A stretch of DNA of 46,245 nucleotides from Eubacterium sp. (lineage in GTDB: Bacteria > Bacillota > Clostridia > Eubacteriales > Eubacteriaceae), in the NCBI GenBank assembly GCA_030524435.1, contig JAUNGS010000013.1:1-46245 (forward strand), written 5' to 3'. Positions within the stretch are counted from its first letter, which is position 1. Each line of letters starts with the position of its first letter. The translations under genes were made by a program, and so were the position numbers. Under the pieces are notes generated by a model. That model was given only the letters and a program-made list of their open reading frames with translations. It was not told where the DNA came from and did not search any database. This document shows positions 1-46,245 of this stretch, in pieces.

Positions 1-37
1 GCCGAGTTTTACCGCCGCTGTTTGCGACAGCTCAATT

Positions 38-66
38 ATTATACGACCCGGAAGCGGCTTTGTCAA
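38..66 (-). promoter_or_regulatory. Consensus sigma-A promoter directed out of the left edge
   Basis: Read on the minus strand, TTGACA (61-66) and TATAAT (38-43) are separated by exactly 17 bases, so both hexamers and the spacer match the consensus. Transcription would leave the window to the left. The first transcribed bases include a small hairpin (GCTGT/ACAGC, 17-31). Promoters this close to consensus usually drive rRNA or tRNA operons, but the gene itself is outside the window, so that is inference. Confidence 0.75.
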
Positions 67-83
67 CAGGTTTTTTGGATTTT

Positions 84-123
84 TTATAAAAAAGAAATCC
101 TCACTAAATAAAAATGAGGATTT
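84..123 (-). terminator. Rho-independent terminator after the C69 peptidase gene
   Basis: Nine-base arms AAATCCTCA (95-103) and TGAGGATTT (115-123) form a stem. On the minus strand it is followed by a run of Ts (88-93). It lies directly after the stop codon of the peptidase gene and before the outward promoter. Confidence 0.8.
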
Positions 124-139
124 CTAACCTTACTATGAA

Positions 140-1471
140 TTATCTTGCGATTCTACGATCTTTACCTTTACGTTCGTTCCAAACCTTCCAGGCTTCTTGG
201 TATTCTGCATTCCCTTTGGGATGAGCTTCAGCTTTTTTTGCTTCCGCTAACCATTTGTCTATAAAGGCATTTTCTTCAGAAGATACCTTTTCGCTAAAAG
301 CTTGGCGTGTTGCCGCATCTTTATCTTCCACTTCAGAGCATTCTTTTTTCCATTGATCTTCCAGGGCATGCAGTTCTTTTAAATATGCATCTTCATCGAT
401 TCGTCCATCTATAAAAGCACGATTTATGTCCTCTCGTTTCAACCAGGCTTCCATAGCTTCTTCCTGTTTTTCATAGGGAAACACAATATCTTCAGCATGT
501 GCATCAAACCAAAATGGTTTTATAGGTGCAATACAGGGAATGGACATATTGCTTCCCCAATAAGTACTCTTACCTTCAGGACGAATAACAGCAATCAAAC
601 TAGCTGATGAATGGGCATCGCCATCACTGGCTGCATGCATGCAAGGTGAATAATAGCTGTCAAACCAACAATCCTCCCCAGAATTTCTTTCATCATGACT
701 GCGCAGTGCCTTAAACATGGTTTCCTGAGAAACCTGTCCTGCGTCTGCTTCAATACATTGTGTGGTGATGCACTGCCTATTAATACCGCTTCCAGTCCAT
801 TTTTCTGTTTTATCTAAGTAAGCTTCTGAAAAATCAAAATTGGCTTCGTCCTTACAATAGCCAGCTTCAATGGCGTGACTGATAGCTTGGGGATGAATTT
901 TATCATATTTATGTATCGTCATAGTATTGGAGATAGTACGAACACCCTTGACTTTTTCCGCCGCCCAGTATTCACCAGCAGTTTCCAGCACCCATCCATT
1001 GTCTGCGTCAGCAATCAAAAAGGCATTATGATAATATCCTCTATGATAGAAATTACAATTACCGCCCTGACCGTATTTTTCAAGCAGCTCCAGAATAACA
1101 TCCAAAGCTTCATCAGCATTTTTAGACCGTTCCAGTGCTAATCTTAAGATATCCATTCCTAAAAGAGCATCATCTTCTGTGTGATACGGCTCTTTGGTCC
1201 ACAACGCTTCGTTGCCAATGGTCAAACCAAATTCATTGGTGCCCATCTCACCACCCCAGATCCAGGATGGTTTGCTGAGAATGACACCGTAAGTATGAGG
1301 CACCTGTTCCACTTCAATATAGGTACATTTCACTTTGCTTCCCGCCGCATGATCCGCTGCCGAAATCATCACGTAATACTGGGGTTCATTAGGATCTCTA
1401 TCGCTGTTTTTAGCTAAAATAGAATAACCTGTCACAGTTTTATTACCCAAAGACATCATCGTATCACACAT
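140..1471 (-). CDS. C69 family dipeptidase
   Basis: The 443-residue product resembles family C69 peptidases (dipeptidase A type), N-terminal-nucleophile hydrolases that cleave dipeptides. The protein starts Met-Cys-Asp-Thr, so removal of Met would expose Cys2 as the catalytic nucleophile. The following AKNSDRDPNE segment (about residues 20-29) is typical of the family. I see no signal peptide, so it is probably cytoplasmic. The start is supported by AGGAGG at 1480-1485 and by a promoter at 1507-1535. The gene stands alone between its own promoter and terminator. Its base composition is about 42-50 percent G+C in the lines I counted, lower than most neighbours, and its codons are more often A/T-ending, which may indicate separate ancestry. 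The natural substrate cannot be told from sequence. Confidence 0.85.
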   Translation of the reverse strand: MCDTMMSLGNKTVTGYSILAKNSDRDPNEPQYYVMISAADHAAGSKVKCTYIEVEQVPHTYGVILSKPSWIWGGEMGTNEFGLTIGNEALWTKEPYHTEDDALLGMDILRLALERSKNADEALDVILELLEKYGQGGNCNFYHRGYYHNAFLIADADNGWVLETAGEYWAAEKVKGVRTISNTMTIHKYDKIHPQAISHAIEAGYCKDEANFDFSEAYLDKTEKWTGSGINRQCITTQCIEADAGQVSQETMFKALRSHDERNSGEDCWFDSYYSPCMHAASDGDAHSSASLIAVIRPEGKSTYWGSNMSIPCIAPIKPFWFDAHAEDIVFPYEKQEEAMEAWLKREDINRAFIDGRIDEDAYLKELHALEDQWKKECSEVEDKDAATRQAFSEKVSSEENAFIDKWLAEAKKAEAHPKGNAEYQEAWKVWNERKGKDRRIAR

Positions 1472-1506
1472 TTCCCTTACCTCCTGTATTGTAAATGTTT
1501 TCTTAG

Positions 1507-1535
1507 ATTATATCACCATATTTTGAGCTGTACAA
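1507..1535 (-). promoter_or_regulatory. Promoter of the C69 peptidase gene
   Basis: On the minus strand TTGTAC (1530-1535), a 17-base spacer and TATAAT (1507-1512), with the extended TGn before the -10 hexamer. It lies 36 bases upstream of the start codon. Confidence 0.7.
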
Positions 1536-1594
1536 TGGAATAAAATACAGCTTTTCATCCTTTCGTTAGTTATTATATACAATTTGTAATCTAA

Positions 1595-1647
1595 CACAAA
1601 AATAAGTGCAGCTATCAGAGCCAACTATACTCTGATAGCTGCACTTA
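1595..1647 (-). terminator. Strong terminator after yhaM
   Basis: Perfect 18-base inverted repeat (1603-1620 and 1630-1647) around a 9-base loop. On the minus strand it is followed by TTTTTGTG. It closes the aminotransferase-yhaM transcription unit. Confidence 0.85.
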
Positions 1648-1699
1648 TATAGTGCTTAGTATTCGCTACAAACCAGCTACTATTCCTGTTTTACCTCTC

Positions 1700-2644
1700 C
1701 TAAAAACTCGGCTTGTAAATCTGGATTCTGTCTAGACCCCAGATTTGCTCGGAGAAAGTTCCCGGCGCCAGGGTGCCGACCACCTTTTCCATGGTGTTCA
1801 TCCGGGCGTCAATGATATCGATGTGGTGCAAAAGCTCTGCTTCGGGGAACATAGGGCGTTTCGGACTGCCGAATTCCGGTTCGTAGTGGTGGGCATAGAT
1901 CATATGCTTCAGCATCAGAAGCACTTCCTCATCGATGCCCAGCTCCCGGCCAAAGCGATCGATTTCTACAATCTCTGTGATAATATGGCCCAGCAGCTTG
2001 CCCTCGGCGGTGTAATCTCCAACGCTGCCATTTTCATCGGAATCCATTTCCGCAATTTTTCCAATGTCATGGAGAATAATACCTGCGTAGAGCAGATCGG
2101 TGTTTAGAAAGGGATACAGCGGCGCAATGGCCTTTCCCACCTGAAGCATGGAATGGGTATGATAGAGCAAACCACCCTTGAGGGCGTGGTGCATTTTCTT
2201 TGCCGCTGGAAAATAGGACAGGGCCTGGGACTTATCCTCTAAAATGGCCGTGGTGATTTTCTTGAGATCTGCATTTTTAAAGGCCGCCACTGTCTCCTTA
2301 ATATCTGCCATCATGCCCTCAAAACTGTGAGGGGCGCTCTCCACATAATCGTCCACGGAAACATCATCGCCAGCGTTGGCCAGGCGCATCCGATTGGCGA
2401 TGAGCTGGAGATGTCCATTGTACTCCTGGACGGTTCCCTTGATTTTGACCAGCTTGCCTGCCACAAACTCTTCTTCGTCGGCTTCCTTGACATCCCACAT
2501 TTTACCGTCGATCTCATCGAAATTGACGTCGGTGAGGGTCATGTTAAAATACCGGCTGCCATTGCTGGCGGTTTTTACGTTCTGGGATTTGATAAAAAGA
2601 TATCCCAAAAACGCCTGTCCCTTTTTTAAGTGTTTAATTTCCAA
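1700..2644 (-). CDS. yhaM: 3'-5' exoribonuclease YhaM
   Basis: The product is 314 residues, the same length as Bacillus YhaM, a 3'-5' exonuclease that degrades RNA and also acts on single-stranded DNA. An N-terminal OB-fold-like nucleic-acid-binding domain (about residues 1-90) precedes an HD phosphohydrolase domain. The metal-binding His-Asp pair is visible at about residues 192-193 (ILHDIGKIAEM), with other His residues at HALKGGLLYHTHS. The gene follows the aminotransferase by only 9 bases and shares its promoter, and a long perfect hairpin ends the unit. No truncation or missing motif was seen. The family assignment is firm; the physiological substrate in this organism is not shown. Confidence 0.9.
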   Translation of the reverse strand: MEIKHLKKGQAFLGYLFIKSQNVKTASNGSRYFNMTLTDVNFDEIDGKMWDVKEADEEEFVAGKLVKIKGTVQEYNGHLQLIANRMRLANAGDDVSVDDYVESAPHSFEGMMADIKETVAAFKNADLKKITTAILEDKSQALSYFPAAKKMHHALKGGLLYHTHSMLQVGKAIAPLYPFLNTDLLYAGIILHDIGKIAEMDSDENGSVGDYTAEGKLLGHIITEIVEIDRFGRELGIDEEVLLMLKHMIYAHHYEPEFGSPKRPMFPEAELLHHIDIIDARMNTMEKVVGTLAPGTFSEQIWGLDRIQIYKPSF

Positions 2645-2653
2645 TACTGACTC

Positions 2654-3862
2654 CTATCTGCTTTTCTCGGGGAAACGGCTGCGGTATTCAGCTAATCCCC
2701 GTCCTAAAACTTCCATGGCCTGCTTCATATCACTATCCTTGAGGACATAGGCCAAACGCACTTCGTCCACGCCGTCCTCGGGATGGATATAAAAATCGTT
2801 GGCCGGCGACAGCAGCACCGTCGCCCCCTGGTATTCAAAATCGGTGATCATCCACTCGATAAAATCACAGGCATTCAGAACCGGCAGCTTCACCACATAA
2901 TAGAAAGCTCCCGTCGGTTTTTTAAAGATGACCCCGTCGATATTCTTGAGACAATCATAAACGATATCCCGTCTGTGGGTATACTCCTTAAGCACGTCGT
3001 CGAAAAAGCCGGTGTCCAGCTTAAATAACTCCGCCGCCCCCAGCTGATCCACGCTGGAAACGGCCAGCCGCATCTGACACAGCTTGCGCACCTGCTCCAT
3101 AAAGCTGTGATTTTTGGAGAGAATGAAACCAATGCGAGCCCCGCAGGCCGAGTAACGCTTGGAGATACTGTCGATGATAATACAATTTTCCGCCAGCTCC
3201 GGATAGTGGCCAGGACTGGTGTAAGACAGTCCATCATAAATAAATTCTCTGTACACCTCGTCGGTGATGATGTAGAGATTGTGGGCCAGGGCAATGTCTC
3301 TGAGCCGCTCGATTTCTTCCTTGGTATACACCTTGCCCGTGGGATTGCCCGGGTTGGTGATTAAAATCGCCTTGGTCGCCGGCGTGATAACCGCCTCGAT
3401 GGCTTTTTTATCCGGCAGGGCAAAGCCCTCCTCGGTGTAGGTCATAATGCCCCGAAGGCCAACACTGCAGGCCGAGGCCATCTCCTTGTAGATGCTGTAC
3501 AAAGGCTCCGGCGTCACAATCTCATCTCCAGGATTGCAGATGGTCAGGAAGGTAAACAGCAGCGCCTCGCTGCCGCCGTTGGTGATGAGCATATCGTCCA
3601 CACCGTAGTCAAAACCGTATTTGCTGTAGTATTTTACTGCCTCCTGGCGCAGGGCCGTTTCACCCTCGGGCTCGGCGTAGGCCAGCACATCGTTTTTCAT
3701 GGCGTTGACCTTTTCCATAAAGCTGGGCGGCGTGGTGATGTCCGGCTGTCCGATGTTCAGATAGTAGACCTTCGTCCCTCTGGCCTCCGCCTTGCTAACC
3801 AGGGGATAATATTTCAACAGGGCCGGTTCACCCATACCCTGAATTCTTTTGGAGATTTGCAT
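2654..3862 (-). CDS. Class I/II PLP-dependent aminotransferase
   Basis: A fold-type I aminotransferase (402 residues from the chosen start) of the aspartate/alanine transaminase type. It transfers amino groups between amino acids and 2-oxo acids using pyridoxal phosphate. The Schiff-base lysine is in SISKRYSACG (about K235), with the cofactor-pocket NPGNPTG segment upstream and a YLNIGQPDITTPP N-terminus. I chose the ATG at 3862 because it has AAGGAAG nine bases upstream. The ATG at 3886 would sit at or beside the transcription start predicted by the promoter at 3895-3923. It is co-transcribed with yhaM. The substrate cannot be assigned; aspartate, alanine or aromatic amino acids are all possible. 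Confidence 0.85.
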   Translation of the reverse strand: MQISKRIQGMGEPALLKYYPLVSKAEARGTKVYYLNIGQPDITTPPSFMEKVNAMKNDVLAYAEPEGETALRQEAVKYYSKYGFDYGVDDMLITNGGSEALLFTFLTICNPGDEIVTPEPLYSIYKEMASACSVGLRGIMTYTEEGFALPDKKAIEAVITPATKAILITNPGNPTGKVYTKEEIERLRDIALAHNLYIITDEVYREFIYDGLSYTSPGHYPELAENCIIIDSISKRYSACGARIGFILSKNHSFMEQVRKLCQMRLAVSSVDQLGAAELFKLDTGFFDDVLKEYTHRRDIVYDCLKNIDGVIFKKPTGAFYYVVKLPVLNACDFIEWMITDFEYQGATVLLSPANDFYIHPEDGVDEVRLAYVLKDSDMKQAMEVLGRGLAEYRSRFPEKSR

Positions 3863-3894
3863 TTCCCCACTTCCTTTCTTGTTCATACCTATCC

Positions 3895-3923
3895 ATTATA
3901 AACTGGGGCTCAAAAAATTTCAA
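3895..3923 (-). promoter_or_regulatory. Promoter of the aminotransferase-yhaM unit
   Basis: On the minus strand TTGAAA (3918-3923), 17-base spacer, TATAAT (3895-3900). Transcription would begin near 3888, which rules out most of the alternative upstream start codon. Confidence 0.65.
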
Positions 3924-3927
3924 ATAT

Positions 3928-3962
3928 AAAACGCTCGAACCTCCCGGAGATTCGAGCGTTTT
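3928..3962 (-). terminator. Terminator of the polyol PTS operon
   Basis: Twelve-base arms AAAACGCTCGAA (3928-3939) and TTCGAGCGTTTT (3951-3962) around an 11-base loop, just after the HPr stop codon. The downstream T run is short (four Ts) on the minus strand and six on the plus strand. Confidence 0.7.
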
Positions 3963-3980
3963 TTGCATTGCTATAGATTC

Positions 3981-4256
3981 TTAGTCCTCTTCGCCAAAGC
4001 CCGAGTCGATGAGTTCGACCAGGGTATCGACAGCGGCCTGTTCATCGTCGCCCTCGGCGGAAACCTGAACCTTGGTTCCCTTGGACAGACACATGGCCAT
4101 GACGGCGATAATTGATTTGGCGTTGCCTTCCTTGTCTTCATCAAGATTTTTAATATTGATGGCAGACTGGAACGCGCTGGCTTTTTTTGTAAAATCTGAA
4201 GCCGGTCTCGCGTGGAGACCTGTTTTGTTGACAATAACGGTTTCTTTTGAGTACAT
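3981..4256 (-). CDS. HPr family phosphocarrier, last gene of polyol PTS operon
   Basis: This 91-residue protein is HPr, which passes phosphate from Enzyme I to PTS IIA proteins. The phosphorylated His15 is in GLHARPAS. The regulatory serine is in NAKSIIAVMAM (Ser48 here, matching Ser46 of Bacillus HPr), so it could also be a target of HPr kinase. A GGAGAGG site lies upstream of the start. It is the last gene of an operon encoding glucitol-type IIA, IIB and IIC components, 18 bases after srlB. HPr is normally encoded with Enzyme I, so this copy is probably dedicated to the polyol transporter or induced with it. No Enzyme I gene is in the window. Confidence 0.9.
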   Translation of the reverse strand: MYSKETVIVNKTGLHARPASDFTKKASAFQSAINIKNLDEDKEGNAKSIIAVMAMCLSKGTKVQVSAEGDDEQAAVDTLVELIDSGFGEED

Positions 4257-4274
4257 CTTTACCTCTCCAACTTT

Positions 4275-4634
4275 CTATGTGTGCATAATTTCGATGGTAC
4301 ATCCCACGGTGATTTCCGGCATGCCATCGCCCTTGAGTTCAATATGTCCTGGGATTTTAGCCGTATCGTTTCCGTTGAAACAGAATGTACAATGTCCCAT
4401 TGTTTTAAAGGTTTCATTGGCTTCGCTTCCAACAGCGGTGACCAGGTATTCTTTGCCGGCGATGGTGATAATATCATCTACAGCAATATCCCTTTCCATT
4501 TCCTCAATTGAATGCAGAACAGCCATTTCTCTTAAAGCCGCAGGTGCATTGTCATTAAAGACGATGATCATTTTTTCTCCAAGGAAATCCTGAACCATCG
4601 GCCCTATTTCTGTCACAGTCGATTTATATCCCAT
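4275..4634 (-). CDS. srlB: PTS glucitol/sorbitol IIA component
   Basis: This 119-residue protein matches the glucitol/sorbitol-specific EIIA family (about 120 residues). EIIA accepts phosphate from HPr and passes it to EIIB. The likely phosphorylated residue is His41 in MAVLHSIEEM. The C-terminal half has the beta-rich GHIELKGDGMPEITVG segment typical of the family. It lies between srlE and the HPr gene on the minus strand. The gap to srlE is 82 bases and holds no promoter I would defend. The substrate class (hexitol or other polyol) is inferred from the family only. Confidence 0.9.
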   Translation of the reverse strand: MGYKSTVTEIGPMVQDFLGEKMIIVFNDNAPAALREMAVLHSIEEMERDIAVDDIITIAGKEYLVTAVGSEANETFKTMGHCTFCFNGNDTAKIPGHIELKGDGMPEITVGCTIEIMHT

Positions 4635-4716
4635 TAATATTTCCTCCTTAACATTCTACACTTTTTAGAAATTTGTTGCAATAAGACGTTTATTTTTAGC
4701 TTACCTCAGCCCAGGC

Positions 4717-5700
4717 CTATACATAGAAGGGCTGAATGAAGTAGTAGGCCACCAGGTATGAAAGGATGACCATGATCGGTGCGGTGATCAGACGGGACAA
4801 GAGTACCGAAGGCACACCGATTTCAACGGTATCGCTGGCAGCATCGCCCATGGACAGACCAACGGGGATGAAGTCACAGCCAACCTGGGCATCTACGGCG
4901 AAGAAGGCCGGCAGCGCCATCCAAACCGGGAAGGATCCGATGAGGATACCATAACCGACGATGACGGAAAGCACCTGACCAATTAAGGCGCCGGAGCCCA
5001 CCAGGGGTGAGATGATCGGCAGGGCGCAGATGATAACCAATACCAGAAGTCCCGGCAGGGTTCCCAGGTAGGGATAGAAGTAGGTGCCCATAAGCTCGCC
5101 GAGGCCAGAGAACTGAATCAGGCCGATAAGCAGGGAGTAGAAGGCCATAAAGGGAATGATATCCTTGATGGCGGTGTCGACGGCGTCCTTGCCGCCCTGA
5201 ACACATTTTGTCGCGAAGCCGGCCAAAGCCTTACCGCCGCGGGCAACCCAGTTTTCCTTGGGCGCATCTGCTGCCGGTGCTTCTTCCACAACTGCTTCTT
5301 CTTCAACGTCGTCTTCTTCGGGAACCTCGGAGCCATCGGCGGGAACAATGTCCTTTTCGGTGACGCCAGAAACGTAAATATCTTCTTTGATGAATTCTGC
5401 CAGGGGGCCAGACTGACCCACTGGGGTGATGTTGACGGTCATAACGCCCTTCTTGGGGTAAACGCCACAGCGCAGAGTACCGCCGCAATTGATGATAACA
5501 CAGGCCATTTCATCATCCGGAACGCCGTTGGAGAAGCCGTCTACGGCTTCAGCGCCAGTGATCTTGGCGATTTTTCTGGTCAGCGGGTCGATGCCGCCGC
5601 CGGTGATAGAAACGATCTTATTTTTCTTTTCGGTGGGCTGAATCACCAGGGGGCCGCCCCAGCCGCCGTTGCCTTTTGAAACTTTAACTGCATTATACAT
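4717..5700 (-). CDS. srlE: PTS glucitol/sorbitol IIB component
   Basis: The 327-residue glucitol-family EIIB component carries the phosphorylated cysteine domain plus membrane segments. The N-terminal domain starts [17 protein letters not shown]. The phospho-cysteine is in the conserved NCGGTLRCG segment. An acidic Glu/Asp/Ala-rich linker (about residues 125-150) joins it to a hydrophobic C-terminal half with several membrane helices ending YFIQPFYV. The length is close to E. coli SrlE. It begins two bases after the srlA stop codon, so translation is probably coupled. With SrlA and SrlB it forms one transporter that phosphorylates its polyol during uptake. Confidence 0.9.
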
Positions 5701-5702
5701 GA

Positions 5703-6260
5703 TTATGCCTCCTCGCCCTGGCCGTGGCCGAATTTTGCTTTATACTTCGCAGTGTAGATAATATGTGTGGTGACACTGCGGAGCAATACCATAACCATAC
5801 CCATCAGGAAGTAAATGACCGCCAGGCCGCCCAAGGCGGTGATGGTCTGTCCTTCAGCGATGAAAACACCGCTGGCAATACCCAGCCATACGAAAATTTC
5901 ACCTGGATTTGCATGGGGGAACAGGCCGGTAACCGGATGACAGAAGGAAATCGCCGGGTCAAAGAATTCTACCTTCTGTTTTTCCGGCAGAAAACGGGCG
6001 TAGGGATAGGTCATCGGATTTCCAGAGAAAACCATCGGGATAACCGGTGAAAGAATCCAACGGGTTAAAAAGAACTTATTACATAACTGAACCAGCTTTT
6101 CGATTCTTTCGAGACCGATCAGCTTAAATAAAATATTCATAAACGCAATCATGATAATGATCCAGGGCAGCAGCTGCAGAACGTAGAGCTGTAAGAAATA
6201 AACAGCACCGGTCTGGAACAAGCCGTAGAATCCCTGTCCAAAGGTGTACAAAGCTTCCAT
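5703..6260 (-). CDS. srlA: PTS glucitol/sorbitol IIC component
   Basis: This 185-residue integral membrane protein matches glucitol-family EIIC (SrlA, about 187 residues), the first part of the transport channel. It has several hydrophobic helices, an N-terminal [18 protein letters not shown] segment and the conserved [14 protein letters not shown] region. The start has AAAAGGAGAG upstream. It is followed within two bases by srlE. The 123 bases between gutM and srlA contain a near-match to a catabolite-response element (6338-6353) and small hairpins. Confidence 0.9.
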
Positions 6261-6383
6261 TAATTCATCTCTCCTTTTAGAATAAAATCATTGATAATAC
6301 CACGGCGCCCCTGAGACGCCCTCTGTCGTTTCCCTGATGACCAAACGTTTACAGCAGCTGTCGCTGCAAACCCTGCTTTCAAG

Positions 6384-6995
6384 TCATCCCCCCTTATTTG
6401 TTTTTGCGCCGCTGTCATGTTCCCCATGCGACGCCTCTGCTCTGATCGCCCTTTTTCGGGCCTCGGCTCTGCGGCGAATTGCTTCGCGGTCGATGCCGCC
6501 CGTTTTCTTCGGCCCTTGCTGACGGCCTTTGTCAGCCGCCTTCATCTGACGGGCAAGATAGCGATCAATAGACTCAACAGCCTGTATGACAGCGCCTTTT
6601 TTTCTGCGCTTATCATCTAACAATGGTGAATAGGGTACCTTGTCCCTGGCGCGCCGGTTGAGGGCGTAATCCTCCTCAACACCGCATTTTCTGACCTCAT
6701 TGAGGGTCATGCCCACGTAGTCCTCGACCTCCGTGAAGCGCTTCCACATGGTTGGTCCCTGGAGACGCTTGCAGCCTTCAATGCGATCCTTCTCCTCATT
6801 CCAGGCCAAAATAACGATGGCGCCGCCTCGGATACTCATGCCGCCTTTGCGCATGCCGATGCCGAGGATCCTGCCCTCGCCCCGGAGCGAATCCACCGCC
6901 TTCTGGTAATTTCTGTATTGAAGAAAGGTAAGGTATCCCTGCAGAGCCAGCACGGCCACCACCAGGATTCCCAAAACGATGACGCTCGGATCCAT
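6384..6995 (-). CDS. gutM: GutM-type transcriptional activator
   Basis: The product (203 residues) resembles GutM, the accessory activator encoded in glucitol operons of enterics and many Firmicutes. A single N-terminal membrane helix (about residues 5-27, VIVLGILVVAVLALQGYLTF) precedes a cytoplasmic domain with RGEGRILGIGMRKGG, typical of the family. The C-terminal third is rich in Lys/Arg and Gly and looks disordered, making it longer than E. coli GutM (about 119 residues). An AAAGGAGCAG site supports the start. It lies between the HAD phosphatase gene and srlA, as expected for a regulator of the operon. How GutM works is poorly known, and the DNA-binding activator role is family knowledge only. 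Confidence 0.85.
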   Translation of the reverse strand: MDPSVIVLGILVVAVLALQGYLTFLQYRNYQKAVDSLRGEGRILGIGMRKGGMSIRGGAIVILAWNEEKDRIEGCKRLQGPTMWKRFTEVEDYVGMTLNEVRKCGVEEDYALNRRARDKVPYSPLLDDKRRKKGAVIQAVESIDRYLARQMKAADKGRQQGPKKTGGIDREAIRRRAEARKRAIRAEASHGEHDSGAKTNKGG

Positions 6996-7018
6996 GGCTG
7001 CTCCTTTATATGAATATG

Positions 7019-7041
7019 GGTGCTGTCCTTAGGACAGCACC
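7019..7041. repeat. Perfect palindromic stem-loop between HAD gene and gutM
   Basis: An 11-base perfect inverted repeat (7019-7029 and 7031-7041, GGTGCTGTCCT) around one base. On the minus strand no T run follows. On the plus strand TGGTTTTTA follows, but there is no plus-strand gene there. It may be an mRNA processing or stabilising element inside the operon. Confidence 0.5.
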
Positions 7042-7047
7042 TGGTTT

Positions 7048-7842
7048 TTACAGATATTTGGACATTTCATACAGAGAATCGTAGATGCAGTCCGGTTCCA
7101 CCTCGGATTCGGCCACCGTCTGCATATCCGCCTCCCCGGTGAGGACCAAAAATCCCCGGGCGCCGTTGTTGACGCCGGTGGCGACATCGGTGTAAATTCT
7201 GTCGCCGACAAAGGCGATTTCCTCGCGCTTATGTCCGGTGATCTCAAGCACCATGTCCACGGTTTCCTTGAAGGGCTTGCCCAGATAACGGGGCTTGACG
7301 CCGGTTGAGGCCGTGATCAGCTCGCACATGGCGCCGCAGTCCGGCATAAAGCCGTCCTCGGTGGGACAGTTGATGTCCATGTGCGTCGCCACAAAGGGCA
7401 CGCCGTTTCTGACGAAGCGGCAGATCTTATCCAGCTTGTCGTAGGTTAAGGTGGTGTCAAAGCTCTGAACCGCCACATCCGGGTTGTCGTCCACCAGGTT
7501 GATGCCCTTTTCCTTGAAGCTGTTTTCCAGAAGGGGGGTGCCGTTGAGGTACACCCGCTTTTCGGGGTAGAAGGTCTTCAAGTACTCAGCGGTGACGTCA
7601 CCGGCGGTGACGACGTCGCTCTCCTCAACCTCCAAGCCCATCTTTGCCAGCTTATCTTTATAGAAAGCCGGAACCCTGGAGGCGTTGTTGGTGAAGAAAA
7701 TGAAATCTCTGCCGGTTTCTCTGACCTTGTGGATAAAGTCCAGGGCGCCGTCGATGAGGTTGTTTCCCAGATAGACGGTACCGTCCATATCCAGTACGAA
7801 AAGTTTTACATCCTTTAATGCCTGATCTTTTTCAAAACGCAT
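7048..7842 (-). CDS. HAD-IIA family sugar-phosphatase-like hydrolase
   Basis: This 264-residue haloacid-dehalogenase-superfamily protein is of subfamily IIA (NagD / p-nitrophenylphosphatase-like), which hydrolyses small phosphate esters. The nucleophile motif DMDGTVYLG has its two Asp near residues 18 and 20. FFTNNAS is the second motif and VGDRIYTDVATG carries the metal-binding acids. The gene begins three bases after the dehydrogenase stop codon and has GGAG upstream. Its place between a polyol-phosphate-type dehydrogenase and PTS genes suggests it dephosphorylates a pathway intermediate or clears a toxic sugar phosphate. That is inference, since phosphatases are unusual in PTS operons. Confidence 0.8.
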   Translation of the reverse strand: MRFEKDQALKDVKLFVLDMDGTVYLGNNLIDGALDFIHKVRETGRDFIFFTNNASRVPAFYKDKLAKMGLEVEESDVVTAGDVTAEYLKTFYPEKRVYLNGTPLLENSFKEKGINLVDDNPDVAVQSFDTTLTYDKLDKICRFVRNGVPFVATHMDINCPTEDGFMPDCGAMCELITASTGVKPRYLGKPFKETVDMVLEITGHKREEIAFVGDRIYTDVATGVNNGARGFLVLTGEADMQTVAESEVEPDCIYDSLYEMSKYL

Positions 7843-7844
7843 AA

Positions 7845-9029
7845 TTATTTTTCTCCGTAAACCCTATTGGTGATTTTGTCTGCGATTTCTTCAAGGCGTC
7901 CGTGCTGCTTTGCAAATTCCATGATTGAGTAACGGGGACGAACCTTGTAGCCTTCGATTAAGCTTCTGTGGAAGAGGTCTCTCTCGATGCCCACATCCTG
8001 GGGTGTCACCGGGCAGCCGGCCTTTCTTAAAAGCTCTTCGATTTCTGTTCTCGGCGGACACAGCGCACCGGTGCCCTCCGGCAGGATGTCTGCCAGCTCT
8101 TCAAAGAACTCGGCGATGATCGGTGTGGCGATGCCCACCTGGGTGCCGTGATGAATCGGTGTCAGCCCTCTGGCGATATAATCCATTTCCCAGTAGTGGG
8201 ACAGCATGTGTTCTGCACCGGAGGCCGGGCGGGAAATATTGACCAGACCCATGGCCACACCGGTTAAGGTTAAGGCTTCGATTAAGTACAGGGTTGCTTC
8301 CTCGTCGCGGTTCTTTAATTCCGCCGCACGGCTGAAGCATTTGTCCAAGGCTCTCTGGACCAGCTCGACACAGGTGTCGCAGCGGTATTCACCGTTGACC
8401 TTTACGGATAAGTCCCAGTCGGCCAGGGCGGTGATCTTGCCCACAACGTCGCCGAAGCCGGCCTGGATTAAATCCATGGGGGCATCCTTCATGATGTCGG
8501 TATCTCCCACAACGCCGTAGGCCAGGCAGGCCGGGTAGGAGTATTTGTAGCCCGCCGCAATCAGGGGCGCACCGTCGGCAACGTAGCCGTCCATGGAGGG
8601 GGCTGTACAGACGATGATGTAGGGCACCTTGGTGCGGGAGGATACGTATTTTACAGAGTCGTTGATTGAGCCGGAACCGACGGCCACCATCAAGGTCACG
8701 TCCAGATCCTGTTCCTGAAGAATACGTCCGACGACGCTTTCATCGGGAATCATCAGCTTTCCGCCGCGGTCGAACAGTAATTCCTTTACATTAAAACCTG
8801 CATCTACCATGAGCTGCTTCGCCTTTTCACCGGCAGCCTTGTAGGTGTTGTCGTCGTAGACCATCAGCACCTTGCCGCCTTTAAAGGGTTCGGCTACCCG
8901 GGGCAGCTCCGCAATGGCGCCGCTGCCGATGGCGATGTCGTGAATTGAAAAATTGTGGTGTCTGCCACAGGAACAGTCAAACTCCGTCTGGGCCATATCG
9001 TTGATTGCCAGGTTTAAAATCTCATTCAT
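7845..9029 (-). CDS. sn-Glycerol-1-phosphate dehydrogenase-like enzyme (AraM/EgsA family)
   Basis: This 394-residue enzyme belongs to the iron-alcohol-dehydrogenase-like superfamily, close to bacterial AraM and archaeal EgsA. Those enzymes interconvert dihydroxyacetone phosphate and sn-glycerol 1-phosphate with NAD(P)H. The nucleotide-binding VAVGSGSINDSVKY loop and the metal-ligand segments (GDVVGK, GAEHMLSHYWEM, HHGTQVGIAT) are present. The N-terminus has CSCGRHHN, which could bind a metal. Encoded in a glucitol-type PTS operon, it more likely oxidises the imported polyol phosphate than makes lipid precursors. The true substrate (glycerol-, arabitol-, sorbitol- or other polyol phosphate) cannot be read from sequence. 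The upstream ribosome-binding site is weak. Confidence 0.8.
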   Translation of the reverse strand: MNEILNLAINDMAQTEFDCSCGRHHNFSIHDIAIGSGAIAELPRVAEPFKGGKVLMVYDDNTYKAAGEKAKQLMVDAGFNVKELLFDRGGKLMIPDESVVGRILQEQDLDVTLMVAVGSGSINDSVKYVSSRTKVPYIIVCTAPSMDGYVADGAPLIAAGYKYSYPACLAYGVVGDTDIMKDAPMDLIQAGFGDVVGKITALADWDLSVKVNGEYRCDTCVELVQRALDKCFSRAAELKNRDEEATLYLIEALTLTGVAMGLVNISRPASGAEHMLSHYWEMDYIARGLTPIHHGTQVGIATPIIAEFFEELADILPEGTGALCPPRTEIEELLRKAGCPVTPQDVGIERDLFHRSLIEGYKVRPRYSIMEFAKQHGRLEEIADKITNRVYGEK

Positions 9030-9096
9030 TACTCAATCACTCTACTTTCTTTTGAATTTCTCTATATTAAAGCGGTGACAGCCACCGTTTCAATGC

Positions 9097-10050
9097 TTAT
9101 TTTTCCGCTGCGATGAGGGCGTTGGCACAGGCCACATCCGTCACCAGGGTGTTAATGTAGCGGCCGTTGATGGCGCCTCTAATGGCGTCCACCTTTTCGA
9201 TGCCGCAGGCCACACCGATGGCGTGGGGAACCCTGCGCAGCTTTTTAATCTCAATGCCCACCACGTTGTTGTCGATTTTGAAGGGGGTTGTGCTGCCGTT
9301 GATATCGTAAAACTGCATGCAGATATCGCCGGCTACCTTTTTCGCCCGCATCTTGTCCATCTCGACGCGATTGTAGTAGCCCGTGGCCATGATAGCCGAG
9401 GTGCTGTTGGGCACACCGATGCCCACCAGTGCGACGTCCAGCTGATCGCCCATTTTGATGATCTTGCTGATCCCGTCCTCCTTGAGCAGCTCCTCCTTGA
9501 TCTGGCGCCCGGAAACCCTGGCCGGTGCGTGCATCAGCATGAACTCACCGCCAAAGATCTTGGCAAAATCCTCCACCAGATAATTGGAGTGCAGCTCCAT
9601 CCTCAGATGGCCCATGCCGCCGATCAGGGGAACGAAGGTTAAATTTTTCGTGGCACTGTCAGATATATATTTGGAAATGTAGCCCAGGGTGGTACCCATG
9701 GATACGCCGATGATGTTGCCGTCCTTGACAACCCGCTCCAGATACTGGGCTGCGGCCTTGCCGATCTCGTTTTTCTGATCGTCCATATCCTTCTTTTCCT
9801 TGACGACGATCACTTCCCTGAGACCATAAAGGTTTTCAATTTCCCGCTCGAGATCCACGTAATCCGTGCCCTCGAGGTTGTCGATGATAATCTTGACGAT
9901 ACCGCGTTCCTTGCCATTGCTGATGATCCGCGAAACCGTCGGTCTGGATAACCCTAGCTGGGCGGAGATCGCTTTTTGATTGAGATCCTGGTTATAGTAC
10001 ATATCGCAGATCTTAACCATCAAGCGTTCATCGTCGATGACTTTTTTCAT
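9097..10050 (-). CDS. SorC/DeoR-type sugar-binding transcriptional regulator
   Basis: This 317-residue regulator has an N-terminal helix-turn-helix (NQKAISAQLGLSRPTVSRII, about residues 23-42). It is followed by a sugar-phosphate-binding domain of the SorC/CggR family, with segments such as VSMGTTLGYISKYI and VALVGIGVPNS. Such proteins sense phosphorylated sugars. I chose the ATG at 10050 because GGAGG lies six bases upstream; an upstream start at 10077 lacks this support. It heads the polyol PTS operon, with its own promoter at 10119-10146 and an inverted repeat that may be the operator. It therefore probably controls itself and the seven downstream genes. Confidence 0.87.
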   Translation of the reverse strand: MKKVIDDERLMVKICDMYYNQDLNQKAISAQLGLSRPTVSRIISNGKERGIVKIIIDNLEGTDYVDLEREIENLYGLREVIVVKEKKDMDDQKNEIGKAAAQYLERVVKDGNIIGVSMGTTLGYISKYISDSATKNLTFVPLIGGMGHLRMELHSNYLVEDFAKIFGGEFMLMHAPARVSGRQIKEELLKEDGISKIIKMGDQLDVALVGIGVPNSTSAIMATGYYNRVEMDKMRAKKVAGDICMQFYDINGSTTPFKIDNNVVGIEIKKLRRVPHAIGVACGIEKVDAIRGAINGRYINTLVTDVACANALIAAEK

Positions 10051-10072
10051 TGTTAGCCTCCAACCCTGTTTT

Positions 10073-10111
10073 AACAAAGACCCTGTTTCCCCTCGGGATA
10101 AAATCTTTGTT
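10073..10111. promoter_or_regulatory. Candidate SorC operator (spaced inverted repeat)
   Basis: AACAAAGA (10073-10080) and its exact complement TCTTTGTT (10104-10111) lie 31 bases apart (about three helical turns), just downstream of the -10 hexamer. They sit in the leader of the sorC operon, where a repressor would block transcription. The pattern is visible; the function is inferred. Confidence 0.4.
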
Positions 10112-10118
10112 TATTGCC

Positions 10119-10146
10119 ATTATATATCTTAGCGGACAAATGTCAA
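10119..10146 (-). promoter_or_regulatory. Promoter of the polyol PTS operon
   Basis: On the minus strand TTGACA (10141-10146), 16-base spacer, TATAAT (10119-10124). Upstream (about 10155-10210) are several A/T tracts spaced roughly 10 bases apart, resembling an UP element or bent DNA. Confidence 0.75.
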
Positions 10147-10286
10147 CCGATTTCCCTTCCTATTTTTACAAAATTTTGCTATTTTCTATTTTTTTCTATT
10201 TTCCTCCTGTTTTTCAGGGATGTAATTATTTTCATTTTTTATTATGATAATATAAATCTTTTACTGATTGCCTCCCCGCAGTGATT

Positions 10287-10892
10287 TCACACGATCTCCT
10301 CCCCGGAAAAGAGCTCACACCACCTGAGAAAGGTGCTCTGGCTAACCCGCAGCCTCCTGCCGGCCTCCCTCGATGAGATGATCCCCTGCTGCCACTGCGC
10401 ATGGATCAGATCAAAATCCTTGGGACGCTCGATCTTTGGCCTGCCGAAGACCTTGCCCTTTTCCTTGGCCGCATCGATGCCCTCCCGCTGGCGCTGGCGG
10501 ATATTTTCCCGCTCGGTCTCGGCCACATAGGATAAAATCTGGAGCACGATATCCGAGATAAAAATCCCCATTAAATTGCGTCCGCTGCTTCTGGTATCCA
10601 GAAGCGGCTTGTCGATGACCACGATATTCGCCAGCTTTGTCTTGGTAATATAGCGCCACTGATCGATGATTTCGTCATAATTTCTTCCCAGCCGGTCGAT
10701 GCTTTTGACCACCATCACATCATTGCGCTTCAGCCGCCTCAAAAGCGCCTTGTAGGCCTTCCTGTTAAAATCTTTGCCGCTTTGCTTATCCATAAAGATA
10801 TTTCCCTCCTGAATGCCAAAACGCCGCAGGGCAACCATCTGCCTCAGCTCATTCTGATCCTTGGTGGAAACACGCACATACCCATAATCCAT
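10287..10892 (-). CDS. Serine recombinase (resolvase/invertase family)
   Basis: A small 201-residue serine recombinase. The N-terminal catalytic domain has YGYVRVSTKDQNELRQ, with Ser9 as the predicted DNA-attacking residue, followed by KSIDRLGRNYDEI carrying the conserved arginines. A long E helix and a C-terminal helix-turn-helix (about residues 165-195) complete the Tn3-resolvase/Hin layout. GGAGGG lies ahead of the start. No transposase, integrase or inverted-repeat pair is visible nearby, so it stands alone between htrA and the polyol operon. It could be a relic of a mobile element, an invertase acting on distant sites, or a chromosomal resolvase. Composition is like its neighbours. Confidence 0.85.
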   Translation of the reverse strand: MDYGYVRVSTKDQNELRQMVALRRFGIQEGNIFMDKQSGKDFNRKAYKALLRRLKRNDVMVVKSIDRLGRNYDEIIDQWRYITKTKLANIVVIDKPLLDTRSSGRNLMGIFISDIVLQILSYVAETERENIRQRQREGIDAAKEKGKVFGRPKIERPKDFDLIHAQWQQGIISSREAGRRLRVSQSTFLRWCELFSGEEIV

Positions 10893-10950
10893 AGTAATCC
10901 CTCCTGTATTTTATTTGCGCGAGGCCGCGCGCCCCTCTTTTAGGCGAACT

Positions 10951-10992
10951 AAAAAAAGGTGCTTCCCGGGATAGTGTATCCCGGAAAACACC
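10951..10992 (-). terminator. Terminator after htrA
   Basis: A stem-loop at 10958-10992 (outer GGTG/CACC, inner TCCGGGATA-type arms) is followed on the minus strand by seven Ts (10951-10957). Confidence 0.8.
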
Positions 10993-11032
10993 CTGGGGCA
11001 TTCTATTTCCAGACGAAGGATTGAAGCGTGAC

Positions 11033-12139
11033 CTATTGCTTGGCCTGAACCTCTACCTCGGTGCTGACAGCCCGGCCGCCGCGCTCGTAAATGACCTGAA
11101 TTTTGTCTCCAGGCTGGTGACCGTAGAGGATCTCCTTCATCTTGAGCATAGTGTTGACCTCGGTGCCGTCCACAGAGGTGATGATATCGCCCACCTGCAT
11201 GCCTGCGGCTTCGGCGCTGCTGCCCTGCTGAACCGAGGCCACGTAGACACCCTTGTCAAAATCTGCCGTGTCTACAAAGTAGGCCGCCTGCTGCTTGTCG
11301 TAGCCCGTGACGCCGATGACCGTCGGCGTGAAGCTGCCCTTGGCCACAATCTCATTGAGGATGGGCTTGAGGATATTGACGGGAATGGCAAAGCCCATGC
11401 CCTCGCCCTGGGCATTTTTATAGGTATTGATGCCAATGACCTCGCCCTGCCCGTTTAACAGGGGGCCGCCGCTGTTGCCCTGGTTGATGGTCGCATCGGT
11501 CTGGATTAAATCCTCCGCCACCATGCTGTTGTCCACCACCAGGCTTCTGTTCAAGGCTGAGATGATCCCCGCGGTGACGCTGCGCTCAAACTGCAGCCCC
11601 AGGGGATTGCCGATGGCAATGGCCGTCTCGCCCACCTTGAGGTTATCCGAATCTCCCAGGCTGACCACCGGCAGCCCTTCGGCGTCGATTTTGACCACCG
11701 CCAGATCGAGGCTGGAATCGGACCAAATCTTTTTGCCCTCGTAAACGCTGCCGTCATCCAAAGATATCTGCATGGACTGGGGATTGTCGGTGACCACGTG
11801 GTGATTGGTGACAATGTAGCCGTCGGAGGTTACGATGAAGCCGGAGCCCACACCGGTGGTCTCGGCGACCCCCATCATTGTCATCTCCTGGGACACCGTC
11901 TCAATGCCCACCACCGAGGCGGGAACCACCTGGGCCACGGCCTCCACCTGGGAGTCCACATTGACGTCATTGACCACAACCTTCTGCCCCGCCACCGTCT
12001 CGGTGCGGCTTCTGCCGCCGATGACACCGGTGGCAAAAAGAACGCCGAGGATAACCGCCGCCGCGACGATGCCGCCGATCAGAGCACCCAGTAACCCCAT
12101 TTTCAAACTGCTGTGTTTTCTATGCTCTTCTTCATACAT
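11033..12139 (-). CDS. htrA: HtrA/DegP-type serine protease
   Basis: This 368-residue envelope quality-control protease has one N-terminal membrane helix (about residues 14-40), a trypsin-like domain and a C-terminal PDZ domain (about 265-360). The catalytic triad is visible: His114 in TNHHVV, Asp145 in SSLDLAVVK and Ser223 in NQGNSGGPL. The protease domain should face the outside of the membrane and degrade misfolded exported proteins. The start is supported by GAGGTG eight bases upstream. It follows walJ by 38 bases, the same pairing as yycJ-yycK of Bacillus. The shared promoter region upstream of walJ carries a direct repeat typical of OmpR-family regulators, which fits stress control by a two-component system. 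Confidence 0.93.
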   Translation of the reverse strand: MYEEEHRKHSSLKMGLLGALIGGIVAAAVILGVLFATGVIGGRSRTETVAGQKVVVNDVNVDSQVEAVAQVVPASVVGIETVSQEMTMMGVAETTGVGSGFIVTSDGYIVTNHHVVTDNPQSMQISLDDGSVYEGKKIWSDSSLDLAVVKIDAEGLPVVSLGDSDNLKVGETAIAIGNPLGLQFERSVTAGIISALNRSLVVDNSMVAEDLIQTDATINQGNSGGPLLNGQGEVIGINTYKNAQGEGMGFAIPVNILKPILNEIVAKGSFTPTVIGVTGYDKQQAAYFVDTADFDKGVYVASVQQGSSAEAAGMQVGDIITSVDGTEVNTMLKMKEILYGHQPGDKIQVIYERGGRAVSTEVEVQAKQ

Positions 12140-12177
12140 TTCATGTTCACCTCATAAAATTTATTGAACGCGCTCCC

Positions 12178-12966
12178 TCAGAGCTCGTAGATCTCACCGC
12201 AGCGATTTCTGGCCGCCACATCCAAAGAAAGGTCTTCGCCAACCTTCATCCCCTCGCCCTCGAGGATTCTGGCTGTGGTCTGATAGGCCAAAAGGGGGTA
12301 GTTGTTCTCCGCACTGAGATGTCCCAGCACCGCCTTATTAAGCCCCGCCGCCACCAGCTTTTTGACGGTTTCGGCGCAGATCTCGTTGGACAGATGACCT
12401 CTGTCACCCTTGATGCGCTGCTTTAAGGGAAAGGGGTAGCTCCCGGCCTCTAGCATGGAGGGATCGTGGTTGGATTCGATGACCACCAGATCTCTGCCTG
12501 TAAGGGCGCCGACAATGTCCTCGGTGACAATTCCCGTGTCGGTGGCGATGCCGACGCTGGCCCTGCCGTCCTCGATGACGAAGCCCACGGATTCCGCGGC
12601 GTCGTGGGAGGTTCTGAAGGCGTTGATTCTAAAATCACCGATGACAAAGGGGGTTCCCGTTTCAAAAACCCGGACATTTTTTTCGTCGATTTTTCCGAGG
12701 TCGCCCCGCATGCGCTCCCAGGTGGCAAAGTTTGCGTAAACCGGGAGGTCGTAGCGGCGGGACAGCACCCCCACGCCCTGGATGTGATCCTTGTGCTCGT
12801 GGGTTACCAGGATGCCGCCCAGCTGTCCGGCGAGCTCGTCGATCTCGGCCAGGGCCTGCTCCACCCGCTTGCCGCTGAGACCGGCGTCTACCAGAAGCCT
12901 GGTGCCTCCGCTGGCGACAAACATGCTGTTCCCTGAGCTTCCGCTAAACAATGTACAAAATTTCAT
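12178..12966 (-). CDS. walJ: MBL-fold metallo-hydrolase WalJ/YycJ
   Basis: This 262-residue metallo-beta-lactamase-fold protein matches YycJ (WalJ), a cytoplasmic nuclease-like enzyme linked in Firmicutes to cell division and DNA metabolism. The metal-binding motif HEHKDH is at about residues 56-61. The N-terminus FCTLFSGSSGNS is typical of YycJ. GAGGAGA lies upstream of the start. In Bacillus it belongs to the walRKHIJ operon. Here only walJ and htrA are present and no walRK genes are in the window. The exact substrate is not established for the family. Confidence 0.88.
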   Translation of the reverse strand: MKFCTLFSGSSGNSMFVASGGTRLLVDAGLSGKRVEQALAEIDELAGQLGGILVTHEHKDHIQGVGVLSRRYDLPVYANFATWERMRGDLGKIDEKNVRVFETGTPFVIGDFRINAFRTSHDAAESVGFVIEDGRASVGIATDTGIVTEDIVGALTGRDLVVIESNHDPSMLEAGSYPFPLKQRIKGDRGHLSNEICAETVKKLVAAGLNKAVLGHLSAENNYPLLAYQTTARILEGEGMKVGEDLSLDVAARNRCGEIYEL

Positions 12967-13240
12967 TCGATTCTCCTCAATGCTCCGTTAGCCGGCAATT
13001 TCACAGGGAGCGGAAACTTGTACCATTGGTCAGTGCGCCTTGTTTTCCCTGGGGAAATCTACAACCTTATTCCAATCTTCTCGTGAAATTTAACTATATG
13101 CTATCGGATTTTACTTAATCTTTACTTAACGTTCGGGGGCGAATTTCCGCTTAAAAGCGAAGCTTTGGCCCTAAATTATGCCTTTTCAGGCAACTCCCTC
13201 AAGGCTTTGCCCCTTTAGCCGCCAAAGCCCGAAGGAGGAC
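12967..13240. other. Intergenic leader and promoter region of walJ
   Basis: There is no gene in this stretch between walJ and murA. It holds a minus-strand promoter with a direct repeat (described separately) and a leader of about 120 bases before walJ. Between about 13140 and 13235 are some G+C-rich bases with no reading frame or structure I can support. Confidence 0.5.
13093..13129 (-). promoter_or_regulatory. walJ-htrA promoter with 11-bp direct repeat (response-regulator-type site)
   Basis: TTAAGTAAA occurs twice on the minus strand (13110-13118 and 13121-13129) with an 11-base period. It lies where the -35 element of a TATAGT -10 hexamer (13093-13098) would be. Tandem half-sites at 11-base spacing overlapping a poor -35 are typical of activation by OmpR/PhoB-family response regulators. 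Confidence 0.5.
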
Positions 13241-13269
13241 ACAAAAAATCCCGGTGTGCACCGGGATTT
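13241..13269 (-). terminator. Terminator after murA
   Basis: AAATCCCGG (13246-13254) pairs with CCGGGATTT (13261-13269) around a short loop. On the minus strand the stem is followed by TTTTTTGT. Confidence 0.8.
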
Positions 13270-13288
13270 CCGTATTACAGATGACAAA

Positions 13289-14569
13289 TTAATCCAACAC
13301 GACGTCGGGAACCGTCTCGCGGCGGATGGAACCGCCGAGATTTCTGATGTTTTCCTCCAGCTTTTCGTAGCCGCGGTCGATGTAGTGGATATCGGAGATT
13401 CTGGTTTCGCCCTCGGCCACCAAACCGGCGATGACCATGGCGGCGCCGGCCCTGAGGTCCGTGGCGCGAATCTTGGTGCCCGAAAGCTTGGGAACGCCGG
13501 TGATGTTTGCCACCCGGCCGTTGACGGTGATATTCGCCCCCATCTTTCTGAGCTCATCCACGTATTTAAAGCGATTTTCAAAAATGCTCTCGGTGATGAC
13601 GCTCTGGCCCTCGGCCAGGGTCATCAGAATAGCCATGGGCTGCTGAAGGTCCGTGGGGAAGCCAGGATAGGGCAGGGTCTTGACCTTGCAGCCCTTGAGG
13701 GGTGCGTCGGTGCCGATGACGCGAATGCCTTCCTCCTCCTCGATGACCTGAACGCCCATCTCCCGAAGCTTGGCCGTGATGGCCTCCATATGCTTGGGAA
13801 TGGCCTTCTTAATTAAGACGTTGCCCCGGGTGGCCGCAGCGGCCATCATGTAGGTTCCTGTGGTGATCTGGTCGGGAACGACGGAGTACTCGCAGCCGTG
13901 CATTTCTTCAACACCGGTGATTTTGATGGTGTCGGTGCCGGCGCCCTTGATCTTCGCGCCCATAAGGTTCAGGAAATTGGCAACATCGACGATGTGGGGT
14001 TCCTTGGCGGCATTTTCAATGATGGTCTGCCCCTCGGCCCGCACCGCCGCCAGCATGATATTGATGGTGGCGCCAACGCTGACCACATCCAGGTAGATAT
14101 CCGCGCCGACTAAGCGCTCTGCCTCCATTTTAACCTGGCCGTGCTCGATGACAACCTTCGCGCCCAGGGCTTCAAAGCCCTTGATGTGCTGATCGATGGG
14201 ACGATCGCCAATATTGCAGCCCCCGGGCAGGGGAACCACAGCCTTGTGATAGCGGCCCAGGAGAGCTCCCAGCAGATAGTAGGAGGCCCGCATCTTACCG
14301 GTTTCCTCCTCGTATTCAGAGCAGTCGTAGGAGATGGGCATCTCTGTATTGATGATCAGGGTATCTCCCTCCCGGTAAATTTCAGCGCCTAATTTTTCAA
14401 GAATATTGACGATCTTATGAACGTCCCGGATGTCGGGAACGTTATCGATCTTGCTTGAGCAGGAGCAGAGAATTGCTGCAGGGATAATGCCCAGCACCGC
14501 ATTCTTCGCGCCGGAGATTTCCACCTCTCCGCACAGCGGATTGCCCCCCTCAATAATAAAATTATCCAT
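13289..14569 (-). CDS. murA: UDP-N-acetylglucosamine 1-carboxyvinyltransferase
   Basis: This 426-residue enzyme makes the first committed step of peptidoglycan synthesis, adding enolpyruvate from phosphoenolpyruvate to UDP-GlcNAc in the cytoplasm. The conserved Lys22 is in SGAKNAVLG. The catalytic loop cysteine is Cys118 in [16 protein letters not shown], so the protein should be sensitive to fosfomycin like most MurA enzymes. The inverted alpha/beta repeats are intact and the length is normal. GAAAGGAAAG precedes the start and a good promoter lies at 14609-14636. It is transcribed alone and ends at its own hairpin. Many Firmicutes have two MurA paralogues; which one this is cannot be decided. 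Confidence 0.95.
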
Positions 14570-14608
14570 ATATCAACTTTCCTTTCACACACGCTTTAAC
14601 ATTTGAAT

Positions 14609-14636
14609 ATTATAACATAGATCAAAGGATTGGCAA
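14609..14636 (-). promoter_or_regulatory. Promoter of murA
   Basis: On the minus strand TTGCCA (14631-14636), 16-base spacer, TATAAT (14609-14614) with an extended TGn. Confidence 0.65.
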
Positions 14637-14740
14637 GATGACAACCCTATTTTTAAGGGTTTTGCAAAATATTTTACAACTGGGATACAAATGTCACATC
14701 TTTTATTTTAGTATTTTTCCGACGGAGACGGCAGATTTTA

Positions 14741-14749
14741 TGCTATAAT
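14741..14749 (+). promoter_or_regulatory. Extended -10 promoter of dnaD-dnaC
   Basis: TGCTATAAT (14741-14749) matches an extended -10 element. No good -35 hexamer is seen 17 bases upstream. It lies 75 bases before the dnaD start. Confidence 0.55.
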
Positions 14750-14824
14750 AGCATCCAGGAAAACATTGCGGCGATTTGGCCCGCATCGCCAGGTCACCTC
14801 ACCGAACAAAGGATGTGATGAATC

Positions 14825-15847
14825 GTGAACCAGTTTAAATTTGCAATCGACAACGACAATATGGCCATCACCCCCATCGAAAATATTTTTATCAACCACT
14901 ACATGCCCCAGGCCCACGGCGACTACGTTAAGGTCTACCTTTTTGGCCTGAAGCACTGCTTTAACCAAAGCCTGGATCCCATCGACAACCTCGAGCTGAG
15001 CCGTCTCTTCAACCTCACCGAGGGCGATGTCATCAAGGCCTGGGAATACTGGGAAAAAGAGGGCATCCTTTCCCTGGAGTACGTCGGCGCCAAGGACGTC
15101 GTCGTCACCTACTACAATATCTCCGCCAGGCTCATGAACAGCCAAAAATCCCAGGATGTCCAGGACGAGGCCCCTGAGATAGAGGCTTCCCCGGCAAACC
15201 AGATGGAAGCCCGGATCGCCGACATGTACGAGCGCGTCCAGCAGATGTACGGCAGCCGCACCATCACCCAGAAGGAGATCACCCTATTTCGGGACTGGAT
15301 CAGCGACTATCACTTCACGCCGGAGACCATCGTCCTTTTGGTGGAGTACTCCATGAATCTCATCGCCAAAAAAGAAAGGCCCTTCACCACCGCCCAGATC
15401 ATCAGCTATATCAGCCGGGTGGCCGAGGCCTGGCACAAGGCCGATATCAGGGATTACGCCCAGGCCGACGCCTACATCAAGGAGAGCCGGGATACCCAAA
15501 AGCTCTACTACGACGTCTTCCACTACCTGGGGCTTAAGCGCAACCCCATCGCCTGGGAAAAGGCCCTGATGTCCAAATGGCGGGATGAATACCACTACGA
15601 CATGGATATCATCACCTACGGCATGAGCCGTTCCAGCAAAACGGACCTCCGCTACATCGATGCCATCCTCAAGCGCTGGCACGACCAGGGGCTCACCACC
15701 CTGGAGGCCATTGAGAAAAACCCCGGCGCCCCCCAGCGCCCAGACAAAAATACCGCCGTCCAAAACGATCAGCGCGCCCAGGCCCACGAGGCCCTGGATC
15801 AGGCGGACGCCGAATGGTTAAGGAGTCTTTACAATGAATCAGAATAA
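14825..15847 (+). CDS. dnaD: DnaD domain replication initiation protein
   Basis: This 340-residue protein matches the DnaD/DnaB family that remodels the origin and helps load the replicative helicase in Firmicutes. An N-terminal winged-helix DnaD-like domain (about residues 1-115) is followed by a DnaD C-terminal domain (about 125-215, ending ISYISRVAEAWHKADI) and a second similar segment (about 220-300). The start is a GTG at 14825. An in-frame stop lies just upstream, so no earlier start is possible, and AAAGGA lies about ten bases away. It overlaps dnaC by 14 bases, so translation is coupled. The pair encodes the helicase-loading machinery, with the helicase DnaB itself encoded at 31926-33266. 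Confidence 0.87.
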   Translation: MNQFKFAIDNDNMAITPIENIFINHYMPQAHGDYVKVYLFGLKHCFNQSLDPIDNLELSRLFNLTEGDVIKAWEYWEKEGILSLEYVGAKDVVVTYYNISARLMNSQKSQDVQDEAPEIEASPANQMEARIADMYERVQQMYGSRTITQKEITLFRDWISDYHFTPETIVLLVEYSMNLIAKKERPFTTAQIISYISRVAEAWHKADIRDYAQADAYIKESRDTQKLYYDVFHYLGLKRNPIAWEKALMSKWRDEYHYDMDIITYGMSRSSKTDLRYIDAILKRWHDQGLTTLEAIEKNPGAPQRPDKNTAVQNDQRAQAHEALDQADAEWLRSLYNESE

Positions 15848-16814
15848 TCGTGCCAAAATCTTTGAAGCCTTCGAGGCAAAGCGGGCCCGCCATGAATACG
15901 AGCAGTCCCTCAGAAAAAAACAGATCTACACCCGCATCCCAGAGCTTGCGCACATCGACGCCGAAATCAACCGTCTGGGCATCGACCTCACCAAAAAAAG
16001 GCTTCGGGGCGAGGCCAATGCCCTGGAGGCCTTTAAGGAGGCCACCGCCGCCTTGGAAACACAGCGGGACGCCCTCCTGGCCGCCCAGGGCTTTTCCCGG
16101 GAGGATCTGGCCATCCGCCACGACTGCCCCCTGTGCCAGGATACAGGCTACGTCGAGGGCAAAATGTGCAGCTGTCTCAGCCAGGCCCTGACCGACAGCG
16201 CCTTCACCAGCTTTGATCTAAAGCCCCTGGCCAAATCGGAAAACTTCGGCAGCTTCAACCTCGATTTCTATTCTGAGATCCCCCTGGAGGGCAAGGGCGT
16301 CTCCCCCAGGAAAAACAGCCTCGCTTTAAAACAGCTTCTCATGGACTACTGCGACGCCTTCGACACCGTCCAGGAAAATTATCTGTTCTACGGCCCTCCG
16401 GGGGTGGGAAAAACCTTCATGTCCAATTGCGTGGCCAACGCCCTCATCGAAAAAAAATACAGCGTCGTCTACACCTCGGCGGCTCACCTCATCCGCCTGG
16501 TTCAAAGCAGCATGTTTGAGAGAGACGGCGATTTAGACCACATCCACCAGACCCTGACGGCCTGTGACCTTTTAATCATCGACGACCTCGGCGCCGAGTA
16601 CGTCACCGCCTTCAGCGGCAAGCAGCTTTTTGAAATCATCAACACCAGACTTCTGGGACAGAAAAAGATGATTATCTCCAGCAACCTCACGGCCACGCAG
16701 ATCATGGAGCAGTACGACGAGCGCCTTTCCTCGAGAATCCGCGGCAATTTCACCGCCCTGCCCTTTATCGGCCAGGACATCAGGCTTTTGAAAAAGGCGG
16801 CCCGCCGAAAATAA
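15834..16814 (+). CDS. dnaC: DnaC-type helicase loader ATPase
   Basis: This 326-residue AAA+ ATPase of the DnaC/DnaI family loads the hexameric DnaB helicase on DNA. A Cys cluster (C98, C101, C112, C114, in CPLCQDTGY and MCSC) probably binds zinc, as in Bacillus DnaI. The Walker A loop is YGPPGVGKT (about 187-194) and Walker B is LLIIDDLGAEY. The C-terminus has an arginine-finger region (SSRIRGNF). It overlaps the end of dnaD and ends 15 bases before a bidirectional terminator. The IstB transposition helpers are related, but the zinc motif and dnaD linkage point to DnaC/DnaI. Confidence 0.9.
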   Translation: MNQNNRAKIFEAFEAKRARHEYEQSLRKKQIYTRIPELAHIDAEINRLGIDLTKKRLRGEANALEAFKEATAALETQRDALLAAQGFSREDLAIRHDCPLCQDTGYVEGKMCSCLSQALTDSAFTSFDLKPLAKSENFGSFNLDFYSEIPLEGKGVSPRKNSLALKQLLMDYCDAFDTVQENYLFYGPPGVGKTFMSNCVANALIEKKYSVVYTSAAHLIRLVQSSMFERDGDLDHIHQTLTACDLLIIDDLGAEYVTAFSGKQLFEIINTRLLGQKKMIISSNLTATQIMEQYDERLSSRIRGNFTALPFIGQDIRLLKKAARRK

Positions 16815-16828
16815 ACCATCCACGCCAT

Positions 16829-16858
16829 AAAAAAAGAGACCCCATCGGTCTCTTTTTT
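16829..16858. terminator. Bidirectional terminator between dnaC and trmN6-like gene
   Basis: AAAGAGACC (16833-16841) and GGTCTCTTT (16847-16855), flanked by A and T runs, form a symmetrical terminator. It serves the convergent genes on both strands. Confidence 0.85.
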
Positions 16859-17649
16859 CAGCTTAAGCTGCTGACATCCCTGAGAACATGGCTGTCCCGG
16901 GGTCCCTCAGTGCCGTAGATGGCATTGATATCTGCAGTGTAGCTGCCGTCCTCATTGTAAACCACCAGGGGCTTTTCCGCCCTTAGCCCCGGCTGGCCTC
17001 GCTTCATGCCCTCCACCAGCACCAGATTGGCCGGCTTGCGGCTGTAGGGATGGACAAATTGTATCCGTTTGACCTCGACCCCCTCCTCCCGGAGGGCGCA
17101 GATGATGTCGGCAATTCGGTCTGCCCGGTGCACCAGGAAAATTTTCCCCCGATCCTTGAGGTGCCTCTTGGCAAAAAGCGCCACGTCGCCGATGCTGCAC
17201 AGAAGCTCATGGCGGGCGATGGCCTGGGTCTGGGCTGAATGTCTGAAGCCCTGGGCCGCCTTCATATAGGGCGGGTTGCTGGTGATGATGTCGTAGTTGG
17301 CGCCGATGACCGCCGGATCCGGCGACCTCAGATCCATCTCATAGATGCGGATTTTCTCCTCCAGGCCATTGATAGCCACACTTCTTCTGGCCATCTCCAC
17401 CATGTTGGGCTGAATCTCCAGGGCGTCGATGGCCTGAACCTCAGTTTTGGCCCAGAGCAGCAGGGGGATGATGCCCGTTCCCGTCCCCAAATCGATGACC
17501 TTTGAGCGCCGGCGCACCGCCTGGGAGGCAAACCAGGCCAAAAGCACCGCATCGATGCCAAAGCAAAAGTATTCGGGATTTTGGATGATCTTAAGTCCTC
17601 CTGCCCCCAGATCCTCCAGCCGTTCCCAGCTGTTTACAAGCTTATCCAC
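16858..17649 (-). CDS. trmN6: tRNA1(Val) A37 N6-methyltransferase-like protein
   Basis: This SAM-dependent methyltransferase (263 residues from the chosen GTG) matches the TrmN6/YabB family, which methylates adenine in tRNA. The SAM loop is VIDLGTGTGIIPLLL and the catalytic motif IV is SNPPYM, as in N6-adenine methyltransferases. I chose GTG at 17649, where AAGGAAGGTG lies just upstream. The open frame continues to 17796, but that extension is built of DnaA-box-like repeats and would make the protein longer than the family norm. An ATG at 17673 is a second choice. In Bacillus the homologue sits with yaaT, rsmI and metS, all of which also appear in this window. Confidence 0.82.
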   Translation of the reverse strand: MDKLVNSWERLEDLGAGGLKIIQNPEYFCFGIDAVLLAWFASQAVRRRSKVIDLGTGTGIIPLLLWAKTEVQAIDALEIQPNMVEMARRSVAINGLEEKIRIYEMDLRSPDPAVIGANYDIITSNPPYMKAAQGFRHSAQTQAIARHELLCSIGDVALFAKRHLKDRGKIFLVHRADRIADIICALREEGVEVKRIQFVHPYSRKPANLVLVEGMKRGQPGLRAEKPLVVYNEDGSYTADINAIYGTEGPRDSHVLRDVSSLS

Positions 17650-17811
17650 AAATTCACCTTCCTTTATCACCATTTTTACACGTTTTATCCACATTTTACC
17701 TGTTTTTACACACAGACTGTGGACAAATCTCCGGAATTCCCCTGATAACGGGGCTTTTATCCGCCGTTTTTTCGTCATCTTATGCACAGCCGTCACAATT
17801 TTTTGTCCACA
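17642..17811. promoter_or_regulatory. Cluster of DnaA-box-like 9-mers
   Basis: Within 170 bases there are three exact matches to TTATNCACA (17642-17650, 17685-17693, 17780-17788). Three more have one mismatch: 17704-17712, 17803-17811, and 17718-17726 on the opposite strand. An A/T-rich stretch (17820-17880) with a 20-base run that is nearly all A/T follows. The cluster sits beside dnaD-dnaC. It may be a DnaA-binding regulatory or titration site. Gene orientation on both sides argues against the main chromosomal origin. Confidence 0.6.
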
Positions 17812-17896
17812 GATCCACAGAATATTGTTGATTATACCATGAATTTCCCGTCCTGACCTCTAATTTTTAAATTTTCTTTATCCCCGTCGTCCTTTT

Positions 17897-17905
17897 TGAT
17901 ATAAT
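17897..17905 (+). promoter_or_regulatory. Extended -10 promoter of the unknown membrane protein gene
   Basis: TGATATAAT at 17897-17905, with no convincing -35 hexamer, 48 bases before the ATG at 17954. It lies about 85 bases downstream of the last DnaA-box-like site. Confidence 0.5.
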
Positions 17906-17953
17906 AGGTTTATTGAGTTAAAGGCGAAAATTTCAAGGAAGGCGGATATCACT

Positions 17954-18949
17954 ATGGTTCACTCCACCATTTCTCGGGAGACCGACAAGCTCCTGAATCG
18001 CAAAGACGGGCTGCTCTCATCCTTTTCGGATTCAGAAAGCCGCATCGATGATAAAATCTCAAAAATTTTTGACGCCCCTATAACCTCCCCCGAGGCAGAG
18101 GATCCCTTGGATCTGCTGTTTCAGCAGGCCGTGGAGAAGGCCTCTAAAAAGCGCCATGCCGAGGGAGAGATCATTGGCTACCACACCGAGGAGATCCTCG
18201 GCGTCGAGGAGGCCCTGGCCCAGATGAAGGCCCAGACCTCGGATACAGCGCCGGATCTCATGGCGGTGGAATCTCTGCTCAACCAGGCCGAGGACTTTGT
18301 CGGCACCCTGCCCAAGAAGCACTACATGGCCGCCAGGGCCGCCGTAGATAAGATGCTGCTGGACAACAATCCCCTGAGACCCAAAAAACGCCAGGAGACT
18401 CCCGACGATCACTTCTACGACGCCCTATTTTCCGACGATTCCCAAATCGACTGGGATTTTCTGCCCGAGGCCGAAACCGCCGTTGTCACCGACGAGGACG
18501 ACACCTTTTTTCAGGCGCACGAGCCGTCAAAGCCGGAGGCAGAGGGGAGCTTTTCGCCCCTTGGCGCCCTTACAAATTCCCGGGGCACCTTCCTGCTGTT
18601 TTTCCTCTCCCTCATCGGACTCAGCGTTTTTCTGGCGGTGCTGTCCCCGGTCATCGGACGCCTGGACTACCTGACCCTTCTGGTGCTGGCCATCTTTATG
18701 ATCCTGACCCTGGATATGCCCTTTAACGCCGTGCTCTTTGCCTCCGGCGCCATCTTAATCGCCTACCTGGCCGGCTATATCCGAGAGATTCTCACGGGCT
18801 TCGCCCAGGCAGATTTCTGGCACCTGGGATGGTTTGTCTTCATCCCCCTCTGCCTTATCAGCGCCTCGGCCTTTGTCCAGAGGATCTACCCCAGAAGCCG
18901 CAGCGCAGTGACATCCCCCGAGGCGGACCAAAATCCCCTCCAGGACTGA
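17954..18949 (+). CDS. Unknown protein with four C-terminal membrane helices
   Basis: I do not recognise this 331-residue protein. Residues 1-200 are hydrophilic, acidic and largely helical, with Glu/Ala/Lys-rich segments and stretches of Asp/Glu/Pro that look disordered. Residues 211-232, 239-253, 257-277 and 290-308 are hydrophobic and should span the membrane. The C-terminus is short and charged. There is no signal peptide, so the long N-terminal part should be cytoplasmic. AAGGAAGGCGG lies upstream of the start. It has its own promoter just beyond the DnaA-box cluster and is convergent with the ferredoxin gene. Codon use is like the neighbours, so it is probably a real gene. No function is proposed. 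Confidence 0.75.
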   Translation: MVHSTISRETDKLLNRKDGLLSSFSDSESRIDDKISKIFDAPITSPEAEDPLDLLFQQAVEKASKKRHAEGEIIGYHTEEILGVEEALAQMKAQTSDTAPDLMAVESLLNQAEDFVGTLPKKHYMAARAAVDKMLLDNNPLRPKKRQETPDDHFYDALFSDDSQIDWDFLPEAETAVVTDEDDTFFQAHEPSKPEAEGSFSPLGALTNSRGTFLLFFLSLIGLSVFLAVLSPVIGRLDYLTLLVLAIFMILTLDMPFNAVLFASGAILIAYLAGYIREILTGFAQADFWHLGWFVFIPLCLISASAFVQRIYPRSRSAVTSPEADQNPLQD

Positions 18950-19000
18950 TATTTACCTCCGTCAGTCCGGCTCTCCACGACATCACCATTTATTTTCCAT

Positions 19001-19040
19001 AAAAAAAGAAGGCCTCCCTTGGGAGCGCCTTCTTGCTTTT
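19001..19040. terminator. Terminator between the unknown gene and the ferredoxin gene
   Basis: AAGAAGGCCTCCC/GGGAGCGCCTTCTT forms a long hairpin flanked by A and T runs on both sides. It can serve the convergent genes on both strands. Confidence 0.8.
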
Positions 19041-19043
19041 TTA

Positions 19044-19211
19044 TTAGTCTTCTACGATTGCTTCTACCGGGCACTGTTCTGCACAAGAACCGCAATCTGT
19101 ACATAAGGATTCATCGATTTCGTAGATAGAACCTTCAGAAATCGCTTCTACCGGACACTGATCTGCACAAGAACCGCAAGCGATACATTCATCGGTGATT
19201 TTGTAAGCCAT
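19044..19211 (-). CDS. 2[4Fe-4S] ferredoxin
   Basis: A 55-residue clostridial-type ferredoxin, a small soluble electron carrier. It has two Cys-X2-Cys-X2-Cys-X3-Cys-Pro motifs (CIACGSCADQCP at about residues 9-20 and CTDCGSCAEQCP at about 37-48), each binding one [4Fe-4S] cluster. The two halves are clearly similar, as expected for the family's internal duplication. AAAGGGGTG precedes the start, and a promoter at 19246-19273 and a terminator make it monocistronic. Its codons look like those of a highly expressed gene. In an acetogen it would carry low-potential electrons for CO2 reduction, hydrogenases or the Rnf complex; which partners it uses is not shown. Confidence 0.95.
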   Translation of the reverse strand: MAYKITDECIACGSCADQCPVEAISEGSIYEIDESLCTDCGSCAEQCPVEAIVED

Positions 19212-19245
19212 TTAATACACCCCTTTCTGAACAACATTTGTTTTT

Positions 19246-19273
19246 ATTATATCCTATTCCCCAATTATTGCAA
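19246..19273 (-). promoter_or_regulatory. Promoter of the ferredoxin gene
   Basis: On the minus strand TTGCAA (19268-19273), 16-base spacer, TATAAT (19246-19251). The start codon is 34 bases further on. Confidence 0.7.
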
Positions 19274-19299
19274 GGGTTATTTTTTGCAAATTTAAATTT

Positions 19300-20304
19300 T
19301 CAGGACTCCTTGCCCGAGGGCTCGCGCTTACTATTTTTTCCAGCCTCTTTTTCCCGGCTGCGCTCTCTGCCTTTATTTTCCTTCTGGCTGCGCTCCTCCC
19401 GGTTTTTGTGGTGGTGCTCCCCGCCGGAGCGGCGGCCCCGCCCGCCCTTGGAGGGCTGCTTTTCTTTATCCTTGTTGCTTCGGGGCTCCTGCTTTTTCTT
19501 CTGGATTTCCTCGAGGCTGTACTTTTTAACCTCGGTTTCGTCGTTGTCCAGGGCAATTTTCACCTGAACGCTCTCCTCCAGGATACTCAGCTTAAAGACC
19601 TCACCCTCGCCGTCGGGGGTGATGACCGTCTGGCCCACCTTGGGCATCTTTCGGGTGACCTCCTCGTAAAATTCCTGCTCGTAGGTCAGGCAGCAGAGCA
19701 GCCTGCCGCAGATACCGGAAATCTTTGTAGAATTGAGGGAAAGGTTCTGCTCCTTGGCCATCTTGATGGACACCGGCGTAAAGTCTCCCAGCCACTGAGC
19801 ACAGCAGGTGGTTCGCCCGCAGACCCCCAAGCCCTTGAAGACCTTGGCCTCATCTCTGACGCCAATCTGTCTGAGCTCGATGCGCACCTTGAACACCGAG
19901 GCCAGATCCTTGACCAGATCTCTGAAATCCACCCGGCCGTCGGCGGTGAAATAGAAAATTGCCTTTTTCTTGTCGAAGGTGTATTCCACGTCGATGAGCT
20001 TCATCTCGAGGCCCCGGCTTTTGACCTTTTTGATAAAGACGCCCTTGGCCTCGATTTCCTTTTGCTTCAGGCGATTAAAATCCGCCGTGTCCCTGTCCGT
20101 CGCCTTTCTGAGCACCGGCTTAATGGGCGCCGTGATCTCATCGTCGGCAATCTCCCTGGGCGGCAGCGCCACCTCGCCGTACTCCACCCCGCGGACGGTT
20201 TCTACGATAACCGGATCGTAGCGATCCAATTCAAAGTCCAGGGGATCAAAATAATAAATTTTCCCAACTTTTTTAAAGCGTACGCCAACTACTGATTTTG
20301 CCAT
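19300..20304 (-). CDS. ricT: PSP1 domain protein RicT (YaaT)
   Basis: This 334-residue protein matches YaaT/RicT, a PSP1-domain protein that, with RicA and RicF, assists mRNA maturation by RNase Y and influences sporulation and competence in Bacillus. The cysteine-rich region GVCGRTTCCAQW and GICGRLLCCLTYE is present; in Bacillus such cysteines bind Fe-S clusters. The last 70 residues or so are very rich in Lys, Arg, Glu and Gly and look disordered and RNA-binding-like. It follows holB by 21 bases, the gene order seen in Bacillus (tmk-yaaQ-yaaR-holB-yaaT). RicA and RicF are not in the window. Confidence 0.9.
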   Translation of the reverse strand: MAKSVVGVRFKKVGKIYYFDPLDFELDRYDPVIVETVRGVEYGEVALPPREIADDEITAPIKPVLRKATDRDTADFNRLKQKEIEAKGVFIKKVKSRGLEMKLIDVEYTFDKKKAIFYFTADGRVDFRDLVKDLASVFKVRIELRQIGVRDEAKVFKGLGVCGRTTCCAQWLGDFTPVSIKMAKEQNLSLNSTKISGICGRLLCCLTYEQEFYEEVTRKMPKVGQTVITPDGEGEVFKLSILEESVQVKIALDNDETEVKKYSLEEIQKKKQEPRSNKDKEKQPSKGGRGRRSGGEHHHKNREERSQKENKGRERSREKEAGKNSKREPSGKES

Positions 20305-20325
20305 CTATATTGTCTCTCCTGATTT

Positions 20326-21294
20326 TCATATTTTCAGCATCGTGCTCTCCCACTGCAGTCTCAGATTGACATTGTAGACCAAATGATCCATGAGCTCAAA
20401 AAGGGCTCCCAGCACCGCCTCGTTTTTTTCAGGCGTTAAGATGTCCACAAAACGCCGCTGCTTTTCCCGGTAGGGACTGGCCGCTGCCGGCGCCCCCGCC
20501 AGCACCAGGGCTGTATCGTGAAACCACAGAATAAGAAAATTCAGCACCTCAAGACTGTCCTGTTTGCTCTTGCCCATTTTTTCCGCAAAGGCAAAAAGCC
20601 TGAAGACGTCTCCCTTTAGTATAGCATAAAATACCTCCAGCGCCTCAACTTTTAAGCTTTCCAGGGCCTGATTTTCAAAAAAACCCAGGGCTTTTCCCAC
20701 GGAGCCCTCGCTATCGTAGACCGCAGCCTCCAAAAGCCCCTCGTCGGCAATGCCCCGCTCCCGAAGCACCTGCTGGATCCCCGCCCGGGATACCGGCTCA
20801 AAGCTCAGCACCTGACAGCGGGAGCGAATGGTCTGAAGAATGGCCTCGCCATCCTTGGCCGTGATGATAAAGGTGTTAAAATGCTCCGGCTCCTCCAGGG
20901 ATTTGAGGAGGGCATTCTGGGCCTCGGTGGTCATGGCATCTCCCCCACGGATCACAATCACCCGGCGCTCCGCCTCGTAGGGCTTCACCGCCAGCTGAGA
21001 GATCAGGCGGCGAATCTGGCTGATTTTGATGGCTGTCTCGTTTTTTTCCGCCGAGATCACCAGCAGATCGGGATGGTTGCCGTGGCTTACCTTCTCACAG
21101 GAAATGCAGTGTCCACAAGCTCCCACAGCCTTGGGACAAAGCAGGGCCTGGGCAAAGGCCAGCGCCATGGTCAGCTTGCCAATGCCCTGCTCCCCCAAAA
21201 ACAGGTAGGCGTGGCTCACGGTATGATTTTCAATGGCCGCCGCCAGATGGCTCTTGACCCGATCCTGCTCAACGATGCCTTCAAACATCGTCAT
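20326..21294 (-). CDS. holB: DNA polymerase III delta-prime subunit
   Basis: This 322-residue clamp-loader subunit helps load the sliding clamp during replication. The N-terminal AAA+ domain has LGEQGIGKLTMA (P-loop-like) and a Cys cluster (CPKAVGACGHCISCEK) that binds zinc in the family. The sensor/arginine segment is TIRSRCQVLSF. I chose ATG at 21294, with GAGGA eight bases upstream; ATG at 21288 with GGGGGG upstream is equally possible. A longer frame reaching 21435 overlaps the preceding gene and is not credible. It overlaps the DUF2007 gene by 14 bases, suggesting coupling. The order tmk-(small gene)-holB-ricT is conserved in Firmicutes. Confidence 0.88.
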   Translation of the reverse strand: MTMFEGIVEQDRVKSHLAAAIENHTVSHAYLFLGEQGIGKLTMALAFAQALLCPKAVGACGHCISCEKVSHGNHPDLLVISAEKNETAIKISQIRRLISQLAVKPYEAERRVIVIRGGDAMTTEAQNALLKSLEEPEHFNTFIITAKDGEAILQTIRSRCQVLSFEPVSRAGIQQVLRERGIADEGLLEAAVYDSEGSVGKALGFFENQALESLKVEALEVFYAILKGDVFRLFAFAEKMGKSKQDSLEVLNFLILWFHDTALVLAGAPAAASPYREKQRRFVDILTPEKNEAVLGALFELMDHLVYNVNLRLQWESTMLKI

Positions 21295-21556
21295 CCCCCC
21301 ATTCCTCATCGACAAGCTCCGAGAAATCCTCCTGCAAAAGCTCCCGGGCTGCCGCCAGATCCTCTGGATTGACGAAGATTTCGATATTGGCCGGCATAAA
21401 GCGCCCCATGAAAATACTGCGAATCGGTCCGCCAAAGCCCTTTTCCCGGACGGTTACAGGGATGCCGTTGGCCTCGAGAAAATTTTTTGTCATTGTCAGC
21501 TCCATATCGGTGTAGGCCATCTTCAAAAAGGCGTAGCGGTCTTCAAAGCGTTCCAT
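21281..21556 (-). CDS. DUF2007-type small protein
   Basis: This 91-residue protein resembles the DUF2007 (putative signal-transducing) family, with the typical pattern TDMELTMTKNFLEANGIPVTV followed by a glycine-rich loop and VNPEDLAAARELLQED. The biochemical role of the family is unknown. The start is the ATG at 21556: GGGAGG lies six bases upstream, and the tmk stop codon TGA overlaps it as TGATG. An ATG at 21562 directly abuts the Shine-Dalgarno site. The C-terminus is very acidic. In Bacillus this position between tmk and holB holds yaaQ (the c-di-AMP receptor DarA) and yaaR; neither is seen here. Confidence 0.78.
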   Translation of the reverse strand: MERFEDRYAFLKMAYTDMELTMTKNFLEANGIPVTVREKGFGGPIRSIFMGRFMPANIEIFVNPEDLAAARELLQEDFSELVDEEWGDDDV

Positions 21557-22233
21557 CAGCATCCTCCCATCACTTTTCTGTAAATCTCCTGGTGGATATC
21601 CTCCACAGAGCGCAGACTGCCCCCGGGGGCACAGTCAATCTCCTGCCAGCCGTAGCGGCCGATGAGCTCCAGGGCGTTTTCGTAGGCGGCCCTGAGATGC
21701 TCGGGACTTTTCTCGTGGATATCCTTTTCTGCGCCGCCGGTAAATTTATTGGCTCTCTCCGCCATGAGCCGGGCGTTGATCTCCGGCGGAATATTCAAAT
21801 AGAACACACAGTCCGGCTCCGGCAGCCCCATGAGTCTGAACTCGTAGTCGAAGAGCCAGTCCATAAAGGCCCGGCGCTCTTTGGGATCTGCAATTTTGCC
21901 CGCCTGGTGCACCATATTGGAGGTGGTGTAGCGGTCTGCCAGCACGATGCCGCCCTCTCTGTAAAAGTCCTCGTAATCCTCCTTGTAGGAGGCGTAGCGG
22001 TCCGCCGCATAGAAGGTGGAGGCAATATAGGGGCTCACCGCATTGGGATCCTCCCCAAAGGCCCCGGAGAGATAGAGCTTCACCATGGCTGAGGAGGGCT
22101 TATCGTAGCGCGGGTAGGAAAGCTTCATCACCCTCTGGCCCTCCTCCTGCATGCGCGCGTACAGCTTATCGGTCTGGGTCTGCTTGCCGCTACCGTCCAC
22201 ACCCTCGATGACAATCAATTTTCCTTTATTCAT
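21556..22233 (-). CDS. tmk: Thymidylate kinase
   Basis: Thymidylate kinase phosphorylates dTMP to dTDP, an essential step in dTTP synthesis. The 225-residue protein has the P-loop GVDGSGKQTQ (about residues 11-20) and the substrate-binding ADRY segment. It also has a lid region rich in Arg and Lys (MAERANKFTGG). I chose ATG at 22233; a GTG nine bases upstream is in frame, and neither has a strong ribosome-binding site. A G+C-rich hairpin (GCCGCC/GGCGGC, 22251-22267) lies in the leader without a T run. The stop overlaps the next start, so translation is coupled to the DUF2007 gene. Confidence 0.92.
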   Translation of the reverse strand: MNKGKLIVIEGVDGSGKQTQTDKLYARMQEEGQRVMKLSYPRYDKPSSAMVKLYLSGAFGEDPNAVSPYIASTFYAADRYASYKEDYEDFYREGGIVLADRYTTSNMVHQAGKIADPKERRAFMDWLFDYEFRLMGLPEPDCVFYLNIPPEINARLMAERANKFTGGAEKDIHEKSPEHLRAAYENALELIGRYGWQEIDCAPGGSLRSVEDIHQEIYRKVMGGC

Positions 22234-22311
22234 TCTGCACACTTTCTGACGCCGCCCAAAAGGCGGCGCTCTCTTTATTCTTTCTTCACCAAGGAAATCC
22301 TGGTATTCATG

Positions 22312-23709
22312 CTATTTTTCTTTTAGAATCTGAATCCTTCCAGCGTCATCCAAGCCGACGATGGCCTCCCCCCGCCGCTTCATGGCCAGAAGCCTGTCGA
22401 TGACTGCGCTGTGAAGCCTGCCGCCGGGCAGCACTGCCGGAATTCCCGGTGGATAGGGGATGATAAAATCCGCGGCCAGGGCGCCCTCGGCCTCATCCAG
22501 GGGCACTGCACAGCTGGCCCCCGAAAAAATGGCCTGGCGCAGGGTTTTGACCTGATCGTAGACAAAGGCCTGATGCTCGAAGCCTGCAGGCGCCTCCAGG
22601 CCCCGGGGCAGGGTTTTATCCAGGGCGTATATGGCCTCTGTCAAAGCCTCGAGCTCCCACACCTCGGTGCCGATGCCCGTCAGGGCCAGCACACCGTCGG
22701 CCCAGGAGAGCTCGCACTGGATGTTGAAATCTGCGTACAGCTGTGCCTCCAGCGCACCGCCGAGGCCTCCCCCGACGCCAAAAAGCCACTTGCTTTTATC
22801 GTAGCCCGGCTGATTTTGGCCATAGAGGATAATACACTCGGCCTGCCAGTGCTTTTGGGCTGTATCCCAGGCATCGGCAATGGCGTCAAAGACCTGCTTT
22901 CCCCGGAGGCAGGCGTCATCCACCGCCGCCTCGACCCCCATCATCAGGGGATAGCTGGGGCTGGAGGACTGGAGCATGGCCAGCATCCGCCTTACCCGGT
23001 CTCGATCTGCCAGGCTGCCCTGGAAATGCAAAAGAGAGCTCTGGGTGAAGGCGCCGAGGAGCTTGTGAGTGCTCTGGACGACGATGTCTGCACCGGCGGC
23101 AACGCTGTCCTCGGGCAGCCTTTCACTGAAGTGCAGGTGTGCGCCGTGGGCCTCATCCACAATCAAAATTTTCTGCTGCCTGTGGAGAATTTCTGCGATG
23201 GCCCTGACGTCGCTGGTGGTGCCATAGTAGGTGGGACTGACCAAAAGCATTCCCTTAACCTCGGGATGCAGCGCCAGCTGTGCCTCCACCTGCGCCGGCG
23301 TGATGCGAGCCGCAAAGCCCAGGACATCGTCACAGGCCGGGGCAAAAAAAACACCCTCCACACCGCCCAGAGCCAGGCCCCCGTAGACTGACCTGTGGCA
23401 ATTGGTGGGCACGAGGATTTTATCCCCCTCGGAAAAGCAGCCCAAAATGGCGCTCTGAAGCCCTGTGGTGGTTCCATTGACCAAAATACTGCTCTCCTCG
23501 GCGCCGTAGACCGCCGCTAATTTTTTTTGAACCTCCAAAATCACCCCCGTCGGCTGATGGAGGTTGTCGCTTCCGGGCACCTCGGTGTAGTCGAGGCGGG
23601 GGACAAGCAAATCCCCGCTCCCCCGGCCTTTGTGCCCCGGCATGTGGAAGCGCAGGGTATTTTTATCGGCTAAGCTTTCGAGCTGCCGCTTAAGAATTCC
23701 TTTTTTCAT
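22312..23709 (-). CDS. Orn/Lys/Arg decarboxylase family protein (YaaO-like)
   Basis: This 465-residue PLP enzyme is of the short Orn/Lys/Arg decarboxylase group (YaaO/SpeA-like), which removes CO2 from basic amino acids to form polyamines or cadaverine. The PLP lysine is in QSTHKLLG (about K216), with DEAHGAHLHF upstream and the N-terminal FHMPGHKGRG signature. The ATG at 23709 has no good ribosome-binding site, and a TACAAT -10 hexamer (23716-23721) ends only six bases before it. The gene may be leaderless or start at an upstream TTG (23727). It is the first gene of the tmk-holB-ricT block. The substrate is not assigned. Confidence 0.85.
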   Translation of the reverse strand: MKKGILKRQLESLADKNTLRFHMPGHKGRGSGDLLVPRLDYTEVPGSDNLHQPTGVILEVQKKLAAVYGAEESSILVNGTTTGLQSAILGCFSEGDKILVPTNCHRSVYGGLALGGVEGVFFAPACDDVLGFAARITPAQVEAQLALHPEVKGMLLVSPTYYGTTSDVRAIAEILHRQQKILIVDEAHGAHLHFSERLPEDSVAAGADIVVQSTHKLLGAFTQSSLLHFQGSLADRDRVRRMLAMLQSSSPSYPLMMGVEAAVDDACLRGKQVFDAIADAWDTAQKHWQAECIILYGQNQPGYDKSKWLFGVGGGLGGALEAQLYADFNIQCELSWADGVLALTGIGTEVWELEALTEAIYALDKTLPRGLEAPAGFEHQAFVYDQVKTLRQAIFSGASCAVPLDEAEGALAADFIIPYPPGIPAVLPGGRLHSAVIDRLLAMKRRGEAIVGLDDAGRIQILKEK

Positions 23710-23806
23710 AAGCGTATTGTACCACAAAGCACATAAATTTCCTCTTTATTTTTATATAAATTATTGCTATCATTATCAACGTAGTTTAAATTAAGGAGAA
23801 CACGTT

Positions 23807-24130
23807 ATGGCACAGATCACGATTCTAAATTCAGGAAATTTTGAGGCGGAGGTTCTAGGCTACACCGACGGCCCCGTCATGATCGATTTCTGGGCGGAAT
23901 GGTGCGGCCCCTGCAAGGCCCTGCTTCCCATCATCGATGAGATCGCCGCTGAGCTGCCCTCAAATGTCAAAATTTGTAAGCTGAATGTGGACGAAAATAC
24001 CGAGCTGGCCCGCCAGTTCCGGGTTATGAGCATCCCCACCTGTATTTTCTTCAAGGACGGCGCCGAAACCGAACGTTTCGTCGGCAGCCGCGATAAGGGC
24101 GACTACATCGCAGCCTTAAAGGCCCTGTAG
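23807..24130 (+). CDS. trxA: Thioredoxin
   Basis: This 107-residue thioredoxin is a small cytoplasmic disulfide reductase. The active site WCGPC is at residues 32-36. The cis-proline loop is VMSIPT, and length and fold are standard. AAGGAGAA lies upstream of the ATG. The gene is transcribed alone on the plus strand, divergent from the decarboxylase gene, and ends at a long hairpin. No thioredoxin reductase gene is in the window. Confidence 0.95.
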   Translation: MAQITILNSGNFEAEVLGYTDGPVMIDFWAEWCGPCKALLPIIDEIAAELPSNVKICKLNVDENTELARQFRVMSIPTCIFFKDGAETERFVGSRDKGDYIAALKAL

Positions 24131-24203
24131 TTTTGGGGGAAAATTGCTCGCCATCAAAGATATAATCAAGGGATCCTTACCCGCCGATCCCTAAAAGAAA
24201 AAT

Positions 24204-24262
24204 GCCTGCTCAGACAGGGCGCCATCTAATTGGTGTGCGCTGCTGTCTGGCAGGCGTTTTTT
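24204..24262. terminator. Bidirectional terminator between trxA and LtaS-like gene 1
   Basis: A long imperfect hairpin (GCCTG..CAGACAG at 24204-24217 with CTGTCTG..CAGGC at 24243-24255) is followed by TTTTTT on the plus strand and a T-rich run on the minus strand. It separates convergent genes. Confidence 0.8.
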
Positions 24263-24272
24263 ATTTTTTGTT

Positions 24273-26420
24273 TTAAAAGGCCTCGGCCGGCGCAACCACC
24301 TTCAGTCCCTCGGGAATCTCGCCGTTTTTGGCGTCGTCACCGTAGGTTTCAGACTGGCTGGCCGCAGCGGCTGCCCGCTGTTCTGGCGTTCTCTGATCCT
24401 CAAGGGTGTAGAGGCCATAAAGCCGCTCCTCGGTGTCAAAGATATTGTTGTAGAGGATATTTTTGTAATCCGCGATGAGTTCTCGGTAGGGGTTTGTCTC
24501 GTCGTAGGTGTACCAATGCCCCTGACTGTCCATAACCCCCAGGCTGTTGATAACCGGAAGCGTCTCCCCGAGCTCCGCCAGATACCTGGTGTAGGCCGTC
24601 TCCTGAAGTCCCGTCTGGGAGAGTACCTTGGCCGCCAGGCTGTGGATGCTGAGGGCCTCATCCTGGGAGGCCTCCAGGGGATAATTGGCCCAGATAATAT
24701 AAGGTGTCTTGTACTTCTGCTGGAGCTCCTCCACAGACCAGTCCGCCTCGTCCTTTCCCATCAAAAGCTCGAGAAATTCCGGCTCCACCGTCCCCTGGTG
24801 ATCCCCAAACATCACGATGATGGTGGGCTCCTCCACCTGCTCAAAATAGCGAATCAGCTTCTCAAAATCCTGATCCGTTTTCCGCATGAGACTCAGGTAC
24901 TGCTCCGCCAGGGGATACTCACCCTCGTGGCCAGAAATAGTCACCGCCTCCAAATCGCTGGCGTCCTGATTGTAGCCGCCGTGGTTCTGGATCGTGACGT
25001 CAAAGGCGAAAAGGGGCTGATTCCCCTTGCTTTCAAAGCACTCAATGATCTTATCGTAGCTGGAGGCATCGCTGACGTAGGCCCCCCGGGTAACCTCGGC
25101 CCCGGCAAAGTACTCAATGGAGTAAAATTCCTGGAAACCTAAATCCTGATAAACTGTATCCCGGCTCCAGGCATCCCTGGCCCCGGGGTGCAGGGCCACC
25201 GTTTTGTAGTTCTGGGCATTGAGGCTCTGAACAAGGCTGGGGGAGCTTTCATCGACGTAGAGGAGATAGGGCCTGGCATTTTCCGGCAGAAAGGCCGTGG
25301 TGTTGCCCGTCAGAAAGCTGTACTCCGAGTCGCAGGTGCCTGCGCCGTAGACCGACACCGACAAATCGCCTTGGATGGTATTCTCCGTCAGGCTGTCTAT
25401 AAAATCACTCACCGGCAAATTGGTCTCAAAATCGCCGTAAACCCCGAAATCTCCCCAGGATTCGTTCATAATGGCAATGATGTTGGGGCTCTCGGGCTTT
25501 TCATCCGTACTCGATACCGCCTCCTCCTGCCTTATGCTCTCGGAAGTCAGGCCTCCCCGGCTGCCTTCAATGAGGGCGCCCGCCGTTGAATTTTCGTCGG
25601 CCAGTTCAGTTAGGCCTTCCTCAACCGCCGCCACAGAATAGCCCTCGGGGGTTTTGATCTGAAGCATTTTTAAATTGATACAGAAGGTGTAGGGGTAACC
25701 ATAGTATTGATCCCACCAGGCATTGTAAAATTTCTCTGTGTCCAGGGTCATAAAAAGGCTGACAGAGAGGGTCAGGCCCATAAAGGCTCCGAGGCGAATT
25801 TTTCTCGCCGTGTATTTTTCCGCCGGCGGCTGGGCCTTTGCCGCCCAGCAAATCAGCGCCGCAAACTCCAGGGCCATCATGGTCAGGGTGCCGTCCCAGA
25901 AAAAGCTGTAGCTGCCGGCCACATCCATGGCCGTCCCCGCCGAAATAATATCCGTGGGCAAAAAAGAGGATCCCCGGAAGTGATTGACGAAGTAGTTGAC
26001 CAGGGACACCCCCAGGCTAAAGACGCCGCCGGCGATAATCGCCGGCCGCACCCGCCCGATGACCACGTAAAAAAACAGATAGGGCAGAAGACAACAGCCC
26101 CAGTTTAAGAAATAGGTGACAGGCTCATCAGTGCTGACAAAGGGCGCCGTCTGGGACATTTGGTAGAGCACCGAGGAGAAGCCCGAGGCCATCAGCACAA
26201 GCAGCACCTGCCACAGATAAGCCATCCGCCCGCCGCATTTAATTTTAAGCAGCACCGCCAGCCCTATGGCGATAATGGCCAGGGCCGACGAGCTGTGATA
26301 ATAGGCGCTGGTTTCTGCCCTGCGAAAACAGATCACCATAAAAATAGTTAAAAGGACACTGAGAGCAATTGCTGCAACAATACGTTTTTTGCTCGTCGTG
26401 ATTTCCATCGCTGTATCCAA
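24273..26420 (-). CDS. LtaS-like sulfatase-fold phosphoglycerol transferase 1
   Basis: This protein (715 residues from the TTG start) has five or so N-terminal membrane helices and an extracellular sulfatase-fold domain, like lipoteichoic acid synthase (LtaS). LtaS polymerises glycerol phosphate outside the membrane. The metal and nucleophile motifs are visible: Glu in IIAIMNESWGD (about E320), Thr in GAGTCDSEYSF (about T362) and the Asp-His pair in VMFGDHQG. I chose TTG at 26420: GGAGG lies seven bases upstream, and the extended -10 at 26449-26457 makes upstream starts untranscribed. The C-terminus has an Ala/Gln-rich tail. It is about 70 bases longer at both ends than needed for the fold. 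It could also be an MdoB-type or other polymer transferase. Confidence 0.85.
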   Translation of the reverse strand: MDTAMEITTSKKRIVAAIALSVLLTIFMVICFRRAETSAYYHSSSALAIIAIGLAVLLKIKCGGRMAYLWQVLLVLMASGFSSVLYQMSQTAPFVSTDEPVTYFLNWGCCLLPYLFFYVVIGRVRPAIIAGGVFSLGVSLVNYFVNHFRGSSFLPTDIISAGTAMDVAGSYSFFWDGTLTMMALEFAALICWAAKAQPPAEKYTARKIRLGAFMGLTLSVSLFMTLDTEKFYNAWWDQYYGYPYTFCINLKMLQIKTPEGYSVAAVEEGLTELADENSTAGALIEGSRGGLTSESIRQEEAVSSTDEKPESPNIIAIMNESWGDFGVYGDFETNLPVSDFIDSLTENTIQGDLSVSVYGAGTCDSEYSFLTGNTTAFLPENARPYLLYVDESSPSLVQSLNAQNYKTVALHPGARDAWSRDTVYQDLGFQEFYSIEYFAGAEVTRGAYVSDASSYDKIIECFESKGNQPLFAFDVTIQNHGGYNQDASDLEAVTISGHEGEYPLAEQYLSLMRKTDQDFEKLIRYFEQVEEPTIIVMFGDHQGTVEPEFLELLMGKDEADWSVEELQQKYKTPYIIWANYPLEASQDEALSIHSLAAKVLSQTGLQETAYTRYLAELGETLPVINSLGVMDSQGHWYTYDETNPYRELIADYKNILYNNIFDTEERLYGLYTLEDQRTPEQRAAAAASQSETYGDDAKNGEIPEGLKVVAPAEAF

Positions 26421-26448
26421 AAAATAACCTCCATCCTGATAGGCAGTT

Positions 26449-26457
26449 ATTATATCA
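26449..26457 (-). promoter_or_regulatory. Extended -10 promoter of LtaS-like gene 1
   Basis: TGATATAAT on the minus strand. The leader that follows closely resembles that of the second LtaS-like gene, including the GGATGGAGGTT ribosome-binding segment and TTGGATACA start. Confidence 0.6.
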
Positions 26458-26529
26458 TTTTTCACTATAATTTACATCTAAATTTTGCAAAATGTTAAAA
26501 GCAGGTTAAGTATTTTAAAAAATCCCGCT

Positions 26530-26562
26530 AAAAAAGCACCTGGCTGCACACCAGATGCTTTT
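26530..26562 (-). terminator. Terminator after LtaS-like gene 2
   Basis: AAAAGCACCTGG (26532-26543) pairs with CCAGATGCTTTT (26551-26562), with one mismatch. On the minus strand the stem runs into a T tract (26530-26535). Confidence 0.75.
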
Positions 26563-26570
26563 GATTTCAA

Positions 26571-28643
26571 TTACATCAGCCTTCCCTGCTCCGCCCTGTC
26601 AAAATCGTACCAGGGTTCCTCCTCGGTACTGTCCTCCTGGATGAAATAGAGCTGATCCTGCCGGTTTTCCTTGTCGAAAATATTATTGTAGAGGATGCGC
26701 TGATAGGTCAGAATTTCCTCGTTGTAGGGATTGTCTTCGCCGTAGGCGTAGTTGTTGCCCTGGGCGTCCACCACCCCCTGGCTGTTGACAACCGGCAGCT
26801 CTTTGGCCAGGGCCGACAGATAGCGGTTGTAATCCGTCTGCTCAAGTCCCGTCTGGTCAAGCAGGTAGGAGGCCAGGTTCTGAACACTCATCAGCCGACC
26901 CTCCTGGCTGTTCAGAGGATAATTGGCCCAGATGACGTAGGGGGTCTGGTAGGTGCGCTGAAGCTCCTCCAAGGTCCACTCCTCCTGGGGCTTGCCGATG
27001 ACCTCCTCGTAAAACTCCGTCTCAATTTTCGCCTGGTGATCCCCAAACATGACGATGATGGTGGGCTCCTCCACCCCCTCAAAGTAGGTGACCAGCTTCT
27101 CAAAGGCCTGGTCGGAGTTGTGGATCAGGCTAAGGTATTGCTCGGTTAAGGGATACTCCCCTTCCATTCCCTCAAGCCTGACAATGTCCAGATCGCTGGC
27201 ATCAAGATAGTAGGGCCCGTGATTTTGGATCGTCACATCAAAAACAAATAAAGGCTGTCCCGACAGCTTATGTTCGTAAATATCAATAATCTGATCATAG
27301 GTTGACTCATCACTGACATAGAGACCACGCGTCATTTTTGCATTGATAAAGTTTTCTGCACTATAGAAAGCCTTAAATCCAAAATCTCCATAGACATTAT
27401 CTCGATTCCAGGCCGTTCTGACCCCTGGATGAATGGCTTCACTGTGATACCCCTGGGCATTGAGGGTTGAAACTAAGCTGGGTGCCCCTTCCTTTACATA
27501 AAGCTGATAAGGCCTGGTGTTTTCCGGCAAAAAAGCGGTGGTATTGCCCGTCAAAAAGCTGTACTCAGAGTCACAGGTGCCGCCGCCAAAGACGGATACA
27601 GCGAGATTTCCTTGAATACTGCTGCCTTCCAGGCTATCTAAAAACGGTGTCACTGGCATATTGGTCTCAAAGTCTCCCACCGTTGCCATATCGCTGAAGG
27701 ATTCGTTCATAATGGCGATGATGTTGGGTTTTTCAGGCTTTTCGCTATTTTCCTCTTCTGATGCCCTTTCGTCATCACCCCGATCTGTCAGAATCAAATT
27801 CTCATCAGAAAATTTATCCTTCTCCTCCAGCTGATTCATTTCCTGGGCTATCCGAAAAGCATTATAGTCTTCTGGCACCTCCGTGTGCAGCATTTTAATA
27901 TTGATAGCAAAGGTATAGGCGTAACCATTGGCAAACTCATTCCAGGAATCGTAATACCTTTCACTATTCAGCTGCATAAATAGGCACACCGACAGCGTCA
28001 GCCCCACCATGGTTCCCAAACGCACCTTTCTGCCCAAAACCTTGTCTTGAAATTTTGCACTGCCCTTAAGGGCCCAGAACAGCAATGCGATAAATACAAT
28101 GGTCATCAGCGTCAGGGGGCCGCTCCATTCTAAGGTGTAGTTTTCTGACACATCCATAGCTGTCTTTACCGAAAAAAAATCTGTATATAAAAGCGATGTT
28201 CCTCTGAATAGACGGATAAAATAATTGGCAATCGCCAAAAGGTACAAAATTCCACCGCCCAAAACCATGGACAGCCTCGGTCTCCCCGATACTATAAAGA
28301 AAAAAACATAGGGTGCTGTACAGCAAATCCAATTCAGGAAGAAAACCTCTGGCTGTAAAATAAAGGGCTGTCCCTGAGACATCTGGAAAATCGTAAAGGA
28401 AAATCCCGCACAAGACATAAATAACAGGACATTCCACAGCCCTGCCATACGCCCACTGCATTTTATATAAAACAAAGCTGCCAACGCTGCCATGACAATA
28501 GCAAAGGTCACAGCTCCCATAAAATAGGTATCCATCTCATAATATTGACAGCTCACCGCAAGTCCGTAGCACATCAGGGCTATCGTCAGCACCGCCGCCA
28601 AAGCGCGCCACTTGCTGGTTTTAATGGTTATCAATGTATCCAA
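26571..28643 (-). CDS. LtaS-like sulfatase-fold phosphoglycerol transferase 2
   Basis: This 690-residue paralogue of the neighbouring LtaS-like protein has the same layout: N-terminal membrane helices and an extracellular sulfatase-fold domain. The same residues are present, with Glu in IMNESFSDMA, Thr in GGGTCDSEYSF and Asp-His in VMFGDHQAK. The start is probably TTG at 28643, with GGAGG eight bases upstream; the ATG at 28658 lies inside that site. The 3' third (about 26571-27240) is G+C-rich like the neighbours, while the 5' two thirds (about 27240-28643) falls to roughly 33-48 percent in lines I counted. This hints at gene conversion or different ancestry. It is separately transcribed from gene 1. 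Confidence 0.85.
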   Translation of the reverse strand: MDTLITIKTSKWRALAAVLTIALMCYGLAVSCQYYEMDTYFMGAVTFAIVMAALAALFYIKCSGRMAGLWNVLLFMSCAGFSFTIFQMSQGQPFILQPEVFFLNWICCTAPYVFFFIVSGRPRLSMVLGGGILYLLAIANYFIRLFRGTSLLYTDFFSVKTAMDVSENYTLEWSGPLTLMTIVFIALLFWALKGSAKFQDKVLGRKVRLGTMVGLTLSVCLFMQLNSERYYDSWNEFANGYAYTFAINIKMLHTEVPEDYNAFRIAQEMNQLEEKDKFSDENLILTDRGDDERASEEENSEKPEKPNIIAIMNESFSDMATVGDFETNMPVTPFLDSLEGSSIQGNLAVSVFGGGTCDSEYSFLTGNTTAFLPENTRPYQLYVKEGAPSLVSTLNAQGYHSEAIHPGVRTAWNRDNVYGDFGFKAFYSAENFINAKMTRGLYVSDESTYDQIIDIYEHKLSGQPLFVFDVTIQNHGPYYLDASDLDIVRLEGMEGEYPLTEQYLSLIHNSDQAFEKLVTYFEGVEEPTIIVMFGDHQAKIETEFYEEVIGKPQEEWTLEELQRTYQTPYVIWANYPLNSQEGRLMSVQNLASYLLDQTGLEQTDYNRYLSALAKELPVVNSQGVVDAQGNNYAYGEDNPYNEEILTYQRILYNNIFDKENRQDQLYFIQEDSTEEEPWYDFDRAEQGRLM

Positions 28644-28672
28644 TATAACAACCTCCATCCTAACAAGAAGCT

Positions 28673-28681
28673 ATTATAACA
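28673..28681 (-). promoter_or_regulatory. Extended -10 promoter of LtaS-like gene 2
   Basis: TGTTATAAT on the minus strand, with no strong -35 hexamer. It is at nearly the same distance from the TTG start as in gene 1. Confidence 0.6.
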
Positions 28682-28746
28682 TGCCTGCAGAGCCTTGAAC
28701 AGAACATTTTACCTTTTTATATTATTTTTTACCCAGATAAGCCCAT

Positions 28747-28776
28747 AAAAAAAACGAGACAGTCGAAACTGTCTCG
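28747..28776 (-). terminator. Terminator after metG
   Basis: CGAGACAGT (28755-28763) and ACTGTCTCG (28768-28776) form a perfect stem with a four-base loop. On the minus strand it is followed by eight Ts (28747-28754). Confidence 0.9.
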
Positions 28777-28838
28777 AAAAAGTCTAACTTTTTGGGGTCA
28801 CCTCAGTGACTGCTCTGTTTTCAATATAGACTGTACGA

Positions 28839-30776
28839 TTATCTTACCTCGCCGCCGGCGGGAATACCCTCCACGGTGATGACGCTGAGCTTCTTGCCTT
28901 TGATGGCCGAGAGGATCATGCCGTTGGATTCCACGCCCCTCAGGGTTACCGGCTTGAGATTGGTGCAGACCACCACCTTCTTGCCGATGAGATCCTCGGG
29001 GGCGTAATATTTGGCAATACCAGAAACCACCTGGCGTTCCTCCTTGCCCAGATTCAGCTTAAAGACCAGCAGTCTGTCGGCGTCGGGATGGGGCTTGCAG
29101 TCCACCACCTCGGCCACCTTGAGCTTGACCTTGGCAAAATCGTCGATGGTGATGAGTCCCTCGGGGACGTCTGCCGCCTGCTTTTTATCACCCTTGTCCT
29201 GTTTCTTTTCCTTAGCTGGTGCAGCAGCTGTCTCCTTTTTAACCTCGATCCTCGGGAACAAGGGCTCGCAGCGCTCAACCTGAACACCCTCGGGATAGCC
29301 GCCAAAGTGCTGGATGCTCTCCCAGGTTCTTTTATCCTGGGGAACCTTGAGCTCATCGGCAATCTGCCTGCCGGTGCTTGGCATAAAGGGCGTCACCAGC
29401 ACAGAGATGATCCTCAAAGACTCGGTGAGATTGTACATCACCTGGGCCAGTCTGGCCTTTTTGCCCTCGTCCTTGATGAGCACCCAGGGTTCGGTTTCAT
29501 CGATGTACTTGTTGGTTCTGGACACCAGCTTCCAGATGCTCTCCAGGGCCCGGCTGAGATCCAGCTTATCCACATAGGCTTCCACCTCCGCCGGGGTGGC
29601 CTCGGCCAGCTGCTTTAGATCGGCATCGAAATCACCGGCTTCCCGCTCTGTGGGGATTACCCCGTCGAAGTACTTCACCGTCATGGCCACGGTACGGCTT
29701 AAGAGATTGCCCAAATCGTTGGCCAGATCGGAGTTGATGTGGCTGATGAGCAGATCCTCGTTGTAGATCCCGTCGGCGCCGTAGGTCATCTCTCTCAGCA
29801 CGTGGTAGCGCAGGGCGTCAACCCCGTATTTTTCGGCTAATTCCACCGGATCCACCACGTTGCCCACGGACTTGGACATCTTGCCGCCCTTTAACAGAAT
29901 CCAGCCGTGGCCGTAGACCCGTTTTGGCAGCGGCAGATCCAGGGCCATGAGAATGATGGGCCAGTAGATGGTGTGGAAGCGGATGATATCCTTGCCCACC
30001 ATGTGGACGTTGGCCGGCCAGTATTTGTCCATGAGCTGGGGCTTGTCGTTTAAATACCCCAGGGCCGACAGGTAGTTGGGCAGGGCGTCGATCCAGACGT
30101 AGACCACGTGACCGGGGTCGAAGTCCACCGGAACACCCCAGGTGAAGGAGGTTCTGGAGACGCAGAGATCCTGGAGCCCAGGCTTGATGAAATTGTTGAT
30201 CATCTCATTTTTCCGGGATTCAGGCTGAATGAAATCCGGGTGGGCTTCGATGTACTCGAGGAGACGGTCGGCATATTTGGACATTTTAAAGAAATAGGCT
30301 TCCTCCGAGGCCTTTTCCACAGGGCGGCCGCAGTCGGGACATTTGCCGTCTGCCAGCTGGGTTTCCGTCCAGAAGGATTCACAGGGGGTGCAGTACCATC
30401 CCTCGTACTTACCCTTGTAGATATCCCCCTGATCGTAGAGCTTTCTGAAGATTCTCTGGATGGTCTTCTCGTGGTCGGGATCCGTGGTGCGGATAAACTG
30501 ATCGTAGTCGATGTCCATCAGCTGCCAGAGCTTTTTGATTCTGGACACCACGTCATCCACGTAGGCCTGGGGCGTCACCCCGGCCTCCTCGGCCACCTTC
30601 TGAATCTTCTGGCCGTGCTCGTCGGTGCCGGTGAGCATGTAGGCGTCGTAGCCCGTCAGCTTTTTAAAACGCTTGATCGTATCGGCAGCCACCGTGGTGT
30701 AGGTGTGGCCGATGTGCAGATCGCTGCTGGGATAGTAGATCGGCGTCGTGATGTAAAATGTTTTTTTCTCTTCCAT
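28839..30776 (-). CDS. metG: Methionyl-tRNA synthetase
   Basis: This 645-residue class I synthetase charges tRNA-Met. The HIGH-like motif is DLHIGHTYTT, the KMSKS loop is GGKMSKSVGN, and a zinc knuckle (CTPCESFWTETQLADGKCPDC) lies in the connective domain. After a Lys/Ala-rich linker, an EMAP/Arc1p-type tRNA-binding domain (about residues 550-645) closes the protein and mediates dimerisation in the family. The ATG at 30776 is preceded by GAGGAAAAAG. Expression is controlled by a T-box leader (30780-31052) that reads uncharged tRNA-Met. The gene follows rsmI, with the T-box promoter overlapping the gap, and ends at a strong hairpin. Confidence 0.97.
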   Translation of the reverse strand: MEEKKTFYITTPIYYPSSDLHIGHTYTTVAADTIKRFKKLTGYDAYMLTGTDEHGQKIQKVAEEAGVTPQAYVDDVVSRIKKLWQLMDIDYDQFIRTTDPDHEKTIQRIFRKLYDQGDIYKGKYEGWYCTPCESFWTETQLADGKCPDCGRPVEKASEEAYFFKMSKYADRLLEYIEAHPDFIQPESRKNEMINNFIKPGLQDLCVSRTSFTWGVPVDFDPGHVVYVWIDALPNYLSALGYLNDKPQLMDKYWPANVHMVGKDIIRFHTIYWPIILMALDLPLPKRVYGHGWILLKGGKMSKSVGNVVDPVELAEKYGVDALRYHVLREMTYGADGIYNEDLLISHINSDLANDLGNLLSRTVAMTVKYFDGVIPTEREAGDFDADLKQLAEATPAEVEAYVDKLDLSRALESIWKLVSRTNKYIDETEPWVLIKDEGKKARLAQVMYNLTESLRIISVLVTPFMPSTGRQIADELKVPQDKRTWESIQHFGGYPEGVQVERCEPLFPRIEVKKETAAAPAKEKKQDKGDKKQAADVPEGLITIDDFAKVKLKVAEVVDCKPHPDADRLLVFKLNLGKEERQVVSGIAKYYAPEDLIGKKVVVCTNLKPVTLRGVESNGMILSAIKGKKLSVITVEGIPAGGEVR

Positions 30777-30779
30777 CTT

Positions 30780-31052
30780 TTTCCTCTCTTTCAAAAAAAT
30801 AAAAGAGGCCTCCATAAGGACGAAGACCTCGTGTTACCACCTTAATTCCCGTATTCCTCGCGAAATACGGCTCGTGAACAAAATTTGTTCCGCCTTTAAC
30901 GCCGGCTATGCGTCACGGGCTAAGCTGCGCCTCACCCGCGCTGTTCAGAGGCCATCTTCCCCCTTCCTTCCACCGCCGGCTTTCACCTGTCCCGGCTCTC
31001 TTTAGGCTTCCGGAAGACGTACTCTTCTCGTCATCACATTTATCATCTTTAG
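30780..31052 (-). ncRNA. T-box riboswitch (Met) upstream of metG
   Basis: On the minus strand the leader contains the T-box core AAGGTGGTAACACG (30830-30843), whose UGGU can pair with the ACCA end of tRNA-Met. A terminator hairpin follows (30805-30813 with 30822-30830) and then a T run (30793-30804). Upstream is a stem I with a GAGAGCCGGGACAGG segment and a specifier ATG at 30953-30955 just before GCCTCTGAAC. AUG is the methionine codon, matching the downstream gene. Uncharged tRNA-Met should favour antitermination and raise metG expression. Confidence 0.92.
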
Positions 31053-31057
31053 GCTTT

Positions 31058-31085
31058 ATTATACAGCATGAAAAAAAAATTGCAA
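31058..31085 (-). promoter_or_regulatory. Promoter of the T-box leader and metG
   Basis: On the minus strand TTGCAA (31080-31085), 16-base spacer, TATAAT (31058-31063). It touches the 3' end of rsmI. Confidence 0.65.
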
Positions 31086-31086
31086 G

Positions 31087-31917
31087 CTATCTTTTAATTT
31101 GATTGTAAATTTCCCGCTTGCTGACACCCCGATCCCTGGCCACCTGCTTCATGGCCTCCTTCTCCGTCATGCCTTCGGACAGATAATGGGCCAGATGTGT
31201 CTCCAGAGAAAGCTCGGTCAAATCCTCCGCCGCTGCTGTTCTGCCGTCGCCGCCGGCAATCACCAGCACAAACTCTCCCTTGGGGGGATGCTCCTGATAG
31301 TAGGCCAGATGCTCAGCCACGGTTCCCCGGCGGGTTTCCTCGTAGCGCTTGGTGATTTCCCGGGAAATACTCATGGGCCGTTCCGGAATGACCTGGGCCA
31401 TGGCCTCCAGGGTTTTTACCAGGCGATGGGGCGTCTCGTAGAGAATCACCGTGTCCTTCGAGGCGGCGATCTTTTCAATCCCTGCCCGGATCTCCTTGCT
31501 CTGCTTGCCCAAAAAGCCCATGAAGGTAAAGCTGCCGGCGTCCAAGGCCGAGAGCACCAGGGCGCAGAGACCGGCGTTGGGGCCCGGCACCACCTCCACG
31601 GGGATATTCGCCTCTGCGCACCGGCCGATGATCACCGCCCCGGGATCTGAAATCACCGGCATGCCGGCGTCGCTGACCAGGGCGATCTCCTTCCCCGCCT
31701 TGAGCAGGGCGATGAGCTTGTCGCTTTCGCTCTGCTCGTTGTGCTGGTGATAGGCGATCAAATGCTTTTTAATTTCAAAATGATTCAAAAGCTTGACGGT
31801 GTGGCGGGTATCCTCGGCAGCGATGCAGTCCACCGCCTTGAGGATTCTCAGCCCCCGCAGGGTCATGTCCTCCAGGTTGCCGATGGGAGTGCCCACAATA
31901 TAAAGTTTGCCTTCCAT
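31087..31917 (-). CDS. rsmI: 16S rRNA (cytidine1402-2'-O)-methyltransferase
   Basis: This 276-residue enzyme of the tetrapyrrole-methylase fold methylates the ribose of C1402 in 16S rRNA. Recognisable segments are the N-terminal LYIVGTPIGNLEDMTLR, AAEDTRHTVKLL and the glycine-rich ALVSDAGMPVISDPG. The length is normal. It begins eight bases after the dnaB coding region, with the dnaB stop TAG forming part of its TAGGAGG ribosome-binding site. It is probably co-transcribed with dnaB. In Bacillus the homologue yabC also lies near metS. Confidence 0.93.
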   Translation of the reverse strand: MEGKLYIVGTPIGNLEDMTLRGLRILKAVDCIAAEDTRHTVKLLNHFEIKKHLIAYHQHNEQSESDKLIALLKAGKEIALVSDAGMPVISDPGAVIIGRCAEANIPVEVVPGPNAGLCALVLSALDAGSFTFMGFLGKQSKEIRAGIEKIAASKDTVILYETPHRLVKTLEAMAQVIPERPMSISREITKRYEETRRGTVAEHLAYYQEHPPKGEFVLVIAGGDGRTAAAEDLTELSLETHLAHYLSEGMTEKEAMKQVARDRGVSKREIYNQIKR

Positions 31918-31925
31918 GAAACCTC

Positions 31926-33266
31926 CTAATAGGCCGCCTCGTCGTAATAATCCGGCGCCGGATCGTTGAATTTCGTGTATTCTGGCAGCCAGGCCAGCTT
32001 CAGCCGCCCCGTGGGGCCGTTACGCTGCTTGGCAATGTCCAGCTCCGCAATATGGGGCTCCGCTTCCTTGTTGTAGTAATAGTCTCGGTATAAAAACATG
32101 ACCACGTCGGCATCCTGCTCGATGGATCCCGACTCCCTGAGGTCCGCCAGCACCGGGTGGTGGTCCGGTCTGGCGTCGGGGGCGCGGCTCAGCTGGGAGA
32201 GACAGATCAGCGGACAGTCCATTTCCCTGGCCAGGCCCTTGAGGCCTCTGGAAATCTCGGAGATCTCGTTTTGTCTGTTTTCAGCCTTGCCCCGGCCCGT
32301 CATGAGCTGGAGGTAGTCGATGAGGATAAGATCCAGCCCCCGCTCCGACTTCATCCGCCGGCACTTGGAGCGCACCTCCGACAGGGTGACCCCCGGGGTA
32401 TCGTCGATGTAGATTCCTGTGTTAAAAAGCCTGGTGTAGCCCAGAGAGATGCTGTCCCAATCCTCGGCGGTCAGCTCCCCCTTGCGGATCTTGTTGCTGT
32501 CCACCATGGCCTCGGCGCAGAGCATACGCTGGACCAGCTGCGCCCGGGACATTTCCAGACTGAAGATGGCCACCGAAGCATTTTCCTTGAGGGCTGCATT
32601 CTGGGCCAAATTCAGGGCGAAGGCCGTCTTCCCCATGGAGGGCCTGGCCGCCACAAAGATCAAGTCTGAGCGCTGGAGCCCTGAGGTATAGTGGTTGAGC
32701 TCCTCGAAGCCCGTGTTGAGGCCCGTCAGCTGTCCCTTGTTCTTTTCGATGAGCTCGATCTGGGTCATGGTCTCCCCCAGGGTGTCGGCGATGCTCACAA
32801 AGTTGCCCCGCTTTTTCCCCTGGGACACCCGGTAAATCCCCTGCTCAGCCCCCTCGATCACCGCCTCCACATCGTCGTACTGGCCGTAGCTCTCGTTGAG
32901 AATATCCGTGGCCGTTTTGATCAGCTCCCGGATCACCGATTTCTCCTGGACGATTTTACAGTACTCCTCGTAATTGGTGTACACGGGCACCTGGGCCACC
33001 AGATTGGCGATGTAGCCCGGCCCCCCAACTTCCTCGAGGATCCCCCGGTTCTTTAAAAGATTGACCAGGGTAACGCTGTCGATGGGCTTGCGCTCGTCGT
33101 GGAGGGCCAGCATGGTCTCGAAAATACGGGCGTTGGCCGTGCTGTAGAAGTCCTCCGGCGAGAGTATCTCCTCGGCCCGGGCAATATTGGATTCCTCCAG
33201 CAGAATCGCCCCCAGCACCGACTGCTCTGCTTCAAGGTTGTGGGGCGGTGTTTTGGGATTAATCAT
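31926..33266 (-). CDS. dnaB: Replicative DNA helicase DnaB
   Basis: This 446-residue hexameric helicase unwinds DNA at the fork. The N-terminal primase-interacting domain begins PHNLEAEQSVLGAILLEE. The Walker A motif ARPSMGKT is at residues 207-214. The Walker B region LILIDYLQLM and the arginine finger region follow. No intein is present. GGAGAGGAG lies upstream of the start. It is the helicase that the DnaD/DnaC pair (14825-16814) should load. A structured, terminator-like leader lies between rplI and this gene, so expression may be uncoupled from the rplI operon. Confidence 0.96.
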   Translation of the reverse strand: MINPKTPPHNLEAEQSVLGAILLEESNIARAEEILSPEDFYSTANARIFETMLALHDERKPIDSVTLVNLLKNRGILEEVGGPGYIANLVAQVPVYTNYEEYCKIVQEKSVIRELIKTATDILNESYGQYDDVEAVIEGAEQGIYRVSQGKKRGNFVSIADTLGETMTQIELIEKNKGQLTGLNTGFEELNHYTSGLQRSDLIFVAARPSMGKTAFALNLAQNAALKENASVAIFSLEMSRAQLVQRMLCAEAMVDSNKIRKGELTAEDWDSISLGYTRLFNTGIYIDDTPGVTLSEVRSKCRRMKSERGLDLILIDYLQLMTGRGKAENRQNEISEISRGLKGLAREMDCPLICLSQLSRAPDARPDHHPVLADLRESGSIEQDADVVMFLYRDYYYNKEAEPHIAELDIAKQRNGPTGRLKLAWLPEYTKFNDPAPDYYDEAAY

Positions 33267-33300
33267 CTTCCCATCTCCTCTCCGTGATTTTCACAGGTAT

Positions 33301-33377
33301 AAAAAGGCAGACGTTGGCCGCCATCCCCCGGGGTGTATTCTCCCCTGGGAGATGGCCGGCTCAGCTCCGCCTGCCTT
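33301..33377 (-). terminator. Two-part terminator or attenuator between rplI and dnaB
   Basis: On the minus strand an outer stem AGGCAG/CTGCCT (33371-33376 with 33305-33310) encloses a long inner hairpin built of GGCCATC..CCAGGGG and CCCCGGG..GATGGC segments. The structure runs straight into TTTTTAT. This is a good intrinsic terminator ending the yybS-gdpP-rplI unit. Because dnaB starts only 35 bases further on and no promoter fits between, it may be a regulated attenuator. Confidence 0.7.
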
Positions 33378-33403
33378 CAGGAATCATATGCGACCGGGTC
33401 TCT

Positions 33404-33853
33404 CTATTTTGCCGCCTCAACGACGACGGTCAGATTACCTTCCACACCGGCGTAGGTTTTGATGCGCACCTCGATGCGTCCCACATTTCTGATGGGGCTG
33501 TCCAGCGCCACCTTGCGCTTGTCCACCTTGATGCCCTCGGCTTTTTCTAAGGCCTCGGCGATGTCCTTGCTGGTGACGGAGCCGAAGAGCTTGCCGTCCT
33601 CACCAGCCTTTTCCACAATCTTTAAGGTGGTGTTGTCGATGGTCTTGGCCAGCTCGATGGCCGCCTGCTTTTCCTCAGCCTGCTGCTGACGCTTAAGCTC
33701 CTGCTGTCTTTCGGCCTCGGCAATATTTTCCTTGGTACCCGGCAGGCCCTTTTTATTTTTAATCAGGAAATTTCTGCCGTAGCCATCCTTGACATTGACG
33801 ATATCGCCGGCCTTTCCCACGTTTAGTACATCTTCTAGTAATACAACCTTCAT
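33404..33853 (-). CDS. rplI: Ribosomal protein L9
   Basis: This 149-residue large-subunit protein has the N-terminal rRNA-binding domain (MKVVLLEDVLNVGKAGDIVNVKDGYGRNFLI), a long connecting helix rich in Glu, Gln and Lys (about residues 45-80) and the C-terminal domain. The length is normal. AAAAAGGAGAA precedes the start. It lies 15 bases after gdpP in the classical yybS-yybT-rplI-dnaB order of Firmicutes. Confidence 0.97.
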   Translation of the reverse strand: MKVVLLEDVLNVGKAGDIVNVKDGYGRNFLIKNKKGLPGTKENIAEAERQQELKRQQQAEEKQAAIELAKTIDNTTLKIVEKAGEDGKLFGSVTSKDIAEALEKAEGIKVDKRKVALDSPIRNVGRIEVRIKTYAGVEGNLTVVVEAAK

Positions 33854-33868
33854 AGTATTCTCCTTTTT

Positions 33869-35884
33869 CTATTTCGTATTTTTAGACTGCACCGCAGCCT
33901 GTTCCCTTTCAATCTCACGCTCGGCGAAGTAGGCGTCGATGGCGTCCAAAAGCATCTCCTTGACCTCGTCGAGATCCTGGGCATCGGGCAGCTGTGCCCC
34001 GGCGATGGCCAGATGGCCGCCGCCCCCCAGCTTTTCCATAATCAGCTGAACATTGATCTCACCCAGAGACCTGCCGCTGATGAATATCCCCTCATCTGCC
34101 TTGAGCAGGATGAAGGAGGCGCTGATCCCCTTGATATTGAGCAGCTCGTCCGCCGCCTGAGCCGCAATGACCTTGGCAGATTCCGAGTGATCCTCGATAC
34201 AGGAGATGGCGATGGTATTTCTGTAGGTTTTGGCGTTTCTGACAGCCGCCGCCCGCAGGTTGTAGGTGACAAAGTCATCCTTGAGCATAGTTTTGGCGAT
34301 GATGGTGTCCGCCCCCTTGCGCCTCAGGTAGGAGGCCGCCTCAAAGGTTCTGACCCCGGTTTTCATGGTGAACATCTTGGTGTCCATGCACATCCCGGCC
34401 ATCAGGGCGTTGGCCTCAACCTCTGTCATGCTGTCCTTTTCGTCAAAGTACTGCAAAAGCTCCGTGATGAGCTCACAGGTGGAGGAGGCGTAAGCCTCGG
34501 TGTAGTTCAGCACGATCTTGCCGATGGAGCTGCCCGACCGTCTGTGGTGATCGATGACCACGGTCTGCTTGACCTGATCCACCAGCTCCGGCACCTCTAA
34601 ATACTCGCCATTCTGGGTGTCCACAATGATGAGCAGGGTGCCGCTGTCGATGTAATCCTCGGTTTCCTTGGGCTTGATAAAGGCGTCGCTGTAGCGCTCA
34701 TCCTCCATCAGGTACTCAAAGAGCTCCTTGATGCTGTAGTTGATTTCCTTGACCACGATTTTACTGGGCTTGCCCATGGCCTTGCAGGCTCCCAGGACTC
34801 CAACCGCTGCGCCGATACAGTCCATATCCGGCGTTTTATGGCCCATGATCAGCACGTTGCTGCTCTCCTTGATCAGCTCCTGGAGGCCGTGGGCCTTGAC
34901 CCTAGCCTTGACCTTGGTCCGTTTTTCTGTGGCCTCGGTGGCCCCGCCATAAAAGGCCATTTTTTCGTCCTGGCGCACCACCGCCTGGTCGCCGCCCCGG
35001 GCCAGGGCAATATCCAAAGCTGACCTGGAGAGCTCTTCGGCCTGGCGGATGCCCAAGGGCTCCTTGGAAATGCCGATGCCGATGCTCAGGGTCACCTGGG
35101 TTTTGCCCTCAAACTCCGTTTCGCGGATACAGTCGAGGATGGCAAAGCGTTCCTCCTCCAGCTTGTGCAGCTTTTCCTTCTCTAAAATCATCAGGTAGTG
35201 GTCATTTTCATACTGAATGATAAAGACCCCCAGATCCTTGGCCCACTCCGTCAGCTTCAGGTCAATTTTGCTCAGCACCGCCGAGCGCTCGTGGGTAGGC
35301 AGCTGCTCGATGATATCGTCGTAGTTGTCGATGAGAATATAGCAGAATACCGGCTCGTTGCGCTTGTAAATTTCATGCTGCTGCTTCTGAATCGTCACGT
35401 CGAAGAAATGCAGCAGCACGAGGTTTTCGTTGCCGTCGCTGAAGGTGTTGGACACAATGGTGTACTCCGTATCCTTGTAGGAAAAGGCATTTTCCCGCTG
35501 GCTGAGGAGGCTGTCCAGCTTGAGGTTTAGGGTCTCCTGAATCTTCTTCCTGTAAAAGCTGCAGCCGCCGTCGCCCTTTCTGAAGCTTTTGTCGAAATAC
35601 TGGTTATACCAGTAGATCTCTCCCGCCTCGTTGACGATGGCCATGGCGATGGGCAGCTCGTACATGCGCTCCTTGTTCAGGGCGTCCATGTCGCCGTAGA
35701 TTTTTTCGATGGTTCGCTGGAGCCGCTGGCTCGATACCTGATCCTGGTGCACCTGAAGGCCGTAGGCCAGGCCGCACAAAAGGATCCCCAGACACCCCAG
35801 GGGCAGGTTGTAGTACATCAGCACGACGGACACGAAAAATACGATCATGTACAGCCGTGCGTCGCTGGTCAGTCTCTCTTTCAT
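33869..35884 (-). CDS. gdpP: GdpP-type c-di-AMP phosphodiesterase
   Basis: This 671-residue membrane enzyme hydrolyses the second messenger c-di-AMP. Two N-terminal membrane helices (about residues 12-45) are followed by a PAS-like domain (about 55-150), a degenerate GGDEF domain (about 175-310) and the DHH/DHHA1 domain. Catalytic metal motifs are GHKTPDMDCIGAAVG (about 345-359) and VIDHHRRSG (about 440-448). The GGHLAIAGA substrate loop is near the C-terminus. The order and length match Bacillus GdpP/YybT. The ATG overlaps the yybS stop as ATGA, so translation is coupled. The gene links c-di-AMP control to the rplI-dnaB region. Confidence 0.93.
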   Translation of the reverse strand: MKERLTSDARLYMIVFFVSVVLMYYNLPLGCLGILLCGLAYGLQVHQDQVSSQRLQRTIEKIYGDMDALNKERMYELPIAMAIVNEAGEIYWYNQYFDKSFRKGDGGCSFYRKKIQETLNLKLDSLLSQRENAFSYKDTEYTIVSNTFSDGNENLVLLHFFDVTIQKQQHEIYKRNEPVFCYILIDNYDDIIEQLPTHERSAVLSKIDLKLTEWAKDLGVFIIQYENDHYLMILEKEKLHKLEEERFAILDCIRETEFEGKTQVTLSIGIGISKEPLGIRQAEELSRSALDIALARGGDQAVVRQDEKMAFYGGATEATEKRTKVKARVKAHGLQELIKESSNVLIMGHKTPDMDCIGAAVGVLGACKAMGKPSKIVVKEINYSIKELFEYLMEDERYSDAFIKPKETEDYIDSGTLLIIVDTQNGEYLEVPELVDQVKQTVVIDHHRRSGSSIGKIVLNYTEAYASSTCELITELLQYFDEKDSMTEVEANALMAGMCMDTKMFTMKTGVRTFEAASYLRRKGADTIIAKTMLKDDFVTYNLRAAAVRNAKTYRNTIAISCIEDHSESAKVIAAQAADELLNIKGISASFILLKADEGIFISGRSLGEINVQLIMEKLGGGGHLAIAGAQLPDAQDLDEVKEMLLDAIDAYFAEREIEREQAAVQSKNTK

Positions 35885-36870
35885 CGGTGATCCCCTCCAT
35901 TAAATGCCATAAAGCGCCGCAGATCCATATAGGCGTCCGCCAGCCCAACAAAAACCAGAAGATAGGAAAGCCACGAAAACAGAAAACAGACAGCCACCGC
36001 AAGGATCTTAAGCCCGGTGGATTCCTTTTTGCGTTTTCTGTTAATCAGCCAGAAAACAAAGCCCATGCCCATCAGACCGTAAACCATATAACAGATGGTC
36101 GTCAGGGTAAAGCTGTAGATTTCCGGAATAAATTCCCAATTAAAAAGATCAGCAAGGCCCAGGAAGGTGATGACGCACAGCATAAAAAACGCCAGGGACC
36201 TCGGCATTCGCCATTGACTCAGGGGCTTGAGCCTGTCCACGGGAAGCTTCAGACGCACCATCATCTTGTCGGTGATGATCACGTTGATCCAGCCGATGAT
36301 GAAGGGCGCCAGCAAAAAGCTTGCGGGAATCATCATCTTGATGACACGGCCCAGGGTATCCACCAATGTCGTCGCCGATTCAAGCTGCTCTGCCGAGAGC
36401 AGCTGCTGGGTGCTGGGGTCTGCGGCCAGACTCTGGTACATGGTCTGGATTTCCGCCATGCTCTGATCCACCGCCGCCGAAAATTCTGTGATGAAGTTCT
36501 GGCCAGTGATCAACTGAAGCAGCGCCAGAGACAGGGTGAGGGTCAGCAGGGATGCCACGTAGGACAAAGCCAGCCGGACAAAGCCGGACTTTTTGCTTCT
36601 GTAGGCCCAGCCCACCACACAGCCTGTGATCAGCAGGTACATCCCGCAGGACAGCGCAGACACCAGATCCATAAAGAAAATTAAAATCAGCGTCGCTGCG
36701 ATACCCGCAATGACCGCCACCTTCATGCCGTGCTTATTTGCCGCAATGGCTGCGGGCACGGGAATGAAAAAGTAGAAGATCATCAGAAATGGCACATAGT
36801 AGCTGAGCAGCGAAAAGATCACTGCCAGGGCACTGAGCATTGCGCCATCTGTCATCGCCTTTGTTTTCAT
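35881..36870 (-). CDS. yybS: YybS-like membrane protein (DUF2232)
   Basis: This 329-residue protein has about eight hydrophobic helices, and its N-terminus (MLSALAVIFSLLSYYVPF) is typical of the YybS/DUF2232 family. The biochemical function is unknown; it resembles small-molecule transporter components. It starts the yybS-gdpP-rplI unit, with ATGA overlap into gdpP. Expression probably starts at the extended -10 near 37008-37016. The conserved pairing with a c-di-AMP phosphodiesterase suggests a role linked to that signal, which is inference. Confidence 0.85.
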   Translation of the reverse strand: MKTKAMTDGAMLSALAVIFSLLSYYVPFLMIFYFFIPVPAAIAANKHGMKVAVIAGIAATLILIFFMDLVSALSCGMYLLITGCVVGWAYRSKKSGFVRLALSYVASLLTLTLSLALLQLITGQNFITEFSAAVDQSMAEIQTMYQSLAADPSTQQLLSAEQLESATTLVDTLGRVIKMMIPASFLLAPFIIGWINVIITDKMMVRLKLPVDRLKPLSQWRMPRSLAFFMLCVITFLGLADLFNWEFIPEIYSFTLTTICYMVYGLMGMGFVFWLINRKRKKESTGLKILAVAVCFLFSWLSYLLVFVGLADAYMDLRRFMAFNGGDHR

Positions 36871-37197
36871 TTATTTTGCCTTTCGTAGTTTACAAACTTG
36901 AATGATATTATGATACCAGCCTCACCTTTGAATAATTTTAAATGTCGGCGCACGAAACGTCGGCGGCGAGGCCTTTGCTCCGGTCAATTCCCCGAAGATA
37001 TCAATATATTATATCACAGTCCTCTAAAAAGGAACAGCTAAAGCGTTTGCAGGATTTCGCCCTGCCCCAGCGCCGAAATTTAATTGTTTTTAAAGGCTTG
37101 CCGTGGTAAAATGACCACAGTGCCAAGCCCTGCGGAAAGCAGGGCTTCATCCGAAAAAACGGGCCTGGGGCCCGATCATCTGTAAAGGAGGATCGCC
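36871..37197. other. Divergent intergenic region between yybS and degV
   Basis: There is no gene here. The left part holds a minus-strand extended -10 TGATATAAT (37008-37016) and a leader of about 130 bases for yybS. The right part holds the degV leader: a GGCTTG/CAAGCC arm pair around GTGGT/ACCAC, an AAGCCCTGC/GCAGGGCTT hairpin (37125-37133, 37139-37147) and a CGGGCC/GGCCCG hairpin (37160-37174). No T run follows these hairpins. A TGGTAAAAT extended -10 lies around 37104-37112. Confidence 0.5.
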
Positions 37198-38091
37198 ATG
37201 AGCATCCGATTTATTACCGACTCTATGTGCGACATCAGCGAGGATCTTCTGAGACGCTATAGCTTCGATATACTTCCCATCCCCATCACCCTGGGCGACA
37301 AAACCTGCTTCGACGGCATCGATATCACCCCGGAGATGGTGGTGGACTACGTCAGCCAAAACGGCGCCGTCAACTTTCCAAAAACCTCCCAGGTCCAGGC
37401 CGTGGCCTACCAGGAGACCTTCGAGAAGCATTTAAAAAACGGCGATGACATCATCTATTTAGCCCTGTCCTCAGGGCTTTCCGGCACCTACCAGACCGCC
37501 TCCCTCATCGCAGGCGATCTTTTGGAGCAATATCCCGACCGAAAAATCGCCATCGTCGATTCCAAGTGCGCCACTACCGGCATGGCTTTAATTCTCCACC
37601 AGGGCCTCAAGCTCGACAAGCTGGGCAAGCCCTTTGAGACCATCGTCGGGACCATGAATTTTCTGGCCCAGCACATCCAGATCTTCTTCTTGGTGGGCGA
37701 TATCAAGTGGCTGGCCAAGGGCGGGCGCATCAACAAAAACGTGGCCGCCATCGGGGATATGCTCAAGATCATCCCCATCCTCTATTTTAAGGACGGCCAG
37801 ATTTTGGCCTTCGATAAGGTCAGAGGGCAGAAAAAAGCCCTAAAAAAAATGCTCACCGCCGTCGACGAATGCATGCACGACAAAAACCAGATCGTCGGTT
37901 TCATCAACAGCACCGCCCCCGAGCTCCAGGACAAGGTGGTCAAGCAGCTGGGCAAGGAGATGGGCATCAAAAGCTTCCTGCTCCCCGAGGCCGGCGCCGG
38001 CAGCGCCCTCACCGTCCACATCGGCAAGGACTGTCTGGGGATTATGTTTTTTGATGCACTGCCCGAGGATTATATTCCGGTTTATCCGTAA
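37198..38091 (+). CDS. DegV family fatty-acid-binding protein
   Basis: This 297-residue protein matches the DegV/FakB family, which binds a fatty acid and presents it to fatty-acid kinase FakA for incorporation into phospholipids. The N-terminus SIRFITDSMCDISEDLL and the central SGLSGTYQTA ligand loop are typical. The C-terminal AGSALTVHIGKDCLGIMFF segment is also typical. AAAGGAGGA precedes the start. It is transcribed alone on the plus strand and ends at a strong hairpin. No fakA gene is in the window, so the role rests on family knowledge. Confidence 0.93.
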   Translation: MSIRFITDSMCDISEDLLRRYSFDILPIPITLGDKTCFDGIDITPEMVVDYVSQNGAVNFPKTSQVQAVAYQETFEKHLKNGDDIIYLALSSGLSGTYQTASLIAGDLLEQYPDRKIAIVDSKCATTGMALILHQGLKLDKLGKPFETIVGTMNFLAQHIQIFFLVGDIKWLAKGGRINKNVAAIGDMLKIIPILYFKDGQILAFDKVRGQKKALKKMLTAVDECMHDKNQIVGFINSTAPELQDKVVKQLGKEMGIKSFLLPEAGAGSALTVHIGKDCLGIMFFDALPEDYIPVYP

Positions 38092-38114
38092 AACAGCATT
38101 TTTCTGGCAAAAGC

Positions 38115-38160
38115 AAAAGCTCCAAATCTTTATTCATTGTTGAAAAGATTTGGAGCTTTT
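38115..38160. terminator. Bidirectional terminator between degV and amidohydrolase
   Basis: Perfect 17-base inverted repeat (38115-38131 and 38144-38160) around a 12-base loop, with A and T runs at the ends. It serves the convergent genes. Confidence 0.9.
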
Positions 38161-38167
38161 AATATGC

Positions 38168-39049
38168 TCATCGATACGCAGCAGGATCGATCCCCAAAAC
38201 CCGGCAGGAATTTTCAAAAAGCATCTCTTCGGTAAGCCCGCAGTCCTTAAGATAGCCCAGCTCCTGAAGGGTTGCTTCGCCGTGGGCCACCAGGGTTGCG
38301 CCGGAATCGCTGCCCAAAGCAATTTTCACCCCGGCCTTGTGGGCCCGCCGCACCTGCTTCTTGTGGTTTTCAAAGTAGCGCTTGGAAATTTCCCTGTAGG
38401 GCGCCAGAAAATGGTCCTTAGAGCAGGCGGCAATATTGGCAAAGGGCGCCAGGGTCGGCACCCAGATGCAGCCGGTCTCCTTGAGCACTGCGATGGCCTC
38501 GTCGTCGATGCAATAGCCGTGCTCCACGGTATCCGCCCCCGCCAGGGCCGACATTTTTACGCCCTGGGGAGTATTGACGTGGACCATCACCTTAAGGCCT
38601 GCGTCGTGGGCCCGGTCGATCATATAGACCAGCTCTTCACGGCTAAACTCCAGCCCTCCAGCGTCGCCGTAGGTCTCAAAGCTCATGATCCCCGACTGAA
38701 TGATCTTAATATGATCCGGCCCTTTAGAGAGCAGGCTGTCCATGGCTTTTTTGCAGTCTGATAAGTCCGAAAGCCCCTGGCCTAAAAAGCCGCCGTAATG
38801 CCCCTTTTTAAAAAGCGCCACCAGGGGCGTTTTAAAGATGATCCCCGCCTCCTGGGCAATCTCCTTAAAGACAGGGCCGACGCCGTATTTATCCCCGCCA
38901 TCACGAACAGCCCCTATGCCGTGTTCGACATAAAGGGCTGCTAAATTCTCAAACCAATGCTGACGCACCGCACTGGGGGCGGCCATCAGATTTTTTTCAA
39001 GCTGTCCAAGGCCGCTTAGGGCACAGTGGACATGACAGTCGATAAGCAT
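38168..39049 (-). CDS. Amidohydrolase family protein
   Basis: This 293-residue TIM-barrel metal hydrolase belongs to the amidohydrolase superfamily. The N-terminal metal motif is DCHVH (His6 and His8). Later metal-ligand His residues appear in VMVHVNTP and TVEHGY. The C-terminal Asp is in ALGSDSGATLV. Substrates in the superfamily include imides, pterins and cyclic amides. The start ATG overlaps the gcvH stop codon as TAATG, so translation is coupled to the H protein. The link to the folate/glycine-cleavage genes is suggestive but the substrate is unknown. Confidence 0.82.
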   Translation of the reverse strand: MLIDCHVHCALSGLGQLEKNLMAAPSAVRQHWFENLAALYVEHGIGAVRDGGDKYGVGPVFKEIAQEAGIIFKTPLVALFKKGHYGGFLGQGLSDLSDCKKAMDSLLSKGPDHIKIIQSGIMSFETYGDAGGLEFSREELVYMIDRAHDAGLKVMVHVNTPQGVKMSALAGADTVEHGYCIDDEAIAVLKETGCIWVPTLAPFANIAACSKDHFLAPYREISKRYFENHKKQVRRAHKAGVKIALGSDSGATLVAHGEATLQELGYLKDCGLTEEMLFENSCRVLGIDPAAYR

Positions 39050-39429
39050 TATTCAGCGATGGCCGCTTCGTATTCCGCCGCGTCAACCAGGTCGCCGATG
39101 CCTTCATCGTCGGTGATCTGAACCTTTAAAATCCAGTTTTCGTAGGCGTCTTCGTTGATAGCTTCGGGCTCGTCGTCCAACACTTCGTTGGCTTCCAATA
39201 CCTTGAAGGCAAAGGGCGCTTCCAGGGGAGAGGCTTTTTTGCCGGATTCTACGACGGAGAATTCATCGCCGCGTTCGAATTCATCGTCTTCTTCAGCCAG
39301 CTCTACAAAGAGGATATCCCCCATTTTTTCCTGGGCATAGTCGGTGATGCCGATGGTTGCTGTGTTGTCGTCGATGGCAACCCAGATGTGTTGTTCTTTA
39401 TCGTATTTTAATTCCTGTGGTACGCTCAT
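39049..39429 (-). CDS. gcvH: Glycine cleavage H-like lipoyl protein
   Basis: This 126-residue lipoyl carrier shuttles the aminomethyl group or reducing equivalents between glycine cleavage enzymes. The lipoylated lysine should be Lys64 in VVESGKKASPLEAP (the usual motif is ESVKAAS). The N-terminal HIWVAIDDNTATIGITDYAQ matches the family. The C-terminus is more acidic than usual. AAAAAGGAG precedes the start, and a promoter lies at 39465-39493. It is separated from lpd by a terminator-like hairpin. No gcvT or gcvP genes are in the window, a pattern known from Wood-Ljungdahl gene clusters of other acetogens. Confidence 0.88.
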   Translation of the reverse strand: MSVPQELKYDKEQHIWVAIDDNTATIGITDYAQEKMGDILFVELAEEDDEFERGDEFSVVESGKKASPLEAPFAFKVLEANEVLDDEPEAINEDAYENWILKVQITDDEGIGDLVDAAEYEAAIAE

Positions 39430-39464
39430 TTCGTATCTCCTTTTTCAATATTTTACTTGGTATA

Positions 39465-39493
39465 AATATATCATGTTAAACGTATAAATACAA
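39465..39493 (-). promoter_or_regulatory. Promoter of gcvH-amidohydrolase
   Basis: On the minus strand TTGTAT (39488-39493), 17-base spacer, TATATT (39465-39470) with an extended TGA. Confidence 0.6.
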
Positions 39494-39551
39494 GGCATTT
39501 TCACGCCCCAAGCTGTACAAATATCAATGCATTTTACAGACAGGCAACGGG

Positions 39552-39622
39552 AATAAAAATTAAGCTGCCCAGGGCCTTCCCAGCCGCACACCTCCTGGGT
39601 GACTGGAGAAAACCTGGGCAGC
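39552..39622 (-). terminator. Structured terminator after lpd
   Basis: GCTGCCCAGG (39564-39573) pairs with CCTGGGCAGC (39613-39622), with a further CCCAG/CTGGG pair inside. On the minus strand it is followed by TTAATTTTTATT. It ends the methyl-branch operon after lpd. A second hairpin (GACGATG/CATCGTC, 39626-39644) lies between it and the lpd stop codon. Confidence 0.65.
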
Positions 39623-39681
39623 CTGGACGATGAAAGGCATCGTCGGATTGTAGTATTAAAAGCTTAATCCGCCTTTACAAA

Positions 39682-41058
39682 TTACATTTTGTGAACGGAT
39701 TTGCCGTGGACATCGTGGAGGGCTTCCATCAAGGCCTCCGACAGGGAAGGATGGGGATGGATGACGTCGCCCACCTGTTTTGCCGTGAGACCGACATGTA
39801 CTGCCAGACTCAGTTCCGCCAAAAGGTCGGTGCCGTGGGGACCCACCACCGCAGCGCCGATGATGACGTCCTTGTCGTCCACAATGACCTTGACAAAGCC
39901 CTGGAGCTTGCCGATGGCCTGGGCCTTGCCCAGACCTCTGAAGTCAAAGGTACCGGTTTTATAGGCAATGCCCTTCTTTTCACAGTCTGCCTCGGTGAGG
40001 CCGACACCGGCCACCTCGGGTTCTGTGTAGACGCAGCGGGGAACAGCCTTGTAGGCAACGTGTTCATCGCCGCCCATGGCATTTTCCACAGCCACAATGC
40101 CCTCCTTGGAGGCCACGTGGGCCAGCTGGGCGGTGGCGACGATGTCACCGATGGCGTAAACGCCGGGCACAGAGGTTTCCATCTTGTCGTTGACGGCAAT
40201 GCGCCCCCGCTCATCAACCTCAACGCCGATATCCTGGGCGCCCAGATTGTCCACAAAGCTGCGGCGGCCAATGGCCACCAGCATCTTTTCTGCCTCGACG
40301 GATTTGCCGTTGGCCAGGGCTGCCTTGACGCCTGCCTCCGTCACCTCAACGGATTCCACGCCGACGCCAGTGTGAACCTTGATTTTATCTTTCTTGAACT
40401 GGCGCAGCAGCTGCTTGGAGACATCCTTGTCCTCGTTGGGCAGAATCTGATCCAGGGCCTCCACAATGGTGACCTTGGTACCCATGCGGCTTAAGAACTG
40501 ACCGATTTCACAGCCGATGACGCCGCCGCCGACGATGATCAGTGACTGGGGCGCCGCCTCGAGGTCCAGCACCTCGTCGGAGGTGATGACCTTGTCGCCG
40601 TCGTATTTGAACATGGCGGGGCTTACCGGCACAGAGCCGGTGGCTAAGATAATTTTATCGCCTTCCACGACGACGGTTTCACCGTCGGCTGTGGCAACCT
40701 CCACCTTGCCGGCGCCCAGAAGCTTGCCGGTGCCCTTGATGAGCTCAACCTTGTTTTCCTCAAAGAGGGCGTGGATGCCCTTGACCAGGGTATCCTTCAC
40801 CTTGTTTTTCCGGGCCACCACCGCAGGGTAATCCACGGTGATGCTGCCGTCCACAATAACGCCGAATTCCTTGGCGTTTTCCACGGTTTCCAGCACGTCG
40901 GAGGTCGCCAGGAAGGCTTTGGTGGGAATACAGCCTCTGTTTAAGCAGGTGCCGCCCACCTCATCCTTTTCAACAACCGTAACCTCTGCGCCGAGCTTTG
41001 CGGCCATGATGGCAGCTTCGTAGCCGCCGGGGCCCGCTCCAATTACACTAATTTTCAT
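39682..41058 (-). CDS. lpd: Dihydrolipoyl dehydrogenase
   Basis: This 458-residue flavoprotein reoxidises dihydrolipoyl groups with NAD. The FAD-binding GAGPGGYEAA is at the N-terminus, the redox-active disulfide is Cys38/Cys43 in GGTCLNRGCIPTKAFL, and the NAD-binding loop GGGVIGCEIGQF lies centrally. The C-terminal His-Glu pair is in HPHPSLSEA. It has no fused lipoyl domain. It begins 27 bases after the metF stop codon and is the last gene before a terminator, so it is part of the methyl-branch operon. In acetogens this gene is often linked to gcvH. Whether it serves only the glycine cleavage system or also as an electron partner of MetVF is open. Confidence 0.94.
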   Translation of the reverse strand: MKISVIGAGPGGYEAAIMAAKLGAEVTVVEKDEVGGTCLNRGCIPTKAFLATSDVLETVENAKEFGVIVDGSITVDYPAVVARKNKVKDTLVKGIHALFEENKVELIKGTGKLLGAGKVEVATADGETVVVEGDKIILATGSVPVSPAMFKYDGDKVITSDEVLDLEAAPQSLIIVGGGVIGCEIGQFLSRMGTKVTIVEALDQILPNEDKDVSKQLLRQFKKDKIKVHTGVGVESVEVTEAGVKAALANGKSVEAEKMLVAIGRRSFVDNLGAQDIGVEVDERGRIAVNDKMETSVPGVYAIGDIVATAQLAHVASKEGIVAVENAMGGDEHVAYKAVPRCVYTEPEVAGVGLTEADCEKKGIAYKTGTFDFRGLGKAQAIGKLQGFVKVIVDDKDVIIGAAVVGPHGTDLLAELSLAVHVGLTAKQVGDVIHPHPSLSEALMEALHDVHGKSVHKM

Positions 41059-41085
41059 TTGTCTTTCACTTTTCCTTTATTTTGT

Positions 41086-41964
41086 CTAGAGTCCTGCAAC
41101 GTCCAAAATCTTCGGCACGTTTTCTTCGGCGCCGATGGCCATGATGTGAACCCCGTCACACAGCCCTTCTTCCTTCAGCTGGGCCACAAATTCACCGGAA
41201 ATCTTGATGCCCTCGGCAACCTTGTCTTCAGCCGCATTGAGGCGTTCGATGAGAGCGTCGGGCACGGCGATGCCGGGAACCGCACGGTTCATGAACTTCG
41301 CCATCCCTGCAGATTTCAGCGGGATAATGCCGGCCAGCACGTAGCAGTCCATATCCTTGGTTAACTTTTTAAATTCACGCATCACCTCGACGTCAAAAAC
41401 CCCCTGGGTCTGGAAGAATTTGGCGCCGGCTTTGATTTTGTTTCTCATTTTGATGAGCTGTACCTCGATGGGATCAAAAACCGGAGTGACGCAGGCGCCC
41501 AGATAGAAGTCCGGCGCACCCTTGAGCTCGTTGCCCGCCAGGTCCTGGCCGCTCATCAATACCTCGGCGGTCTGGAGCAGAGAGATGGAGTCCATCTCAA
41601 ATACCGGCTTCGCCTCCGGATTATCCCCGGTGGTGGTGTGGTCGCCGGTGAGGGCCAGCATATTTTTGACACCGAAGTGACCTGCGGACAGCATTTCACC
41701 CTGGATGGCGATGCGGTTGCGGTCGCGGCCGGTCATCTGGAGAATGGGCTCTAAGCCCTTTCTTTCCAGCTCGATACACATGGCCAGGGATGTGGCCTTG
41801 ACGGCGGCAGACTGGAAGTCTGTGACGTTGACCCCGTGAACCCGTCCCTTTAAAAGGTCTGCAATTTCTAAGATATGGCTGAAATCTGTGCCCTTGGGCG
41901 GCGCCATCTCAGCAGTGATGGCAAATTTTCCGGCTTCTAATGTCTGCTGTAATAAACTGCTCAT
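41086..41964 (-). CDS. metF: Methylene-tetrahydrofolate reductase large subunit
   Basis: This 292-residue TIM-barrel flavoprotein reduces methylene-THF to methyl-THF, the last step of the methyl branch. Recognisable segments are the N-terminal FAITAEMAPPKGTDFS, the flavin-binding LQMTGRDRNRIAIQGE and ALTGDH, and FYLGACVTP. Unlike E. coli MetF, acetogen enzymes use a second Fe-S subunit, here encoded by metV immediately upstream. The gap is two bases, so translation is coupled. AAGGAAGG supports the start. No rnfC2 gene, the third subunit in Acetobacterium woodii, is present in the operon, so the electron donor is unclear. Confidence 0.94.
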   Translation of the reverse strand: MSSLLQQTLEAGKFAITAEMAPPKGTDFSHILEIADLLKGRVHGVNVTDFQSAAVKATSLAMCIELERKGLEPILQMTGRDRNRIAIQGEMLSAGHFGVKNMLALTGDHTTTGDNPEAKPVFEMDSISLLQTAEVLMSGQDLAGNELKGAPDFYLGACVTPVFDPIEVQLIKMRNKIKAGAKFFQTQGVFDVEVMREFKKLTKDMDCYVLAGIIPLKSAGMAKFMNRAVPGIAVPDALIERLNAAEDKVAEGIKISGEFVAQLKEEGLCDGVHIMAIGAEENVPKILDVAGL

Positions 41965-41966
41965 AC

Positions 41967-42632
41967 TTATTTACCTTCCTTTTCAAGTTCTCTTAAATTG
42001 ATGGTTCTCGGGTAAGCAACCTTCTTGTAGCCGCGCAGAGGCTCAACGCGTTCCAGCATTTCCTCTTTACCCTGATCTTTAAGCCTCTTGTAAATTTCGA
42101 TCCAAGCGCAGTCGTTTTCCGGATTAACTTCACATTTGCCGTCCTTGGAGCCGCCGCAGGCGCCGTTGAGCAGCGATTTGCCACAGCGGGTGATGGGGCA
42201 GATGGCCGCTGTTCTTCCCAGCACGCAGTCACCGCAGGTTTTGCACATTTCTTCAAAGATACCGTTGCGCACGGTTTCCCCGACGAACATGGTGTCGTTG
42301 GCGGGATAGGTTTCTTTTTTGACACCCTTGGCCACGGTTTGAACGCCGTCGCCACAGGCCATACACAGCACCGCATCGGCCTCGGCCAGCTCAGCCTTCA
42401 TCTCCTTCAGCTCTTTTTTGTTTAAGAGAACGTTGCAGGAGGTGGTTAATACCTTGGTTGCCAGGACTTCCTTGCCCTCGGCCTCCAGGGCAGCCTTCAT
42501 GGCCTCAACCTCTTCCTCCCCACCGGTTTTACACACTGTCGCACATTCAGAGCAGCCGGTGATCACAACTTTTTTGGCATCCTTTAAGTATTCAAGCACA
42601 TCTTCAAAAGGTTTTTTCTGAGAAATAATCAT
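41967..42632 (-). CDS. metV: Methylene-tetrahydrofolate reductase subunit MetV (C-terminal-domain type)
   Basis: This 221-residue zinc/Fe-S protein matches MetV of acetogens. Cys-rich segments are TGCSECATVCKTGG (Cys27, Cys30, Cys34), CMACGDGV, CKTCGDCV and ICPITRCGKSLLNGACGG. It should hold Fe-S clusters that pass electrons to the flavin of MetF. GGAGGAAG precedes the start. It lies between folD and metF, the order found in other acetogen clusters. Confidence 0.93.
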   Translation of the reverse strand: MIISQKKPFEDVLEYLKDAKKVVITGCSECATVCKTGGEEEVEAMKAALEAEGKEVLATKVLTTSCNVLLNKKELKEMKAELAEADAVLCMACGDGVQTVAKGVKKETYPANDTMFVGETVRNGIFEEMCKTCGDCVLGRTAAICPITRCGKSLLNGACGGSKDGKCEVNPENDCAWIEIYKRLKDQGKEEMLERVEPLRGYKKVAYPRTINLRELEKEGK

Positions 42633-42674
42633 ATCTATACTTCCTCCGTAAGTTTACTGTGGAATTTTCAGCTT

Positions 42675-43577
42675 TTATAAATTGTTCTGCTGCTTGCAGG
42701 CCTTGATGACATGCTGGGCCAGCAGCGCTGTGGTGATCGGACCTGTGCCGCCGCCGCAGCCCGGGGTCGCCGAGGTAATCATGGCAGCCTTTTCCAGGCA
42801 GTCGACGTGGGCGTCGCCGGTTCTGATCTTCTTGCCTTCTTCATTCAGAACAAATTCGCCGTTTTCGTCCTTCATCTGGGCCATGGCCACGTCGACTAAA
42901 ATACAGTCTTCACTGATCATATCCGGCTTAACCAGACCGTAGATGCCCGCAGCGGTGACGACGATATCCGCCTTTTTCGTGTAGGACGGTGTATCCTTGG
43001 TGAACACATGACACATGGTAACGGTGGCAAATTCATTGGTCAGCATGATGGCCAGGGGCTTGCCCAGAACGTTGGAGTTATTGATGATCACCACGTCCTT
43101 GCCCTTGACGTCGATTTCGTAATGCTTCAAGAGCTCCATAACGCCTTCAGCGGTGCAGGGGAAGAAGCCTCTTTCGTCGGCGATCATTAGCTTGCCCAGG
43201 TTGGTGGGATTCAAAGCGTCGGGGTCCTTTTCAGGGCTTAAGATATACTTGATTTCCTCTTCATCCAGCTGCTCCGGCAGGGGCTTGAAGATCAAAATGG
43301 CATGGATTTTGGCGTCGCCGTTTAAGGTTTTCAATTTGTCCACAAATTCTGCCTGGGTAACATCCTCAGGGAATTCCACGGATTCAACCTCGATATTGGA
43401 TTTTCCCATACGGGTAATGATGCTCTTTTCATAGGAAATCGATCCTGGATCTGCACCGACGCGCATAATAGCCAGCTTCGGCTGAACGCCGCCGGCAATC
43501 AACGCATTTGCATCCTCCAGAACCTTGGCTAACATGGATTCGCTAACTTCTTTACCACTTAATAATTTTGCTGTCAT
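42675..43577 (-). CDS. folD: Methylene-tetrahydrofolate dehydrogenase (FolD), possibly lacking cyclohydrolase activity
   Basis: This 300-residue protein of the FolD family oxidises or reduces methylene-/methenyl-THF with NAD(P). The Rossmann loop is VVIINNSNVLGKPLA. In the active site the usual YxxxK is here SYEKSI (Y49, but Ile at the Lys56 position). The usual VQLPLP is LIFKPLP (Gln98 replaced by Phe). The PGGVGP loop is changed to PGCGGGTGP. These residues are needed for the cyclohydrolase half in studied FolD/MTHFD enzymes, so this copy may only be a dehydrogenase. The cyclohydrolase step is provided by fchA, the next gene upstream. AGGAG precedes the start. Confidence 0.9.
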   Translation of the reverse strand: MTAKLLSGKEVSESMLAKVLEDANALIAGGVQPKLAIMRVGADPGSISYEKSIITRMGKSNIEVESVEFPEDVTQAEFVDKLKTLNGDAKIHAILIFKPLPEQLDEEEIKYILSPEKDPDALNPTNLGKLMIADERGFFPCTAEGVMELLKHYEIDVKGKDVVIINNSNVLGKPLAIMLTNEFATVTMCHVFTKDTPSYTKKADIVVTAAGIYGLVKPDMISEDCILVDVAMAQMKDENGEFVLNEEGKKIRTGDAHVDCLEKAAMITSATPGCGGGTGPITTALLAQHVIKACKQQNNL

Positions 43578-43601
43578 AGTACACTCCTGTATTTTTATTC
43601 T

Positions 43602-44231
43602 TTAAGATAATTGCTTTTCTACGTCCGCATAAACCGCGTCGCAGATCTTAACGCCGTCTTCTAACATTGGCTTCAGCTCATTTTCCACCGAGGCCACAAA
43701 GTCCTTGTCCTGCATGGTCTTAATGTTGATCAGAACGTTGAGCCAGCCGCTGATCATGGCCGCCCTGAGGCACTGCACCCCAACCCCCACGTCGGAGATC
43801 GCCAGGGCCGAGCCCTTGTGCACCAGCTCCTCGTGGAGCTTGATGCTCTTGTAGCATACCCGGACAATGTCCATCGGCACGCTGCAGGCCACCTTGGTGC
43901 ATTCTTCCATGACCTGGGCTTTATGGGCCTTTTCCTCCTCGGTGTCTGCCGGCAGGCTGTAGGCCTTGGCCAGGGGTCTGAAATTTTCTGCATCCTGGTC
44001 GATCATCGCCATGAGCGCATCCTGAAGGGACTGGGCTTCCTTTAAGATACGCTGGATATCGTCCTCGTAGGCTACGTATTTTTTCTTGCCGGTGGTCAAA
44101 TTGCCAACCATCCCCGCCAGGGCCGTTCCGATGGCCCCCACCAGCGCCGCCGCGCCGCCGCCGCCGGGCACTGCGCTCTTACTGTACAGCACCTCCACAA
44201 ATTCGGTGCATTTTTTGTCTGCAATTCCCAT
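43602..44231 (-). CDS. fchA: Methenyl-THF cyclohydrolase / formimidoyl-THF cyclodeaminase-like FchA
   Basis: This 209-residue protein of the cyclodeaminase family converts formyl-THF to methenyl-THF in acetogens. The N-terminus TEFVEVLYSKSAVPGGGGAAALVGAIGTALAGMVGNLT is typical, with the glycine-rich PGGGG segment near residue 25. AAAGGAAAAAC precedes the start. It lies between fhs and folD, the standard order. A hairpin and T run in the gap after fhs suggest partial termination, so downstream genes may be expressed less than fhs. Confidence 0.93.
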   Translation of the reverse strand: MGIADKKCTEFVEVLYSKSAVPGGGGAAALVGAIGTALAGMVGNLTTGKKKYVAYEDDIQRILKEAQSLQDALMAMIDQDAENFRPLAKAYSLPADTEEEKAHKAQVMEECTKVACSVPMDIVRVCYKSIKLHEELVHKGSALAISDVGVGVQCLRAAMISGWLNVLINIKTMQDKDFVASVENELKPMLEDGVKICDAVYADVEKQLS

Positions 44232-44311
44232 ATGTTTTTCCTTTCCGTTCGATTGTAATGGGCCGCCTTTCCCTGTAAATAATGTGGTTTTTACAGAAAT
44301 CAGCTAACAGC

Positions 44312-44355
44312 AAAAGGGAGGAGTCGGACCCCTCCCCCAGACTGCTTACCAGTCT
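44312..44355 (-). terminator. Hairpin terminator or attenuator between fhs and fchA
   Basis: On the minus strand GGGAGG (44331-44336) pairs with CCTCCC (44316-44321) and is followed by TTTTG. A second hairpin AGACTG/CAGTCT (44339-44344, 44350-44355) lies just before it. Only four Ts follow, so read-through is likely, allowing fhs to be expressed more than the rest of the operon. Confidence 0.6.
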
Positions 44356-44386
44356 AATTACCCTTATGCAATTTAAAGGTGTGCTT

Positions 44387-46066
44387 TTAGAAAAGGCCTG
44401 AGATAACGCCGTTTTCGTCGACGTCGATGCGTTCCGCCGCCGGTGATTTCGGCAGGCCGGGCATCTTCATAATTTCACCAGTGAGGCAGACAATGAAGCC
44501 TGCGCCGGCGGAAACCGCCGCCTGGCGAACCGTAATCCTAAAGCCTGTAGGACGTCCCAGCTTCGTCTGATCGTCGGTCAGGGAATACTGGGTTTTTGCC
44601 ATACATACCGGTACCTTGTCGAAGCCCAGCTTCGTCAGTCTGTCGATTTCGGCATCGGCCTCCGGCGTATAGTCCACACCGTCGGCGCCGTAAATCTTTG
44701 TGGCGATGGCGTTGATCTTGTCTTTGATGCTCATATCATCTTCGTAGGAGAACTGGAAGTTGTTTTCGCCCTCTTCGCAGAGACGAATGACCTCCTTGGC
44801 AACGGCTATACCGCCTTCGCCGCCCTTGGCCCAAACCTCGGACAATGCGACGTTGACGCCCAGTTCCTTACATCTGTCTTCCACAAGCTTTAACTCGGCT
44901 TCCGTATCCATGGGGAAACGGTTGATGGCAACCACTGCCGGCAGCTTGTAAACCTGGGTAATGTTTTCCACATGCTTTAACAGGTTGGGCAGACCCGCTT
45001 CCAGGGCTTCCAGATTTTCCTCGTTGAGGTCATCCTTGGCAACGCCGCCATTGTACTTCAGCGCCCGCACCGTAGCTACGATGATCACCGCATCCGGCTT
45101 CAAGCCTGCCATCCGGCATTTGATATCCAGGAATTTTTCCGCACCGAGGTCGGCGCCAAAGCCCGCTTCGGTGACGACAAAGTCAGAGGCAAAGTGCATG
45201 GCCATCTTCGTGGCGATAACAGAGTTGCAGCCGTGGGCGATATTGGCAAAGGGACCGCCGTGGACGAAGGAGGGTGTTCCCTCCAGGGTCTGTACCAGAT
45301 TGGGCTTTAAGGCGTCCTTCAAAAGTGCCGCCATGGCGCCGTTGGCCTTTAATTCAGCCGCAGTAACCGGTTTGTCATCGTAGGTGTAGCCCACGATAAT
45401 GCGTCCCATTCTTTCCTTCAGATCGACAATGTCACTGGCCAGACAGAAGGCTGCCATAATTTCGGAGGCAACGGTGATGTCGAAGCCATCCTGGCGTACG
45501 GCGCCATCGCCTTTTTTGCCGAGACCGTCCACCACATTTCTGAGCTGACGGTCATTCATGTCGACGCAGCGTCTCCAGGTGATCTTCTTGGGATCGATGT
45601 TCAGCGCATTGCCCTGGTGAATGTGGTTATCCAGCATGGCGGCCAGCAGGTTGTTGGCAGCGCCAATGGCATGGAAGTCACCCGTGAAATGCAGGTTGAT
45701 GTCCTCCATGGGAACAACCTGTGCATAGCCGCCGCCGGCGGCGCCCCCCTTGACGCCAAAGACCGGTCCGAGAGAGGGTTCTCTCAGAGCTACGAGGGTG
45801 TTTTTGCCCAATTTTGACATCGCATCTGCCACCCCGATGGTGGTGGTGGTTTTACCTTCGCCGGCCGGCGTCGGATTGATGGCTGTCGTCAGGATCAATT
45901 TTGCTTTCTTCCCTGTTTCGCGTTTGAGCAGGTTGTAGTCGACCTTAGCCTTATACTTGCCGTACAATTCTAAATCGTCTTCAGTTAAACCTAATTTTTT
46001 AGCAATTTCTCTAATGTCTTGCGGTTTAGCTTCCTGTGCAATTTCGATGTCAGATTTGAAACCCAT
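44387..46066 (-). CDS. fhs: Formate-tetrahydrofolate ligase
   Basis: This 559-residue ATP-dependent enzyme attaches formate to THF, the first methyl-branch step. The P-loop-like [15 protein letters not shown] is at about residues 64-78, [27 protein letters not shown] follows and [15 protein letters not shown] lies in the centre. The length matches the family (about 556). GGAGGATG precedes the start, and a promoter lies at 46115-46143. It is the first gene of the operon fhs-fchA-folD-metV-metF-lpd. Confidence 0.97.
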
Positions 46067-46114
46067 TTTTCATCCTCCAATACTTTGATAAATTTTTAAC
46101 ATTTCTTACTTTTC

Positions 46115-46143
46115 ATTCTAAGGCATTTTTTTGGAAAAATCAA
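46115..46143 (-). promoter_or_regulatory. Promoter of the methyl-branch operon
   Basis: On the minus strand TTGATT (46138-46143), 17-base spacer, TAGAAT (46115-46120), about 50 bases before the fhs start. Confidence 0.6.
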
Positions 46144-46182
46144 ATAAAAAGTAAGATAAATTTTGTGCTCCCGTAGAAAGTT

Positions 46183-46225
46183 TATCGTTTTCACTTGTAA
46201 GTCCCACGATATAACTGGCTATCGT
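46183..46225. promoter_or_regulatory. TATCGT/ACGATA half-sites upstream of the fhs promoter
   Basis: TATCGT occurs at 46183-46188 and 46220-46225, and its complement ACGATA at 46206-46211. The last two form an inverted repeat with an 8-base centre. They lie 40-80 bases upstream of the -35 hexamer, where an activator could bind. The function is inferred. Confidence 0.3.
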
Positions 46226-46245
46226 TATGTATATAAGTATATATA

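Follow-up and report, generated by a model that had tools for sequence, protein, structure and literature searches.

The window analysed here, a stretch of 46,245 nucleotides from a contig of an Eubacterium species, contains an array of DnaA-box-like sites, candidate binding sites for DnaA, the protein that initiates chromosome replication. The array fills the gap between two diverging genes. On one side lies a gene for a trmN-like tRNA methyltransferase (16858..17649, minus strand, GTG start), which matches the TrmN model with an E-value of 1.3e-18, yet below the curated cut-off. On the other side lies a fast-evolving membrane-protein gene (17954..18949, plus strand), whose product matches no family. 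In most of the family its homologues (L045-L074) keep this position beside the array, and in one Acetobacterium-genus version the protein ends in a weak GGDEF-like domain. Beyond trmN two conserved neighbours are found, encoding a DnaD-domain protein (14825..15847, plus strand) and a DnaC/DnaI-like helicase-loader ATPase (15834..16814, plus strand). The sequence-only reading of this DNA had found the proximity of dnaD-dnaC suggestive. Control of these genes by the array was ruled out, since both are transcribed towards trmN, from which a terminator-like hairpin separates them. The whole of trmN stands between the array and these two genes, and the array is not their promoter; dnaC is thus outside its control, and the adjacency reflects conserved synteny rather than regulation of dnaD-dnaC.

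Three exact and four one-mismatch matches to TTATNCACA, two of the latter overlapping, are located within 17642-17811. The exact sites start at 17642, 17685 and 17780 (all plus strand) and the one-mismatch sites at 17704 and 17706 (overlapping, plus strand), 17718 (minus strand) and 17803 (plus strand). The first exact box, TTATCCACA at 17642..17650, overlaps the start codon of the trmN-like gene (GTG GAT AAG), and a second copy of TTATCCACA (17685..17693) is the third box of a conserved core triad (p>, p+21>, p+33<). The overlapping boxes TTTTACACA and TTACACACA occupy 17704..17714 on the plus strand; the second of these, at 17706, is the forward box of an inverted pair, the reverse box of which is TTGTCCACA (17718..17726, minus strand). 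The members of the pair are 12 bp apart from start to start, leave a 3-bp gap and have their 3' ends facing. Further along, the exact box TTATGCACA (17780..17788, plus strand) is followed by a double element, TTGTCCACA-GATCCACA (17803..17819, plus strand), which aligns with the conserved TTATCCACA-TATnCACA of Acetobacterium, where the two boxes are 8 bp apart. A small G+C hairpin followed by CTTTT (17740..17753, plus strand) resembles a terminator and has similar counterparts at this place in several relatives, the signal being weak (one site found versus 0.7 expected in shuffled sequences). A structured RNA was considered as an explanation of the array and dropped, as a search of seven loci returned zero Rfam matches.

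The density of the cluster, to which the sequence-only reading had drawn attention, is borne out by comparison with chance. Dinucleotide shuffles of 17640-17953 contained on average 0.02 exact and 0.51 one-mismatch sites, versus the three and four observed, and none of 2000 shuffles attained either the exact count or the total. Genome-wide only 66 exact TTATNCACA sites are present in 2.16 Mb. An excess over chance was also found in seven relatives.

Next to the boxes lies an A/T-rich stretch (17812..17953), which holds the likely promoter of the divergent membrane-protein gene (an extended -10 element, TGATATAAT, near 17896-17904). The A/T-richness pointed out earlier is real but mild (65.5% A+T, compared with 47.1% across the window); as an unwinding element the stretch finds no support, as it lacks the DnaA-trios that are present in oriC. 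Dense DnaA boxes beside A/T-rich DNA, close to dnaD-dnaC, might be taken to indicate a replication origin, whether secondary, cryptic or no longer in use. GC skew, read on the contigs of this genome and on stretches sampled from two complete related genomes (G013 and G024), shows no change of sign at the array in any of the three. It is negative across the whole window save for a single 2-kb step close to zero, at about 8 kb. In G013 it keeps its sign, with values of +0.139 (590 kb), +0.162 (the array itself), +0.012 (a dip, 617-632 kb) and +0.145 (660 kb). In G024 it flips between 670 and 700 kb, with dnaA at 690 kb, and has positive values in the surroundings of the array (862 kb). The genome has its own dnaA-dnaN-recF / rnpA-yidC locus, found on a separate contig and with boxes at both ends of dnaA. 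DnaA-trio-like runs (TAG/TAA repeats) occur in seven of the eight dnaA regions, that of this genome included, and in none of the seven arrays examined. The oriC of these genomes, at dnaA-dnaN, thus shares its 9-mer with the array, but it has DnaA-trios and a skew flip, and the array has neither. The trmN array is not an origin, in line with the earlier judgement that a bidirectional origin is unlikely here, and we give the origin reading practically no credence. On the draft genome's own contig C90 (78-91 kb) the skew changes about 10 kb from dnaA, not exactly there.

Conservation of the boxes in related acetogens had been set beforehand as a test, and it was found. The sampled Eubacteriaceae relatives take in Acetobacterium and Eubacterium barkeri, and at least three exact boxes are present upstream of trmN in 27 of the 30 Eubacteriaceae loci. 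Box order and spacing are fixed across genera, for example in steps of 13, 21 and 12 bp. In the genus Acetobacterium the boxes are located at -8>, 42> (in some), 55>, 76>, 88<, 195>, 203> and 302<, and in the genus of the window at -8>, 51>, 64>, 85>, 97<, 207> and 335>, so that both share one core spacing, 13-21-12 bp; the core in the window itself is 35>, 56>, 68<. The box at the trmN start (-8) recurs in 16 loci from the genus Acetobacterium and in every one of the five from the window's own genus. Across 18 Acetobacterium-genus genomes the box columns are on average 96% identical, versus 66% between the boxes (p = 2e-24), with a possible mild bias since the boxes were chosen in one reference genome. 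The inverted pair belongs to the most conserved parts of the array, and in several genera it is almost the only such pair in a genome. It forms a perfect TTATCCACAnnnTGTGGATAA in the relatives G027, G028 and G030; that of the window is weaker, with one mismatch per half. Three loci, from genera g4 and g7 (L020, L021 and L039), have lost the third core box. The whole array is missing from the sampled genomes of the Eubacteriaceae genera g3, g5, g8 and g9, which implies that it is dispensable. Among 73 trmN loci outside the family the boxes are not enriched (0.054 per kb upstream versus 0.053 elsewhere), and the notion of an ancient trmN feature was therefore rejected. A literature search of incomplete coverage found DnaA-box clusters described for neither Eubacterium nor Acetobacterium.

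The genome contains further DnaA-box clusters, on contigs C45, C87 and C81. The array between pyrG and nadE (C45:25221-25607, equal to L003 9222-9608) comprises five exact and nine one-mismatch sites, mostly in tandem. It is conserved in genera g1, g2, g4 and g7 (relatives L165-L178) with recurring steps of 18, 22 and 9 bp, a spacing as fixed as that of the trmN array. The array after eno (C87:18251-18562, equal to L004 9252-9563; relatives L180-L183) is confined, among the genomes tested, to the genus of the window and holds in the relatives a face-to-face pair 12 bp apart. The cluster on C81 lies between phosphatase-like and microcompartment-like genes (L005 9906-10230). An array specific to Acetobacterium precedes a nucleotidase-like gene at a distance of about 205 kb from dnaA (L199 2037-2120, L200 2419-2459 and G018:205489-205529), and its triad (p>, p+21>, p+32<) is nearly identical to the trmN core.

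The position of the trmN array between two flanking genes that are conserved with it, and the overlap of its boxes with the trmN start codon and upstream region, would also fit a role of DnaA as a transcription factor, the array being an operator for trmN and/or the membrane-protein gene that plays no part in initiation. Other arrays adjoin nadE, pyrG and the nucleotidase-like gene, and DnaA of E. coli is known to regulate nucleotide genes (PMC11317965). Nevertheless, six to eight boxes spread across some 200 bp are more than an operator would require, the genes beside the other arrays are unrelated (in one set the boxes follow eno), and trmN outside the family is without such boxes. We therefore regard purely transcriptional control as rather unlikely, though it is the strongest of the alternatives. 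The perfect palindrome TTATCCACAnnnTGTGGATAA of some relatives could, together with flanking half-sites, be the operator of another dimeric regulator, with only an incidental match to the DnaA box. This is very improbable, since single boxes in direct orientation are equally conserved at their fixed spacings, the same 9-mer flanks dnaA, and tandem copies of this motif make up the pyrG array.

The clusters have a known counterpart in the Firmicutes. In Bacillus subtilis DnaA-box clusters (DBCs) outside oriC were described by Okumura et al. 2012, as cited in PMC5295017 and PMC13220808, and deletion of six such clusters leads to early initiation (PMC5295017, PMC13220808). Like these, the trmN array places several boxes in a short stretch that is denser than chance and lies outside oriC, which is on another contig; more than one cluster is present per genome and they are origin-proximal. 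The DBCs of B. subtilis are found at other loci, whereas in the trmN array box number, order and spacing have been kept across several genera. A further difference is that B. subtilis also uses YabA, of which no homolog scored above the cut-off in 40 Eubacteriaceae genomes, whereas the B. subtilis and L. lactis controls were detected. In B. subtilis yabA is located between yaaT (ricT) and yabB (trmN), a slot that is filled here by the array and the membrane-protein gene. A search of this ricT-trmN slot for YabA was negative, the membrane protein there matching no family. The absence of YabA may be common in the Clostridia in general.

Likenesses to E. coli loci were also observed. The datA locus is likewise a box-rich intergenic region near oriC on one arm, with a face-to-face box pair at 12 bp, but it depends on an IHF site between distant essential boxes and promotes ATP hydrolysis by DnaA. 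IHF is not expected in Firmicutes. The cores of DARS1 and DARS2 (L162/L163), the box sequences of which agree with PMC11317965, have box I> at 0, II< at +14 and III< at +26, whereas the array core, read on the trmN strand, has I> at 0, II< at +12 and III< at +33. The orientation is the same, with I and II face to face and III behind II, although in the window each box of the pair has one mismatch. The spacing differs (12 and 21 bp versus 14 and 12 bp), the array has many extra boxes, and E. coli belongs to another phylum. As one in four orientation classes would match by chance, the likeness is a lead rather than a sign of membership.

On a DARS-like reading, the face-to-face pair and the third box would gather ADP-DnaA, ADP would be released and ATP-DnaA would re-form. 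The core topology on the trmN strand (I> <II <III) is that of both E. coli elements, a head-to-head pair has been reported to be characteristic of and essential for DARS (PMC10380432), and in the array this pair is highly conserved and, in several genera, nearly unique per genome. Against this count the deviating spacing, the one-in-four chance of the orientation match, the 12-bp face-to-face pair of datA and the loss of the third box in the g4 and g7 loci. IHF and Fis, which are required at DARS2, are not expected in the host of the array either. Such recycling appears doubtful: reactivation of ADP-DnaA is possible at the array, but titration or transcriptional control would be at least as likely. 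It would be a bold and, in our estimate, improbable extension that this Firmicute family has its own DARS-like DnaA-recycling element with a new spacing, which together with the tandem pyrG-nadE array takes the role that YabA has in Bacillus.

The location of the arrays on the chromosome is in line with a role near the origin. In the seven complete genomes the trmN array lies 171 (G024), 206 (G025), 548 (G002), 666 (G010), 611 (G013), 884 (G018) and 207 kb (G034) from dnaA, that is 4-22% of the chromosome, and in all seven in the origin-proximal half of an arm. Close groups of TTATCCACA occur in complete genomes at oriC, the trmN array and pyrG-nadE, and in Acetobacterium also at the site at about 205 kb; in G018 and G034 groups less than 200 bp apart are found at oriC, trmN, pyrG and (in G018) the latter site only. 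When the pyrG, trmN and eno loci were compared in these same seven genomes, the relative distance from dnaA was near-constant for pyrG, which lay on one arm or the other at about 13-17% of the chromosome while genome size ranged from 2.0 to 4.4 Mb, and more variable for trmN and eno.

On balance, therefore, the array is probably a conserved, origin-proximal DnaA-binding locus outside oriC that tunes the amount of free or active DnaA. As it has been kept at the same place and with the same spacing in most of the related acetogens, though it is not an origin, it probably helps to set how much DnaA is available for starting a new round of replication. We infer from these sequence patterns that DnaA binds at the array and is thereby limited or remodelled for the control of replication. 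The regulatory, titrating or DnaA-reactivating locus suggested by the sequence-only reading is plausible. DnaA would occupy the six to eight boxes of the array, probably cooperatively. Being origin-proximal, the array would be duplicated early in each round, which would change the amount of initiation-competent DnaA left for oriC. The trmN array would then be one of a small set, together with pyrG-nadE and the lineage-specific arrays after eno and before the nucleotidase-like gene, with an action comparable to that of the B. subtilis DBCs or of datA/DARS in E. coli.

How chromosomal binding sites control DnaA is understood in detail for E. coli and poorly for the Firmicutes; according to a 2026 review, whether ADP- and ATP-DnaA are kept in balance at all in B. 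subtilis is unknown (PMC13220808). The geometry shared across genera of acetogens, some of which are genetically tractable, provides a defined 200-bp target that bears on replication timing in a Gram-positive lineage apparently without YabA. If DARS-like recycling were true, chromosomal sites that govern the nucleotide state of DnaA would have evolved outside the Proteobacteria.

Finally, the single TTATCCACA sites in G018 and G010 are strongly strand-biased by replication arm, being mostly on the plus strand on one side of dnaA and on the minus strand on the other, perhaps as a result of GC skew and of the coding of Val-Asp-Lys.
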